64,000 nucleotides of DNA from an uncultured PS1 clade bacterium (GTDB lineage Bacteria > Pseudomonadota > Alphaproteobacteria > MED-G09), in NCBI GenBank assembly GCA_902626605.1, contig CACOFZ010000001.1, positions 37,501 through 101,500 of the forward strand, written 5' to 3'. Positions 1 to 64,000 of the stretch are shown one piece after another. The notes beneath the pieces are model-generated. The model searched no databases and was not told the origin of the DNA. It saw nothing but the letters and a program-made list of their open reading frames with translations. Each line of letters starts with the position of its first letter. Position 1 is the first letter of the stretch. The translations under genes were made by a program, and so were the position numbers.

Positions 1-1705
<1,705 letters not shown>

Positions 1706-1712
1706 CGATCTC

Positions 1713-1738
1713 ATTATCAATTTTCATCTATTGATAAT
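1713..1738 (+). other. Hairpin in the 23S-5S spacer
   Basis: ATTATCAA at 1713-1720 and TTGATAAT at 1731-1738 form a perfect 8-bp stem with a 10-base loop just past the 23S 3' end. It is probably a processing or spacer structure of the rRNA precursor. There is no long U-tract, so it is not an obvious terminator. The role is inferred from position only. Confidence 0.4.
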
Positions 1739-1770
1739 TATTAGAACAGATAAAATATTCTACTTTATTT

Positions 1771-1916
1771 AAATGTAATTTATTGGCTTGGTGATTTTAG
1801 CGAGAAGCCTGCACACGATCCCATCCCGAACTCGACCGTTAAACTTCTCAGCGCTGATGGTACTGCATCTTAAGGTGTGGGAGAGTAAGTCGTTGCCAGG
1901 CCTATAAATTACATTT
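1771..1916 (+). repeat. 13-bp inverted repeat bracketing the 5S rRNA gene
   Basis: AAATGTAATTTAT at 1771-1783 is the exact reverse complement of ATAAATTACATTT at 1904-1916. The two arms sit immediately outside the 5S gene and continue its helix I almost without a break. In the precursor RNA they would give a long double-stranded stem suited to endonucleolytic release of pre-5S. The complementarity is seen directly; the processing role is inferred. Confidence 0.8.
1785..1902 (+). rRNA. rrf: 5S ribosomal RNA
   Basis: This is an alphaproteobacterial-type 5S of about 118 bases with the conserved core GATCCCATCCCGAACTCG and the GATGGTACTGCATCTTAAGG region. Terminal helix I forms between GGCTTGG at the 5' end and CCAGGCC at the 3' end with one G-U pair. 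It lies about 80 bases past the 23S end and 46 bases before the initiator tRNA, the usual alphaproteobacterial operon order. Mature ends are estimated from the helix and may differ by a base or two. Confidence 0.95.
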
Positions 1917-1948
1917 GAACTCTTTACAGTGTAACTAGCCTAAATTGA

Positions 1949-2025
<77 letters not shown>

Positions 2026-2110
2026 ACCTAACTAATTTTTTAATTTTTTGTCATAAAGTCGCATTCATTTTTTTTCTCAAAATTGTTAAAAGAATAATAG
2101 GTAAAATATT

Positions 2111-2830
2111 ATGTCAGAAAAAATTATAATAATAGGATCTAGTGGAGCTATAGGAAGCGCATTTGTTGATTTTTATAAATCTCAAAACCCCAATAATTTT
2201 ATTTACTCCTTATCTAGGTCAAACCCTGAAAATGATGTTGAAAATAATAAAAACTTTTTCATAGATTTTGAAAATGAAACATCAATATCTGAAGCAGCAG
2301 CTTTTTGTTCAAGTGATGGTCCATTCGATAAAGTAATTATAGCCACAGGCATATTGCATCAAGATGAAATTAACCCCGAAAAATCATATAGGGGTCTCCA
2401 AAAAAATAATATGGATAAAATTTTCTCGATAAATACATTTGGCCCCACAATTGCTGCAAGATACTTTATTCCTTTATTAAGAAAAGATGAAAAATCTTTT
2501 TTAGGCCTATTGTCAGCAAGAGTAGGAAGCATTTCAGATAATAAAATTGGCGGCTGGTATTCATACAGATCTTCTAAAGCTGCTCTCAATATGATTATAA
2601 AAAGCCTAAGTATTGAAGTTGCAAGAAACAATAAAAATTTAATTATAGCTGGTTTACACCCAGGTACAGTTGATAGCAATCTATCAAGTCCCTTTCAATC
2701 AAACGTTCCTGATGGAAAGCTCTTTACTCCAAAATATTCTGTTGAATGCCTAGCAAAAGTAATTGATAATTTAGAACAAAAAGATAGTGGAAATATCTTT
2801 GCTTGGGATGGTCAGAAGATCGATTTCTAA
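2111..2830 (+). CDS. Short-chain dehydrogenase/reductase (SDR)
   Basis: This 239-residue Rossmann protein is of classical SDR size. The nucleotide-binding glycines are at residues 9, 12 and 15 (GSSGAIG). The catalytic set is Ser140, Tyr152 and Lys156 (YRSSK). The substrate is not predictable from sequence; the protein resembles the C-factor-like group. Its stop codon overlaps the start of the photolyase gene (TAATG), so the two are translationally coupled and share an mRNA. It is the first protein gene after the rRNA operon, about 85 bases past tRNA-fMet. Confidence 0.85.
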   Translation: MSEKIIIIGSSGAIGSAFVDFYKSQNPNNFIYSLSRSNPENDVENNKNFFIDFENETSISEAAAFCSSDGPFDKVIIATGILHQDEINPEKSYRGLQKNNMDKIFSINTFGPTIAARYFIPLLRKDEKSFLGLLSARVGSISDNKIGGWYSYRSSKAALNMIIKSLSIEVARNNKNLIIAGLHPGTVDSNLSSPFQSNVPDGKLFTPKYSVECLAKVIDNLEQKDSGNIFAWDGQKIDF

Positions 2831-4263
2831 TGAGTAATGATGCTTTAAATATTCATTGGTTTAGACAAGATCTTCGCTTAGAGGATAATCCATCACTCTG
2901 CGAGGCTATAAGTAAGGGTCGTGTACTTCCAATTTATATACTTGATGATATAAATTCAGCTAAAGATAAACTCGGCTCTGCTAGTAGATGGTGGCTCCAT
3001 CATTCATTGGTTAGTCTTAATAAAAGTCTTGAAGGTAGACTATCTATCTATAGTGGAGATGCTTTAGAGATAATTAAAGATATTACAAAAAAGCATAATA
3101 TAAGTAGCGTTAGTTGGAATAGATGTTACGAACCTTGGAGAATAAATAGAGATAAGAAAATCAAAATTGAGCTTGAAAAAAGTGGGGTTGAGGTAAATAC
3201 CTTCAATGGCTCTTTGCTCTGGGAACCGTTTAATATTCTTAAAAGTGACGGTACGCCTTATAGGGTTTTTAGTCCTTATTACAGAAAAGGCTGTTTAAAT
3301 GCTCCTCCTCCCAGAAAACCTCTAGATAAACCAGATTTAGGTTCGTTAATTGATGTTACGGAACAATCATTGTCTGTTAATGATTTAGATTTAATTCCTA
3401 AAATAAAATGGTTTGATCAAATGGAAAACCTATGGGTCCCCGGAGAAGATGGCGCTATAAAAAAATTACATGAATTTCTTGATAATGGTTTACTCGGTTA
3501 TAAGGAGGGTAGAAACTTTCCTTCGCAGAAAAACGTATCACAACTTTCACCTCATATTCATTTGGGAGAAATTTCACCAAACAAAGTTTGGTATTCTGCT
3601 CAGCTAAAGGAGAGTGTAGATGGCATTGAAAAAGATTTAGCTCATTTTTTAAGCGAACTTGGTTGGCGTGAGTTTTCCTATAATCTTCTTTATCATTTTC
3701 CTTCGCTTCCTAGAGAAAATCTTCAAAAGAAATTTGATAATTTTCCTTGGCAAAAAAACGAAAAATTTTCAGAAAAATGGAAAAAAGGTCTAACTGGTTA
3801 TCCAATAGTCGATGCTGGAATGAGAGAATTATGGCAAACAGGCTATATGCACAATAGAGTCAGAATGATAGTTGGCTCATTTCTTGTCAAAAACCTCTTA
3901 CTTCATTGGCATGAAGGGGAAGAGTGGTTTTGGGATTGTCTCATCGATGCTGATTTAGCAAGTAATAGCGCAAGCTGGCAATGGGTAGCAGGTTCTGGTG
4001 CAGATGCAGCTCCATATTTTAGAATTTTTAATCCTATCAGCCAGGGTATAAAGTTTGATCCTGAGGGGGAATATACCAAGAAATTTTTGCCAGAACTAAA
4101 GGATTTGCCAATTAAATATCTTTACAATCCGTGGGAGGCACCCGCTGATATTTTAGAGCAAGCTAATGTTAAGCTTGGCGAAAATTATCCTGAACCAATT
4201 GTTGATTTAAAAGAGTCTCGGGAGAAAGCTCTAAATGCTTTCGATCAAATTAGAATTAAATAA
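2830..4263 (+). CDS. phrB: Class I deoxyribodipyrimidine photolyase/cryptochrome
   Basis: This 477-residue flavoprotein would repair UV-induced pyrimidine dimers with light. It starts HWFRQDLRLEDNPSL, the N-terminal antenna domain. The C-terminal FAD-binding half carries GYKEGRNFPSQ, LSPHIHLGEISP, WREFSYNLLYHFP, TGYPIVDAGMREL, MHNRVRMIVGSFL and NSASWQWVAGSGADAAPYFR, all hallmarks of class I CPD photolyases. The ATG at 2830 overlaps the SDR stop and fits the family N-terminus; a start at 2803 would add nine unrelated residues. The 3' end overlaps the convergent metzincin gene by 8 bases, leaving no room for a terminator. Confidence 0.95.
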   Translation: MSNDALNIHWFRQDLRLEDNPSLCEAISKGRVLPIYILDDINSAKDKLGSASRWWLHHSLVSLNKSLEGRLSIYSGDALEIIKDITKKHNISSVSWNRCYEPWRINRDKKIKIELEKSGVEVNTFNGSLLWEPFNILKSDGTPYRVFSPYYRKGCLNAPPPRKPLDKPDLGSLIDVTEQSLSVNDLDLIPKIKWFDQMENLWVPGEDGAIKKLHEFLDNGLLGYKEGRNFPSQKNVSQLSPHIHLGEISPNKVWYSAQLKESVDGIEKDLAHFLSELGWREFSYNLLYHFPSLPRENLQKKFDNFPWQKNEKFSEKWKKGLTGYPIVDAGMRELWQTGYMHNRVRMIVGSFLVKNLLLHWHEGEEWFWDCLIDADLASNSASWQWVAGSGADAAPYFRIFNPISQGIKFDPEGEYTKKFLPELKDLPIKYLYNPWEAPADILEQANVKLGENYPEPIVDLKESREKALNAFDQIRIK

Positions 4264-5776
4264 TATACATATCAGCGTATATACCATTTTCAGATGATGA
4301 TAAGTTTAGGACATCATTTATTCCAAAAGTTTTTGCAAATTCTGAAAAAGTTAAATCTTGACCTGGTGTCCCATCAACCTTGTTTCCACCAACATTATAA
4401 GTAAAACTATCTGCTTTACTAATTGTGATCTCTCTTCCATTCTCAAGCGTAAGACGAGCAGCATTTTTAGTAAACAATGTTTTATCAATATATGTATTAG
4501 ATGGAATTTGAATAGTATTAGTACCCTCTGTATCAGTAATTGAAACCTTGCCTTTTTCCGGTAAGAGTTGGGAAACGAAATACGTATCGTCACCTTTTAA
4601 TCCTCTGTAGGTTTTTGCCTGTCCATCAAGAATAATAATATTATCGCCATCATTAAAATTAAGTGTACCTGACAAAACATCTTTAGTATGGGCCTTTAAA
4701 GTATTTTTAGAGTCATCAAGAGAAGTCGATAACGAATATTTTAAGTAAGGGTCTATTTTTAATCCTGTTGTTATTTGTCCATTGTCATTTGGATATTCAG
4801 CAGCAGAATTTGGAACATTTATTTCAACAGTTCTGTCAGTGAATATAATTTCACTGAAACCAATATATGTATCTTCCCCTGTATCAGGGTGTTGAACTGT
4901 AAACTTACCTGTCGATCCTTGGAGCCTATAAATAGAGTTATTATTTTCATCTCTTTGATCTAGATTTTCCTCCACATCTGCATATGATAAATTAATAGAG
5001 ACAGATGTATCTTCTCCCTCTGCTAAGAATACCTCTGCTCTTGGATTACCACCTGAATCTCGATCAGCTAGTTTAGTGTAGGGAGTTAATAATAGGATTG
5101 GTGGTATTTCATCAGCTTTCCCCCATATCTCCTCTAAAGCCTTAACATCAACTTCAGAATACCAAGTATAAATATTCCCTGCAGAATCTCTTGCTGAATA
5201 TTCCATTACGCTATCAGTTGGGCTAATTTCATTACTATTATCTGTTGCCCAATCACCATCACCCTTATCCCATGGATGTTCCAGTCCTAGAGCATGACCC
5301 ATTTCGTGAAGATAAATTTTTGTCCAGTCATCTTTTTCTTCTTGACTGAGTTCATCCCCTGTTTTTGCACGTTGAGCTCTATCTCCATCTAGACGATACC
5401 ATTCACTGTGACCCATTATCATTGTAAAGGCATTATAAATAGGGCCGTCTGTCAAATAATTTTCAGGAGGCTTATCTCCATTGACACTGAATTGATTACT
5501 ATTTGAAGCATAAACAAACATAAATGATTTAGATGGATCAGATACTTCTTTTATAGTTACACCAAAATCTTCAGTAATCCTTGAATTAATGGCTCGCATA
5601 TTAGTTAATTGCCACTCTTGAAAGTTTTCATCTACATATTCAGTATCACCAAAGGATGAGGGTATTTCATCACCTTTTTTTGCAATATAGATTTTAAAAT
5701 TATTACCATGTGAGGCGCGAATAAAGAGTTCTAAGGGCCCCATTTTGAGATCTTCGGATGTAATTTCATTTACCAT
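4256..5776 (-). CDS. Metzincin-type zinc metalloprotease with shared export C-terminus
   Basis: This is a 506-residue protein. The metzincin zinc site HEMGHALGLEHP places ligands at His157, His161 and His167 with catalytic Glu158, and a Met-turn follows at Met191 (SVMEY), as in serralysin/M10 proteases. No Sec signal peptide is seen. Residues from about 345 to 506 form the same domain that ends the two upstream giant proteins, closing in ADMYII. Classical GGxGxD repeats are almost absent here. It probably leaves the cell by a type I secretion system, but no such transporter is in the window. It lies 25 bases after the 953-residue gene and is the last of the minus-strand run. The substrate is unknown. 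Confidence 0.85.
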   Translation of the reverse strand: MVNEITSEDLKMGPLELFIRASHGNNFKIYIAKKGDEIPSSFGDTEYVDENFQEWQLTNMRAINSRITEDFGVTIKEVSDPSKSFMFVYASNSNQFSVNGDKPPENYLTDGPIYNAFTMIMGHSEWYRLDGDRAQRAKTGDELSQEEKDDWTKIYLHEMGHALGLEHPWDKGDGDWATDNSNEISPTDSVMEYSARDSAGNIYTWYSEVDVKALEEIWGKADEIPPILLLTPYTKLADRDSGGNPRAEVFLAEGEDTSVSINLSYADVEENLDQRDENNNSIYRLQGSTGKFTVQHPDTGEDTYIGFSEIIFTDRTVEINVPNSAAEYPNDNGQITTGLKIDPYLKYSLSTSLDDSKNTLKAHTKDVLSGTLNFNDGDNIIILDGQAKTYRGLKGDDTYFVSQLLPEKGKVSITDTEGTNTIQIPSNTYIDKTLFTKNAARLTLENGREITISKADSFTYNVGGNKVDGTPGQDLTFSEFAKTFGINDVLNLSSSENGIYADMYII

Positions 5777-5801
5777 ATGATCGTACCAAAAATAATTAAA
5801 T

Positions 5802-6735
5802 TTATATTATATATAAATCAGAAATTTCGCCAGTTTGCGCACTAGAAGAATTAAGAATATCGTAAACACCAAATACTTCAGCAAATTCGGTAAAGGTTAA
5901 GTCAGTACCTTTATCACCTTTGGTAATATTACCTCCAACATTATAAGAAAATTTATCAGCACCACTGATGGTAATCTCGCGTCCATCCTCAAGTGTTAAA
6001 CGTGCTGCGTTTTTGGTAAATAGAGATTTATCGATATAGGTATTGGTTGGAAGTTGAATTGTGTTTGATCCTTCTGTATCGGTAATGGATACTTTTCCAC
6101 TTTTTGGTAATAGCTGTGAAACAAAATAAGTATCATCACCTTCTAACCCACGATAGGTTTTTCCTTGGCCATCAAGAATGATAATATTATCACCTTTATT
6201 AAAATTTAGAGTTCCAGAGAGCACATCTTCCGTATGCGCTGATAGAATATTTTCCGATGTATCAATTGTTTCGGAAAGTTGATATTTTAATGAAGTCTTT
6301 GACAGTGTTTTATCAGAAAATTGCATTTTTTCGATACTTGTAAGAGTGTCTGAACCCTCATTTGTAATGCCTTCGGAAGGGGAGGTATGAACCACACTAA
6401 TTGTTCCGATATCATTAGTTGTTAATGTATAAGCAGAGGATAAATCTTTATAAATAGCAGTATCAACACCTATACCACCATCAATAATATCGTTCCCAGC
6501 GCCACCTTCTATACTGTCTTTTCCAGCATACCCAAAAGCTGTTTCATCACCTTCTCGGAGAATAATGGTATCATTTCCAGAGTAACCATGAACTTTGGTG
6601 AAAGGTGCAAAGGTTTTTAATCCTGCCTCCTTTCCCTCAGCTAGATAGTGCTCAAGACCTGTTACATAAGACCCAGTGTCAATCGCTTCTTTAGCAGATG
6701 AATTTTCATTTAAATAATATTGTTCATTAAATCCT
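5802..6735 (-). repeat. Direct repeat, copy A (3' part of copy-2 exoprotein gene)
   Basis: The DNA here matches 8725-9658 at a constant offset of 2923 bases with no visible insertion or deletion. It encodes the shared module, RTX repeats and C-terminal export-type domain. Upstream of about 6735 the two genes diverge sharply. The pattern indicates tandem duplication, with the end either kept uniform by conversion or under stronger constraint. Confidence 0.8.
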
Positions 6736-8663
6736 GGAGCACCTTGTTCAGCAGTATCTATTGAATAATTTGGCCCTGTTCCAATTTCAGATACCATTTC
6801 ATATAAATAAAAAGATAATTCGGACTGTTCATTTATTATATTAGAGTTGAATGTTATAAAATCTAGTTTTTTATTATTATCAAAATCCCCATAAATATAT
6901 GGTGTTCCCTTTAGATTCTGTAATGCTATTTCATCAATTGCAAATCTACTTTCTCCATCATTAAAATATATTACAGGGGTGGCAACCCCAATCCGGCTAC
7001 CAACAATATCCATATGATTATCATTATTTACATCATATAGCTGCCATGGTTCACGCCATTGCGACTGATATGCATCTTGTCTAGAATTCTCGGGTATTGT
7101 TTCTGTTACATCGGTAAAATTTCCGGAACCATTATTGTTTAAAATTTGTATATAATTACCCGCATAGTAAGGTTCATATCTTGACCATAAAATAGCTAAA
7201 TCTAAATCTCCATCATGATCAAAATCATTTGGAAATGTTATTAAATGAAGTTGATTTCCCTTTCCATAAATAGAGTCTGGTAATGAAATGTAGGAGTCTT
7301 TATTAAATGATCCATTATTATTTATAAATACTAAGCTCGATGTACTTCCATGACCAAATCCAGCTATTAAATCTGCATATTGATCGCCATTAATATCTGC
7401 CAATGCAGCATCTATTAAAAGGTTGTTGGTGTTATTACCTGAAGGCCAATTTATAAGAGTTTCATAGAAGTCACTTCTATTTATTTCAAAAGTTCCATCT
7501 TCTTGTTGTAATAATTCATAAGGATTCTTACCTGACCAATTTCCTACAAAAACATCATCCCTTCCGTCACCATTAATATCTCCAACACCCATAGAATGAG
7601 CATCTACAGAATATGGTTGGTTTGGAGTTGAGTCTGGTAGAGTTGGAATTATATCGCTTTTTTCTATAGTTGAGTTAATTGGTAGGATTAAATGTAGCTC
7701 TGCATCAGGAACACTACTATTTGGATTACTCCTTTCTGATTCCTCATCAGTATCATGCGCAACAGAAATAACAGATAATTCGCCTGACTTTACTAATTGG
7801 ATTTTTTCAGCTCTTCTTGCACCTGTAGTAAACGGCATTTTGTCTATAACTGATTGGTCATATTTTAATTTACCGTCTGAAGTTATAAAGGTAATAAACG
7901 ATGTAGTTCCATCTACCCCAGTTCCATAACCTTTGGACATTGGAAATATTGGATCCTCAATCCCATCGTCATTAATGTCTAATAAGAAAGAGGATTGAGG
8001 CCATAAACTTACAAGCTTTTCAGGATATTCTACACCCGCATAAATATAAGAAGGCGCCATAGTGGCGTCTGTAAAGGAATGAAGCACCTCTTTTTCATTT
8101 GCCTTTAAGTTTTTAGAGTAAAAAGTAAGATCTATAGTGTTATTGTCTTCCCAAAATTTTGCATATCTGACATTTGTAAGAATATCCTTTGTTGAATTTC
8201 CTTCGATATGAATTTCTTCACCGACCAGTGTTATTGAATAGTCTGAGGATTTTTTTCCATAATAAATAACTCTATCACTACCTCCGCCACCATCAACTAT
8301 ATTAGAGCCTCCATTAAGCCAAAAATCCTCTTTATTGCTTGTTCCATAAATTGTGGTGTTATGGTTTGAGTCAGTATGTATTGAAGTTGCGCCCGAGATT
8401 GTATCTTGAGTACCAAAACCATCATCGGATATTCCATCTTTAAGATTTACAGTTATATCTTGTGAACCAGTACCCCCACTTATTCTGTAAGAAAAATTTG
8501 TTCCAGAAATATTATCATTTCCTTCACTAGTCCTCACTTCTTGTGAACTACTTACATTTGTGATTGTGTCGTTACCAGAGCCTGAATTTATATTTTTGAT
8601 GTCCGTGTCTAATTGTGAGGCATCAATTAAATCATCTTCATCTGTTCCAAAATAATCAGCCAT
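5802..8663 (-). CDS. Giant RTX/VCBS exoprotein (copy 2)
   Basis: The 953-residue protein begins MADYFGTDEDDLIDAS without a Sec signal. Domain order: RTX-like calcium-binding turns (SGSGNDTITN, GGGGSDRVIY) over about the first 150 residues; a central propeller of FG-GAP/VCBS blades with calcium loops such as DINGDGRDD, DINGDQYAD, DFDHDGDLD and DVNNDNHMD; a FNEQYYLNENSSAKEAID module followed by an HYLAEGKEAG stretch; RTX repeats GYSGNDT and GGAGNDIIDGG; and a C-terminal domain of about 160 residues ending SDLYII. It looks like an extracellular, calcium-stabilised adhesion or binding protein. It is a tandem paralogue of the next gene upstream. The substrate or ligand is unknown. Confidence 0.85.
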   Translation of the reverse strand: MADYFGTDEDDLIDASQLDTDIKNINSGSGNDTITNVSSSQEVRTSEGNDNISGTNFSYRISGGTGSQDITVNLKDGISDDGFGTQDTISGATSIHTDSNHNTTIYGTSNKEDFWLNGGSNIVDGGGGSDRVIYYGKKSSDYSITLVGEEIHIEGNSTKDILTNVRYAKFWEDNNTIDLTFYSKNLKANEKEVLHSFTDATMAPSYIYAGVEYPEKLVSLWPQSSFLLDINDDGIEDPIFPMSKGYGTGVDGTTSFITFITSDGKLKYDQSVIDKMPFTTGARRAEKIQLVKSGELSVISVAHDTDEESERSNPNSSVPDAELHLILPINSTIEKSDIIPTLPDSTPNQPYSVDAHSMGVGDINGDGRDDVFVGNWSGKNPYELLQQEDGTFEINRSDFYETLINWPSGNNTNNLLIDAALADINGDQYADLIAGFGHGSTSSLVFINNNGSFNKDSYISLPDSIYGKGNQLHLITFPNDFDHDGDLDLAILWSRYEPYYAGNYIQILNNNGSGNFTDVTETIPENSRQDAYQSQWREPWQLYDVNNDNHMDIVGSRIGVATPVIYFNDGESRFAIDEIALQNLKGTPYIYGDFDNNKKLDFITFNSNIINEQSELSFYLYEMVSEIGTGPNYSIDTAEQGAPGFNEQYYLNENSSAKEAIDTGSYVTGLEHYLAEGKEAGLKTFAPFTKVHGYSGNDTIILREGDETAFGYAGKDSIEGGAGNDIIDGGIGVDTAIYKDLSSAYTLTTNDIGTISVVHTSPSEGITNEGSDTLTSIEKMQFSDKTLSKTSLKYQLSETIDTSENILSAHTEDVLSGTLNFNKGDNIIILDGQGKTYRGLEGDDTYFVSQLLPKSGKVSITDTEGSNTIQLPTNTYIDKSLFTKNAARLTLEDGREITISGADKFSYNVGGNITKGDKGTDLTFTEFAEVFGVYDILNSSSAQTGEISDLYII

Positions 8664-8724
8664 AGTAAATCTCTTGAATTATTTTAGGTTATATAAAATT
8701 TAAAAACTGTAAATATTAAATTTT

Positions 8725-9658
8725 TTATATTATGTACATATCTGAAATTTCACCTGTCTGTGCACCAGATGAATTAAGAATATCGTAAACACCAAATACT
8801 TCAGCAAATTCAGTAAAAGTTAAATCCGTACCTTTTGTTCCGTCAGTTATATTACCTCCAACATTATAAGAAAATTTATCAGCACCACTGATGGTAATCT
8901 CGCGTTCATCCTCAAGTGTTAAACGTGCTGCGTTTTTGGTAAATAGAGATTTATCAACATAAGTATTGGACGGAATTTGAATTATATTTGATCCTTCCGT
9001 ATCGGTAATGGAGACTTTTCCATTTTTTGGTAAAAGTTGTGAAACAAAATAAGTATCATTACCTTCTAACCCACGATAGGTTTTTCCTTGGCCATCAAGA
9101 ATAATAATATTATCACCTTTGTTGAAATTTAGAGTTCCGGAAAGCACATCTTCCGTATGTGCTGAAAGTATGTTTTCTGATGTATCAACCGTTTCCGATA
9201 GTTGATATTTTAATGAAGTCTTTGATAGTGTTTTATCAGAAAATTGCATTTTTTCGATGCTTGTTAAAGTATCAGACCCCTCATCCGTAAAGCCTTCGGA
9301 AGGAGAGGTATGAGTCACACTAACCGTTCCGTCATCATTGGCTTTTAAAGTATAAGCAGATGATGAATCTCTATAAATGGCTGTATCAGCACCTTTACCA
9401 CCATCAATAATATCGTTACCAGCTCCACCTTCAATAGTATCTTTTCCAGCATACCCAAAAGCTGTTTCATCGCCCTCACGTAAAATAATTGTATCATCGC
9501 CTGAATACCCATGGACTTTTGTGAATGGTGCAAAGGTTTTTAGTCCTGCCTCCTTTCCTTCAGCTAGATAATGCTCAAGACCTGTTGCATAAGTTCCAGC
9601 ATCAACTGCTTCTTTGGCAGATGAGTTTTCATTAAGATAATACTTTTCATTAAATCCA
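8725..9658 (-). repeat. Direct repeat, copy B (3' part of copy-1 exoprotein gene)
   Basis: This is the partner of the repeat at 5802-6735, at a constant offset of 2923 bases. Long exactly matching stretches are visible, for example around the codons for the LDGQGKTYRGLEG motif. Such a repeat can recombine and delete or fuse the two genes. Confidence 0.8.
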
Positions 9659-11628
9659 GGTATCCCTTGATCAGCCGTATTTACAAAATCGGGCCCAGTA
9701 CCTATTTCTTTTTTAAGTTCATAATGAATAAATGAAGATGTTGACTCAGTTTTATCGCTATTAGCAGAGTTTTCGAAAACTATATATTCTATTTTATTAT
9801 CTTCATCAAAATCGCCCCAAGCATAGGGCTTGCCTCTAATTTGTTCAACCCCAACTTCTTTGATAAAAAATCGAGACAAACCATCATTTATATAGAGCAA
9901 CGGCGTTTCTGAGCTTCTTGCTCCTACAATATCCAAATGTCCATCATTATTTATATCTATGATTTGCCATGGATCAATCCATGTTAACCTCCCGTTATAC
10001 GCATCTTTATAGGCATCATTAGAAATACTGTCGGTTATATCTTTAAAATTTCCTAATCCATCATTTTGATTAATTTGAAGATAATATCCTCCGTAGTAAG
10101 GTTCGTATCTTGTCCAGACGGTTACAAAATCCAAGTCATTGTCACTATCAAAATCAGCAATGAGAGTTTCTAAGTGCATTTGATTATCAGGACCATAAAT
10201 TGAATCAGGCATTTCAATCATATTATCTTCAGTGAAATTTCCATCATTGTTTATAAACAATTTACTTGATGCACTCCCATGTCCAAATCCAACTAGTAAA
10301 TCGTTATAGCCGTCATTATTCGCATCAAATAATGCAGAATCAAGATGCTTATTTTTTGCTATTCCACCATTTATATGATCGGTTTTTTCTATATTTGTAA
10401 GTGGCCATTGATGTATTTTTTTGTAAATATCTTGGTTATTTAGTTCGAATAAACCGTCTGAATTTTGTAATAATTCATATCCTTCTATATCTGAAGCACC
10501 TGAATAAGATCCTATTTTTCCAATATAAATATCATCTAATCCATCTCCATTTATATCCCCAACAGCTATTGAGTGAGCGTTTTCAGCTAAAGGAAAATCT
10601 TCTGTTGAGTCGGGCAATGTAGGAAAAATATCTATCGGGTCTATTCGATTTTCAATATTCTGTGTTAAGCGTAATTGTGAATAGGGCTTAAGGCTCAGAT
10701 CTTTGACACCTGAAGGATTATAGACATTGGCGGTAAATACCGCCTCTGTCTCTGTAGCTTTTAGAAAAATTGACTTAGATCTTCCAGAGGCATTCGCTAT
10801 GGGCATATATGAATTTATATTTTCATTATATTCTAATTCTCCATCTCTAACAGTTAGTGCAATGAAGGATGTATATGTAGAATAATCGCCAACTTGAGCA
10901 TATCCCTTTGCCATTGGTAAAATAACGTCTTTAATTCCATCAAGATCAATATCAAATAAAAAAGGTTTTGATGGCGACCACCCTATTAATTGCGGAGGAT
11001 TGGTAACACCCGCATAAGTATATTCTTCTGTTAGGGTATTATCAGTAAAACTATAAATAACTTTTATTTCTTCGGATTGAATATTATTTGTAAGATATGA
11101 TGTATCAATTATTTTATCATCATCCATAAATTCAATATATCTTCCGCCGACGATAATATCTTTAAATTGAGGGCCTATCACATGGATCTCTTCACCAACA
11201 AGAGATATTGTGTAATCCTCTGAATTTCCTGCCGGGTATGATACTTTGTCATCACCACCGCCCATATAAAGAGTATTATCACCACCGATTGCAAAATATT
11301 TTTCGTATTTAGATGTACCGTAAAAAATATCTCCTTTACCACTGCCATGAATTGTTTCAACTCCAGAAAGTTGATCACGTGTTCCATATCCATCGTCAGA
11401 CCATCCCTCCTTTAGGTTTATAGTCGCACCCTCATTACCTCGCCAAAGGAGGTAGGCGGTATTTTTACCTGAGATATTATCATTACCTGGACCTGAATTT
11501 ATTGTATGCTGGGATTCGGCATTTATAACCGTATCATCTCCTTCTCCAGGTAGAATAGCAGTTACATCACTTGGTAATTCTGATGCATCAATAAAATCAT
11601 CTTCATCTGTGCCATTATAATCAGCCAT
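8725..11628 (-). CDS. Giant RTX/VCBS exoprotein (copy 1)
   Basis: This 967-residue paralogue of the adjacent gene has the same domain order: N-terminal RTX-like turns (PGEGDDTVI, GGGDDKVSY), FG-GAP/VCBS blades (DIDLDGIKD, DINGDGLDD, DANNDGYND, DFDSDNDLD, DINNDGHLD), the FNEKYYLNENSSAKEAVD module, C-terminal RTX repeats (GYSGDDT, GGAGNDIIDGG) and a terminal domain ending SDMYII. The last 300 or so residues are nearly identical to copy 2, while the propeller has diverged. Its ATG lies only 4 bases after the dioxygenase stop and has no strong Shine-Dalgarno of its own, suggesting translational coupling. Likely type I secreted; function unknown. Confidence 0.85.
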   Translation of the reverse strand: MADYNGTDEDDFIDASELPSDVTAILPGEGDDTVINAESQHTINSGPGNDNISGKNTAYLLWRGNEGATINLKEGWSDDGYGTRDQLSGVETIHGSGKGDIFYGTSKYEKYFAIGGDNTLYMGGGDDKVSYPAGNSEDYTISLVGEEIHVIGPQFKDIIVGGRYIEFMDDDKIIDTSYLTNNIQSEEIKVIYSFTDNTLTEEYTYAGVTNPPQLIGWSPSKPFLFDIDLDGIKDVILPMAKGYAQVGDYSTYTSFIALTVRDGELEYNENINSYMPIANASGRSKSIFLKATETEAVFTANVYNPSGVKDLSLKPYSQLRLTQNIENRIDPIDIFPTLPDSTEDFPLAENAHSIAVGDINGDGLDDIYIGKIGSYSGASDIEGYELLQNSDGLFELNNQDIYKKIHQWPLTNIEKTDHINGGIAKNKHLDSALFDANNDGYNDLLVGFGHGSASSKLFINNDGNFTEDNMIEMPDSIYGPDNQMHLETLIADFDSDNDLDFVTVWTRYEPYYGGYYLQINQNDGLGNFKDITDSISNDAYKDAYNGRLTWIDPWQIIDINNDGHLDIVGARSSETPLLYINDGLSRFFIKEVGVEQIRGKPYAWGDFDEDNKIEYIVFENSANSDKTESTSSFIHYELKKEIGTGPDFVNTADQGIPGFNEKYYLNENSSAKEAVDAGTYATGLEHYLAEGKEAGLKTFAPFTKVHGYSGDDTIILREGDETAFGYAGKDTIEGGAGNDIIDGGKGADTAIYRDSSSAYTLKANDDGTVSVTHTSPSEGFTDEGSDTLTSIEKMQFSDKTLSKTSLKYQLSETVDTSENILSAHTEDVLSGTLNFNKGDNIIILDGQGKTYRGLEGNDTYFVSQLLPKNGKVSITDTEGSNIIQIPSNTYVDKSLFTKNAARLTLEDEREITISGADKFSYNVGGNITDGTKGTDLTFTEFAEVFGVYDILNSSGAQTGEISDMYII

Positions 11629-11632
11629 TTAG

Positions 11633-12520
11633 TTAAACCGGTTTATCGCCTATAACAGTTACGCGCTCAACTTTTCTAATTGCAGGCCAATAATCTCCAG
11701 TTGCATAATGTTGGCAAACTCTATTATCCCAAAAAGCAATAGAGTTTTGCTCCCATTTAAAGCGACATTGGTATTCAGGAACATTAGCTTGATTATATAA
11801 AAAATTAAGCATTAGTCTTGAGTCTTCATCTGAAAAACCTTCGATGTGGGTAGTAAATACTGCATTAACATATATAGATTTTTTTCCTGTATCTGGGTGG
11901 GTACGTATCACTGGATGAGTTGGCTTAGGAAATTTTTTATTTAACTTTTCGATTTCTTCAGCTGACTTTCCTTGTTTAATAAGCCTATTTCTGAAAAGAG
12001 CGAAATCATGAACTGCATAAGTACCCTCTAATTTTTCTTTAATTTCATCTGGAAGATTTTCATATGCTACTTCCATATTTGCAAATAAGGTATCACCTCC
12101 AACAGTAGGGGTTTCAACCATTCTTAATATAGATCCTAAAGAAGGTTCCATACGCCAGGTGACATCAGAATGCCATGCATTTTCTTTAGGTTTATTATCT
12201 TTATTATGAGTTATTCGAAGAACCTCTGGGTGATCATCCCTATTAGTGCCAAGAGGAGCAAACGGATGAATTTCTAATTCCCCAAAATACTGACCAAATT
12301 TTAAATGTTCTTCAGTTGTAAGATCTTGGTCACGAAAAAATATTACTTTATAGGTAAGAAGGGCGTCGTATATATGATCTCTCTCTTCTTGTGATAAATC
12401 GCTCTTAAGGTCGATGTCTAAAAGCTCAGCACCAATAGTTGTTGATAATCTTTTGATAGTAAAAGGATGTTTTTGCGACTCAAATTCCTCTGGTGTATAA
12501 TTATTTAGGTGTTGTAGCAC
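11633..12520 (-). CDS. TauD/TfdA-family 2-oxoglutarate-dependent dioxygenase
   Basis: This 295-residue Fe(II)/2-oxoglutarate oxygenase has the HxD pair in WHSDVTW, the distal His in CQHYATGDYWP and the 2-oxoglutarate-binding Arg in the following RKVERVTV stretch. The family hydroxylates taurine, alkyl sulfates, phenoxyacetates and similar small acids, releasing sulfite, sulfate or phenol; the true substrate cannot be read here. No taurine ABC transporter adjoins it. The start is GTG, preceded by a weak AGGG; no ATG lies near the family N-terminus FTIKRLSTTIGAEL. It sits between a GST-like gene (22-base gap) and the first giant exoprotein (4-base gap). Confidence 0.88.
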   Translation of the reverse strand: MLQHLNNYTPEEFESQKHPFTIKRLSTTIGAELLDIDLKSDLSQEERDHIYDALLTYKVIFFRDQDLTTEEHLKFGQYFGELEIHPFAPLGTNRDDHPEVLRITHNKDNKPKENAWHSDVTWRMEPSLGSILRMVETPTVGGDTLFANMEVAYENLPDEIKEKLEGTYAVHDFALFRNRLIKQGKSAEEIEKLNKKFPKPTHPVIRTHPDTGKKSIYVNAVFTTHIEGFSDEDSRLMLNFLYNQANVPEYQCRFKWEQNSIAFWDNRVCQHYATGDYWPAIRKVERVTVIGDKPV

Positions 12521-12542
12521 GGCTTAACCCTATTTTTATTCT

Positions 12543-13211
12543 TCAATTAGGAAAGAAAATTTTTTCATCTCCCTCCTCCCATTTCTTATACTTAATCATT
12601 ATGCTTTTAAATAATTTAGATTCAAGAAATTTCATTAGCCAATTTTGGATATTTGGTTTTTGTAATGAGTCAAACCAGTCCATATCAGCTATTCGAAATT
12701 GACGAATAAATGGAAGGATTGAAATATCTAATGCTGAAATTTTATCATCATAAAGAAATTGGGAAGAACTTAATTGATCCTCAAGCTCATTAATAAAAAT
12801 CAAACACTTTTCTCTATGAACAAGAGGATCTTCATTGTCATATCTTTTTGAATATTTATACCTATCTAAATGATGTTTAAATTCATTATCATTTGTATGG
12901 ATTAATTCTAATGACTTTTCTGATTTATTTGATCTAAGCCAGTTATCAGGGTCATTTAATTTAAGGGCCCAATCTATTACATCAAGGCTTTCATCAATTA
13001 CTTGCCCTGAGCTCAAAGAAAGAACCGGAACTGTACCCTTTGGGGATAATTTAATCATTGATGATGGTTTGTCTCTCAGTATAACTTCACGAAACTCAAC
13101 CTGTTGCCCACTTATGGCTATAGCCATTCTTGCACGCATTGCGTATGGACACCTTCTAAAGGAATAGAGTAAATGATTATTTTGTTTGTTTTCCACCAAG
13201 ATGCTTTTCAC
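12543..13211 (-). CDS. Glutathione S-transferase-like protein
   Basis: This 222-residue protein has a thioredoxin-fold N-terminus with a Cys-type active site (FRRCPYAMRARMAI) and the cis-proline region KGTVPVLSL, followed by an all-helical C-terminal domain. It is probably a glutathione-dependent reductase or transferase of the GST/glutaredoxin-2-like group. The start overlaps the end of trhO by 35 bases; the next in-frame Met lies inside the active-site region, so the overlapping start is the only sensible one. The overlap implies co-translation with trhO. Confidence 0.8.
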   Translation of the reverse strand: MKSILVENKQNNHLLYSFRRCPYAMRARMAIAISGQQVEFREVILRDKPSSMIKLSPKGTVPVLSLSSGQVIDESLDVIDWALKLNDPDNWLRSNKSEKSLELIHTNDNEFKHHLDRYKYSKRYDNEDPLVHREKCLIFINELEDQLSSSQFLYDDKISALDISILPFIRQFRIADMDWFDSLQKPNIQNWLMKFLESKLFKSIMIKYKKWEEGDEKIFFPN

Positions 13212-14112
13212 CTCTCTCTTTAGCTAAAAGTATTTGTTTTTGACGTGAGCCAAAACGTTCTTTTTTTTCTTTTGTTGTTTTATCATAACAATAGATACAA
13301 CTTATGCCCTCTATATATTTTTTGTTTAGCATTTCTTCTTCCGTAATTGGCATTCGACAAGCAAAACACATTTTATAGGATCCAACTTTCAACTCATCAG
13401 TAAGGCAAACCCTTTGATCAAAAACAAAACATTCACCATTCCAAAGGCTATTCTCTTTATTAGTTTTCTCGAAATATTTTAGTATACCTCCTTGAAGATG
13501 ATATACATCTTCAAAGCCTTCTTCTTTCATAAGAGAAGAGGCTTTTTCACATCGTATTCCTCCAGTACAAAACATAGCTATTTTTTTATTAGTATTTTCT
13601 TTTGACTTTTTGAATTTTTTTACCCAATCAGGAAATTCCCTAAAGGATGATGTTTCAGGATATAAGGCATTCTCGAAGGATCCAATTTTAGTTTCATATT
13701 TATTACGCGTATCAATGACAACCACATTTGGATCGGATATCAATTCATTCCAATCCTCTGGCTTCACATATGTTCCAACTTTTTTGTTGGGGTTAATTTC
13801 AGGAAGTCCAATAGTTACAATTTCTTTTTTCAATCTGACTTTCATCCTATGGAAAGGTTGTTTATCTGTTGAAGAATATTTGATTTCTATATTAGAAAAT
13901 TTATTATCGCTTATTAGTGATGAAATAGTTTCTTTAATTTCATTATGTTTTCCAGAAATTGTGCCATTTATACCTTCATTGGCAATAAGAATAGTCCCCA
14001 TAATATTATTTTCTTCACAAATATTGTAAAGATTGTCCTGTAAGGATAGTAGATCGTTTATTTCTACAAATTTGTATAATGATGCAACTAATATCTCATT
14101 TTTATTTGGCAT
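13177..14112 (-). CDS. trhO: tRNA uridine(34) hydroxylase, rhodanese family
   Basis: This 311-residue protein matches the TrhO/YceA family. It has an N-terminal ferredoxin-like domain (NEGINGTISG), a central rhodanese domain with the catalytic cysteine loop CTGGIRCEKA and HLQGGILKYFE, and a Cys-rich C-terminal segment (CFACRMPIT, CIYCY). The family makes 5-hydroxyuridine at the wobble position of tRNAs without oxygen-dependent chemistry of its own. It is the first gene of the six-gene minus-strand run and reads divergently from the cold-shock gene at 14256. Confidence 0.92.
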   Translation of the reverse strand: MPNKNEILVASLYKFVEINDLLSLQDNLYNICEENNIMGTILIANEGINGTISGKHNEIKETISSLISDNKFSNIEIKYSSTDKQPFHRMKVRLKKEIVTIGLPEINPNKKVGTYVKPEDWNELISDPNVVVIDTRNKYETKIGSFENALYPETSSFREFPDWVKKFKKSKENTNKKIAMFCTGGIRCEKASSLMKEEGFEDVYHLQGGILKYFEKTNKENSLWNGECFVFDQRVCLTDELKVGSYKMCFACRMPITEEEMLNKKYIEGISCIYCYDKTTKEKKERFGSRQKQILLAKERGEKHLGGKQTK

Positions 14113-14255
14113 TTCAGTCTTCTAAATCTCTTTTATTGTAATTTTCCCTAGAAAAATCAATTTATTAATTTTATCCATTAGATTCAATTATTTAATTTTT
14201 TTATTGTCTTAAAGTAGTTTTTTAGTATATGAAAGAAAGGAATGGAGTAAACAAT

Positions 14256-14600
14256 ATGCCTACAGGTACAGTTAAATGGTTTAATGGTCGTAAAGGTTAC
14301 GGATTTATTGAACCGGATGATGGTGAAAATGATGTTTTTGTTCACGTTACTGCCGTTAAGGACTCAGGTTTAAATGTTCTTAATGAGGGAGATAAAGTGA
14401 GCTTTGAACTCGTTGAAAATAGAGGAAGAATGGCGGCTGAAAAACTAGCTAAAGTAGATAGTGATGAAGCACCTGCAGAAGAAGCAAAAGCAGAAGAAGC
14501 AGAAGTTAAAGATACCGATGCAGAAGAAGCAGAAGTTGAAGAAACTGATGAAGAAGAAGCAAAAGCAGAAGAAGCAGAAGAGTCAGAAGAATCTGAGTAA
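14256..14600 (+). CDS. Cold-shock domain protein with long acidic tail
   Basis: This 114-residue protein has a CspA-type OB fold over residues 1-65 with RNP1 (KGYGFIEP) and RNP2 (DVFVHVTAV), which bind single-stranded RNA or DNA. Residues from about 66 onward form a tail built from E-E-A, A-E-A and E-E-T repeats, highly acidic and probably disordered. The ATG at 14256 is chosen because GGAG lies 8 bases upstream and MPTGTVKWF is the family N-terminus; a start at 14229 would add nine unrelated residues. A weak promoter (TTGTCT at 14204, TATATG at 14226, spacer 16) lies upstream. It is paralogous to the next gene. Confidence 0.93.
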
Positions 14601-14668
14601 TCCCTCAAAATTATAATTTCTTTTTAAGTAAGTCCTAAATTACTGAAGAGTATTTTGCATTGCTTTTT

Positions 14669-14700
14669 AATTGTTAGGTTTAAGTAAACAGATAACAATT
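14669..14700 (+). promoter_or_regulatory. Structured leader hairpin before second cold-shock gene
   Basis: AATTGTTA at 14669-14676 pairs perfectly with TAACAATT at 14693-14700. Inside it, GTTT and AAAC form a further short stem with an AAGT loop. The element lies about 57 bases before the ATG at 14758. Cold-shock mRNAs often carry long structured leaders that alter translation with temperature. The pairing is seen; a thermosensor role is inference. Confidence 0.5.
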
Positions 14701-14757
14701 ATGAGCATGATAGGACTTTGTTTTTTCAAATTATTAATATTAAAAGGAGTAATTATA

Positions 14758-14982
14758 ATGCCCACAGGAACAGTTAAATGGTTTAATCCTAATAAAGGTT
14801 TTGGTTTTATTGAACCGGATGAAGGTGAAAATGACGTATTTGTTCACATTACTGCCGTTCAAGAATCTAGTTTAGGAAGTCTTGATGAAGGTGACAGAGT
14901 AAATTTCGATTTAGTCGAAAACAGAGGTAAAATGGCTGCAGGTAACTTGAGCCAAGGGGATCCTAAAGCAGAAACTGAATAA
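14758..14982 (+). CDS. Cold-shock protein, CspA family
   Basis: This 74-residue single OB-fold protein has RNP1 KGFGFIEP and RNP2 DVFVHITAV. It binds single-stranded nucleic acid and acts as an RNA chaperone. The start at 14758 follows a strong AAAGGAG at 14742-14748. The coding sequence closely tracks the first cold-shock gene but stops after a short tail (GDPKAETE) instead of the long acidic one. The gene has a leader hairpin upstream and a strong terminator downstream, so it is probably transcribed on its own. Confidence 0.95.
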
Positions 14983-15000
14983 TTATATTTAGAATTTTTA

Positions 15001-15047
15001 AGCCTGTAACATATAATGCTATGGTATTATAGTTACGGGCTTTTTTA
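15001..15047 (+). terminator. Rho-independent terminator after cold-shock gene
   Basis: AGCCTGTAAC at 15001-15010 pairs with GTTACGGGCT at 15032-15041 over 10 bp with one G-U. The loop contains a further ATAAT/ATTAT pairing. A TTTTTT run follows the stem. Confidence 0.9.
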
Positions 15048-15058
15048 ATTTGAATTAT

Positions 15059-15087
15059 ATGTCTGTTTTATTATAAAGACTTATAAT
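15059..15087 (+). promoter_or_regulatory. Candidate promoter for tRNA-Arg and cbs
   Basis: A perfect -10 TATAAT lies at 15082-15087. Seventeen bases upstream is a weak -35 (ATGTCT, 3 of 6 matches). The predicted start would be near 15094, some 27 bases before the tRNA. The position just after a terminator and before a tRNA supports it. Confidence 0.45.
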
Positions 15088-15120
15088 GATACTAAGGTGA
15101 TTTATTAATTAAAATTTTTG

Positions 15121-15197
15121 GGTCCCTTAGCTCAGCTGGATAGAGCACTGGTCTTCGAAACCAGGTGTCAGAGGTTCGAATCCTCTAGGGACCGCCA
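15121..15197 (+). tRNA. tRNA-Arg (TCG anticodon)
   Basis: The full 77-base cloverleaf has acceptor GGTCCCT/AGGGACC, D stem GCTC/GAGC, anticodon stem CTGGT/ACCAG with loop CTTCGAA, T stem AGAGG/CCTCT and encoded CCA. The anticodon TCG reads CGA and related codons. It ends only 16 bases before the cbs start, so the two are likely co-transcribed. Confidence 0.97.
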
Positions 15198-15213
15198 AAT
15201 TTGAGGTAATAAA

Positions 15214-16599
15214 ATGAAACAACTACCGCTTCCAGATATAAATCATTCATTACTAGAAATGGTTGGTAATACACCTTTATTGGAAATTAAAAATATTGAT
15301 GTCGGTTTATGTAGTTTATTTGTAAAAATGGAGTCTCAAAATCCAGGTGGATCCATCAAGGATCGTGTAGCAATGTCGATAATTGAACAAGCAGAACGCG
15401 ATGGATTATTAAGTGATGGAGGAACTATCGTAGAGGCTACAGCAGGAAATACCGGGCTTGGTTTAGCTTTAATAGGAGTTTTAAAAGGCTATAGGGTAAT
15501 ACTGGTTATTCCAGATAAAATGAGCCAAGAAAAAATTCTGCATCTTAAAGCATTAGGAACCGAGATAATTTTTACTCGATCTGATGTATCAATAGAACAC
15601 CCTGAGTATTATCATAATGTTGCTGAGAAAATTGTTAGAGAAACTCCAGGTGCTTTTTATGCAAATCAATTTGGAAATCCAGCTAATGTTCTGGCTCATG
15701 AAAAAACAACAGGTCCAGAGATTTGGGAACAAATGGATCATGATATTGATGCTTTTGTAGCTGGAGTTGGTTCTGGTGGAACTCTAACAGGTGTCGGGAA
15801 ATTTTTAAAAAGTGTATCTCCGAAAACAAAAATTGTTGCGGCTGATCCAGCGGGTTCAATTATTTACGATGCTGTTAAAAAAGGATCTTTTGAGTATAAG
15901 GGTGGATCGTGGCTTGTTGAGGGAATTGGAGAAGATTTTATCCCAGATATATTGGATCTTTCTTATGTTGATGATGCTGTAACTATTCATGATAGTGTTG
16001 CATTTGAAACATTAGATATTTTACTTAAAAAGGAAGGTATTCTAGCTGGATCTTCAGCCGGAACACTAGTTGCTGGAGCCATAGAATGGTGCAGGGCTCA
16101 AACAGAACCAAAAAGAGTTGTTACTTTAATATGTGATACAGGTAATAAATATCTCTCCAAAGCTTTTGATGATGCCTGGCTTACTAATAATGGCCTAGAT
16201 AAGCGTAATCTAAAAAATGATTTAAGTGACCTCATCGTAATGCGAGCTGATCAAGGCCAAGTTGTTAGCGTTAAAGAAGATGATACAGTTGCTACTGCCT
16301 ATAATAGAATGAGAAATTCAAATATTTCTCAACTCCCCGTTATTGAGGAAGGTGATATAGTTGGTGTTATTCAAGAAAAAGATATCTTAAAAAATTGTCT
16401 CAATAATAAGAAAGGTTTTTCAGATCAAATATCTAACGTAATGTCTAAAGAAATAAACTTATTGGACTCAAAAGCTTCTATTGATGAATTATCTAAAATT
16501 TTGGAGAATGAAAATTTTGCAATGATTATGGAAAACAATACTTTTATTGGATTGTTAACAAAAGTTGATTTATTAGCATATTTAAAGAAAGATATATAA
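15214..16599 (+). CDS. cbs: Cystathionine beta-synthase with C-terminal CBS domain pair
   Basis: This 461-residue PLP enzyme joins serine and homocysteine into cystathionine. Fold-type II signatures are NTPLLEI, NPGGSIKDR with the PLP lysine at residue 49, ATAGNTGLGLA and GVGSGGTLTGVG. A pair of CBS domains fills the region from about 335 to the end (SQLPVIEEGDIVGVIQEKD), as in eukaryotic-type CBS but without the heme-binding N-terminal extension. The Shine-Dalgarno GAGG is at 15203-15206. A cystathionine gamma-lyase follows after 9 bases, making this the reverse transsulfuration operon. A cysteine synthase role is the main alternative. Confidence 0.9.
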   Translation: MKQLPLPDINHSLLEMVGNTPLLEIKNIDVGLCSLFVKMESQNPGGSIKDRVAMSIIEQAERDGLLSDGGTIVEATAGNTGLGLALIGVLKGYRVILVIPDKMSQEKILHLKALGTEIIFTRSDVSIEHPEYYHNVAEKIVRETPGAFYANQFGNPANVLAHEKTTGPEIWEQMDHDIDAFVAGVGSGGTLTGVGKFLKSVSPKTKIVAADPAGSIIYDAVKKGSFEYKGGSWLVEGIGEDFIPDILDLSYVDDAVTIHDSVAFETLDILLKKEGILAGSSAGTLVAGAIEWCRAQTEPKRVVTLICDTGNKYLSKAFDDAWLTNNGLDKRNLKNDLSDLIVMRADQGQVVSVKEDDTVATAYNRMRNSNISQLPVIEEGDIVGVIQEKDILKNCLNNKKGFSDQISNVMSKEINLLDSKASIDELSKILENENFAMIMENNTFIGLLTKVDLLAYLKKDI

Positions 16600-16608
16600 G
16601 AGGTAATT

Positions 16609-17769
16609 ATGGCTAAAGATAAATCAGGATTTGATACCAGGGCTATTCATGCTGGTCAGAAAAGTGACCCAGTTACTGGTGCTGTTATGACACCTATATA
16701 TGCGTCATCAACCTATGAACAAGAAAGTCCAGGTGTTCATAAAGGTTATGAATATTCTAGAACATCTAACCCAACAAGAAAGGCTCTTGAGGATTGTATT
16801 GCAGATCTAGAGGGCGGTGATTCAGGATTTGCATTTGCCTCTGGAATGGCATCAACATCCACTATTTTGGAATTACTGGATGCTGGTGACCATGTAATAG
16901 CCTCAGATGATCTTTATGGAGGAACGTATAGGTTAATGGAGGAAGTTAGAAAAAGAACATCATCTCTAAATTTTAGTTTTGTTGATTTTTCAAATACTGA
17001 AAATATATTGAAAGAGATTAAGCCAAATACAAAAATGCTTTGGCTAGAAACTCCTTCCAATCCACTTCTAAAAATTACTGATCTTAAAGAAATATCATCC
17101 GTGATTAATGATAAGAATATTATTAAAGTTTGTGATAATACCTTTTCATCACCTTGGATACAAAGACCTTTAGATTTTGATTTTGATATTGTGATGCACT
17201 CAGCAACTAAATATATAGGTGGCCATTCTGATGTTGTAGGAGGTTTGGCAATTACATCAAAAAATAGAACTGATTTATCAGATGAGCTTTCTTATTTAAT
17301 AAATGCCAGCGGGGGTATAGCGGGACCTTTTGATAGTTTTCTTCTTCTAAGAAGCCTAAAGACTTTATCAGTAAGGATGCAAAGACATTCAGAAAATGCT
17401 CAAGCAGTTGCTGAATTTTTAGAGAGTCACCCATCAGTTTCAAAAACTATTTACCCTGGTCTTACAAGTCATCCTCAGCATGAAATTGCTAAGAAGCAGA
17501 TGAATATGTTTGGTGGTATGGTTACATTTATTGTTAAAGGCGGTTTATCATCAGCTAAGAAAGTATTAGAAACTTTAGAGATTTTTACTTTAGCAGAAAG
17601 CTTAGGAGGTGCTGAGAGTCTTGCTGAACATCCAGCAATTATGACGCATGCATCTATACCAAAAGAAACTCGTGAGTCATTAGGAATAGATGATGGACTT
17701 ATTCGTTTATCTGTTGGTCTTGAGTCAATAGAGGATCTTATTAGTGATCTAGATAGAGCCTTAAAATAA
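16609..17769 (+). CDS. Cystathionine gamma-lyase (Cys/Met-metabolism PLP enzyme)
   Basis: This 386-residue fold-type I PLP enzyme belongs to the Cys/Met metabolism family. It has YEYSRTSNPTR, DDLYGGTYR, the PLP lysine in SATKYIGGHSD, and the C-terminal LAEHPAIMTHASIP and IRLSVGLE. It most likely splits cystathionine to cysteine, 2-oxobutyrate and ammonia, completing the pathway started by cbs 9 bases upstream. Cystathionine gamma-synthase activity cannot be ruled out from sequence alone. Its end lies 3 bases from the convergent monooxygenase gene. Confidence 0.87.
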   Translation: MAKDKSGFDTRAIHAGQKSDPVTGAVMTPIYASSTYEQESPGVHKGYEYSRTSNPTRKALEDCIADLEGGDSGFAFASGMASTSTILELLDAGDHVIASDDLYGGTYRLMEEVRKRTSSLNFSFVDFSNTENILKEIKPNTKMLWLETPSNPLLKITDLKEISSVINDKNIIKVCDNTFSSPWIQRPLDFDFDIVMHSATKYIGGHSDVVGGLAITSKNRTDLSDELSYLINASGGIAGPFDSFLLLRSLKTLSVRMQRHSENAQAVAEFLESHPSVSKTIYPGLTSHPQHEIAKKQMNMFGGMVTFIVKGGLSSAKKVLETLEIFTLAESLGGAESLAEHPAIMTHASIPKETRESLGIDDGLIRLSVGLESIEDLISDLDRALK

Positions 17770-17772
17770 TAG

Positions 17773-18972
17773 TTATTTTATTTTTATATTAGAAGCATTA
17801 AATTTATATATCCAACTTGATTGCATCAATATTATTGGAATAATTTTATTTAGAACATATAAACCTGAATGAATAATAAACTTTAATAGTGGATTCTTTA
17901 TATGAAATACTTTTAAATTTCTCGATGAACTTTTTTGAAGTTTTTTGACTCTTCCCTCTCTGTTTTTTTGAAAATAAAAAAGACTTCCTTCATAATTATT
18001 ATTCTTCAAAATAATTCGCGAGAGAATTATAGCATCTTCCATTGCACAGTTTGCTCCTTGACCATATGAGGGTGACATAGGGTGGGCTGCATCGCCAATT
18101 ATTAGGGCTTTTTCAGATGCCCAATTTTTAATAAATTTAATATCAAATAGTCCCCATTTATTCGGCTTATCAACATTTTCTATAATTTCTTCAATGATAT
18201 TATTGGCGCTACCAAAATCACTTTTTAATTCTTCTTTACTTCCAAATTGATGCCAGGACTCATCATGCCATTCATCTTTTCTTACCGTCCCAATAAAATT
18301 TAGAAGATTACCTTTTTTAACTGGATAATGAACAAAATGTTTTTCATTACCCATCCATATGGTTGGTGATAGCTCTGTTATTGATTTTGGTAAATCGTTC
18401 ATATTCACGATACCTCTCCAAGCAATAATATTTGAAAATTCACTTGAAGCATTAGGGTTTAATGTTTTTCTTACTTTTGAATTGATACCATCACAACCTA
18501 TAATTAACGATCCATCGACTTTTTTATCATTATTAAAGGTTACAGTAACAAAATTATTTTTTTCTTCATATCCTTTGAGTTCATAATCAAAAAAAATGAT
18601 TTCTGAATTAATTTTATTAATTTCATCAAATAAAATATTAATTAAATCCTTTCTCTGAGCTTGAAAAAAAGGATATTTAAATTTTTTTTCACTGCTATTA
18701 TTTAAGTTTTGTTTAGCTAGTAAAAAGCCATTATTAAAATTCCTAAGCTCTATATTTACAGGTTTACAGGCAAAAGAGTTAATTTTTTTTTCTAGCCCAA
18801 GGTTATATAAAATGGATGTTCCATTAGGGCTTATGTTTATTCCGGCACCCCTTTGTTCAATTTCTTTTTCTTTTTCAAAAATTAAAACATTAATATTATT
18901 TTTTAAAAGAGCTAGGGCTAGAGTTAATCCACTGATTCCTGCACCAATTATTATAATTGGTTTATTTTTCAT
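17773..18972 (-). CDS. FAD-dependent aromatic-type monooxygenase (group A)
   Basis: The 399-residue protein has the dinucleotide-binding GAGISGLTLA near the N-terminus, a central IGCDGINSKVR motif and the second FAD motif GDAAHPMSPSYGQGANCAME. This is the layout of salicylate and 3-hydroxybenzoate hydroxylases and of UbiH-like enzymes. It would hydroxylate a small aromatic or similar acid using NAD(P)H and oxygen. No ring-cleavage genes adjoin it. It reads divergently from the acetoacetyl-CoA synthetase gene. Confidence 0.85.
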   Translation of the reverse strand: MKNKPIIIIGAGISGLTLALALLKNNINVLIFEKEKEIEQRGAGINISPNGTSILYNLGLEKKINSFACKPVNIELRNFNNGFLLAKQNLNNSSEKKFKYPFFQAQRKDLINILFDEINKINSEIIFFDYELKGYEEKNNFVTVTFNNDKKVDGSLIIGCDGINSKVRKTLNPNASSEFSNIIAWRGIVNMNDLPKSITELSPTIWMGNEKHFVHYPVKKGNLLNFIGTVRKDEWHDESWHQFGSKEELKSDFGSANNIIEEIIENVDKPNKWGLFDIKFIKNWASEKALIIGDAAHPMSPSYGQGANCAMEDAIILSRIILKNNNYEGSLFYFQKNREGRVKKLQKSSSRNLKVFHIKNPLLKFIIHSGLYVLNKIIPIILMQSSWIYKFNASNIKIK

Positions 18973-19055
18973 AAATATTCCTGATTTTAACTAATTATCA
19001 CATTGTCATTTTTTATGGGATTGTCAATAAGCCTTGTTCATATGATTATTAAACA

Positions 19056-20996
19056 ATGAATAAGATTTTATGGAATCCTAATAAAGAAATTATGCAATCT
19101 TCATCAATGATGAAGCTTGGCAAAGATTTTGGTTTCATAAAAGATAATGAAATTCTCGATTATGAATCTCTTCACAACTGGAGCGTGAATAATCTTGATG
19201 ATTTTTGGAGAGAGGTTTGGAAAGGTAATGATGTCATTGGTAATTTTGAAGAGAAAGCATTTTCTCCCAATAAAGATATAAGAAAAGCCACTTTTTTTCC
19301 TAACACAACTCTAAATTTTGCTGAAAATCTTCTTGTTGGTGATGATGATCGTCAGGCAATTAGCTTTCATGGTGAGGGAAGAGAGAGTTTTAGTCTTACC
19401 TTAAAAGAGCTTAAAGAAAAGGTTGCTTCATTAGCTAAATGGATGAAAAAATCAGGTGTTGAAAAAGGTGATTGCGTAGCAACACTGCTTCCAAATTGTC
19501 CAGAAACAATTATTGCCATGTTAGCTTCCTCATCTTTGGGTGCTGTATTTACTTCCTGTTCGCCGGACTTTGGTATAGAGGGAATTCTTGATCGGTTTGG
19601 TCAAAGTAAACCAAAAATTTTATTTTCATGCGATGGCTATGGCTATGGTGGAAAAATTTTTGATGTTAAGAAAAAAGCAATGGAGGTAAGGAAATCTATT
19701 GCATCAATCAATGAGTTAGTTTTTGTTGATTATCTTGATAAAAATAACAATGTAAATGATTCATCTTGGAGCTTTATTATTGAAAATAATAAAACGGAAA
19801 AAATTATTTTCGAACGTGTCCCCTTTAATTCTCCTCTTTATATTTTGTATTCAAGCGGAACAACAGGAAAACCAAAATGTATTGTTCATTCTGTTGGAGG
19901 AGTACTGCTTCAACATATAAAAGAACATACATATCATTGTGACTTTAGAAAAAATGATAGGATTATGTATTTCACCACTTGTGGATGGATGATGTGGAAC
20001 TGGATGGTTTCAGCGTTAGCCAAAGAAGTTACATTGGTAATATATGATGGATCACCAGTTGAACCAGATATTAATATTCTATTTCATATTGCAGATATAG
20101 AAAAGCTTACTTTTTTAGGTGTATCGGCAAAATATATTGATAGTCTTGCAAAAGCTGATGCAAATCCAAAAAAATATTTCAACTTATCAAATTTAAGAAT
20201 AATTGCTTCAACAGGTTCACCACTTGGACCTATTGGATATGATTGGGTCTATTCAAATGTAAAAGAAGATGTTCAATTATCATCAATTTCAGGAGGCACT
20301 GACTTGGTTGCTTGTTTTGTAGGAGGTAATCCTTGTTTACCTATTTTTAGAGGAGAGATTCAATGCGCTATTTTAGGTATGGATATTCAATCATGGAAGA
20401 ATCTGAATAACGATATTGTTGGTGAAGCTGGAGAGTTAGTATGCGTAAACCCTTTCCCCTCAATGCCAATAGAATTTCTTAATGATAAAAATGGTGAAAA
20501 ATATAAGCGAGCATATTTTACCAAATATCCAAATGTTTGGCATCATGGTGACTTTATTATTAAGACAGATAGAAAAACATTCATTGTTGAGGGAAGATCT
20601 GATGCAACCCTAAACCCTGGTGGGATAAGGATTGGTACCGCTGAAATATATAGACATGTTGAAAATCATAAAAAAGTAAAAGAAGCTCTTGCGGTAGGAC
20701 AAGATTGGGAGGGAGATCAAAGAATAATTTTGTATTTAATTATGAAAGAAGGTGTCACTCTTAATGATAACTTAATTTTAGAAATTAAATCACTTATAAG
20801 GCAAAAAGCTAGCCCAAGGCACGTACCATCAAAAATTTTTCAGGTTAATGATTTCCCTAGAACAAGATCAGGTAAAATTTCTGAGCTTGCAGTCAAGGAT
20901 ATAATACATAATAAGGAAATTAAAAATACCGAGGCATTAATTAATCCTGAGATATTGAGTATTTTTAGAGAGTTTCCAGATTTATTCGAAAAATAA
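19056..20996 (+). CDS. aacS: Acetoacetate-CoA ligase
   Basis: This 646-residue adenylate-forming enzyme is the right size for acetoacetyl-CoA synthetase. It shows the P-loop-like YSSGTTGKPKCIVHS, followed by CGWMMWNWMVSALA, the SGGTDL motif and WHHGDF. Near the C-terminus PRTRSGKISE contains the acylation lysine. It would activate acetoacetate from ketone bodies or leucine breakdown for thiolysis by a thiolase such as the one at 35058. Only 4 bases separate it from the convergent monooxygenase gene. Confidence 0.92.
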   Translation: MNKILWNPNKEIMQSSSMMKLGKDFGFIKDNEILDYESLHNWSVNNLDDFWREVWKGNDVIGNFEEKAFSPNKDIRKATFFPNTTLNFAENLLVGDDDRQAISFHGEGRESFSLTLKELKEKVASLAKWMKKSGVEKGDCVATLLPNCPETIIAMLASSSLGAVFTSCSPDFGIEGILDRFGQSKPKILFSCDGYGYGGKIFDVKKKAMEVRKSIASINELVFVDYLDKNNNVNDSSWSFIIENNKTEKIIFERVPFNSPLYILYSSGTTGKPKCIVHSVGGVLLQHIKEHTYHCDFRKNDRIMYFTTCGWMMWNWMVSALAKEVTLVIYDGSPVEPDINILFHIADIEKLTFLGVSAKYIDSLAKADANPKKYFNLSNLRIIASTGSPLGPIGYDWVYSNVKEDVQLSSISGGTDLVACFVGGNPCLPIFRGEIQCAILGMDIQSWKNLNNDIVGEAGELVCVNPFPSMPIEFLNDKNGEKYKRAYFTKYPNVWHHGDFIIKTDRKTFIVEGRSDATLNPGGIRIGTAEIYRHVENHKKVKEALAVGQDWEGDQRIILYLIMKEGVTLNDNLILEIKSLIRQKASPRHVPSKIFQVNDFPRTRSGKISELAVKDIIHNKEIKNTEALINPEILSIFREFPDLFEK

Positions 20997-21000
20997 TTAT

Positions 21001-22530
21001 TTATTCTGTATTTAGCTCATTATAATTTGGACGTGACATCATAAAATAATATTGCGTTCCATAGCCAGGATAATTATTTATTATCTTTCCTTCTTTGGTT
21101 TTATACCAACTACCGCAATTAGTTGCCCATACCGTGTCACTAAGTTTCTTCTGTAACTTTTCATTATATGACTTCATTGCTGAATTCTTTACATCTAAAT
21201 AATTAAGTTTTTTACTATTCATAAATCGTAAACATTTCATTATGTACATTATCTGGGATTCAATCATGTATATAATTGATACATGCCCGGTATTAGTGTT
21301 TGGGCCGTAACAAATATAAAAATTAGGAAAATTTGGAACCATTACACCTCTGTATGCCTCGGCTCCCTTAGCCCAAACATCATCTAATTCTAAATCATTT
21401 AACCCTATAATTTTAACTGGAGAAATAAAAATATTAGCCTCAAAGCCAGTTCCAAATATTATTGCGTCAACCTCGTGATAATTTCCATCTTTAGTTATTA
21501 TCTTATTATCAATAATTTTATCTATTAATGATGTTTCGAGGTAAACATTATCCCTACATATTGCTGGATAATAATCATTTGTAGGTATTATTCTTTTACA
21601 GCCAATTGGATAGTCAGGTATAAGCTTTTCTTTAAGATTTTCATCTTTAATTTGCTCATCTAGTAACATAAGGGCACCAGCTTTATATACATCTTCGAAT
21701 TTAAATAATTTAAATTTAGTAAGGACAGCTGAAACTATTTTTTCAAAAAATTTAACAACTTTATTATGCTTGTAATAAAAAGCTAAATAGTTTCTCTCCT
21801 GTGTTAGATAGAAATAAAATCTATAGAGCCTTGCTAAAAGAGGAATATTATTTAAACAAAATTTTTCAAAAGCACCATAATATCTATCAGGTTTAGGCAC
21901 TATCCAATTATTACTTCTTTGGAAAATAGTCAGTTTTTCAACCTTTCCAGCAATTTTAGGAATAAAACCTATTGCACTTGGTCCATTACCAATAACAGCA
22001 ACTTTTTTTCCTTCTAAATTATAATCGTGATCCCACTTAGCGCTATGAAAAGTATGACCGCTAAAATCACTTAAGCCATCTATATCTGGATACTTGGGAT
22101 TATTTAGCTGTCCAAGGCCACTAATTAATGATCGCGATTTATAAACATCCCCACTTGATAGAGAGGTTTCCCAATAATTTTCTTTTTGATTAAATTTTGA
22201 CTCTTTAACTTCACTATTGAATTTTATATGTGGTCTTATATTAAATTTATCGGTAACGTTCTCAAGATAATCGAGTATTTCATATTGTTCAGGAAAAGTT
22301 TTTGACCAATTTGGATTCATTGAAAATGAGTAAGAGTAAAAATGCGAGGGGACATCACAGCATAATCCTGGATATGTATTATTTCGCCAAGTTCCTCCAA
22401 CACCCTCATTTTTCTCAATGATTAAAAATGTTTGATTTTTTTCTTTTAACAAACTATGTGCCATTCCTATTCCTGAAATACCTGCACCAAGAATAATAAT
22501 GTCATATATAGTGTTGCTATTACTTCCCAT
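21001..22530 (-). CDS. Baeyer-Villiger-type flavin monooxygenase
   Basis: This 509-residue flavoprotein has an N-terminal Rossmann motif GAGISGIGMAH and a second one (VIGNGPSAIGFIP). Between them is the Baeyer-Villiger fingerprint FSGHTFHSAKWD, matching FxGxxxHxxxW(P/D) exactly. It would insert oxygen next to a ketone, or oxidise N or S, using NADPH. The substrate is unknown. The gene reads divergently from the zinc alcohol dehydrogenase at 22608, which could supply a ketone; that link is speculative. Confidence 0.88.
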   Translation of the reverse strand: MGSNSNTIYDIIILGAGISGIGMAHSLLKEKNQTFLIIEKNEGVGGTWRNNTYPGLCCDVPSHFYSYSFSMNPNWSKTFPEQYEILDYLENVTDKFNIRPHIKFNSEVKESKFNQKENYWETSLSSGDVYKSRSLISGLGQLNNPKYPDIDGLSDFSGHTFHSAKWDHDYNLEGKKVAVIGNGPSAIGFIPKIAGKVEKLTIFQRSNNWIVPKPDRYYGAFEKFCLNNIPLLARLYRFYFYLTQERNYLAFYYKHNKVVKFFEKIVSAVLTKFKLFKFEDVYKAGALMLLDEQIKDENLKEKLIPDYPIGCKRIIPTNDYYPAICRDNVYLETSLIDKIIDNKIITKDGNYHEVDAIIFGTGFEANIFISPVKIIGLNDLELDDVWAKGAEAYRGVMVPNFPNFYICYGPNTNTGHVSIIYMIESQIMYIMKCLRFMNSKKLNYLDVKNSAMKSYNEKLQKKLSDTVWATNCGSWYKTKEGKIINNYPGYGTQYYFMMSRPNYNELNTE

Positions 22531-22607
22531 ATTAGCGAGATTATATTTAAGGTATGGATTTGCAAGTTAAATCTTATATTATGGTTTATCAATATAAGGA
22601 AAATTTT

Positions 22608-23549
22608 ATGAAGGCTGTAAATTACTCTGAAGGTAAAGTTAATTTGATAAATGTCCCTAAACCAACTGGTGAAGGAGTTCTTGTTAAAATAAATAACTGT
22701 GGTATTTGTGGAACTGATATCCATATGTTGGATAGCAATGGTCATTTTCCTCATATTGCCGGCCATGAAATGACAGGTAATTTAAGTAATGGAACACTTG
22801 TAGCCATAGAGCCACTCAAATACTGTGGAAGATGCGAAGTTTGTGAGTCAGGTGATTATAATCTTTGCTCTGCAGATGAGGCTGAATTGATTGGGCTTAC
22901 ATCGGATGGAGGAATGGCAGAAGAAATTATTGTACCAGAACATGCGCTAGTTAAATTAAATCAAGAAATGGATGCAAAGATTTCTTGTCTTGTTGAGCCA
23001 ATAGCTGTTGCTGTTCATGGATATGTATTAACTAAAACTCTGTCAAATCATAGAGTGGCTGTCGTAGGTGGAGGGTCTATCGGCCAATGTGCAGTTTTTG
23101 CAGCTAAGTCAATGGGATGTGAAGTTGATCTTTATGCAAGATATGAGCATCAATTTGAAGCAGCTGAAATGTGTGGTGTAAAAGAACCAAGTGGCGTTTA
23201 TGACAGAGTTGTTGATTGTGTTGGGTCGGCTGATGCAATTCAAAAATGTATTGAATTTTTAAAACCTCAAGGAAAAATTATTGGATTGGCTGTTGCTTGG
23301 GACGATATTAAAATTCCAGGCATTCCAGCTGTCAATAAGGAGGCTTCATATCATACCTCTCGTTGTTATGGATTAGGACCTAATGGGAGAGATATTGATA
23401 TTGCAGCAAAAATGCTTTTTGATTTTAATGAGCTAGCATCAAAAATTATAACTCATAGATTTCCTATAGATGATGCTCAGGAAGCTTTTAGAACTGCTGC
23501 AGATAGAAAATCTGGTGCTATAAAAGTTGTCTTAGATATTAATATTTAA
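22608..23549 (+). CDS. Zinc-dependent alcohol/polyol dehydrogenase (MDR family)
   Basis: The 313-residue medium-chain dehydrogenase has the catalytic zinc region CGICGTDIH and GHEMTG, and the four-cysteine structural zinc lobe CGRCEVCESGDYNLC. The Rossmann motif is VVGGGSIGQCA. The protein is a little shorter than typical sorbitol or threonine dehydrogenases. The ATG at 22608 is preferred over 22554 because AAGGAA lies 8 bases upstream and MKAVNY is the family start. An FMN dehydrogenase gene follows after 17 bases. Confidence 0.87.
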   Translation: MKAVNYSEGKVNLINVPKPTGEGVLVKINNCGICGTDIHMLDSNGHFPHIAGHEMTGNLSNGTLVAIEPLKYCGRCEVCESGDYNLCSADEAELIGLTSDGGMAEEIIVPEHALVKLNQEMDAKISCLVEPIAVAVHGYVLTKTLSNHRVAVVGGGSIGQCAVFAAKSMGCEVDLYARYEHQFEAAEMCGVKEPSGVYDRVVDCVGSADAIQKCIEFLKPQGKIIGLAVAWDDIKIPGIPAVNKEASYHTSRCYGLGPNGRDIDIAAKMLFDFNELASKIITHRFPIDDAQEAFRTAADRKSGAIKVVLDINI

Positions 23550-23566
23550 TTGGATAGGTTATTTTA

Positions 23567-24733
23567 TTGAGTAAATATTATAATATTGATGATTTAAGAC
23601 TTCTTGCAAAAAGAAGAGTTCCTCAAGCAGTTTTTGATTATGCTGATGGTGCAGCAGAGGACGAATTAACAAAAAAAAATAATAGAAAAGCTTTTAAAAA
23701 ATGGAAGCTTATTCCAGACGCTTTAGTTGATGTAGCAGAGGTTGACACAGAAACTGAAGTTCTAGGGACAAAAATGCCCTATCCTTTTGCGTTGGGACCA
23801 ACAGCAATTTCGTATCTTTTTCATCATTCAGGTGAACCAGCTGTTGCAAGAGCGGCTTCTAAAAGAAATTTTCCTTCTACATTATCTTCTATAGCTAGTA
23901 CAAATATAGAGGATTATGCTGATGCATCCGACGGATCAATTTGGTATCAAATGTATGTATGGAAAAATAGAGAAATTAGCTATGATTTTATAAAAAGGTG
24001 CAAGGAAAAAAAGTATAAAGCAATAATGCTAACAGTAGATGTTCCTGTAGGTGGAAAACGAGAGAGAGATCTTAGAAGTGGTATGACTGTACCTCCTCGT
24101 TTGACTTTAGCTTCAATTATTGACGCAGCTTTTCATCCATCATGGTGGTGGAATTTTATTTTTGGGCCAAAAATCAAATTCGCAAATGTTAAAGAGAAAT
24201 TTACCGGTGAAAAGAAAAATCTTAGCAATATTATGACATACATGAATCAACAATTTGATCCTTCTGTGACATGGGAAGAAGCGAAACAAATTGCGTCTAT
24301 GTGGGGTGGTCCATTTGCGATAAAGGGTATAATGAATTCAACCGATGCAGAAAAAGCTATAGAAATTGGAGCTTCAGCTATTGTTATTTCTAATCACGGC
24401 GGAAGGCAACTCGATAGTGCCGCTGCGCCAATAGATGTTTTACCCAATATTGTAAAAAGTGTTAATAATAGAGTTGAAATTCTAATTGATGGAGGAATTA
24501 GAAGAGGTTCTGATATTGTTAAAGCTATTGCCCTTGGAGCAGACGCATGTTTAATTGGCAGGCCTTGGGTTTATGGTTTGGCTGCTAAAGGTGAGGAGGG
24601 TGTTGGTATCGCTATAGATGTTTTAGCTTCCGAAGTAAAAAGGAACCTTCAACTTTTAGGCTGTAAAAGTTTAAAAGATCTTAAGAGAAAGCACATAGCT
24701 TTGGATCGAGAATTATTAAATGATATTGAGTAG
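23567..24733 (+). CDS. lldD: FMN-dependent L-lactate/2-hydroxy-acid dehydrogenase
   Basis: This 388-residue TIM-barrel flavoenzyme has an N-terminal VFDYADGAAEDE, the catalytic His in SNHGGRQLDSAAAP, and the FMN phosphate site DGGIRRGSDIVKA with ADACLIGRP. It oxidises L-lactate or another (S)-2-hydroxy acid and passes electrons to quinone or oxygen. Translation begins at a TTG (GGATAGG upstream); no ATG lies before the conserved SKYYNIDDLR start. A serine hydrolase gene starts 3 bases after its stop. Substrate choice among lactate, glycolate and mandelate is open. Confidence 0.87.
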   Translation: MSKYYNIDDLRLLAKRRVPQAVFDYADGAAEDELTKKNNRKAFKKWKLIPDALVDVAEVDTETEVLGTKMPYPFALGPTAISYLFHHSGEPAVARAASKRNFPSTLSSIASTNIEDYADASDGSIWYQMYVWKNREISYDFIKRCKEKKYKAIMLTVDVPVGGKRERDLRSGMTVPPRLTLASIIDAAFHPSWWWNFIFGPKIKFANVKEKFTGEKKNLSNIMTYMNQQFDPSVTWEEAKQIASMWGGPFAIKGIMNSTDAEKAIEIGASAIVISNHGGRQLDSAAAPIDVLPNIVKSVNNRVEILIDGGIRRGSDIVKAIALGADACLIGRPWVYGLAAKGEEGVGIAIDVLASEVKRNLQLLGCKSLKDLKRKHIALDRELLNDIE

Positions 24734-24736
24734 TAA

Positions 24737-26032
24737 ATGTATCAAGAAAAAATAAAAAATTATAAACAAAGCAATAAAAATGAGTTTGACCTTGGCTTTA
24801 ATAGCGAGAGATTGGCATATATTCCAGGTTATTTTTCATCATATTTAAATAAATTGAAACTTCCAAATTTTACAATCCTTGTTTCAAGAGATAATCAAAT
24901 TGTCCATTTATCTTCTCAAGGAGTTGCGAGTGTAGAGGATAGAACTGAATTAAATTATGACTCAATATACAGAATTTTTTCAATGACTAAACCAATTACC
25001 TCATCAGCTATAATGATGCTCTATGAGAGAGGTTTATTACGTTTAGAGCATGAGGTATCTAGATATCTTCCAGAGTTTAGAGATATTAAAGTTTGGGATG
25101 GAGGAGATGTTAAAAATTATAAAGTTCGAGAACCCAGCCAGCCAATCTTAATAAAAGATTTATTAACACATACGTCTGGTATGACATATGGATTTATGGT
25201 GGGACATCCAGTTATCAAACTCTATAACTCTAGCGGTATAGCTTCAGCAAAAAATCCAGAAACAAAAAAAGAAATGAATCTTGAGGAGTATTCAAATATT
25301 GCAGCCTCCTTACCGCTTACATTTGATCCAGGAGCTAAATGGAATTACTCAATTTCTATAGATATCCTAGGTAGAATTATTGAGGTTATTTCCGGACAAA
25401 AACTTGATGATTTTTTTAAAGAAAATATTTTTAAACCATTAAATATGATTGATACAGACTTTTACGTACCTGAAGAAAAACATCATAGATTTGTTGATTG
25501 TTATCAGGAACTAGTTTCAAAGTCAGGTAATAAGCTTAAACGTTGTTACAAAGGTGGTGAAGATATTTATTCCAAAAAAAGAAATTTTTTGTCAGGCGGC
25601 GGCGGCTTATGCTCAACCCTTGCTGATTATGCAAATTTTTGTCAAATGATACTAAATGAAGGTTATTTTGACGGAAAACAATTACTAAGCCCGATGACAG
25701 TAAGATTTATGAGAGAAAATCATCTTCCAAATAATCAAACTATGAGTGAGATGGGCGATGATAATTTTTCAGAGGTGAGGCATGATGGTGCTGGATTTGG
25801 TCTTGGATTTTCGTGTCTTGTCGATCAAGTTAAATCTATGTCACCAATGTCAACTGGATCAATTTCCTGGGGTGGAATGGCAAGTACTTTTTTTTGGATA
25901 GATCCCAAAGAAAACCTTTTTTCAATTTTGTTAACTCAATTGATACCCTCTGGAAGATATCCTATAAGACCACAAGCTCAAACTTTGGTTTACTCGGCTT
26001 TAAGTGAGCTTAATAAAAATACTAGACTTTAA
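24737..26032 (+). CDS. Serine hydrolase, beta-lactamase/esterase (S12) family
   Basis: The 431-residue protein has the SxxK catalytic motif in FSMTKPITSS, a Tyr motif in WNYSISIDILG and a C-terminal SWGGMASTFFW that fills the KTG-like position. This fits family VIII esterases and class C-like hydrolases more than true beta-lactamases. No signal peptide is visible, so it is probably cytoplasmic. It starts 3 bases after the FMN dehydrogenase stop, in one operon. Its substrate may be an ester or lactone related to the oxidations upstream (inference). Confidence 0.85.
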   Translation: MYQEKIKNYKQSNKNEFDLGFNSERLAYIPGYFSSYLNKLKLPNFTILVSRDNQIVHLSSQGVASVEDRTELNYDSIYRIFSMTKPITSSAIMMLYERGLLRLEHEVSRYLPEFRDIKVWDGGDVKNYKVREPSQPILIKDLLTHTSGMTYGFMVGHPVIKLYNSSGIASAKNPETKKEMNLEEYSNIAASLPLTFDPGAKWNYSISIDILGRIIEVISGQKLDDFFKENIFKPLNMIDTDFYVPEEKHHRFVDCYQELVSKSGNKLKRCYKGGEDIYSKKRNFLSGGGGLCSTLADYANFCQMILNEGYFDGKQLLSPMTVRFMRENHLPNNQTMSEMGDDNFSEVRHDGAGFGLGFSCLVDQVKSMSPMSTGSISWGGMASTFFWIDPKENLFSILLTQLIPSGRYPIRPQAQTLVYSALSELNKNTRL

Positions 26033-26072
26033 ATGATAATAATTATAAGTTCATCTTAATTCGAATATGAAT

Positions 26073-26134
26073 ACGTGGTGATTTGAGCCAGTCGGCTTGC
26101 GTCCACGTGAAAAAAAATCGCTAAAAATGACTGG
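26073..26134 (+). promoter_or_regulatory. SAM-II riboswitch aptamer
   Basis: P1 is ACGTGG (26073-26078) with CCACGT (26103-26108). The loop has the conserved TGATTTG and GGCTTGC. Past P1 comes the A-rich linker with the conserved GCTAAA. The pseudoknot P2 forms between CCAGTC (26088-26093) and GACTGG (26129-26134), a perfect 6 bp. This is the SAM-II architecture, which binds S-adenosylmethionine in alphaproteobacteria. It sits directly before metY, a methionine-pathway gene it would repress when SAM is plentiful. Confidence 0.92.
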
Positions 26135-26139
26135 GGGAT

Positions 26140-26163
26140 ACCCGGGTAAAGCCGGGTTTTTTT
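26140..26163 (+). terminator. Intrinsic terminator serving as riboswitch expression platform
   Basis: CCCGG and CCGGG pair around a GTAAAG loop, extended by an A-T pair, and seven T follow. It begins 6 bases after the aptamer, between riboswitch and metY. The GGGGG at 26133-26137 includes two bases of P2 and could otherwise pair with the terminator's CCC. SAM binding would therefore favour termination. The structure is seen; the switching logic is inferred. Confidence 0.85.
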
Positions 26164-26188
26164 ATCTCTCAGTAAAAAAAGGAGATAA
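26162..26188 (+). promoter_or_regulatory. Hairpin sequestering the metY Shine-Dalgarno
   Basis: TTATCTCT (26162-26169) can pair with GGAGATAA (26181-26188) over 8 bp with one G-U, around an 11-base loop. The 3' arm contains the metY Shine-Dalgarno AAGGAGAT. If formed, the hairpin would reduce translation of read-through transcripts. Confidence 0.5.
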
Positions 26189-26190
26189 AA

Positions 26191-27483
26191 ATGACTATAG
26201 ATAGTAAAAATCCCGAAACACTTGCCTTACATGCAGGCTGGCGTTCAGACCCAACAACAAACTCTGTTGCTGTTCCAATTCATCAAACAACAAGTTATCA
26301 GTTTGACTCGACTGAACATGCTTCAAATCTTTTTGCCCTATCAGAATTAGGAAATATATATTCTCGAATTATGAATCCTACATGTGATGTATTGGAGCAA
26401 AGAATTGCTGCTCTTGAAGGGGGTGCTGCAGCTCTTGCAGTTGCATCCGGTCAAACTGCAACAGCTTATGCTTTACAAAATATTGCTAGGGCAGGAGATA
26501 ACATTGTTTCATCAACTGATTTATATGGTGGAACTTGGAATCAATTAAATAATACATTTAAGGATATGGGCATTGAAGTAAGATTTGTGGATCCTAAAGA
26601 TCCTAATGCATTTGCGGAAGCAACTGATGATAAAACAAGAGCTTATTTTGCAGAAACATTACCCAATCCAAAATTAGAAGTTTTTCCAATTAAAGAAGTT
26701 TCTGATATTGGAAGAAAATTTGGTATTCCTCTGATAGTTGATAATACTGCCGCACCAGTTCTATGTAAGCCATTTGAGCATGGCGCAGCAGTTATTGTAT
26801 ATTCTTCAACAAAATATATTGGTGGTCACGGAACCTCTATTGGAGGACTTATTGTTGATGGTGGGAACTTTGATTGGGCTGGTGCTGGTGATAGACAACC
26901 TGCATTAAATACCCCTGATCCATCTTATCATGGGGCAGTGTTTACTGTTGCTGCAGAACCTCTAGGGCCAATTGCCTATATTTTAAAAGCAAGAACAACT
27001 ATTCTCAGAGATTTAGGCGGAGCTATGAGCCCATTGAATGCTTTTCAATTTTTACAAGGTCTAGAAACACTTCCATTAAGAATAAGAGAGCATTCAAGAA
27101 ATGGTCAAAGCGTTGCTGATTTTCTTGAAAAACACGAAAAGGTCAGCAAAGTTATATATCCTGGACTTCAAACTGGAGAGGCTAGAAAGAGAGCTGATGC
27201 CTGTTTAAAAGGTGGCTATAGTGGATTAGTTGGCTTTGAATTATCAGGAGGTGTTGATGCTGGAAAAAAATTCATTGATGGTCTCGAACTTCATTACCAT
27301 GTTGCCAACATTGGTGATGCAAGAAGTTTAGCAATACATCCCTCTAGCACAACACACAGTCAATTAACAGAAGAAGAACAAATAGCTTCAGGTGTTACCC
27401 CTGGTTATGTTCGTTTATCAGTTGGTATTGAGCACATTGATGATATATTAGCAGATTTATCTAATGCATTAAATAACGTCTAA
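26191..27483 (+). CDS. metY: O-acetylhomoserine sulfhydrylase (aminocarboxypropyltransferase)
   Basis: The 430-residue PLP enzyme makes homocysteine directly from O-acetylhomoserine and sulfide. It has the long-form MetY features ETLALHAGWRSDPTT, VPIHQTTSYQF and IYSRIMNPT, with the PLP lysine in YSSTKYIGGHG. The inserted TPDPSYHGAVF region separates MetY from cystathionine gamma-lyases. The C-terminus has HPSSTTHSQL and VRLSVGIEH. It is preceded by a SAM-II riboswitch with a terminator and followed by its own strong terminator, so it forms a single-gene unit. Methanethiol as a second sulfur donor is known for the family. Confidence 0.94.
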   Translation: MTIDSKNPETLALHAGWRSDPTTNSVAVPIHQTTSYQFDSTEHASNLFALSELGNIYSRIMNPTCDVLEQRIAALEGGAAALAVASGQTATAYALQNIARAGDNIVSSTDLYGGTWNQLNNTFKDMGIEVRFVDPKDPNAFAEATDDKTRAYFAETLPNPKLEVFPIKEVSDIGRKFGIPLIVDNTAAPVLCKPFEHGAAVIVYSSTKYIGGHGTSIGGLIVDGGNFDWAGAGDRQPALNTPDPSYHGAVFTVAAEPLGPIAYILKARTTILRDLGGAMSPLNAFQFLQGLETLPLRIREHSRNGQSVADFLEKHEKVSKVIYPGLQTGEARKRADACLKGGYSGLVGFELSGGVDAGKKFIDGLELHYHVANIGDARSLAIHPSSTTHSQLTEEEQIASGVTPGYVRLSVGIEHIDDILADLSNALNNV

Positions 27484-27504
27484 TACAAATAAATTACTAT
27501 ATTT

Positions 27505-27538
27505 AAAGCCACCTAGCCTAGGTTAGGTGGCTTTTTTT
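27505..27538 (+). terminator. Rho-independent terminator after metY
   Basis: AAAGCCACCTA (27505-27515) pairs perfectly with TAGGTGGCTTT (27524-27534) over 11 bp, with an 8-base loop and a T-run after the GC-rich stem. It ends the metY unit 21 bases after its stop codon. Confidence 0.92.
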
Positions 27539-27570
27539 ATTTTTCATGTTAAATTTTAAATCGGTGTTAA

Positions 27571-28365
27571 ATGAAAAAAATTATTAAAAAAGAAATTCTT
27601 CAAAATGGTGTTGTTATTTTAACAATGAATAATCCTGAGGTTAATAATAATGTCACTTGGAAAGCTGCCGAGGATTTATTTCTTGAAATAAAAAGTTCGA
27701 GAGAGAGCGGTAGTAATATTTTTATTTTAGCTTCCGCGTTAAGTGATCATTGGTTTGAACATGCTTGGCTTGAAGATATATTAGCAATATACGAAGGAAG
27801 GGAAACTACTGCACCAGGTGTTTCATGGTTTTATTTAATGAGAGAACTTACTCATCCTGACATTATTTCTATTGCAAGTATAAATGGAAGAGCATCAGGA
27901 GGAGGCGCAGAAATTGCCTGGGCTTGTGACTTTAGAATTGCAGAAGAGGGTGTAAGGTTCTGTCAACCAGAAGTTGACTTAAATTTGACTACTGGTTTAG
28001 GAGGAACAAGTAGAGTTGCTCGACTTATTGGGCCAACAAAAGCTGCAGAATTAGTTTTCTTAGGTAATGAGTTTTCTGCAGAAGAAATGTTGGATTTAAA
28101 AGCAATTAATCGTCTTGTTAAAAAGGGAGATTCACTAAAATCTTCAAAAGATTTAGCTGATGAATTGTCAAAAAAACCCAAGGATGCTCTCATATTGTTA
28201 AAAAAAATTTTAAATGATAGTCTCGAGCTTCCGCTTACAGAAGCCCTAAGGAGTGAGCAAGATTTATTTCAATCAATTGTAAATTCTGACGGTGCAATAA
28301 AAAAAATGAGAGATGTACAAGATATGTATTTTAAAGGTATTAAACCAAAAGATATTATTTATTAA
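27571..28365 (+). CDS. Atypical crotonase (enoyl-CoA hydratase/isomerase) family protein
   Basis: This 264-residue protein has a crotonase fold. The second half is canonical: NGRASGGGAEIAWACDFRIA and FCQPEVDLNLTTGLGGTSR retain both catalytic-type glutamates and the glycine-rich turn. The first oxyanion-hole region is not canonical: the usual AGAD-like loop is replaced by SDHWFEHAWLEDI. It may therefore act on an unusual substrate or catalyse a different crotonase reaction. It begins an operon with a CurA-type reductase and pgi. Confidence 0.8.
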   Translation: MKKIIKKEILQNGVVILTMNNPEVNNNVTWKAAEDLFLEIKSSRESGSNIFILASALSDHWFEHAWLEDILAIYEGRETTAPGVSWFYLMRELTHPDIISIASINGRASGGGAEIAWACDFRIAEEGVRFCQPEVDLNLTTGLGGTSRVARLIGPTKAAELVFLGNEFSAEEMLDLKAINRLVKKGDSLKSSKDLADELSKKPKDALILLKKILNDSLELPLTEALRSEQDLFQSIVNSDGAIKKMRDVQDMYFKGIKPKDIIY

Positions 28366-28378
28366 AAAAGGGAATGAA

Positions 28379-29380
28379 ATGAAAAGAAATGTATGGAAAT
28401 TAATTGCTCGTCCTAATGGAATAAATTTTGAAGAAGCTCTAGAGTTAGTTGAAGAAGAAATTTCTGATCCAGAAAATGGGCAAATACAAATTAAATTAAA
28501 GATTATTTCTATGGATGCTGGGACTAGAATGTGGATGAGTGATCGGCAAGATTCATATCAACCTCCTATAGAGTTAGGATCATCAATGGTAGGAGTTTGC
28601 CTAGCTGAAGTTGTTAAATCTTCAAATCCAGCATTTAGCAAGGGTGATCTAGTTAGAGGTTTTGGTGAATGGTCAGATTTTGCAAATGTTGATGCAGAAT
28701 CCTTTTTAGTTCTTGAGAAAGGCCTTGATTGTGATGAGGCATATCTTTCAGCTTTAGGACTTAATGGATGGACTGCATATGTAGGAGTAATGGAAGTGGG
28801 AAAACCTAAACCAGGTGAAAATTTTCTTGTTTCAGCAGCTGCTGGAGCTACTGGGTCATTAGCCGGTCAAATTGCAAAAAAAGCAGGGTGCAGAGTTATT
28901 GGACTTGCTGGTAGTAGAGAAAAGTGTGATTGGTTGACAAATGATTTAGGCTTTGATGTGGCCATAAATTATAAAGAAGAGAATCTTGATCAAGCCTTAA
29001 AAAAGCATTGTCCTGAAGGTATTGATATATATTTTGATAATGTTGCTGGCGATATTCTTAATACTGTAATGCAAAATCTTGCCTTAAATGCTCGTATTCC
29101 TCTATCTGGTTTATTAGCTCAGTATAACAAAGAGGGAGCAAGATTACCTGGTCCTGAAAATTTTGATCAAATTTTAATGAAGCGAGCCACTATCACTGGT
29201 TTCTTTTGCCCAGATTTTCTTGACGATGGTCCTAAAATTGAAACATTATTGGCTGAATGGTATAAGGATGGATCATTAAAGTTTAAAGCAGACATTACAG
29301 AGGGTCTAGAAAATGTCTTAGTTGCTTATAAAAAGATCTTTACTGGTGAAAATATCGGTAAAACATTGGTTAAACTCTAG
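28379..29380 (+). CDS. NADP-dependent oxidoreductase, CurA/YncB-like MDR (first copy)
   Basis: This 333-residue zinc-free medium-chain reductase has the family stretch GTRMWMSDRQDSYQPP, the cofactor motif AAAGATGSLAGQIAKKAG and [14 protein letters not shown]. Relatives reduce alpha,beta-unsaturated ketones or curcumin-like double bonds with NADPH. The ATG at 28379 is chosen because AAGGGA precedes it and MKRNVWKLIARP is the family start; a start at 28313 would overlap the crotonase by 53 bases. It is clearly paralogous to the gene at 34030. Confidence 0.87.
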   Translation: MKRNVWKLIARPNGINFEEALELVEEEISDPENGQIQIKLKIISMDAGTRMWMSDRQDSYQPPIELGSSMVGVCLAEVVKSSNPAFSKGDLVRGFGEWSDFANVDAESFLVLEKGLDCDEAYLSALGLNGWTAYVGVMEVGKPKPGENFLVSAAAGATGSLAGQIAKKAGCRVIGLAGSREKCDWLTNDLGFDVAINYKEENLDQALKKHCPEGIDIYFDNVAGDILNTVMQNLALNARIPLSGLLAQYNKEGARLPGPENFDQILMKRATITGFFCPDFLDDGPKIETLLAEWYKDGSLKFKADITEGLENVLVAYKKIFTGENIGKTLVKL

Positions 29381-29384
29381 CTCA

Positions 29385-30698
29385 ATGAATAAAAGTGTCA
29401 CACAGAATTATGAATTCGAAAATTCTAATTTAAAATGTTCATCATATATAAGTGAATTCACAATTGATATTTATAATGAATTTGACCTAATCGCTAACCA
29501 AAGAAATCTGGATGATAAAATAAATGATTTAATGAATGGTAAAATTGTAAATCACACTGAAAAACAATCTGCATTACACCCTAAATATAGAAAAGAAGGC
29601 CCAAAATTAAATGATCATTTAGTTAAGCTAATTAATAGAATAAAAAATAATCATGAAATTAAAAATATAAATATTGTTGTAATTGGTATAGGCGGTTCAA
29701 TTGAGGGGCCAAAATTATTAATTGAAAGCATAAATTCTCCAGAAATTAATAATAAATATAGTTACCATTTCATAACTGGGTCAGATACTTATGAGTTTGA
29801 GTATAAGACTTCTAATCTGAATCCAGATGAAACAGTTTTTATAATTTCCTCTAAATCATTTTCAACTGAGGAAACTATTCAGATGATGAAGTTAGCTTTA
29901 GCGTGGTCGTCTAGGATAGATCATTTTATTGCAATTACGTCAAATCCAAAAAAAGCTAAAGAATTTGGTTTTAATGAAAGTAGCATTGTATCTTTTGATA
30001 AAGAGATATATGGCAGGTATTCAATCTGGTCACCAATTGCAGAAATTCCTCTTTCTAATAATAGTTCTTATGAGTCTTTTTTAAAAGGGGGACGACAGGT
30101 TGATATTGATTTGTTAAAAAATCAAAAGTTTTTTGAATTTGTTAAAAGATTATCCTTTTCAGATGTTTGGAATAATAATTTTAAAAATAAACATATCAGA
30201 TCTGTTCTAACATTTATTTGGTCATTTAGGTCTCTTCCAAATTATATTCAACAGTTAGAAATGGAGTCTTTAGGTAAAATCCCAAGTAGAACCTCTAAGT
30301 ATAAAAAAACAGGGCAAATTATTTTTGGAGGATATGGTCCTAGGGCACAACATTCTTATTTTCAGCTTTTTCATCAAGGCACACAAGAACTTTGCGCAGA
30401 CATTATCACCAGCAATGATAATTCAAATAGTTTAGCTTACCTTCAAGCGATTACTCAGGCAGAAATTCTTGCTAAAGGAGCAGAAACTACTGATAAAAAA
30501 GAAAAAGTAAATGGTAATGTATCCGTTAATCTTTTTTCTTTAAAAAAAACTGATCCTTTTTCTCTAGGGTACTTAATTGCAATGTGGGAATATAGAGTTT
30601 TTATTACCGCGGTATTATTAGAGGTTAATCCTTTTGATCAATTTGGAGTTGGTGTTGGGAAGGCTTTTACAAAAAAAATTCTTGATAATTTAAATTGA
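29385..30698 (+). CDS. pgi: Glucose-6-phosphate isomerase, short form
   Basis: The 437-residue double-SIS-domain enzyme interconverts glucose-6-phosphate and fructose-6-phosphate. Signatures are GIGGSIEGPKLL, ISSKSFSTEET, LEMESLGK with the conserved Glu, AQHSYFQLFHQGTQEL, and the C-terminal FDQFGVGVGK with the catalytic lysine; the usual Glu of GVELGK is Gly here. It is about 110 residues shorter than E. coli Pgi, as in several alphaproteobacteria. The ATG at 29385 lies 4 bases after the previous stop. Its placement in an acyl-CoA-type operon is unusual. Confidence 0.88.
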   Translation: MNKSVTQNYEFENSNLKCSSYISEFTIDIYNEFDLIANQRNLDDKINDLMNGKIVNHTEKQSALHPKYRKEGPKLNDHLVKLINRIKNNHEIKNINIVVIGIGGSIEGPKLLIESINSPEINNKYSYHFITGSDTYEFEYKTSNLNPDETVFIISSKSFSTEETIQMMKLALAWSSRIDHFIAITSNPKKAKEFGFNESSIVSFDKEIYGRYSIWSPIAEIPLSNNSSYESFLKGGRQVDIDLLKNQKFFEFVKRLSFSDVWNNNFKNKHIRSVLTFIWSFRSLPNYIQQLEMESLGKIPSRTSKYKKTGQIIFGGYGPRAQHSYFQLFHQGTQELCADIITSNDNSNSLAYLQAITQAEILAKGAETTDKKEKVNGNVSVNLFSLKKTDPFSLGYLIAMWEYRVFITAVLLEVNPFDQFGVGVGKAFTKKILDNLN

Positions 30699-30712
30699 TA
30701 TTACTTAACTTT

Positions 30713-31687
30713 TTACGTACCAAATGCTTGTTCAAAAGTTTTTGCCCAACTACCGGTAGTTGCTGCTCTTGAATATTCTGTAGCCCTTCCTTCAAAAAAG
30801 TTTGTATGTTCTACAGCATTAAGCATTTCGTCCATCCAAGGAAGAGGATTTTTTTCAATTTTATATAACTCTGGAAGACCTAGTTGTGTTAATCGTCTAT
30901 CAGCAATGTATCTAATATATTGTTTGACTTCATCAGCCTCCATACCTTCTACACCACCTAATTCAAATGCTAAATCAATGAAAGCATCTTCGTGCTCTAT
31001 AACAGTTGCACAAGCTTTAGTAATCTCACTTTTAACATTATCATTCCAAACTGATGGATTTTCCTCAACAAAAGTTCTAAATAATCTTATTGCTGACTCA
31101 GTATGAAGAGTTTCATCTCTAACTGACCAAGTAACTATCTGTCCCATACCTTTCATTCGGTTTTGCCTTGGGAAATTCATTAAAACTGCAAAAGAAGCAA
31201 AAAGTTGAACACCTTCAGTAAATGCTCCAAAGACTGCAAGAGTTTTAGCGATATCTTCATTTGTATCAACACCCCACAGCCTCATATAATCAAATTTATT
31301 CTTCATTGCTTCGTATTCCAGGAAGGCACTATATTCAACCTCTGCCATTCCAATAGTATCTAGAAGATGGCTATAGGCAGCAATATGAATAGTTTCTGTA
31401 TTTGAGAAAGCACCAAGCATCATTTGGATTTCTGTTGGCTTAAAGACCCTTGAATAATGTTTCATGTAGCAATTATTGACTTCAACATCTGCCTGTACAA
31501 AAAACCTAAAAATTTGCGTAAGTAGATTTTTTTCAGGCGCTGTAAGATTTTTCTCCCAATCCTTAACATCTTCTGCTAAAGGAACTTCTTCTGGTAGCCA
31601 GTGGATTCTCTGTTGTTTAAGCCAAGCTTCATAAGCCCAGGGATATTTAAACGGTTTGTATACTAATCTTTCTTCAAGAAGGGACAT
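30713..31687 (-). CDS. nrdB: Ribonucleotide reductase class I, beta subunit
   Basis: This 324-residue ferritin-like subunit carries the radical cofactor. Glu98, His101 and Tyr105 (ETIHIAAY) match the ExxHxxxY metal and tyrosyl-radical site, and DETLH supplies the second ExxH pair. It forms the active enzyme with NrdA, encoded 30 bases upstream, and both lie behind a pair of NrdR boxes. No ATP-cone is present in this subunit. Its end lies 14 bases from the convergent pgi. Confidence 0.96.
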   Translation of the reverse strand: MSLLEERLVYKPFKYPWAYEAWLKQQRIHWLPEEVPLAEDVKDWEKNLTAPEKNLLTQIFRFFVQADVEVNNCYMKHYSRVFKPTEIQMMLGAFSNTETIHIAAYSHLLDTIGMAEVEYSAFLEYEAMKNKFDYMRLWGVDTNEDIAKTLAVFGAFTEGVQLFASFAVLMNFPRQNRMKGMGQIVTWSVRDETLHTESAIRLFRTFVEENPSVWNDNVKSEITKACATVIEHEDAFIDLAFELGGVEGMEADEVKQYIRYIADRRLTQLGLPELYKIEKNPLPWMDEMLNAVEHTNFFEGRATEYSRAATTGSWAKTFEQAFGT

Positions 31688-31717
31688 AACTTTCTCTCTA
31701 TTCTATTTTTATTATGC

Positions 31718-33724
31718 TTATTGACAGGCCAGGCATTCATCATAATCATTTGGATTAGACTCTGCCGCAACCTCGTCAAGAGTTTTAACATTAATTTTGG
31801 TTGGTTGGTTAGAAGAATTTTCAGCTCTCTGTAAAGAGAGTGAACGACAATAATAAAGGCTCTTAACTCCTTTTTTCCATGCTGAATAATGAACTTCATG
31901 TAGATATGCTTTATCACTATCAGCTGGTAAAAAGACATTTAATGACTGGGCTTGATCGATCATTTCAGATCTATCTCCAGCAAGATCTATCAACCATCTT
32001 TGATCAATTTCAAATGCAGTTTTATAAACATCCTTTTCATGCTCAGATAAGAAATCAAGATGTTGAACTGATCCACCATTTGATAGTATTGAAAGCCATA
32101 CTTCATCATTATCTTGATTTTTTTCTTGTAAAAGAATTTTAAGATGACGATTTCTTACAGTGAATGTTCCTGATAGTGTCTTATGAGCATAGACATTTGC
32201 AGCAATAGGTTCAATACCTGGGCTTGAACCACCGCAAATAATCGAAATTGATGCAGTTGGGGCAACAGCAGTTTTATTTGAAAAACGCTCCATAATTCCA
32301 TATTCTTCAGCGTCAGGGCAGGGACCCTTTTCTTTAGCAAGTTCTCTTGATGCTTGATCTGCACCTGCTTTAATATGATTGAATATTTTTTTATTCCATG
32401 ATTTTGCTACTGCGCTCTCCCAAGGAACGTTATTTTCCTGGAAAAAAGAATGAAGACCCATCACGCCTAAACCAACAGATCTTTCTCTTGTCGCTGCATA
32501 TGCAGCGCTTTTCATTGTCTCAGGAGCATTGTCTATAAAATCTTGAAGCACGTTATCTAAAAAACGCATAATGTCTGGTATAAATTCTTTTTCATTTTCC
32601 CATTCAAAAAACTTTTCAATATTTACAGAGGATAAGCAGCATACAGCGGTTCTATTTTCACCATGGTGATCAATACCTGTTGGCAAAGTTATTTCACTGC
32701 ATAAATTAGATGTTTTAATTTCTAATCCAGCAAGTTTCTGTTGCTCTGGTCTCAGATTATTAACTGTATCTTTGTAAACTAAATAAGGCTCACCTGTTTC
32801 GATTCTTGCTGTTAACATTCTTATCCATAGAGAACGTGCAGAAACAGTTTTTTGCACAGATTGATCATGAGGGCTTCTTAAGTCCCACTCAGCGTTTTCT
32901 TCAACTGCACGCATAAATGCATCTGTCAGTTGTATTCCATGATGAAGATTAAGAGCTTTTCTATTTGGATCTCCTCCCGTTGGTCTTCTTATTTCAATAA
33001 ATTCTTCGATTTCAGGGTGATCAATAGGTAAATAAACTGCAGCAGAACCTCTTCTCAGAGAACCTTGGCTAATTGCCAGTGTTAGAGAGTCCATAACTCT
33101 AATAAAAGGAACAATTCCACTTGTTTTTCCAACACCACCAATTGGTTCACCAATTGATCTTAAATTACCCCAATAAGATCCAATACCTCCACCTTTAGAA
33201 GCAAGCCAAACATTCTCTGTCCATAGATCGACTATTCCACCTAGACTATCGCTAGCTTCGTTTAAAAAACAAGAAATTGGAAGCCCTCTTCCAGTTCCGC
33301 CATTGGAAAGAACAGGTGTTGAAGGCATAAACCAAAGCTTTGATATATAATCATAGAGACGTTGTGAGTGTTCTTGATTATCACCATAATATGAAGCAAC
33401 ACGTGCAAATAGATCTTGAAAGGATTCACCCGGCATCAAATACCTATCCTCAAGTGTTTCTCTTCCAAAATCAGTCAATAGAGAGTCTCTTGATGGATCG
33501 ATTTTAACTCTAAAACCTTTACCTTTATGCTGAACAGCTCGGTCATTAATTTTAAAATCAATTCGTGGTTGTTCAGACAACTTGGTTGTTGGTTTTTCAC
33601 CAATTTTTGATTGTGCAAATGAATAAATTTCTTCCATCTCCTCTCTAGTATAACCAGAAATAACAGGAGTAGGAGTCTTCTTTTCTTTATTTTGATTAAT
33701 TTTTTCTATTTTATTCATCAGCAT
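31718..33724 (-). CDS. nrdA: Ribonucleotide reductase class I, alpha subunit (no ATP-cone)
   Basis: The 668-residue catalytic subunit reduces ribonucleoside diphosphates. Active-site elements are PISCFLNEASDS (redox Cys), NLCSEI (Asn, radical Cys, Glu) and VCCLSSVN (second redox Cys). The C-terminus ends ECLACQ, a CxxC pair that would hand electrons from thioredoxin to the active site. The usual N-terminal ATP-cone of about 90 residues is missing; after a lysine-rich start the reductase fold begins almost at once, so dATP feedback through a cone is absent. The first of two close ATGs is preferred because AAGGAT lies about 7 bases upstream of it. Confidence 0.95.
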   Translation of the reverse strand: MLMNKIEKINQNKEKKTPTPVISGYTREEMEEIYSFAQSKIGEKPTTKLSEQPRIDFKINDRAVQHKGKGFRVKIDPSRDSLLTDFGRETLEDRYLMPGESFQDLFARVASYYGDNQEHSQRLYDYISKLWFMPSTPVLSNGGTGRGLPISCFLNEASDSLGGIVDLWTENVWLASKGGGIGSYWGNLRSIGEPIGGVGKTSGIVPFIRVMDSLTLAISQGSLRRGSAAVYLPIDHPEIEEFIEIRRPTGGDPNRKALNLHHGIQLTDAFMRAVEENAEWDLRSPHDQSVQKTVSARSLWIRMLTARIETGEPYLVYKDTVNNLRPEQQKLAGLEIKTSNLCSEITLPTGIDHHGENRTAVCCLSSVNIEKFFEWENEKEFIPDIMRFLDNVLQDFIDNAPETMKSAAYAATRERSVGLGVMGLHSFFQENNVPWESAVAKSWNKKIFNHIKAGADQASRELAKEKGPCPDAEEYGIMERFSNKTAVAPTASISIICGGSSPGIEPIAANVYAHKTLSGTFTVRNRHLKILLQEKNQDNDEVWLSILSNGGSVQHLDFLSEHEKDVYKTAFEIDQRWLIDLAGDRSEMIDQAQSLNVFLPADSDKAYLHEVHYSAWKKGVKSLYYCRSLSLQRAENSSNQPTKINVKTLDEVAAESNPNDYDECLACQ

Positions 33725-33861
33725 CTCTTATCCTTTCTTTCTTTTGAGAGAGTCGTGCTCTCCCTACAACAAACGTTGCATTATTGCTTCTAACGGCAAT
33801 TTAAAATAATATTTAGGGCGTAATACACATTAATTTTTGGCTTACTATTTTTAAGTAAATT

Positions 33862-33908
33862 TTACTACAAATAGAGTATATAACGTTACCTAACACAAAA
33901 TATAGTAT
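33862..33908 (-). promoter_or_regulatory. Paired NrdR boxes and nrdAB promoter
   Basis: Box 2 (33893-33908) reads ACACAAAATATAGTAT and keeps every core position of the NrdR consensus. Box 1 (33862-33877) reads TTACTACAAATAGAGT and keeps all but one. The spacer is 15 bases, so centres are 31 bp apart, about three helical turns, the standard NrdR layout. On the minus strand a TATACT -10 lies at 33880-33875, overlapping box 1, so bound NrdR would block RNA polymerase. The transcript leader would be about 140 bases. Confidence 0.8.
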
Positions 33909-33934
33909 CCTGTTCGTTCTGAAGGTCAATAAAG

Positions 33935-33967
33935 AAAAAACAAAAAAGTTATTTTTTTTTGTTTTTT
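33935..33967. repeat. A/T-tract inverted repeat
   Basis: A6-C-A6 at 33935-33947 is the exact reverse complement of T6-G-T6 at 33955-33967, with a 7-base spacer. It is probably a curved, UP-element-like promoter segment rather than a terminator, since it lies upstream of both divergent genes. Confidence 0.6.
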
Positions 33968-33996
33968 TTGACATTTTAAAAAAAAATCACAAAAAT
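33968..33996 (+). promoter_or_regulatory. Candidate promoter for the second CurA-type reductase
   Basis: A perfect -35 TTGACA lies at 33968-33973, followed after 17 bases by AAAAAT (4 of 6 -10 matches) at 33991-33996. The start codon at 34030 is at a suitable distance. The A/T-tract repeat immediately upstream could act as an UP element. Confidence 0.4.
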
Positions 33997-34029
33997 TAAG
34001 CCTTTCAAATAACCTTCAGGAGTTCTCTT

Positions 34030-35061
34030 TTGTCAAATTCAAATCATACATATAAATCATGGCGCCTAAACACCAGGCCAGTTGGTGAAATAAAAAATAC
34101 TGATCTTACTTTAGTTGAAGAGAATATTCCTGAAATTAATGATAATGAAATTCTTGCTAGGACAATATATTTCTCATTGGATCCTACTAATAGAATATGG
34201 ATGTCAGATGTTGATCAATATATGGAACCGGTTGAGATAGGTGATATTATGAGAGCAGGTGGATCTATTGCTATTGTTGAGGAGTCAAATTCAAATGATG
34301 TTTCTGTTGGCGATATTATTCAAGGGGGAATGCATGGAGGTTGGCAAGATTATTTTATAGCACCAGGTAATGATGTTGTAAAACTTCCAAAGAAAACAGG
34401 ATTACCTCTTACGGCTTTTATTTCTGTTCTTGGTTTTACAGGACCTACCGCATATTTTGGCTTTCTTGATATTGGTAAACCCAAAAAAGGAGAAACCGTT
34501 GTTGTTTCGGCTGGCGCAGGTGCTGTTGGTTCAATAGTTTGTCAAATTGCAAAGATAAAGGAATGTTATGTTGTTGCCATAGCGGGGTCGGATGAAAAAT
34601 GTGATTGGCTTAAAAACGATTTAGGCGTTGATAGTGTAATTAATTACAAAAAAGAAAATGTATTTGATGCATTAAAAACGTCATGTCCTAATGGCATCGA
34701 TATTTATTTTGATAATGTTGGAGGCGATACACTTGATGCAGCATTAACCTTAATGAATAAGTTTGGAAGGATACCAGTTTGTGGATTGATCTCAATGTAC
34801 AATGATTGGTCATCAACTGGTCCAAAAATGTATAGAAATATATTAATGAAAACATTGACTGTAACTGGTTTCTTAGTCTCTGATTTCACTGATCAATTCG
34901 AAGAGTGTCTTCAAAAACTTGGTCAATGGGTTGCTGAAGGTAAAATTAAATATAAAGTTGATGTTATCGAGGGCATTGAAAATGCCCCCGTAGCAGTTAA
35001 TAAATTATTTACAGGAGAGAACGAAGGTAAGCTCGTTATTCAAACTTCAAAAGAACCTTAA
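34030..35061 (+). CDS. NADP-dependent oxidoreductase, CurA/YncB-like MDR (second copy)
   Basis: The 343-residue zinc-free reductase is paralogous to the gene at 28379. It shares [15 protein letters not shown], the cofactor motif [18 protein letters not shown] and [14 protein letters not shown]. Translation starts at TTG, with CAGGAG upstream at 34017-34022. The stop codon interlocks with that of the convergent thiolase (TTAA at 35058-35061). The natural substrate, probably an enone or enal, is unknown. Confidence 0.87.
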
Positions 35062-36248
35062 TTAAAAACTTCAAATAAACCTGCTGCACCCATTCCGCCG
35101 CCAATACACATTGTAACAACAACGTTTTTCGCTTTTCTTCTTTTACCTTCAAGAAGAATATGACCAACTAATCGAGCACCTGTCATACCGAAAGGATGTC
35201 CAATAGCAATTGAACCACCATTAACGTTTAATTTTTCATTATCAATTCCTAGTTTGTCTCGACAATAGAGAGTCTGACTTGCAAAAGCCTCATTAAGCTC
35301 CCAAAGATCTATATCATCTATAGAAAGATTATTTCTTTCTAAAAGTCTTGGTATTGCAAATACTGGACCGATACCCATTTCATCTGGTTCACAACCAGCA
35401 ACAGCAAAACCTCTGAAAGCCCCAAGAGGCTCTAACCCTTTTTTTTCTGCTAGTTTTGAGTCCATGACCACCACAGAAGCAGCCCCGTCGGATAGCTGAG
35501 ATGCATTCCCAGCAGTAATGAAATGTTCATCACCGCGAACGGGCTTAAGTTGTGCGAGACCTTCTAAGGTAGTTGAGGGTCTATTGCACTCATCTTTATC
35601 AACCGTATAATCAATAACACTCTCTTCACCGCTCTCTTTATCAACAACTTTCATTTTTGTTTCCATTGCAACTATTTCATCTTTATAAAGGTCCGCCTCT
35701 TGTGCGGCAGCTGTTCTTTGTTGACTCTGAAGAGAATATTCATCTTGTGCTTCACGGGAAATATTGTACCTATCTGCAACAATATCTGCAGTCTCAATCA
35801 TAGGCATCCATAATGCTGGATAACTCTCCATAAGTTTTTCTTCCGTAATATTATTGAAATTGATACCTTGCATTGGTACTAGAGAGATAGACTCAACACC
35901 TGCCCCAACAACTGCGCTAGCTCCTTCATTAACAATTCTTCCAGCTGCCATTGCTATAGTCTGTAAGCCTGAGGAACAAAATCTATTTACTGTAACACCA
36001 GATGTTGTAACTGGACATCCTGCCCAAATTGCAGCAAGCCTTCCTACATTTTGTCCAGTTGCGCCTTCGGGAGTCCCACACCCCATAATCACATCTTCAA
36101 TTTCATTTGGATCTAATTTAGCTCTCTCAATAGAGTGCTTAACAGCATGTCCGGCCATTGCGGCGCCATGAGTTATATTAAAACCACCTCGCCCAGATTT
36201 TGCGAGTCCTGTTCTTGCTGTTGAGACTATTACTGCTTCTCTTGTCAT
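35058..36248 (-). CDS. Acetyl-CoA acyltransferase (thiolase)
   Basis: This 396-residue thiolase has the acyl-accepting cysteine in [16 protein letters not shown], the catalytic His in [11 protein letters not shown] and the second Cys in [10 protein letters not shown]. The length and the internal [18 protein letters not shown] fit degradative (FadA-type) thiolases as well as acetoacetyl-CoA thiolases. It could cleave the acetoacetyl-CoA made by AacS or finish beta-oxidation with the FadJ fusion at 54580. It is monocistronic and preceded by an AT-rich divergent region. Confidence 0.92.
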
Positions 36249-36389
36249 TATTAGCTCCTCTTGAGTTAGGTTAATTAGATATTTAATTTTAATAATTAAA
36301 TTATAGAATTAACTTTGTTATCTAAATTTATTATATTTTTCTTTTTTATTTATAAAAATTAAATTAAGTCATAAGTATAAGGAGTTTTT

Positions 36390-36659
36390 TTGTCAAATCA
36401 TCATACAAAACATAATTACTACCAAATTATTCTAGACAATAAAGAATCATTAGCAACAAAAGAATTCGGAGCTATACCAAAATTATTAACTATAAATATA
36501 GATTTAGGTGACTTAGATAATAATTTTGTTATCAGTGACAACAATTTACAATCATCTATTGAAAAAAAGAGTAAAGATACAATATTTATAAAGACTCTTA
36601 TCAAAATAGATAATGATAATATTGCATCTGCCTCAAGTATTTGGACTAATAACTGCTAA
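36390..36659 (+). CDS. Small hypothetical protein upstream of the subtilase
   Basis: This 89-residue frame begins at TTG with a strong AAGGAG at 36379-36384, five bases upstream. The product is hydrophilic, rich in Asn, Asp and Ile, with an N-terminal His/Asn stretch and no signal peptide or membrane segment. I do not recognise the family. Its stop lies one base before the ATG of the subtilase gene, which has no clear Shine-Dalgarno of its own, so translation of this frame probably feeds the protease gene. It may be a genuine small protein, an inhibitor/chaperone, or only a coupling leader. Confidence 0.55.
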   Translation: MSNHHTKHNYYQIILDNKESLATKEFGAIPKLLTINIDLGDLDNNFVISDNNLQSSIEKKSKDTIFIKTLIKIDNDNIASASSIWTNNC

Positions 36660-36660
36660 A

Positions 36661-39153
36661 ATGTTTTTTAATATGTTTTATAAATTTCTATCTCTTTTTT
36701 TAATTTTAATAATACTTAACGGTTGTGGAGGTGGAGGAAAAGGTGTTCCTGTTCAATTATCAGCCTTGCCAGAGGAAGAAGATAATTTACCTGAAACACT
36801 TGATCCAAATACTGATATTTTTATTCCAAAAGAGAGATTTGAAACGCCTGAATATAAAAATCAATGGGGTTTAAACTTTATAAATGCATCAGATGCTTAT
36901 TCATATGGAGCTTCGGGAAAAGGTGTTGTAGTTGGTGTAGTTGATGAGGCTTTAGATTGGGGGCATCATGAATTTTTGAAAGAAAATATTCTTCATCCTG
37001 ATAGTGTTTTGATTTATAGCGGGGATAGAGAACCTACTCCTTTAGAAAAATTCCATGGAACTGCAACAAGTTCAATAATTGCAGGCAGAAAGGATGATGA
37101 GCCTATTGATAGAAATATGCATGGTGTTGCATATGATGCTCAGATCTTATTTATAGCAATAGAATTAGGCTCTCCACCATCAGATGGTGAGTACGAACCA
37201 ATAGACATACCTGAGTTTAGCTGGGAGCGTTTCGATGAACAAGAGTCAAATTTTTACAGAGAACTATCATCGAAATCGGATGTTATTAATAATAGCTTTG
37301 GATTTACTGGGCAAATAACTGACTATTCAAAAGAGATACTTCAAAATACATTTCCAAAACTAATTAATACATTTGCAAGTGAGCAGGAAACAATTTTTGT
37401 TTGGTCAGCTGGAAATTATAATGGAATAAAAGATACCGAAGGAGAAGAGGTAGATGCTGCAAATCCAGGAATTTTAGCTGGTTTAGGCTATTATTTTCCC
37501 GAACTAACCAAGAATAATGTTGCTGTTGTTGCTGTTAATCAAGATGGCGATATTGCAGACTTTTCTAATCGGTGCGGTGTTGCAAGGGATTTTTGTATAG
37601 CTGCTCCGGGCGTTAAAGTACCTCTGGCAATTCCCAATAATTTATTTAATTCATTAACAGATAAAGAGAAAAATAATTTTAATGAAAATGTTCTAAATTA
37701 TTTGAAAAATCAGCCTTTCGAAGCATATTTATTAGGATCCGGAACATCTTTTTCAGCGCCTCATGTAACTGGGGCAATAGCTGTTTTAAAAGAACTTTTT
37801 AATGATAACTTATCTAGCGTACAGATTTTAGAGCGTTTATTTAATACAGCAAATAAAGAAGGAAAATATTCTAATAAGGAGATTTATGGTCAAGGGTTGT
37901 TAGACTTAAGGACAGCCTCATCTCCAGTTGGCTCAACTCTTTTCTACTCTGGGCCAAGCATTTATTCAGATATCATTCCAACAGCTAGGACATATGTATC
38001 CACATCAAAATCTTTTGGTGATGCGCTAAAAAATAGTTTAGGAAAAACTCAACTATCAGTTTTTGATGCGCTAGGTGCTCCTTTTTCAATACCAGCAAAC
38101 TCCCTTATAAAAAATATAATCCCATCTTCAAATACAATGGAAAGATTATTTAATTTTAAAGAAAAAAAATATAGTTATACCTCCTCAAATGGTTTTGAAT
38201 TCTTATCTTCTTGGAAAAGACTTCTCGCTTCAAATGGCACAAGTGTGAATAAAATTGATTTTGCTGAAATAAATTTTCAGAAAAAAAATTCTTCGCTATC
38301 ATTCTCATACGGAAAAAATCCATCAATTAATTTTTTTAATACCTATGAAAAATTATTAATTTATAAAAGCTTTTATGATAAACAAGCTCTTACAAATCCG
38401 TGGCTAAATTTGGTTGAGGAGGGTTATAGTTTTGGTTTTTCAAACAAATTAGATGCATTATATTTTGATCTAAATATTTTTTCAGGCTTTAAGAGGGATG
38501 AAGATTGGTTTTTAAAGCCAAACTTTTACTTTGATAAAAATAATAATGAAAGTAAGGGTCTTTATTTGACGCTTAGGAATAATAATTTATCAAAATTTAT
38601 GTTTGGCTACACTATAGGCTTTTTGGAAACTAATAATGGAGTATTTGATAATAGTTTTGGCGGTGCTTTTGATATAATTGAAGATTCAAAAAGTTTTTTC
38701 TCATCAATTTCTCTCAAATCAGCTTTAATAAAAGACTGGAATTTTATAGGTAGTTTAAATCTCGCTAATATTTCCAATGTTAATTCAGATAAATTTATTA
38801 GAAATATTTCTAACATAGAAGAGTTTAGTTTTGATATTGCTTTAATAAAAAAGTCTCTCTTTAATAAAAATGATTTACTGTCATTTCGAATAAAACAAGA
38901 GCCCAGAATTGAGGATGCTAGAATTTCTTTTTATTTTCCTAATGGAAGAGATCCAAGTGGATCAATAAATTTTAAATCAGTAAATTTACCTTTGAGACCT
39001 TCCGGAAGAGAAATAAATATAGAAACTTCATGGTCATTTCAAAAAAATAATAAAAAATCCTACATTAATTTGAACTTAATAAAGGATAAAGGTCATATTA
39101 AAACAAACAATATTGAGTTAAATATTATTTTTGCTCATCAAAGATTTTTTTAA
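36661..39153 (+). CDS. Subtilisin-family lipoprotein, probable autotransporter
   Basis: The 830-residue protein starts with a hydrophobic signal and a lipobox (LNGC, Cys22) followed by a glycine run. The S8 triad is Asp95 (GVVDEALDW), His132 (FHGTATSS) and Ser363 (GTSFSAPHVTG). After the protease domain comes a linker and about 350 residues of aromatic-rich, strand-like sequence ending HQRFF, with a terminal Phe typical of outer-membrane barrels. This is the plan of surface lipoprotein autotransporters such as SphB1 and NalP. It would mature or release other surface proteins. The start at 36661 follows the small frame; 36673 is also possible. Confidence 0.82.
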   Translation: MFFNMFYKFLSLFLILIILNGCGGGGKGVPVQLSALPEEEDNLPETLDPNTDIFIPKERFETPEYKNQWGLNFINASDAYSYGASGKGVVVGVVDEALDWGHHEFLKENILHPDSVLIYSGDREPTPLEKFHGTATSSIIAGRKDDEPIDRNMHGVAYDAQILFIAIELGSPPSDGEYEPIDIPEFSWERFDEQESNFYRELSSKSDVINNSFGFTGQITDYSKEILQNTFPKLINTFASEQETIFVWSAGNYNGIKDTEGEEVDAANPGILAGLGYYFPELTKNNVAVVAVNQDGDIADFSNRCGVARDFCIAAPGVKVPLAIPNNLFNSLTDKEKNNFNENVLNYLKNQPFEAYLLGSGTSFSAPHVTGAIAVLKELFNDNLSSVQILERLFNTANKEGKYSNKEIYGQGLLDLRTASSPVGSTLFYSGPSIYSDIIPTARTYVSTSKSFGDALKNSLGKTQLSVFDALGAPFSIPANSLIKNIIPSSNTMERLFNFKEKKYSYTSSNGFEFLSSWKRLLASNGTSVNKIDFAEINFQKKNSSLSFSYGKNPSINFFNTYEKLLIYKSFYDKQALTNPWLNLVEEGYSFGFSNKLDALYFDLNIFSGFKRDEDWFLKPNFYFDKNNNESKGLYLTLRNNNLSKFMFGYTIGFLETNNGVFDNSFGGAFDIIEDSKSFFSSISLKSALIKDWNFIGSLNLANISNVNSDKFIRNISNIEEFSFDIALIKKSLFNKNDLLSFRIKQEPRIEDARISFYFPNGRDPSGSINFKSVNLPLRPSGREINIETSWSFQKNNKKSYINLNLIKDKGHIKTNNIELNIIFAHQRFF

Positions 39154-40029
39154 TTAAAGCAATCCAAAACCTTTTTTGATTGGATATAGATCCTCAAATT
39201 CAGGATCTTTTTTCTCAATTTGAGCACTCAAGGCTTCTTTCATATCTACTTGAGGGTTATACATGCCTGTTTGCCACATGGCGATTTGATTAAGGCCTTC
39301 TTCAATTGTTCTCCCGCGAGTATAATTAATGGCTTCTTTGGAGCCCCATACAGCGAGAGGAGATTTTTTTGCAATTTCTTTTGCTATCTGCATTACTTCT
39401 TTCATCATTTCGTCATAGTTTGTAAAAATATTATTCACTAGCCCGCAATCTTTGGCCTCATTTGAAAACATTCTTCTACCAGTGAATGCAAGTTCTTTTA
39501 CTAGACCCATTGGCAATAAGTAGGGAAGCCTCGGGAAAGTTCCAACATCTGCTGTCATACCTATATTAATTTCTTGGATACAGAAAAAGGCATCATCAGT
39601 GCAATACCTCATATCGCAAGCTGAAGCAAAGTCTACCGCTCCACCTATACAACCACCTTGTATAGCCATAAGGACAGGAACTCTTGAGTTGTCAATACAA
39701 TTAAACGTTTCTTGAAGTTTAAGAAGGCCTTTGTAAAAACTACCTTTTTTCCTTCCTGGATCGGTTTTTGGATTTTCTTCATTTCGAGCATTTTCTGCAT
39801 CACTAAATACTGATAAATCCATTCCAGCGCTAAAATGTTTACCTGTGGATGATATAACAATTACTCTTGCTAGAGCGTCATGATCGATTTCATTAATGAT
39901 TTTTGGTAAGTCTGACCAAAAAGATATTGGTAGACTATTCATTTTTTCCGGTCTGTTAAGTATTATATGTGCAATTCTATCTTGAATATCTATTTTAAAA
40001 CATTCAAACTTTTCATCTGTAAGTGACAT
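39154..40029 (-). CDS. Crotonase, dienoyl-CoA isomerase (ECH1)-like
   Basis: This 291-residue crotonase has HFSAGMDLSVF as the first oxyanion region and GGCIGGAVDFASACDMRY as the second. The stretch NIGMTADVGTFPRLP closely resembles the delta(3,5)-delta(2,4)-dienoyl-CoA isomerase signature, including the catalytic Asp. It would let beta-oxidation handle unsaturated fatty acids. Its stop directly abuts the stop of the subtilase gene (TAATTA). Confidence 0.85.
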   Translation of the reverse strand: MSLTDEKFECFKIDIQDRIAHIILNRPEKMNSLPISFWSDLPKIINEIDHDALARVIVISSTGKHFSAGMDLSVFSDAENARNEENPKTDPGRKKGSFYKGLLKLQETFNCIDNSRVPVLMAIQGGCIGGAVDFASACDMRYCTDDAFFCIQEINIGMTADVGTFPRLPYLLPMGLVKELAFTGRRMFSNEAKDCGLVNNIFTNYDEMMKEVMQIAKEIAKKSPLAVWGSKEAINYTRGRTIEEGLNQIAMWQTGMYNPQVDMKEALSAQIEKKDPEFEDLYPIKKGFGLL

Positions 40030-40116
40030 TTAAAATTCCTTTATCTAAAAATTATAAGATACTATATTAATATTAAATTTCTAGCATGTTTTTGTATGTT
40101 TTTTTAGGAGAAAATT

Positions 40117-40971
40117 ATGGCAATTGATTATGATAAAATTATGTCTATGAAAACCAATGATGTTGAGTACTCATATACCGACAATGATACAATGCTTTAT
40201 GCTCTTGGTGTTGGTTTTGGAAGAGATCCTCTAAATAGAAAAGAATTAGATTTTGTCTATGAAAAAAATTTAAAAACAATACCTTCAATGGCAACAGTTA
40301 TAGCATGGGGCGCAGGGCATATGCGGGATAGTGGAATTAATTATCTTATGGTTGTACATGGCGAGCAAAGACTTAAAATTCACCAACCTCTTCCAGTTGC
40401 TGCAAATATTTTGGTAGACTCTAAAGTGACTGATGTTATTGATAAGGGCAAAGATAAGGGTGCTTTATTAATTACCGAAGTAAATATTAAGAATAAAGAG
40501 ACAGGAAATCTTTTATGTACATTAGGTGGAACAACCTTCGCTAGAGGCGATGGAGGTTTTGGTGGACCAAAAGAGGGTGGACCTAAACCACATCCTATTC
40601 CAAATAGAGATCCTGATATTATAAGTGAGTTAAGTACATCACCTGATCAAGCTCTTTTATATAGATTATCCGGTGATAGAAATCCACTTCATTCAGATCC
40701 AGATGTGGCAGAAGCAGCAGGTTTTCCAAAACCAATACTTCATGGGTTGTGTTCTTATGGAACTGCCTGTAAATCAATTATTCAAGATGTTTGTGATTAT
40801 GATAGTTCGTTAATCAAGCAATTAGATGTTAGATTTTCTTCACCAGTATTTCCAGGTGAAAAAATTTCTACTGAAATTTGGGTTGATGATAAAGAAATTT
40901 CATTTAGATCTTGGGTTAAAGATAGAAATGTAATGGTCATAAATAATGGTAAGTGTGTTCTACGAAGTTAA
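40117..40971 (+). CDS. MaoC-type enoyl-CoA hydratase 2 (double hot-dog)
   Basis: The 284-residue protein has two hot-dog folds. The C-terminal one carries the hydratase 2 motif YRLSGDRNPLHSDPDVAEAAG followed by PILHGLCSYG, with the catalytic Asp and His in GDRNPLH. It hydrates trans-2-enoyl-CoA to the (R)-3-hydroxy product, unlike the (S)-specific crotonases around it. A strong TTAGGAG lies upstream of the ATG. The stop interlocks with that of the convergent small gene (TTAA at 40968-40971). Confidence 0.9.
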   Translation: MAIDYDKIMSMKTNDVEYSYTDNDTMLYALGVGFGRDPLNRKELDFVYEKNLKTIPSMATVIAWGAGHMRDSGINYLMVVHGEQRLKIHQPLPVAANILVDSKVTDVIDKGKDKGALLITEVNIKNKETGNLLCTLGGTTFARGDGGFGGPKEGGPKPHPIPNRDPDIISELSTSPDQALLYRLSGDRNPLHSDPDVAEAAGFPKPILHGLCSYGTACKSIIQDVCDYDSSLIKQLDVRFSSPVFPGEKISTEIWVDDKEISFRSWVKDRNVMVINNGKCVLRS

Positions 40972-41261
40972 AACTTTCTAAACCTTTCTGATAAATCTAA
41001 CGCAATCATACAAATTAGGATTAGTATTACTAGACCGTTTAATGCATCAATAAAATTAATATCTTTTGATAAATTATTATTTTTATTTGTATTACTAATT
41101 AAGATTTCTTTATTTGTTTGAGGTAAATCTATTTCAATAATTTTTTCTGAAATTTTTAATTTACTCCCATCTGTTTGGTTATCTTTTCCGATCTTATTCA
41201 AAGAATTGTTCTCTATAACTACATTATTTTTATTATTTATAGAGTTATTTTCCTCATCCAT
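40968..41261 (-). CDS. Small tail-anchored membrane protein, unknown function
   Basis: The 97-residue product has about 65 hydrophilic residues rich in Asn, Lys and Glu, then one C-terminal hydrophobic helix (LNGLVILILICMIALDL) and a short basic tail (SERFRKF). That is a tail-anchored, inner-membrane layout with the disordered part in the cytoplasm. The ATG at 41261 is chosen because GGAGG lies 5 bases upstream; the earlier ATG at 41273 would place that Shine-Dalgarno inside the coding sequence. I do not recognise the family. Confidence 0.65.
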   Translation of the reverse strand: MDEENNSINNKNNVVIENNSLNKIGKDNQTDGSKLKISEKIIEIDLPQTNKEILISNTNKNNNLSKDINFIDALNGLVILILICMIALDLSERFRKF

Positions 41262-41332
41262 GATTGCCTCCATAAGTAATCTTAACTTAATAACCTTAGA
41301 TTAAGAAATAAATTCGAAAGCTTTTAGATTTT

Positions 41333-42247
41333 TTAAACTCTACTCTTAATTTTTATTATTTCTTTTTGTATTATTTCTGGATGTTCCATTGGTAAAAAAT
41401 GTGAAGAATTATTAATAACTTTAAAGGTCCCATTTGGATCTTGCTTCTTTAAAAGTCTTATTCCTGGCTCTTGAGTTGTGGAGCCAATCTCTCCTTGTAA
41501 AAGAGTGATTGGACAATTTATCTTTTTTATTGCCTCCATGGCATTATGTTTCCATGATGAAAAAGTTGCTGCTTCCCATTCAGGGTGACAAGTAAGAATA
41601 TGTTTATCTCCCTCTATTTTAGTTCCACCGTCTATGTAATCATCTAAAAAACCATCTACCCAAGTTGTAAAAGCACCTCTTCCTTTATATGATTTTTTAA
41701 TCATTTCCTTATTAGGAAATTCTCTTCGTCGCTTTAAGGTGCTATCAGCTCTTGATATAGCTTCTTTGATAAATGGCAATAATTTAGAAATAGGAAATTT
41801 TCTTCCTAGTTTTATTAAGTTTAAATTTTTTTTTGGAATTAAAACTGGCTCTATTAAAACTAATCCTGACACAAGTTCCGGCCTAGATGCAGCCACTTGC
41901 ATAATTGTTGCACCACCCATAGAGTGTCCACCTAAAATTATTGGCTTGCCTTTTTCCTCAACAAAATTTTCTACTGAACGTATTAAGTCATCTCTGTATG
42001 TTACCCAATTATACATTTTTTTTGGTATAGCCTCAGTTTCTGTAAAACCGTGACCTCTGGCATCAATTGCTCTTATATGAAATTCATTTGAAAGTGGTTC
42101 CAATAATTTTCTATAAGTTAGAGAATTAAAACCAGTAGCGTGTGAAAACTGAAAACCTGGCAATCCCGACTCATTGTTCCATTCAATATATGAAATATTT
42201 CCATCACCAAAATTGTGAAATTTTTTTGTAAACTGTTCTTTTTTCAT
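41333..42247 (-). CDS. Alpha/beta hydrolase
   Basis: This 304-residue alpha/beta-hydrolase has the nucleophile elbow GGHSMGGATIM, a strand-turn IDARGHGFTETE and a late His in NNSSHFLPMEHPE. The usual HGxP oxyanion motif is replaced by FSHATGF, as in some lactonases and esterases. Its ATG is directly adjacent to the haloalkane dehalogenase stop, so it is the last gene of the five-gene operon and is translated by coupling. The substrate is unknown. Confidence 0.87.
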   Translation of the reverse strand: MKKEQFTKKFHNFGDGNISYIEWNNESGLPGFQFSHATGFNSLTYRKLLEPLSNEFHIRAIDARGHGFTETEAIPKKMYNWVTYRDDLIRSVENFVEEKGKPIILGGHSMGGATIMQVAASRPELVSGLVLIEPVLIPKKNLNLIKLGRKFPISKLLPFIKEAISRADSTLKRRREFPNKEMIKKSYKGRGAFTTWVDGFLDDYIDGGTKIEGDKHILTCHPEWEAATFSSWKHNAMEAIKKINCPITLLQGEIGSTTQEPGIRLLKKQDPNGTFKVINNSSHFLPMEHPEIIQKEIIKIKSRV

Positions 42248-43126
42248 TTAGAGATTTCTGTACCAATTTGATATAGCCTCACCAATTTCTTTTGGTGAGT
42301 CTTCTTGAATAAAATGGTTTCCCTTAACAGTCAATTCTTGTTGATTTTTCCATTTTCTACAAAATTCTCTCTGTTTTCCTGTTAAAATTGATCCAGGGTC
42401 AGCATTTATAAATAATTTCGGTATCTCATTTAAAGACATCCAGGATGAATAATCTTCTACAATTTTACATACATCCTCAGGTTCATTGTTTATTGGGATT
42501 TGTCTTGGCCAATCTAACGTGGGTCTTCTATCGATTTCTTTTATAAAGGGTCTTCGATAAACACTCATTTCACTCTCTGTTAAATTTCGAATGATTGCAT
42601 TTGGAAGAATCCCCTCAATAAATAAATTTTTTTTCAAAATTAAATTTTCACCTGCATCTGATCTAAACCCTTGGAAAATTGATTTAGCATCTTCGGGCCA
42701 ATCATTCCATGTAATGTTTTTTACAATAGCCTCCATATAGCATATTCCTTTTACATTTTGTTGGTGCTCATAAGCCCAATTAAAACCTAATGCTGAACCC
42801 CAATCATGAATTACAAAAGTAGTATTTTTATTTATTCCTAATTCTTCAATACAGGCATCAAAATATTTTTTTTGAATATGATAGGAATAAGTATTATTAC
42901 CCTTATCAGTAAGTTTATCACTATCTCCCATACCAATTAAATCAATTGCTATGCATCTTCCTTGGTTCTCCAAGTATGGAATAATATTTCTCCAAAGATA
43001 CGAGGATGTCGGATTACCATGCTGAAAAATAATTGGATTACCTTCACCTTTTTCAATATATGACATATTTTTTCCAAGAACCTTGATATTCTTTTTTTCA
43101 GGCTCTTGATCAGATATTTCTATCAT
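42248..43126 (-). CDS. Haloalkane dehalogenase (HLD-II type)
   Basis: The 292-residue alpha/beta hydrolase has the full haloalkane dehalogenase set: halide-binding Asn38 in HGNPTSSYLWRNI and Trp109 in HDWGSALGFNWAY, nucleophile Asp108, acid Glu132 (YMEAIV) and base His271 (GNHFIQEDSP). Spacing follows DhaA/LinB, subfamily II. It hydrolyses carbon-halogen bonds to an alcohol plus halide. The ATG at 43126 lies one base after the crotonase stop and has AAAGGGA upstream; the longer frame from 43189 would overlap the crotonase by 62 bases. In the sea the natural substrates are probably brominated or chlorinated alkanes (inference). Confidence 0.93.
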   Translation of the reverse strand: MIEISDQEPEKKNIKVLGKNMSYIEKGEGNPIIFQHGNPTSSYLWRNIIPYLENQGRCIAIDLIGMGDSDKLTDKGNNTYSYHIQKKYFDACIEELGINKNTTFVIHDWGSALGFNWAYEHQQNVKGICYMEAIVKNITWNDWPEDAKSIFQGFRSDAGENLILKKNLFIEGILPNAIIRNLTESEMSVYRRPFIKEIDRRPTLDWPRQIPINNEPEDVCKIVEDYSSWMSLNEIPKLFINADPGSILTGKQREFCRKWKNQQELTVKGNHFIQEDSPKEIGEAISNWYRNL

Positions 43127-43127
43127 T

Positions 43128-43913
43128 TTATTTCCCTTTGAAATCAGGTTTTCTTTTTGAGGTAAAGGCTTCAATTCCCTCTGGGCCATCCAAACCCTTT
43201 AATTGTTCATAGAAAATTTGAGATTCTAGCTCCATCTGAGTTTCCAAACCATTGGAAAAACTTTGTCTTAGCATTTCTTTAATACCGCCGAACGCCTTAG
43301 TAGGTCCATTTGCAATCTTCATGGCAAGTTTGTTTGTTTCACTAATTACATCTTCATCATTTACAACTTTATTTATTAATCCCCAGTCAAGTGCTTCTTT
43401 GGAAGATAAAACTCTATTAGTTAACATTAATTCCATTGTTCTCTTTTTACCAATAGATCTTGGAAGGTGGAATGTTGAACTTCCGTCTGGGGTAAGGCCT
43501 GCTGCGGTATATGCAGATGAAAATTTTACATTTTCTCCGGCTACTGCCATATCGCAAGCCGAAACAAGGGATAGACCAGCGCCTGCAGCTGTTCCAGTAA
43601 TAGCTCCTATCATAGGAACATCTAAATGATCAATTTTTGATAATGCAACATGAAGTATGCCTATCATTTCTGAAATTGCTGCCCGTAGATTTTTTTGTTC
43701 GGTCATGAATTTTAGATCACCACCTGCGCAAAATATCGGACCTTCGCCTTGAAGAATAAGTACTCTTACTTTTTCTCCAGACTCACATCTAATGGCTACA
43801 TCTAGAAGCTCCTTAACAAGAGGTATGGTAATTGCATTAGCCGAATTTGGTCTATTGAGAGTTATTCTTCCAATGTTATCTTCAATATTAAATTTTAAGT
43901 TTTCATATTTCAT
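43128..43913 (-). CDS. Enoyl-CoA hydratase/isomerase (PaaG-like)
   Basis: The 261-residue crotonase has FCAGGDLKFM as the first oxyanion region and GAGLSLVSACDMAVA as the second, with AGLTPDGSSTFHLPRSIG. The Asp in TPDGSS and absence of the second hydratase Glu suggest an isomerase (PaaG/ECI-like) rather than a hydratase. It lies between the MFS transporter gene (68-base gap) and the dehalogenase gene (overlap-type junction). Confidence 0.87.
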   Translation of the reverse strand: MKYENLKFNIEDNIGRITLNRPNSANAITIPLVKELLDVAIRCESGEKVRVLILQGEGPIFCAGGDLKFMTEQKNLRAAISEMIGILHVALSKIDHLDVPMIGAITGTAAGAGLSLVSACDMAVAGENVKFSSAYTAAGLTPDGSSTFHLPRSIGKKRTMELMLTNRVLSSKEALDWGLINKVVNDEDVISETNKLAMKIANGPTKAFGGIKEMLRQSFSNGLETQMELESQIFYEQLKGLDGPEGIEAFTSKRKPDFKGK

Positions 43914-43981
43914 TATTCGTCCTTTAAAAACTATTTTTATAAATCATTTTATAGAGGTCAATAAATTTATTTTTCTATGTT

Positions 43982-45616
43982 TTAACGAGCTTCAGCTTCA
44001 AGAGGTAAAAATAGTTTTGATGCTTTATAAAAACATAAAGCCGCAATTGGATATAATATTATACCCAAGCTTAAAAGTGAATATCTTATCCCTGTCTGAT
44101 CGTAACCATTTGCTTCATTAAAGATATAATCATTGAAGAATCCTAATGCAAAAGGTCCAAGAGCAAATCCTACAACATTAGCGCTAATATAGTATATTGA
44201 TGCTGTTCTTCCTCTAAGGTTAATTGGTGAAGCATTTTGAAATGCCGCTCCATATAAGCCTGGTCCACATGACATAAAGAAAATCATCCCTGCTAGACCA
44301 ATTTGTGAGAATAGCGAGTTAGTGGAAAGGGTAAAAAGTAAAAGTGAAACCCATATCAGAGTAACAAAAATACCAGCAATTCTTAAGTGAGCATTAATAA
44401 TACCTTTTTGAATCATTTTACTAGCTATAATACCAGCACCAATACTTCCTCCAATACCAAGAAAAATATTAAAGATACCAAAATTTTGACCAGCTATTGT
44501 TTTAGGAATATCGTGAACTCTTACCAACATTTCTATTCCCCAAGCTAAAACAGAATAGCCAACTAGACCGGTTATGGTTACTCCAACAAACATTAAAAGA
44601 AAAAATTTCCAGGCTTTTAAAAAGAAAAATTCGAAGGAGTCTTCTTTTATTGTTTTGATTGATCCCCATTGATTATTGTTTGGGTCCCCTTTTTTAAAAA
44701 AACAGTATAAAGAAATAAAAGGAATTAAAATAAGCCAACCGGTTTTATTAAAATCATGACATCGTCTTATATGTATGACTGCTGATAAATATATAGCCAA
44801 TAATAAGATTATACTATTCAAAAATATTGATTGAAAAAAAGCAACTAGATAAAAGACGATAGCTAAAAGTAAACTTACAATAAAGTATTGCAGAATAAAA
44901 TCCATTCTATTTGTTCTTCCTGACGGATTAAAAAAATAGTTTAAAAAATAACTATTATCTTTTTTTAGATTTTGTTCATTTTTTTCTACGCTACCAGTTT
45001 CTGGAAAAGGTAAAAATTTAAGTGCTAATGCGAATAGTAAGCCAGGAATTGCAAATAAGAAAAAAGTTACCCTCCAATCAGAAAATTCTGATAAAAAACC
45101 CAAATATGGTTTGATTTTATCCATATTAGTTATCATTGCAGCCCCGCCCCAGCCAGCAAGTGCAGATCCTAAAAATGGTCCAGCTCCCCAAATACCAAGG
45201 GCTAAAGGAAGTTTTTCTCTTGTAAAATATGCTGATAAAACAACCAAGGCAATTGGTCCTAATGCTGCTTCTCCAACACCAACTCCAATTCTAAAAATTA
45301 TTAAATCCCAAAATTGTTGAGCTATCCCGCAGAGACCTGTTAAAAGACTCCACATTAATATTGCAAAAATAAGAACATTTTTTCGATATGGTGTATCCGC
45401 TAATCTTCCAAAAATCAAAGTTGCTATTCCAAAAAATATTGCAAAAACTGTTCCAAAAAGAAATCCTATTTCTGCATCCGTTAATAATAGCTCAGCTTTT
45501 AATTCTGGTATCATTATGGATGGAAGTTGCCTATCAGCAAATGAATAGGTATTAATTGCTGTAAGCAAAAAAGCTGCGGTCCATGCTAAGGTTGATGATA
45601 ATTTCTGTAATGGCAT
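43982..45616 (-). CDS. MFS transporter with an inserted DUF805 domain
   Basis: The 544-residue protein is about 110 residues longer than usual for the family. Residues 1-205 are an MFS N-terminal half with six membrane helices, motif A (GRLADTPYRKN, from 70) and VGVGEAALGP. Residues about 225-320 are a DUF805 (YhaH/YhaI-like) domain: GRTNRMDF, IRRCHDFNKTGW and KKGDPNNNQWG. The MFS C-terminal half resumes near 335. The reading frame is continuous, so this is a domain insertion in the central loop. It resembles Spinster-like transporters. It is the second gene of the dehalogenase operon and probably moves the pathway's substrate. Confidence 0.88.
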   Translation of the reverse strand: MPLQKLSSTLAWTAAFLLTAINTYSFADRQLPSIMIPELKAELLLTDAEIGFLFGTVFAIFFGIATLIFGRLADTPYRKNVLIFAILMWSLLTGLCGIAQQFWDLIIFRIGVGVGEAALGPIALVVLSAYFTREKLPLALGIWGAGPFLGSALAGWGGAAMITNMDKIKPYLGFLSEFSDWRVTFFLFAIPGLLFALALKFLPFPETGSVEKNEQNLKKDNSYFLNYFFNPSGRTNRMDFILQYFIVSLLLAIVFYLVAFFQSIFLNSIILLLAIYLSAVIHIRRCHDFNKTGWLILIPFISLYCFFKKGDPNNNQWGSIKTIKEDSFEFFFLKAWKFFLLMFVGVTITGLVGYSVLAWGIEMLVRVHDIPKTIAGQNFGIFNIFLGIGGSIGAGIIASKMIQKGIINAHLRIAGIFVTLIWVSLLLFTLSTNSLFSQIGLAGMIFFMSCGPGLYGAAFQNASPINLRGRTASIYYISANVVGFALGPFALGFFNDYIFNEANGYDQTGIRYSLLSLGIILYPIAALCFYKASKLFLPLEAEAR

Positions 45617-45627
45617 TATTGTTACTT

Positions 45628-46209
45628 TTAGTGCTTATAAATTGAATTTTTCGGTTTACTAAGAACTCTATGAACCATTGGCTCAAAATCATCCAATGAC
45701 ATTGACTCGTAATTTGGATCAAAGGCACATTGATCGTATAAGTGACAGAATTGAGCTGTATATTCGAAATAATCATGGCCTTTAAATTGATCCCGCATAT
45801 TCTTATCTAACCCTAAGTGATCAAAAAAGTAATAGCCTTGAAAAATTCCATGATGATTTAGCATCCAATGATTTTTTTCAGATACAAAAGGTTTTAAAAT
45901 CGCTGCGCCAATTTCAGCATGGTTATGTGATCCTAGCATATCTCCAATATCATGCATTAAGGCGCAGATAACATATTCATCATCCCTATTATCTTTAAAA
46001 GCGCGAGTTGCAGTTTGTAAACTATGCTCAAGTCTATCGACTGAAAAGCCACCATGATCATCTTTGAGTAATTTAAGGTGGTCTAGAATCCTGTAGGAAA
46101 GGTTTTGATTGAATTCTCTTGCGTATCCAGAGATTATACCCCAGTCCTCCTGTGTTGATGAGGCCATATCTTTGTAAGTAGCTCTGTCTTTTTTTATATT
46201 TTCAGTCAT
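45628..46209 (-). CDS. HD-domain protein (phosphohydrolase or diiron oxygenase)
   Basis: The 193-residue all-alpha protein has an extended HD metal site: His62 (EHSLQTAT), His86-Asp87 (MHDIGD), His97 (HNHAEIGA), His119 or His120 (LNHHGIF) and Asp159 (LYDQ). The 24-residue spacing of the first His and the HD pair, and the additional histidines, recall the mixed-valence diiron oxygenases PhnZ and TmpB as much as ordinary HD phosphohydrolases. It opens the operon leading to the MFS transporter and dehalogenase. Without a structure or alignment the reaction is undecided. Confidence 0.75.
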   Translation of the reverse strand: MTENIKKDRATYKDMASSTQEDWGIISGYAREFNQNLSYRILDHLKLLKDDHGGFSVDRLEHSLQTATRAFKDNRDDEYVICALMHDIGDMLGSHNHAEIGAAILKPFVSEKNHWMLNHHGIFQGYYFFDHLGLDKNMRDQFKGHDYFEYTAQFCHLYDQCAFDPNYESMSLDDFEPMVHRVLSKPKNSIYKH

Positions 46210-46255
46210 GATTATCCCCTAACTCGACAATCTTAAATTATTTTATTATTAATTC

Positions 46256-46281
46256 AAACATTTATAAAAATTAAAATGTTT
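46256..46281. repeat. Inverted repeat between divergent operons
   Basis: AAACATTT (46256-46263) pairs with AAATGTTT (46274-46281) around a 10-base spacer, midway between the HD-domain operon and the esterase gene. It could be an operator for a dimeric regulator. The T-run after it also makes it terminator-like, but no rightward transcript should need ending here. Confidence 0.35.
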
Positions 46282-46313
46282 TTTATTCTTTTTTTTTATA
46301 GTAGATATTTCAA

Positions 46314-48131
46314 ATGAAAAAAATAATAACAAAATCTTATATTATCCTTCTATTGGTAAGTATTACAGGTTGTGAAACATCAAAATCAATTAATTATGAT
46401 TTAAATATAAATAAAGTATCAATTGAAACTCTTAGAATTACAAATAATTCAGAAATTTTAGGTTCAATTGATTCCTCAGGAGTATATAAGTGGTTAGGAA
46501 TTCCCTATGCTGAAAAACCTATTAATGGTCTTCGATGGAGAGCGCCCCGAGAAATAGAAAATTATAGTAAAAAATATGAAGCTATTTCTTTTAAAGAACC
46601 TTGTGTTCAGTTTCAGTCCTCTCTTACAAATAATGGCCTAGTTAAGCCCGGGGCGATTGTTGGTTCAGAGGATTGCTTATATTTAAATATTTACTCTCCG
46701 GCCTTATCTAAAGATCAAATATCTAGGGATAATATTAATTTGCCTGTAATGGTTTGGATACATGGTGGTGGTAACACAACCGGAATGCCTTCCGAGTATA
46801 ATCCTGAAATATTTGTTAAATCAGAAAGAATAATTTTTGTAAGCATTGCATATAGATTAGGAATTTTTGGCTGGTTATCTCATCCTGAATTAAGAGAGCA
46901 AGATGGTATAGACTCCTCTTCTAATTTTGCACTATTAGATCAAATAATGGCTTTAAAATGGGTAAAAGAAAATATCCAATTTTTTGGAGGCAATCCAAAT
47001 AATATAACTATTTTTGGTGAAAGTGCCGGTGGTCAAAATGTGATAGCTCTTTATTCATCACCTTTGGCAAAAGGTTTATTCGATAGAGCAATTTCTCAAT
47101 CTGGTGGAACATCAGTAACATCAATTAAAGATGCTGAAAAAATTAATCGCTCTGATCCTAGTTATAAAAGTAGTTATAAAAATAGACATGTAACAACAGA
47201 AGAATGGGTAAATATTTTAAATAAAAAAGGTTTAATCCCGTCAAAATTTGGTGAGAAAAATAACCTATTTGATATAAGGTCTCTTGACTCTTCAGCTCTT
47301 ATGAGCGGAATTGATAAAGGAGAATTTTGGGGCTCACAAAGAGATTTAGCAAGAATAATCAGCGATAATGTTGTAATTCCGGAAGAAGGAATTTTAGAAA
47401 CACTAAAGGATGCGAGTAAACATGCAAATGTTCCAATTATTCTTGGAATTAATAAAGACGAAAATAAGTTATTTAATTTTTTTAATAAAAATTTAGTAAG
47501 AAATTTTTTTAACAGGTTTTTTTTAGTAAAGGATTCTTTTTACTATGATATTTTATCTGATTATCAGAGTCTTGCTTGGAGATCTAATGGTTTAGATACA
47601 CCTGCTGACATAATTCATCAGAGCGGACAAAACAATATTTATACATATAGATTTGATTGGGATGAAGAGCCAAAAATTTTAGGAATGGATTTCTCTTTGT
47701 TATTAGGTGCAGCCCATGCCTTTGAGATCCCATTTATAATGGGAGATTTTGACCTAGGTGACCAAACATCATTTATTTACGATAAAGATAAGATAAAAGA
47801 ACGAAATATTTTATCTGCTAGCATGATGCAATATTGGTCAGAGTTTGCAAAAAAAGGTAATCCAGATAGAGGCAGTAATAAAAATTTGGCACGTTGGGAA
47901 AAATGGAAAACATTTGAAGGAAATTCCAAAATAATGATTTTGGATACAATCTCTTCTGGCGGAAGTAGAATTATAAATAGTCATGTTCCAATTGAAGCTC
48001 TTGTTGAGACTTTTAATAACGATCCAAGGTCAAAAAAAATTGAGGATAAATGTGCCTTTCTAGAGATAGTTTTTTCATGGGTTGACAATTGGAAAGAAAA
48101 GAATAATTCGTGTATCAATTATGAAAGTTAA
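46314..48131 (+). CDS. Type B carboxylesterase, lipoprotein
   Basis: The 605-residue protein has a lipoprotein signal (hydrophobic stretch then ITGC, Cys20). The type B esterase core follows: YKWLGIPYAEKP, DCLYLNIYSP, the oxyanion glycines VWIHGGGNTTG and the nucleophile elbow FGESAGGQN. A candidate late His is in GAAHAFEIPF. It would hydrolyse esters at the cell surface or in the periplasm. The next gene, a PfkB kinase, starts 11 bases before this stop, so the two are co-translated. Confidence 0.9.
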   Translation: MKKIITKSYIILLLVSITGCETSKSINYDLNINKVSIETLRITNNSEILGSIDSSGVYKWLGIPYAEKPINGLRWRAPREIENYSKKYEAISFKEPCVQFQSSLTNNGLVKPGAIVGSEDCLYLNIYSPALSKDQISRDNINLPVMVWIHGGGNTTGMPSEYNPEIFVKSERIIFVSIAYRLGIFGWLSHPELREQDGIDSSSNFALLDQIMALKWVKENIQFFGGNPNNITIFGESAGGQNVIALYSSPLAKGLFDRAISQSGGTSVTSIKDAEKINRSDPSYKSSYKNRHVTTEEWVNILNKKGLIPSKFGEKNNLFDIRSLDSSALMSGIDKGEFWGSQRDLARIISDNVVIPEEGILETLKDASKHANVPIILGINKDENKLFNFFNKNLVRNFFNRFFLVKDSFYYDILSDYQSLAWRSNGLDTPADIIHQSGQNNIYTYRFDWDEEPKILGMDFSLLLGAAHAFEIPFIMGDFDLGDQTSFIYDKDKIKERNILSASMMQYWSEFAKKGNPDRGSNKNLARWEKWKTFEGNSKIMILDTISSGGSRIINSHVPIEALVETFNNDPRSKKIEDKCAFLEIVFSWVDNWKEKNNSCINYES

Positions 48132-49119
48132 TAAAAAATATAATTGTTTGTTTATTGGAAATGCAATTATCGATGTTGTTTCTGAAGTTTCATTCAATTT
48201 TTTAGAAGAACAAAAAATTGATATTGGGTCTTGGAGACCAGTTTCAGTTAATGAAATTAATGAATTACAAGGAAAAATGAATAATACTATTATTGCTTCA
48301 GGAGGATCCGCTGCCAATTCTGCAGTTGGCTTTTCATTATTGGGGGGTAGCAGTGCTTTCATAGGAAGAGTTAAGAACGATGATTTTGGTTCTCTTTATA
48401 TAAATGATCTTAAAGAGGCTAACGTTGACTTTATATCTAATCCTGTAGATTTAGGTGACGAAACAGGAAGATGTCTTGTTTATGTATCACCTGATGCACA
48501 AAGATCTATGAGAACATATCTAGGAGCAGCATCAAACTTATCCCCGGATAACCTTAATATTGATGCATTCGAAAACTCTGAAATAGTATATATGGAAGGT
48601 TATCTATGGGATGAGCCGGTCGCAAAAGAGGCTTATAAAAAAGCTTTTGCAGTATCCAAAGATTTAGAGATTAAATCTGCTTTAAGTTTATCTGATAAAT
48701 TCTGTGTGGAAAAATGGAGAGAAGAATTTAGGGGTCTTACCGAAAATACAGATATTGTATTTGGTAATGAAGAAGAAATAATGACTTTGTACGATACTAA
48801 TATTTTATCAAATGCTATTTCTGCAGCATCAAATGAAATAAATTTATGTATAATTACTCGAGGAGAAAAGGGATCCATCATTATTTCATCAGATGGTGTT
48901 GAAGAAGTTCCATCATATCCATGTGAAAATGTAATTGATACAACTGGAGCTGGAGATTTATTTGCCGCAGGTTTTTTATATGGATTAAGTATTAACTTAA
49001 GACTTTATGAATGCGCAAAACTTGGCTCTTTTTGTGCATCTAATGTGATTAATATTTTTGGACCTAGGCCAAACAACAATTTACTTCAGCTCGTTAAAAA
49101 TGAAGGCTTGTTGACATAG
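48121..49119 (+). CDS. PfkB-family carbohydrate/nucleoside kinase
   Basis: The 332-residue ribokinase-fold protein has the N-terminal [20 protein letters not shown] and the C-terminal [17 protein letters not shown] with the catalytic Asp and anion hole. The general shape resembles adenosine kinases and related sugar kinases; the phosphate acceptor is not determinable. The ATG at 48121 is chosen because [16 protein letters not shown] fits the family start; a TTG at 48082 would extend it further into the esterase gene. Confidence 0.88.
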
Positions 49120-49144
49120 GTTCTTTTGCTATTATGAGGTTATT

Positions 49145-49771
49145 ATGAATATAAAATCACTTTTAGTAAATAAAGATAGATCTCTTCCAGGAAGAGAGGA
49201 AGCAATCAAAATTTCTCCAAATCATTTTGTAAATGATAATAAGATTTTAGAGCCCTTTCCAGATGGTGTTATCTTTGCAGACTTTGGCTTAGGATGTTTT
49301 TGGGGAGCAGAACGAATTTTTTGGACTCAAGACGGTATTTATTCAACTGCTGTTGGTTATATGGGTGGTTATACAAAAAATCCGACTTATGAAGAGGTTT
49401 GTTCTGGATTAACAGCGCATACTGAGGTTGTGAGAGTTTTTTTCAATCCCTCAGCTATTTCTTATAAGGCTTTATTAGAAGTCTTTTGGGAGTCTCATAA
49501 TCCTACACAAGGGATGCGCCAAGGTAATGATACGGGAACACAATATCGCTCCGCTATTTATACTCACAGCGATTTACAAAGAGAATTAGCATTAGAGAGT
49601 AAAGAAATCTTTCAAAAAAGCCTTCTAGATAATTCTTATGGAACGATAACAACTGAAATTAGAAATGAAGAAAATTTTTATTATGCTGAAGAATATCATC
49701 AACAATACCTAGCAAAAAATCCAAATGGTTACTGTGGAATTGGTGGATTAGGCATTTCATGCAAAATTTAG
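49145..49771 (+). CDS. msrA: Peptide methionine sulfoxide reductase A
   Basis: The 208-residue enzyme repairs methionine-S-sulfoxide in proteins. The catalytic cysteine is in [50 protein letters not shown] and [17 protein letters not shown] complete the family set. The N-terminal 40 residues are a normal extension for this subgroup. The stop codon interlocks with that of the convergent gene (TTAG at 49768-49771). Confidence 0.95.
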
Positions 49772-50148
49772 TCTTTATTATGATGTGACTTAAGATCTTT
49801 TTCAATATCTTCGTGGTCCCCAATCACAACGTGATATTTACTTTTAACAATTACTTTTTCTAAAAAAGGTATTAAAAGTAGAGGTAAAAGTCCTCCAATA
49901 ACAATTCCTAATGTAGCGGGTCGCATACTCGGATCTATTAAAGCTGCAATAAGGTCAGCCAAAACATGTGCAATGCCAGCTCCTATAATTCCAGCAATAT
50001 AACCATTTGATAGAATTTTTAATAATCTATTTATACTAAACCCAGAATAGTAACCAAGTAACATAATGCTTACATGAACAATTCCGAAAACAAATCCTCT
50101 AGATATTTGATTATCCACTCCGAAGAAACTAATGATTATATCATCCAT
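49768..50148 (-). CDS. Small integral membrane protein, unknown function
   Basis: The 126-residue protein has three hydrophobic helices (around 18-38, 50-70 and 80-97) and a charged, His-containing C-terminal tail ([20 protein letters not shown]). The middle helices are glycine- and alanine-rich. I do not recognise the family. The gene lies 21 bases after the TonB-receptor stop on the same strand and may share its mRNA. Confidence 0.7.
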
Positions 50149-50169
50149 ATTTATTCCTATAAGGCAGTC

Positions 50170-52209
50170 TTAGAATTCCTTCTCTAAAGAAAAATAAAAC
50201 TCTCTCTCATTGCCTACAAAATACCTGTAACTTCCAAATGCATAATCTGCTCTTGTAGCATAACGCTCATCGGTTAAATTTCTTACAGTAAATCCAATTG
50301 AGGTCTTACTAATAAGATCTCTTTTTAATCTCAAATTGAAAATATCATGACCTTCATAATTGTAGGCATTGCTCTCATTAATTGGGTAGTCTCCAACTCT
50401 AATCCACTCTAGTTCAAATTTTCCACCTATTTCTGGAATATAGGTAAATCTAGTATTGGCCAACTCTTTAGGGGCTGAGTCAATTGTATTACCTTTCACT
50501 ATTTTATTAGGAGTGTGATTAAAATCATATTCGTGGTCTGCAAAACTTAATGAACCAGAAATCTCAAAATTATCACCAAAGGTTTTTAAATAATTAAATT
50601 CAATTCCGTTGTGTTTTGTAACTCCATTTTCGACATTAAAACCTTGTGAATCTCTAAAGAAATAGTCTTCTTTTTTCATTGTATAGCCAACAATTTCATA
50701 TTCTAATCCACCAATAGATATTCCTCTGATACCAATTTCAAAACTTTCCAATTTTTCAGAGTCAGCTCCACCAGGAACTTGTTTGCTTTGAATTCTATAT
50801 AGATCAGTAACTTGAGGTGCTCTGTTTCCAATTGATAAGTTGGTAAATAAAAAATTATTCTCTTTTAGCATATACGAAAAAGAAGTTTTTAATGAAATAT
50901 CAGTAAAATCGTCGCTTCTATTTGGGCTAACTTGGATTCTTCCTTTTGTACCACTTGGAATATTTGTTTTGTAATCATATTCAACATTTTCTGCTCTTAC
51001 ACCTGCTGTGAGAACAGCTCTTTCATTTAATAGCCATTCAGCATTAAAATAAAGTGAAAGTATTTTACTATCGATAGAGAAATCATAATGCGGTCCTTGT
51101 GGATAGGCTAATCTCGGACCAAATGATACATCTTTTGCTTCTTGAAACTCTGATAATTTACCTTCTGTAAATTCTATATCACTCCCAACAAACCAAGTAA
51201 GATTTTGAATTTTTTTACTATAAATACTTTGAATTCCAATACTTTTATGTGAGTTAGTTTCTAATGGTTTACCGGGTAAGAAATGCATTTTAAAATCCAT
51301 CTCATTATAGCGAATGTATGGAGTAATCGATAATTTAGAGTTAGAATAGTTTCTTATAATCTTAAGAGATGATCTGATGCTATATGTGTCTCTAAATGCC
51401 TCAGGATCAGGATTAATTTTACTTAAATTTTTATTATTATAAATTTTATAACCTTTTACATATCCCTTTGTTTCTTGATTAAGATTTGTTCCTGTTAATG
51501 TAAAAATATAATCATTAATTCCTTCAGAGTTATCCCACCTAAATAGAAATTTTTGCTGGCCATAGTGTGGCTGGTCAATTGATTCATTATGACTGTAGCC
51601 ATTATCCTCTCGCCAATAAAGATTAAGAACAACACCACCTTTTTCAGTAGGCCCAGAGTAACTTCCATCAATTGTAAATTCTTGATCTGAAAATTGTGTT
51701 CTTATAATTTGTTTTTTTTCTTCGCTGGGGGTAGGGGTAATAACATTTATTAAGCCATGAACAGCGTTTGAACCATAAAGAGCAGAACCTGGACCTCGAA
51801 CAACTTCAGTCCTTTCTCCAATTTCTATAATAGACTCCATTAATCCATTTACATTTCCAAAACCAGGAGATCTAAGTGGAATACCATCTTCTAGATATAA
51901 AAAACTTCCTGCACCAGCACCTCCAGACAATACTGGAGATCTAATGGAAGTTAAATGTTCTTGGCCGCTACCTTGGCTAATATAAACGGCTGGAAGTCTA
52001 TTTAAGATTTCACTTGGATTTATTGCACTAATGAATTTTATTTCATCGGTAGTAATTGAGGAAATATTACCTCCAACTTTTAAAATTTGAGTATCTTCTT
52101 TTGATGCAGTTACAACAATTTCATCAATAAGACTTGCATTAGCCTTTTGGTTAAATTGCATAAATGGAATAAAAAATAAAATTAAGAAATATATTGTTGT
52201 CTTAGTCAT
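50170..52209 (-). CDS. TonB-dependent outer-membrane receptor
   Basis: The 679-residue receptor begins with a Sec signal ending near NASLIDE, then a TonB-box-like DEIVVTAS. The plug domain has LNRLPAVYISQGSG, YLEDGIPLRSPGFG and VVRGPGSALYGSNAVHGLIN. A beta-barrel of about 500 residues ends YFSLEKEF with a terminal Phe. It imports a scarce ligand such as a siderophore, cobalamin or metal complex. No adjacent periplasmic binding protein or ABC transporter is present to identify the ligand. Confidence 0.93.
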   Translation of the reverse strand: MTKTTIYFLILFFIPFMQFNQKANASLIDEIVVTASKEDTQILKVGGNISSITTDEIKFISAINPSEILNRLPAVYISQGSGQEHLTSIRSPVLSGGAGAGSFLYLEDGIPLRSPGFGNVNGLMESIIEIGERTEVVRGPGSALYGSNAVHGLINVITPTPSEEKKQIIRTQFSDQEFTIDGSYSGPTEKGGVVLNLYWREDNGYSHNESIDQPHYGQQKFLFRWDNSEGINDYIFTLTGTNLNQETKGYVKGYKIYNNKNLSKINPDPEAFRDTYSIRSSLKIIRNYSNSKLSITPYIRYNEMDFKMHFLPGKPLETNSHKSIGIQSIYSKKIQNLTWFVGSDIEFTEGKLSEFQEAKDVSFGPRLAYPQGPHYDFSIDSKILSLYFNAEWLLNERAVLTAGVRAENVEYDYKTNIPSGTKGRIQVSPNRSDDFTDISLKTSFSYMLKENNFLFTNLSIGNRAPQVTDLYRIQSKQVPGGADSEKLESFEIGIRGISIGGLEYEIVGYTMKKEDYFFRDSQGFNVENGVTKHNGIEFNYLKTFGDNFEISGSLSFADHEYDFNHTPNKIVKGNTIDSAPKELANTRFTYIPEIGGKFELEWIRVGDYPINESNAYNYEGHDIFNLRLKRDLISKTSIGFTVRNLTDERYATRADYAFGSYRYFVGNEREFYFSLEKEF

Positions 52210-52245
52210 TTTATCACTTTCTATATTGGTAGTTTAAATAATTGA

Positions 52246-53196
52246 TTAGTCTTTTAACACTTTAATAAGATCATGGAAATGGACAAAACCCATTGGTATG
52301 TTTTTTTTATCTGTAATAAATAACGCTTGAACATTTTGATTATTTATAAGTTTTAATGCCTCTGATACTAAAAGATCTTCGGATATACTTAATGGCTCTT
52401 TAGTCATGATTTCTTCAACATTCTTTTCAAGCATCTCTGGACCCATATGCCTTCTTAAATCTCCATCAGTAATAATTCCTATAAGCTCATCATCAGACGT
52501 TATACCTATACAACCGAAACCCTTTTCGGATATTTTAATTATAGCTTCTGACATTTTGCATCCCTTATTGAGGATAGGGATTTCCTCTCCAACATGCATA
52601 ATATCCCTTACTCTTGCAAGTATTGATCCCAATCTCCCTCCAGGGTGAAGTGAACGAAAATTATCTTTATCAAAGTCTCTCATATTTAAGAGGGAAATTG
52701 CAATGGCATCGCCAACAATAAGTTGCATTGTAGTTGAAGTTGTTGGTGCAAGACCATTTGGGCATGCCTCTTTTGCATTTGGAAGGTTGAGGGCAATATT
52801 CGATGACTTTGCTAAATGGCTATTTTTATTTGAGGATAATCCTATTAATTTGTTTTTATTTTCATGAGCAAATCTAACAATATCACCTAACTCAGTTGTT
52901 TCTCCTGACCATGAGATAGCAAAAATAACATCATTTTTTTCAATCATTCCCATATCACCGTGACTTGCTTCTGTTGGATGAATAAAAAAAGATGGTGTGC
53001 CAGTAGAAGATAATGTTGCAGAAATTTTTCTTCCTATATGGCCAGATTTTCCAACACCGGTAACAACAACTTTACCTTTTGACTTAAAAATAATATTTAC
53101 AGCTTCTTCAAAATTTGAATCAAAGAATTCTTTTAGTAGATTTATTCCTTCAATTTCATCATTTAATACTTGAAGGGCTGTTTCAATAATTTTCAT
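52246..53196 (-). CDS. kdsD: D-arabinose-5-phosphate isomerase
   Basis: The 316-residue SIS protein converts ribulose-5-phosphate to arabinose-5-phosphate, the first step to Kdo of lipopolysaccharide. Family signatures are TGVGKSGHIGRK, HPTEASHGDMGMI, CPNGLAPTTSTT and LHPGGRLGS, followed by a CBS domain pair over about the last 110 residues. The start overlaps the ugd stop by 4 bases, so the two envelope-sugar genes are coupled. Confidence 0.93.
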   Translation of the reverse strand: MKIIETALQVLNDEIEGINLLKEFFDSNFEEAVNIIFKSKGKVVVTGVGKSGHIGRKISATLSSTGTPSFFIHPTEASHGDMGMIEKNDVIFAISWSGETTELGDIVRFAHENKNKLIGLSSNKNSHLAKSSNIALNLPNAKEACPNGLAPTTSTTMQLIVGDAIAISLLNMRDFDKDNFRSLHPGGRLGSILARVRDIMHVGEEIPILNKGCKMSEAIIKISEKGFGCIGITSDDELIGIITDGDLRRHMGPEMLEKNVEEIMTKEPLSISEDLLVSEALKLINNQNVQALFITDKKNIPMGFVHFHDLIKVLKD

Positions 53197-54515
53197 TTTG
53201 TTTCCTTGTTGAAATTTACGGCCTCTCTACCTATGGAATGATATTCAATTTTAAGTTTTTCCATCTCATTAAGAGAAAAAAGATTCCTAAAATCTATTAT
53301 AATTGGTTTGTTCATCATATCGCTTATTTTTTTTAAATCCATACTTTTAAATTCATTCCATTCTGTAAGTATAACCAAACAATCTGAATTTTTTACAACT
53401 GAATAAATATCATTTTCCCAATTAACATTTTCAAACTCTTTAATACCTACCTTGTTTGCTTGCGGGTCATAGATAGAAATATTAAAACCTTTATCGATTA
53501 AATCAGGAATAATTGATAAACTAGGCGCCTCTCTCATATCATCGGTATTGGCTTTATATGTTACACCAAGCACTCCAATATTTTTTTTATCTTTTGTTAT
53601 TGAAATTATTTTTTTTGATAAATTCTCTTTTCTTTTCTCGTTTCCATCAATTACAGCTTTAAGTAAGTTTTGAGGTGCATTGTAATTTTCTCCAGACTCA
53701 ACTAAGGCTCTAGCATCTTTTGGGAAACATGAGCCACCAAATCCAGGACCAGCATTCAAAAAATCAGGGCCTATCCTCTTATCTAAACCTATTCCAAGAG
53801 CAATATCCTCAACATCTGCTCCCACTTTTTCACAAAGGTCTGCTATTTCATTTATGAAAATTATTCTCATCGCTAACATTGAGTTACTAGCATATTTAAT
53901 TAGTTCAGATGACCGCCTAGTTGTAAAAATTATTGGAATATTATTGTCTATTTGTTTTTTATATATTGAGTTTAAGGTTGATATTGAGTTTTTATTTTTT
54001 GTGCCCACAATTATTCTATCTGAGTTTTCAAAATCAAAAATCGCTGAGCCTTCTCTTAAAAATTCTGGGTTTGAAACAACATCAAAATCAATGGATGGAT
54101 TTACTAAATTAATTATTTCTTCTACTTTATCGCATGTACCCACTGGTACTGTTGATTTTAAAATCACAACAGAATTATTTTTTATGTTTTTTCCTATTGC
54201 TTCTGCGCATGCGAAAACTTGAGATAAATCTGCACCATCATTTTCAATATTTGTAGGTGTTCCAACAGCAATAAAAATAGCATCTGCATTTTTTATTGCT
54301 TGATCTATATTGCTTGAAAATGAAAGTAAATTATTCTCTACTTTCTCTTTAATTAAGTCTTCTAGCCCTGGTTCATAGATAGGTATTTTTCCACTTTCTA
54401 AATCTTGAATTTTTTTTTCATCTATATCCAGGCAAGTTACATTCTGATCAGCTCTTGCTAAACATGCTCCTGTCACAAGCCCTACATAACCAGATCCAAT
54501 AATGCTTATTTTCAT
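53193..54515 (-). CDS. ugd: UDP-glucose 6-dehydrogenase
   Basis: The 440-residue enzyme oxidises UDP-glucose to UDP-glucuronate with 2 NAD. It has the N-terminal GSGYVGLVTGACLA, FIAVGTPT, the catalytic cysteine in GFGGSCFPKDA and the C-terminal GVTYKANTDDMREAPS. The ATG at 54515 is preferred because GGGTG precedes it and MKISIIGSGYVG is the family start; the TTG at 54527 would absorb that Shine-Dalgarno. It supplies uronic acid for polysaccharide or lipopolysaccharide together with kdsD. Confidence 0.95.
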   Translation of the reverse strand: MKISIIGSGYVGLVTGACLARADQNVTCLDIDEKKIQDLESGKIPIYEPGLEDLIKEKVENNLLSFSSNIDQAIKNADAIFIAVGTPTNIENDGADLSQVFACAEAIGKNIKNNSVVILKSTVPVGTCDKVEEIINLVNPSIDFDVVSNPEFLREGSAIFDFENSDRIIVGTKNKNSISTLNSIYKKQIDNNIPIIFTTRRSSELIKYASNSMLAMRIIFINEIADLCEKVGADVEDIALGIGLDKRIGPDFLNAGPGFGGSCFPKDARALVESGENYNAPQNLLKAVIDGNEKRKENLSKKIISITKDKKNIGVLGVTYKANTDDMREAPSLSIIPDLIDKGFNISIYDPQANKVGIKEFENVNWENDIYSVVKNSDCLVILTEWNEFKSMDLKKISDMMNKPIIIDFRNLFSLNEMEKLKIEYHSIGREAVNFNKETK

Positions 54516-54579
54516 ATTTTCACCCAATTAAGCAATTTTAAAGAAAAATAAAATAATTATGACAAAAAATTCTTGATAA

Positions 54580-56655
54580 TTAATTAAAAATATTAATTTT
54601 TTCCTCAACAACTTTTTCTAAATATGGAGATGGAGAAAAATCACTCCCATGCTCTTTTTCCATATCTTGAAGCCATGATAATATTTTGTCATATCCAATA
54701 AGATTGCCATAAAACATTGGTCCCCCCTCATAAATTGGCCAGCCATAACCATTTATCCAAATTATATCTATATCGCTTGCTCTTATAGCCATACCCTCAT
54801 CAAGAATTTTAAATCCTTCATTTATCATTGGGTATAAACATCTTTTAAGGATCTCATCTTTTTCTATTTCCCTTCTTTTGATCTGTTTATTATCTGCAAA
54901 TTCCTGAATAATTTTTTCTACATCATTGTCAGGTAGCTTATTTCTATTTTCATCATAAATATAAAAGCCTTTTCCAGATTTTTGGCCAAATCGTCCATTT
55001 TCACATAATATATCTCTAATAGTTTCGCTTCTTGATGTTTCTTTACTCCAACCTATATCTAGTCCGGCTAAGTCTGACATTGCAAAAGGACCCATCGGAA
55101 AACCAAAGTCAAATAAAGCATCGTCTATTTCCCAAGGTAAAGCACCTTCCAAGATAAGCTTGTTGGCTTCTCTTTGTCTTTGAGCTAGAATTCTATTCCC
55201 AACAAAGCCGGGGCAAACACCAACTAAAGCGGCAGTCTTTCCAATAGTCTTTGCTAATCCCATAGAAGTTGCAATGATTTGTTTAGAGGTCTTCTCACCC
55301 CTTACAATCTCTAGAAGTCTCATAACATTTGCAGGACTAAAAAAGTGAAGTCCAATTACACTTTCTGGTCTTTTAGTCGTTTCAGCAATTTCATTTATAT
55401 CAAGAGCAGATGTATTTGTTGCAAGTATTGCACTGTCTTTAGCTATTAAATCTAGTTTTGAGAAAATTTCTTTCTTTAAATCCATATTCTCAAAAACAGC
55501 TTCAATAATTAGGTCTTTATCTGAGAGAGTGTCAATGGAGATATTTCCATTAATGAATTGCATTCTTTTATCAACATCTTCAAGGCTAATTCGACCTTTT
55601 GCAGCAGTATTTTCATAGTTTTTTCTGATTATACCGATCCCTTTATCAAGTCGCTCCTGACTCTGCTCAATAATAGTAACTGGAATTCCAGCGTTTGCAA
55701 AATTCATTGCAATGCCTCCACCCATTGTACCTGCACCAATAATACCTACCTTATTAATATCTAATAATTCTGTTTCTTTTGGAATATCAGGTATTTTAGC
55801 AACTTGTCTTTGGGCGAAGAAAAAATACCTTTGTGCCGCTGATTGATTACCGCTAATAAGCTTAATGAATAAATCTCTTTCAACTTTAATGCCTTCATCA
55901 AAAGGTTCATTTACAGCTGCTTCAATGCATTGAATGTTATATTCTGGTGCTAAGAAACCCCTAGTTTTTCTCTCAATTGATTTTCTAAAGTTTTGAAAAA
56001 TTTCATCGTTACCTTGAGCAGCTTTTACTTTTTCATCTATGTCTCTTACTTTTTTTAGGGGTCTATTTTCTTCAATAATTTCTTTTGCATAGGATATGGA
56101 GTTGTTCAAGAGATCATCATCATTAGCTATTTTGTCAATAAGCCCGCTTTGCAAACATTGTTCAGCAGGAAGGTGTAAACCTGAGGTAACCATTTTTAGT
56201 GCTTGTTCTACTCCAACTAATCTTGGAAGTCTCTGTGTACCTCCTGCACCGGGTAACAACCCAAGATTTACTTCAGGCAAACCACATTTTGCTGATTTAA
56301 CGGCTATCCTATAATGACAAGTTAGTGCAACTTCAAGCCCACCTCCTAATGCTGTACCATGAATAGCAGCAATCACTGGTTTTGGAGAGTTTTCCATAAT
56401 ATCTTGAACATCAAATAATGATGGTCCTTTTGGCTCTTGACCAAACTCTGATATATCAGCTCCAGCTATGAATGTTCTACCTTCGCATATGACTACTATT
56501 GCTTTAATATCATTGTTTTCTATTGCTTTTTTTATACCAATATCCAAACCCTCTCTTACATTTGCAGACAAGGCATTAACAGGAGGCGAGTTTAAAGTAA
56601 GAACTCCAACACTCTCAATTACATCCAATTTTGTTACATCATTGATAGTAGTCAT
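54580..56655 (-). CDS. fadJ: Bifunctional enoyl-CoA hydratase/3-hydroxyacyl-CoA dehydrogenase
   Basis: The 691-residue fusion has an N-terminal crotonase domain (FIAGADISEF, GTALGGGLEVALTCHYRIA, LPEVNLGLLPGAGGTQRLP), then an NAD-binding 3-hydroxyacyl-CoA dehydrogenase (IGAGTMGGGIAMNFANAG, HFFSPANVMRLLEIVRG) and C-terminal helical repeats (NEGFKILDEGMA). It performs two consecutive beta-oxidation steps. The ATG at 56655 follows AAAGGAAAAAAT; the GTG at 56670 would include that Shine-Dalgarno. The partner thiolase is not adjacent; the one at 35058 is a candidate. Confidence 0.94.
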   Translation of the reverse strand: MTTINDVTKLDVIESVGVLTLNSPPVNALSANVREGLDIGIKKAIENNDIKAIVVICEGRTFIAGADISEFGQEPKGPSLFDVQDIMENSPKPVIAAIHGTALGGGLEVALTCHYRIAVKSAKCGLPEVNLGLLPGAGGTQRLPRLVGVEQALKMVTSGLHLPAEQCLQSGLIDKIANDDDLLNNSISYAKEIIEENRPLKKVRDIDEKVKAAQGNDEIFQNFRKSIERKTRGFLAPEYNIQCIEAAVNEPFDEGIKVERDLFIKLISGNQSAAQRYFFFAQRQVAKIPDIPKETELLDINKVGIIGAGTMGGGIAMNFANAGIPVTIIEQSQERLDKGIGIIRKNYENTAAKGRISLEDVDKRMQFINGNISIDTLSDKDLIIEAVFENMDLKKEIFSKLDLIAKDSAILATNTSALDINEIAETTKRPESVIGLHFFSPANVMRLLEIVRGEKTSKQIIATSMGLAKTIGKTAALVGVCPGFVGNRILAQRQREANKLILEGALPWEIDDALFDFGFPMGPFAMSDLAGLDIGWSKETSRSETIRDILCENGRFGQKSGKGFYIYDENRNKLPDNDVEKIIQEFADNKQIKRREIEKDEILKRCLYPMINEGFKILDEGMAIRASDIDIIWINGYGWPIYEGGPMFYGNLIGYDKILSWLQDMEKEHGSDFSPSPYLEKVVEEKINIFN

Positions 56656-56730
56656 ATTTTTTCCTTTCACGTTAAGTAAATAAGTATATTCTACCTTAAA
56701 TTTAAACGAAACTTAATTAAGGAGATTTTA

Positions 56731-57681
56731 TTGTCTAATAATAAAACATCATCCAATGGTTCAGCAAAAGACTCGATAGAGAATATTCAGTCTAATTTTG
56801 AAAAACAAGGGTATATTTGTAATACTCATATTGCTACCGCAATATTTTTAAGCCAATCACTAGGAAAGCCTATTTTAGTAGAGGGCCCTCCGGGAGTTGG
56901 TAAAACTGAGTTAGCAAAAGCAACAGCTGAGTGGATGGAAAAACCTCTTATAAGACTTCAATGTTATGAAGGGCTTGATGAAGCAAAAGCATTATATGAA
57001 TGGAAGTACGGTAAGCAATTACTTTATACTCAGGTTCTAAAAGATAAACTGAATCAAATTGTTTCAAAATCTGATAGTCTTGAGTCATCAATTGATAATT
57101 TAAATAACTTTGACGATATATTTTTTTCTGAGAAATTTTTAGAGCCCAGACCACTCTTAAAAGCTATTGAAAGTGAAAATGGTTCAGTTTTATTAATTGA
57201 CGAAATTGATAAATCAGATGATGAATTTGAAGCCTTTCTTCTTGAGATATTATCAGACTATCAAGTATCAATTCCAGAAATAGGCACTGTAAAAGGAAAA
57301 ATAAAACCGATAGTGTTCCTAACATCAAATAATACTAGGGAAATAGGTGATGCCCTTAAAAGACGCTGTTTACATTTATATATTCCTTTTCCTGACCCTT
57401 TTTTAGAAGAGAAAATTATCAGTTCGAGAGTTCCTGAAATTGATAAAAACTTAAAAGTTCAATTAGTTAATTTTGTTCAAGGGTTAAGAAATTTAGATTT
57501 AAAAAAGCTTCCTTCTGTTTCTGAGACAATTGATTGGGCAAGGTCGCTTGTATTGTTAAATGTAAAAACACTTGAGCCTAGCTTAGTAAGGGAAACTTTA
57601 AATATTTTATTAAAATTTCAAACCGATATTGATGTATCCGATCCTGAAATAGAAAACCTAATAGAGAAGTCTAAAAAATAG
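56731..57681 (+). CDS. MoxR-type AAA+ ATPase
   Basis: The 316-residue ATPase has Walker A GPPGVGKTE at residues 52-60, Walker B VLLIDEIDK near 153-161, sensor 1 FLTSNNTREI and an arginine pair DALKRRC. It resembles MoxR/CoxD ATPases, which act as chaperones for metal-enzyme assembly with a VWA partner. Translation begins at TTG with AAGGAG upstream. The stop is immediately followed by the ATG of the VWA gene, a standard MoxR-VWA pair. Confidence 0.9.
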   Translation: MSNNKTSSNGSAKDSIENIQSNFEKQGYICNTHIATAIFLSQSLGKPILVEGPPGVGKTELAKATAEWMEKPLIRLQCYEGLDEAKALYEWKYGKQLLYTQVLKDKLNQIVSKSDSLESSIDNLNNFDDIFFSEKFLEPRPLLKAIESENGSVLLIDEIDKSDDEFEAFLLEILSDYQVSIPEIGTVKGKIKPIVFLTSNNTREIGDALKRRCLHLYIPFPDPFLEEKIISSRVPEIDKNLKVQLVNFVQGLRNLDLKKLPSVSETIDWARSLVLLNVKTLEPSLVRETLNILLKFQTDIDVSDPEIENLIEKSKK

Positions 57682-59034
57682 ATGGTAGATTTTCTAAGAG
57701 ATTTTATTCATATTCTTAGATCATCTGATTTAAGGATATCAACATCCGAGAGTATAGATGCGATGAATATAGTTTCTGAAATTGGTCTTGAGGATAAGTC
57801 TCTACTGAAACATTCGTTATCATTTTCATTAGCAAAAACTTTAAGAGAGAAAGAGATATTTAGTGAATGTTTCGATAACTTTTTTGAAGAAAATTATATG
57901 AATCTTAAGGAAGGTAAATTACCTCAAAAAATTAAAGAAAAAAATACTGAAATTAATGATCTCGATAAGTTAGGTGATATTAAAAACAATCTCGAAGAGC
58001 TCTATAAGAATTCTGATAAAACCTCTTTGATGACAGCCATGGCTTTAGCTGCTAGAGGTGCAAATCTTCAAGATATTAAACTTTTTACCCAAGTTGGAAT
58101 GTTTACCCGTAAAATATTTGATGAGATGGGTCTTGAAAAATTAAATAATGATATTTTTCAAGCCTCAAGAGAAGGCAATATAAAAAGAGAGGAAGAGTTA
58201 AAAAATATAAGAGAAAATCTTCGTTTAGAAATTAGGGATTATGTAGAAAATCAAGTAAAGCTTAGAACATCTTATTCTGGTAAGCAATTAAGAGAAGATG
58301 CTTTATCGCAAATGCGTTTAACTCAGGCAGATAAGTCCGATTATAAAATCATGTCAGGTATAATTAGAAAGATGGCTCGAAGATTAATTTCTGTTCATTC
58401 AAGAAGAAAAAGAAAATCACAACGAGGCTTACTTGATATTCGTTCCACGATTAGAAAAAACCAGGAGTATGACGGAATTTTGTTTGAAACTATTTGGAAA
58501 AAAACAAGGGTTGATAGACCAAAAATTGTTGCTCTTTGTGATGTATCAGGTTCTGTTGCCAATGTTTCTAGATTTTTTTTAATGTTTCTCCATAGTCTTA
58601 CAGAGATAATTCCAAATGTAAGAACATTTGCATTTTCAAATAAAGCTGGAGAGGTAACAGATCTTTTCGAGAGTAAAGATATAGAGGTTGCAGCGGCTGA
58701 AACGTTATTATTGCATGGGGGAGGTTCTACAGATTACGGACAGGCTTTCGTTGATCTTGAGGGATTATTAGAAAATAATATAGATAGAAAAACAACAGTT
58801 ATCATTTTAGGTGATGCTCGTTCTAATTACGGTGATCCTAGGTGCGATGTTCTAAAGACAATTCAGGAAAAATCAAAAAGAATTTTATTTTTAAATCCTG
58901 AACCAATATCCGTATGGGGATCTGGGGACTCCGAAATGCAAAGATTTATTCCTTATTGTTCAAAATCAAAAGTATGCAACTCGTTAAATAATCTTGAGAA
59001 TTTTGTTGATGATATGATTAGGTCCAGTATTTAA
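57682..59034 (+). CDS. VWA-domain protein, CoxE-like
   Basis: The 450-residue protein has a largely helical, charged N-terminal half and a C-terminal von Willebrand A domain with the MIDAS motif DVSGS at residue 287 and [12 protein letters not shown]. This is the CoxE layout. It works with the MoxR-type ATPase encoded directly upstream, with no gap between the genes. In other bacteria such pairs mature CO dehydrogenase or other complexes; no such target is in the window. The stop interlocks with that of gltD. Confidence 0.88.
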
Positions 59035-60452
59035 ATTGGGAGATTATTTTCACCTGTTAAGAAATAATCTACAGATCTGGCACATTGTCTTCCTTCTCTA
59101 ATGGCCCAAACCACAAGAGACTGTCCTCTTCGCATATCCCCTGCTGTAAAAATCTTTGCTGCAGATGTTTTATAATCATAGGTATTGGCTTTCACGTTTC
59201 CTCTTTCATCAAGTTCTGTTTTTGAGTTTTCTATTAAACCCTCATGGATAGGATGAACGAAGCCCATAGCTAACAAAATAAGGTCAGCTTTTAAACTAAA
59301 CTCTGTTTTTGGTATTGGCTGCATTTTTTCATCAACTTTTACACAATTAATACTTTTAACTTTTCCATTTTCTCCTGAGACACTCTGTGTCATGACTGAA
59401 AAATCTCTTAAAGCACCCTCAGATTGACTGGAAGATGTCCTTAGTTTAAGAGGCCAGTTTGGCCAGGTTAGGGACTTGTTTTCTTGCTCAGGTGGTATAG
59501 GCATAATCTCAAGTTGTGTTACTGATTCAGCACCCTGCCTTATGGATGTTCCAATACAATCTGAACCTGTATCACCACCACCAATAACTACAACATTCTT
59601 ATTAGTTGCAAGTATTTCCTTAGTAGTTGAAGGAACTCCCTCATTAGAAACTCTTTTATTTTGTTGTGGTAAAAATTCCATTGCAAAATGAACACCATCT
59701 AAGTCTCTTCCTTCAACAGGTAAGTCTCTAGGGTGCTCAGAACCACCTGAAAGAACTATAGCATCATATTCATCTTCTAAATCTTCAATAGAAATATCTA
59801 CTCCTATATTAATTCCATATTTGAAAATTGTACCTTCACCCTCAAGTTGATTAATGCGTCTATCAATTACATGTTTTTCCATTTTAAAATCTGGAATACC
59901 ATATCTTAATAATCCTCCAGCTTTATTATTTTTTTCAAAAACAGTAACTTCATGACCTGCTCTTGTAAGTTGTTGAGCACAAGCAAGTCCAGCTGGACCA
60001 GCTCCTATAATTGCAACTTTTTTTTCTGTTTTATTTTTTATAATTTGTGGTTTAATCCAGCCCTCCTCAAAACCTCTATCAATAATTGCACATTCAATAG
60101 TTTTAATCGAAACTGGCTCTTCATATAAATTAAGTGTACATGCAGCTTCACATGGAGCAGGGCATATTCTTCCTGTAAACTCTGGAAAATTATTGGTGGA
60201 ATGTAAATTTTCAAGAGCATTTTTCCAATCATTCGAGTAAACTAAATCATTCCAATCAGGAATTTGATTATTCACAGGACACCCATTGTGGCAATAGGGC
60301 ACTCCACAGTCCATGCATCTTGATGCCTGACTAATTGTTTCCTCTTTGGATAAAGGAATAACAAATTCTTTATAATTTGAAATCCTTTCTGACACAGGTT
60401 TGTATCCTCTATCAATTTTTTCTACATCCATAAATCCTGTAGGCTTACCCAT
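59031..60452 (-). CDS. gltD: Glutamate synthase (NADPH) small subunit
   Basis: The 473-residue iron-sulfur flavoprotein feeds electrons from NADPH to the large subunit. The N-terminal cluster cysteines are in [15 protein letters not shown] and [14 protein letters not shown] and NADPH sites are [14 protein letters not shown] and [13 protein letters not shown], and the C-terminus has [17 protein letters not shown]. It starts 3 bases after the gltB stop. The two form the main ammonium-assimilation enzyme with glutamine synthetase. Confidence 0.96.
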
Positions 60453-60455
60453 GTC

Positions 60456-63400
60456 TTATCCTTTTGCCTTATTTTTAATTTGATTTAAATTTGAATTCAT
60501 TCCTATTAGTACTCTTTTATACTCTGTAGGCATTATTTTAATAAATTTTGGAAGATAAAGATCAAAATTATCTAAAATCCTTTTTGCTTTTGGACTATTT
60601 GTATATCGATGATGATTGGTTATTAGATTTTTTAATCTTTGTTTATCATGAATTAGAAGATTATCAGTAAGTATTTCATTTTCATCGTTATTGATTTCTT
60701 CAAGCTCTATCATTTCTGGATTATAGAGATTTTTGAATTCTTCATCTTCGTCTAACACATATGCAATACCCCCAGACATACCAGCACCAAAGTTTCTTCC
60801 AACTTTTCCTAAGACTACAACAATTCCACCAGTCATGTATTCGCAGCAGTGATCACCCGCACCTTCAACTACGGCGGTGGCACCAGAGTTTCTTACGGCA
60901 AATCTCTCTCCAGCTATACCATTAAAATAACATTCACCAGTGATACCGCCATAAAGAACAGTATTACCAACAATAATATTTTCTTCTGGAATAATTTTTG
61001 AATTTTTTGGTGGGTATATTGCTATTCTTCCTCCAGATAATCCTTTTCCAACATAATCGTTGCCTTCACCCTCAAGGTTAAGAGAAACGCCTTTTGCAAG
61101 AAAAACCCCAAAACTTTGACCAGCTGTTCCTTCCAGTTTAATATTTATAGTATCGTCTGCTAATCCTTTGTGTCCATGAATTTTGGCTATTTCACCAGAG
61201 AGCATTGCACCTGTTGAACGATCAGTGTTTTTAATCATTGATTTTATTTGGACTGGCTGAAATTTATTTATAGCCTGTTTTGATTGTTTGATCAGTTCTT
61301 TATCTAAAATGTCATAAATATCATGGTCTTGTTTTTGACTTCTGTAAAGAGTATCGCCTTCCCAAGGATCAGGTTTATAAAATAGTTTCTCAAAATCCAT
61401 CCCTTTTGTTTTCCAGTGTTTAACTGCTTCATCGGTATCTAAAAACTGGGTTTGTCCAATCATTTCATTAAAAGATTTAAAGCCCATCTTACTCATGTAA
61501 TGTCTCGCTTCCTCAGCAACAAAGAAGAAGAAATTAATTACATCTTCAGGCTGACCATTAAATAATTTTCTTAATTCAGGGTCTTGGGTTGCTATTCCTA
61601 CTGGGCAAGTATTCAAATGACACTTTCTCATCATTATACATCCAGTTGCTATTAGTGGAGCAGTTGAGAATCCAAACTCGTCAGCTCCTAAAAGGGCTGC
61701 TATGACTACATCACGTCCGGTTTTTAACCCCCCATCGGCTTGAACAGTTATTCTTGAACGCAATCCATTAATAACTAAAGTTTGATGTGTTTCAGCAAGG
61801 CCAAGCTCCCATGGGCTACCAGCATGTTTTATTGATGTGAGGGGACTAGCACCTGTACCGCCTTCAAAACCTGAAATTGTAACATGATCGGCTTTAGCTT
61901 TAGAAACTCCTGCAGCAACGGTACCAACACCTACCTCAGATACTAATTTTACCGAAATATCAGCTGAGGGGTTGGTATTTTTTAAGTCATAAATAAGCTG
62001 AGCTAGGTCTTCAATTGAATAGATATCATGGTGAGGAGGAGGTGAGATCAGGCCAACACCAGGTGTAGAAAATCTTACACTTGCTATTGTTTGATCGACT
62101 TTGTGGCCAGGAAGTTGACCACCCTCTCCAGGCTTTGCTCCTTGAGCCATTTTTATTTGTATCATATCAGAATTTGCCAAATATTCTGCTGTAACGCCAA
62201 ATCTTCCAGATGCAACTTGCTTAATTGAAGAACGCATGGAGTCTCCATTTTCGAGTGTAAGAAAACGATCGGCCTCTTCTCCACCTTCACCAGTATTTGA
62301 TCGGCCGCCGATTCTATTCATTGCAATTGCAAGGGTCGTGTGTGCCTCTCTACTGATTGATCCAAATGACATGGCACCGGTAGCAAAACGTTTAACAATT
62401 TCTTTCGCTTCTTCAACTTCTTCAATTGGTATGGATTTTTTTGAGACATCTTCTGCATTTTTGATCCTAAATAGTCCTCTTAAAGTCATTAACTTTTCAT
62501 TTTGGATGTTCATTGAGTCAGCATATTTTTGATAAGTTTGTGGATTATTTGAACGAGCCGCATGTTGAAGATCTCTTACGGTATCACTTTCCCATGAGTG
62601 TCTCTCTCCTCTTAAACGAACCGCATACTCTCCTCCAACATCAAGTAAGTTTTCTAAGCCAGGAGTTTTTGAAAATGCATCTTTATGTCTAGACTTTGTT
62701 TCTTCTTCAATCTCAGCAATACCAAGTCCTTCAACTAAACTTGAGGTTCCTGTGAAAAATTCATCAATGAACTCAGATGATAAACCAATTGCATCAAATA
62801 TTTGCGCACCGCAATATGACTGGTATGTACAAATTCCCATTTTAGACATAACCTTTTTAATCCCTTTGCCTAGAGCTTTAATATAATTTTCAACTGCTTT
62901 TTCTTTGTTATTTTCTTCAGCCAATTCTTTTACAACCTGATGGGCAAGCCATGGGTGAATTGCATCAGCACCATATCCAGCTAAACAACAAAAATGATGT
63001 ACTTCCCTTGCTTCTCCAGTTTCAATAACTAATCCAGCAGAAGTTCTTAATCCTTTATCAATTAAATATTGATGAACTTTTGATGTAACAAGGAGAGAAG
63101 GAATTGGAATTCTTTTTTCTGAAATAAATTTATCTGAGAGGATGATAATCGTTTTGCCATTATTAATTTCATTCTCAGCTTTTTTGCAAACTTTTTTTAA
63201 CACATCCTTAATATTATCATTGTCAAATTCAAAGGTGATATCTATTACTGTTGATGAAATAAATGAATTATTTTCCTTTGATAGATTTCTTATCTTATTT
63301 CCTTCCTCTTCGTTTAAAATTGGGGTATCAATTTTAATAAATTTTGAAACTTCCTTCTGATTTAAATTTAAAACGTTTGGCCTAGGACCAATATAATTAT

Positions 63401-64000
63401 TAACTGACATAACCATTTCTTCTCTAATAGGATCAATGGGTGGGTTAGTAACTTGAGCAAACTTTTGTTTGAAATATGTAAACATTGGTTTATTTTTTAG
63501 AGATAATGGAGCTATAGGAGTATCCGTTCCCATAGAACCAGTTGCTTCCATACCATTTATAATCATAGGGTTTAAAAGAAACTTTTCATCCTCTTGCGTA
63601 TAACCAAAGGCTTTTTGAAGATCTTTAATAGAGAACTCATTTTTAAAATCTTCAGTTGATGAAGGTATGTCATTAATATTAATTTGATTTAAGTCTAAAA
63701 GTTTATTCCATGGTCTTTTGTTAGCAACAAAATCTTTTATTTCTTGGTCATCAACCATAACTCCTTTTTCTAAATCTATGAGAAGCATTTTTCCAGGCTC
63801 AAGTCTCCACTTAGACCTAACCTTTGACTCATCGACAGGAATTAAACCCATTTCAGAAGCAAAAATTACCTTATCATCTTCAGTAATTAAATACCTCGCC
63901 GGCCTTAAACCATTTCTATCCAATAATGCACCAATCTGCTTACCATCTGTGAAGGCAATATTGGCCGGGCCATCCCAAGGTTCCATAATGGGCGCATGAT
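60456..64000 (-). CDS. gltB: Glutamate synthase large subunit, 3' part (N-terminus outside window)
   Basis: About 1180 residues of the roughly 1500-residue subunit are present; the frame stays open to the window edge, reading HAPIMEPWDGP at the end of the glutaminase domain. Present are the central domain, the FMN-binding synthase domain (RSNTGEGGEEADRF, GFEGGTGASPLTSIKHAG), the 3Fe-4S cysteines in KCHLNTCPVGIATQ, and the C-terminal beta-helix (GGRIAIYPP, GNTVLYGGITGECYFNG). Missing is the catalytic N-terminal glutaminase cysteine, which lies beyond 64000. The gene is intact as far as seen. Confidence 0.96.
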   Translation of the reverse strand, partial: HAPIMEPWDGPANIAFTDGKQIGALLDRNGLRPARYLITEDDKVIFASEMGLIPVDESKVRSKWRLEPGKMLLIDLEKGVMVDDQEIKDFVANKRPWNKLLDLNQININDIPSSTEDFKNEFSIKDLQKAFGYTQEDEKFLLNPMIINGMEATGSMGTDTPIAPLSLKNKPMFTYFKQKFAQVTNPPIDPIREEMVMSVNNYIGPRPNVLNLNQKEVSKFIKIDTPILNEEEGNKIRNLSKENNSFISSTVIDITFEFDNDNIKDVLKKVCKKAENEINNGKTIIILSDKFISEKRIPIPSLLVTSKVHQYLIDKGLRTSAGLVIETGEAREVHHFCCLAGYGADAIHPWLAHQVVKELAEENNKEKAVENYIKALGKGIKKVMSKMGICTYQSYCGAQIFDAIGLSSEFIDEFFTGTSSLVEGLGIAEIEEETKSRHKDAFSKTPGLENLLDVGGEYAVRLRGERHSWESDTVRDLQHAARSNNPQTYQKYADSMNIQNEKLMTLRGLFRIKNAEDVSKKSIPIEEVEEAKEIVKRFATGAMSFGSISREAHTTLAIAMNRIGGRSNTGEGGEEADRFLTLENGDSMRSSIKQVASGRFGVTAEYLANSDMIQIKMAQGAKPGEGGQLPGHKVDQTIASVRFSTPGVGLISPPPHHDIYSIEDLAQLIYDLKNTNPSADISVKLVSEVGVGTVAAGVSKAKADHVTISGFEGGTGASPLTSIKHAGSPWELGLAETHQTLVINGLRSRITVQADGGLKTGRDVVIAALLGADEFGFSTAPLIATGCIMMRKCHLNTCPVGIATQDPELRKLFNGQPEDVINFFFFVAEEARHYMSKMGFKSFNEMIGQTQFLDTDEAVKHWKTKGMDFEKLFYKPDPWEGDTLYRSQKQDHDIYDILDKELIKQSKQAINKFQPVQIKSMIKNTDRSTGAMLSGEIAKIHGHKGLADDTINIKLEGTAGQSFGVFLAKGVSLNLEGEGNDYVGKGLSGGRIAIYPPKNSKIIPEENIIVGNTVLYGGITGECYFNGIAGERFAVRNSGATAVVEGAGDHCCEYMTGGIVVVLGKVGRNFGAGMSGGIAYVLDEDEEFKNLYNPEMIELEEINNDENEILTDNLLIHDKQRLKNLITNHHRYTNSPKAKRILDNFDLYLPKFIKIMPTEYKRVLIGMNSNLNQIKNKAKG

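Follow-up and report, generated by a model that had tools for sequence, protein, structure and literature searches.

An apparent lineage-specific insertion of a DUF805 domain in the central loop of a Spinster-like MFS transporter from a PS1-clade bacterium

In MFS transporters with 14 helices, two helices lie between the bundles; to our knowledge, the origin of these linkers is not settled. In NorC, two additional linker helices give a 6+2+6 arrangement that is common to POT transporters (PMC8257674), in which the linker helices are called Ha and Hb (PMC9814568), while QacA has a comparable insertion at TM7-8 (PMC10425836). In the Spinster protein HnSpns from Hyphomonas neptunium (6e8j/6e9c/6eba), Asp41, Arg42, Arg122 and Glu129 have been described as proton switches and the residues that partner them (PMC9440201). 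Here, we describe a transporter gene from a 64,000-nucleotide stretch of an uncultured PS1-clade genome (hereafter the window), which invites comparison with both groups. Like the 14-helix MFS proteins of the DHA2 (NorC, QacA) and POT types, its product is predicted to have extra hydrophobic helices between the six-helix bundles. Unlike theirs, its linker is a recognisable DUF805 domain that is missing from orthologs that are up to 94% identical. The gene also falls outside the DHA2 14-TM family, since it scored 41.2 bits against the TIGR00711 profile, well below the cut-off of 230.2.

The gene appears in the ORF list as one unbroken frame of 544 amino acids, with an ATG start and no internal stops (Table 1). 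When searched against Pfam with hmmscan, residues 23-394 matched MFS_1 (PF07690) with 101.4 bits, exceeding the cut-off of 33.4, and the C-terminal half aligned with full-length orthologs. Within this span, residues 228-318 matched DUF805 (PF05656; E 1.8e-12; 48.1 bits versus a gathering cut-off of 25.7) over nearly the full length of the profile (positions 1-110 of 111). The ortholog alignment revealed that both MFS halves are complete and that a single block is unique to the genome bearing the fusion. These results agree with the initial annotation, which had placed a DUF805 domain at about residues 225-320 of a single uninterrupted frame, with a complete MFS half on either side, and all three of the motifs it named (GRTNRMDF, RRCHDFNKTGW and KKGDPNNNQWG) are present. 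On the same strand, the transporter gene is part of a cluster that runs from an HD-domain protein through the transporter, an enoyl-CoA hydratase family gene and a haloalkane dehalogenase to an alpha/beta hydrolase. The dehalogenase ORF shares 62 nt with that of the enoyl-CoA hydratase; its true start probably lies further in, since its match to the family profile starts only at residue 25. Elsewhere in the window, a SAM_alpha riboswitch (26065-26145) lies directly 5' of the gene for a Cys/Met-metabolism PLP-dependent enzyme (26191-27483), which is ordinary for Alphaproteobacteria.

Table 1. Features of the fusion gene and its surroundings, in window positions unless another contig is given.
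Feature	Position	Strand	Basis or remark
HD-domain protein, 11 nt upstream of fusion start	45628..46209	-	PF01966; in stretch conserved among relatives
Whole fusion ORF: MFS N-half, DUF805 insert, MFS C-half	43982..45616	-	Pfam MFS_1 plus DUF805 in the same frame
MFS N-terminal half, residues 1-206, TM1-6	44999..45616	-	Ortholog alignment
D28-R29, equivalents of HnSpns Asp41-Arg42	45530..45535	-	phmmer alignment to 6e8j
R109...E116, equivalents of HnSpns Arg122 and Glu129	45269..45292	-	Alignment to 6e8j
Inserted DNA, TM6-TM7 linker, net ~336 nt, 112 codons	44628..44971	-	blastn versus L023-L026; no such block in orthologs
DUF805 domain, residues 228-318	44663..44935	-	PF05656; motifs GRTNR, RRCHDFNKTGW, GDPNNNQWG
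Insert hydrophobic helix a, residues 238-259	44840..44905	-	Kyte-Doolittle; AF2 helix
Insert hydrophobic helix b, residues 264-284	44765..44827	-	Kyte-Doolittle; AF2 helix
Third short, weakly hydrophobic segment LILIPFISLYCFFKK, residues 295-309	44690..44734	-	Length and hydropathy; lower-confidence AF2 helix
MFS C-terminal half, TM7-12, residues 328-544 and stop	43982..44635	-	Ortholog alignment
Enoyl-CoA hydratase/isomerase family gene, next downstream	43128..43913	-	Pfam ECH_1
Haloalkane dehalogenase	42248..43189	-	NF002938, 412 bits versus cut-off 241
Alpha/beta hydrolase, last gene of the cluster	41333..42247	-	Pfam Abhydrolase_6
Native stand-alone DUF805 gene (L142), outside the window	G000 contig C17:9283-9729		Conserved locus

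Among proteins of solved structure, the best relatives found by phmmer were Spinster proteins, with HnSpns (6e8j) ranking first (E 3.4e-17) and human SPNS2 also among them. Homology to HnSpns was detectable over the N-terminal half and weak over the C-terminal half, and the alignment passes over the DUF805 region. The equivalents of the four proton-switch and partner residues are unchanged across nine aligned rows. On the other hand, the charge-relay Asp142 in TM4 of HnSpns is replaced, with Ala at the aligned position 129 in both the fusion and the aligned orthologs. Based on its relation to HnSpns and the retained proton-switch residues, the host protein is a Spinster-like MFS transporter that is probably proton-coupled.

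We compared the locus with related loci from the PS1 clade, the OCS116 cluster and Rhodobiaceae. Orthologs without the DUF805 block were found in 12 of 12 related species, and the complete ones are 432-434 codons long. Identity per half was 91-94% to the closest orthologs (L004, L005) and approximately 64-69% to the most distant (L014, L015). For the N-terminal half, the insert-free loci L004-L013 and L023-L031 were 82-94% identical at the amino acid level and L014/L015 were 64-68% identical; for the C-terminal half, the values were 84-94% for the complete insert-free loci (L004-L010, L012, L013 and L024-L031) and 64-69% for L014/L015. At the DNA level, the flanks are syntenic with L023-L026 and are 83-94% identical up to both edges of the insert. 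The blastn alignments to L024-L026 extended from about 38000 to 44627-44632 and resumed from 44975-45003, with L023 behaving in the same way at the insert edges. The inserted DNA has neither start nor stop and keeps the frame at both ends; its third-position GC is 18.8% compared to 18.0% in the host gene, while overall GC differs (25% versus 34%). Since the block interrupts the TM6-TM7 linker while the backbone around it stays syntenic, its position argues for a lineage-specific insertion and not for joined genes. Judged by these alignments, the block looks like a real insertion that entered this Spinster-like transporter in its central loop, in one draft assembly.

Two forms of assembly error were considered and rejected. 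The initial annotation had raised the possibility that two genes were joined by assembly; this does not hold, since the relatives carry one continuous MFS gene in the same place, flanked by the same genes. A breakpoint between strains at the insert was also rejected, since identity between the window and its relatives across the locus tracks identity among the other relatives, and so nothing points to a chimeric contig ending at the insert. Separately, we observed that the affinity to relatives is mosaic across 43900-46000, where by dS the N-terminal half is nearest to L026 and the C-terminal half to L025; recombination close to the site of insertion may underlie this pattern.

Kyte-Doolittle analysis of the insert revealed two strong hydrophobic segments (maxima about 2.5 and 2.2, with helix a reaching 2.55) and a weak third. 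Counted from GW up to the conserved G that follows, the third segment is 15 residues long compared to a median of 22 among the 83 DUF805 domains in which this segment could be measured, and its 19-residue hydropathy maximum is 1.15 compared to a median of 2.48. Of these 83 domains, it is tied for the shortest and is the third least hydrophobic, and it ends in lysines (KK). The insert thus departs from the usual-length three-segment pattern, which is typical of DUF805 but not strictly defining. The initial annotation had counted about three hydrophobic segments; two of these are strong, but the third is not their equivalent. Five other DUF805 domains (L064, L081, L101, L120 and L121) are equally short in this segment, which suggests that a short third segment marks a subtype and is not a unique adaptation. 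The DUF805 family may comprise two topological subtypes. In an alignment of ten DUF805 sequences that includes the insert itself, the insert keeps all of the invariant positions. It also shares its signature motifs and near-full profile length with DUF805 proteins such as YhaH and YhaI of E. coli, which we take to belong to this family, but unlike them it sits inside a transporter and has a third segment of only 15 residues. E. coli YhaH has been implicated in infection by some phages (PMC12548472).

Structure prediction was informative for the insert alone. The AF2 model of the insert, built on 13 sequences, had a mean pLDDT of 75.4 and contained helices at 211-229, 237-259, 264-284 and 286-307, the last of which is continuous and of lower confidence. 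Helices a and b were modeled well, with a pLDDT of about 90 for 237-259 and of 93 falling to 88 in the 264-284 block, while the full-length fusion model had a mean pLDDT of 33.9 and was unusable for placing the insert between the bundles. Foldseek found no match to the insert model in the PDB. The basic motifs GRTNR before helix a, IRR/K after helix b and KK at the end of the third segment are all consistent with a cytoplasmic position. The simplest reading, which we infer from these features, is that the insert would make two crossings followed by a third segment that does not cross, so that the orientation of the C-terminal half would be kept (6+2+6). Since the third segment is short, weak and lysine-ended, the puzzle posed by the initial annotation, that an odd number of helices would leave the C-terminal half in the wrong orientation, is weakened but not removed: the third helix predicted by AF2 (286-307) could be a short crossing helix, in which case helix parity would fail.

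Published accounts of an MFS-DUF805-MFS architecture were absent from the literature that we searched. DUF805 searches covered 385 Alphaproteobacteria and 399 Pseudomonadota genomes (the samples partly overlap), and among the matches listed from them no other DUF805 was recognised inside an MFS. In many of the longest-frame DUF805 matches (up to 1051 aa), the ORFs were read and contained other sequence, with no MFS seen. When the fusion was compared by BLAST with L113-L119, L032, L033 and L101-L112, every match fell on the DUF805 region or overlapped it, and a search of 48 genomes under the class label of G444 found nothing further. Rare further cases may exist outside the matches listed and the frames read. 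The description of DUF805 as usually a small stand-alone protein was partly upheld, since DUF805 proteins are mostly small but also occur as fusions with sequence other than MFS.

Overall, we consider it reasonably probable that a DUF805 domain was inserted in frame into a working Spinster-like transporter, where it forms an accessory hairpin in a 6+2+6 arrangement. By this explanation, a near-complete DUF805 coding sequence lacking start and stop would have entered the TM6-TM7 linker in frame in one PS1-clade lineage, either horizontally from another DUF805 subfamily or as a strongly diverged duplicate. By analogy with the hairpins in the linkers of other MFS proteins with 14 helices, the DUF805 block would lie as a helical hairpin beside the transporter, and with its third segment out of the membrane the C-terminal half would keep its normal orientation and the protein would still transport. 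The block may tether, modulate or place the transporter, with a substrate path not formed by DUF805. Alternatively, the insert could invert or break the C-terminal half, leaving a dead or dying transporter whose gene persists only because the event is recent. DUF805 domains usually do have three hydrophobic segments, an odd number that would invert TM7-12, and dN/dS of the fusion measured against close relatives (0.05-0.09 in both halves) is slightly higher than in close insert-free pairs (0.03-0.06; L024-L026). However, these values are near enough to those of the insert-free pairs that no decay is visible, and both halves appear to be under purifying selection. The gene has no stop or frameshift, its conserved motifs are retained and the third segment of the insert is short and weak, so we regard a failing transporter as unlikely. 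An assembly artefact is also unlikely, and we give quite little credence to its specific form in which the assembler spliced a 336-nt DUF805 fragment of another organism into the contig. The insert is known from one draft genome of 35 contigs, and a second carrier genome was not found. On the other hand, it lies well inside a 176-kb contig, in a linker known to take up insertions in natural MFS proteins, with an intact frame and a third-position GC nearly equal to that of the host gene, and the backbone identity on either side tracks the identity seen among other relatives.

The source of the insert bears on a further alternative, in which the embedded DUF805 arose by internal duplication of the native DUF805 gene, diverges fast and has assumed part of that gene's function. 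The genome (1.29 Mb) holds two DUF805 places in a whole-genome search, namely the fusion gene (here within an open frame of 550 codons) and, on a different contig, a stand-alone gene, and 17 of the 18 family genomes match the insert query with one stand-alone DUF805 each. Despite its conserved locus, the native copy is only 47-52% identical to the genus copies, while the five closest copies are 84-97% alike. Its dN versus L143-L145 is 0.31-0.35, compared to 0.04-0.11 for four flanking genes (about 3-9 times lower), and its dN/dS is about 0.24-0.29 compared to 0.08-0.13 in two DUF805 control pairs. The sole genome with an embedded DUF805 thus also has the most diverged native copy, an association seen once (n=1). 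Consistent with an internal duplication, the C-terminal motif KGDPNNN of the insert resembles KGDDNNN of its siblings, and forced monophyly of the insert and the family copies was not rejected (p-AU 0.1). However, the free tree placed the insert on a long branch outside the family's DUF805 clade, within the starred 17-row set, and the insert is 28-36% identical to the family copies, which is similar to its identity to unrelated DUF805s. An internal duplicate therefore seems very doubtful to us. Searches at class, phylum and family level and among viral contigs, plasmids and phages found no close donor, with the best matches reaching about 30-40% identity, and the junction pattern was absent from viral contigs. 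We also think it rather improbable that the locus records a recent natural conversion of a 12-helix MFS to a 14-helix (6+2+6) form by a ready-made domain, with the embedded DUF805 replacing an unconstrained native gene.

Taken together, the DUF805 insertion, as represented by a single draft assembly, may illustrate a recent case in which extra helices were added to a 12-helix transporter. Since the fused and insert-free orthologs differ mainly by one block, the effect of gained linker helices would be directly testable in this family. DUF805, a widespread domain without known biochemical function, appears here physically tied to a transporter.
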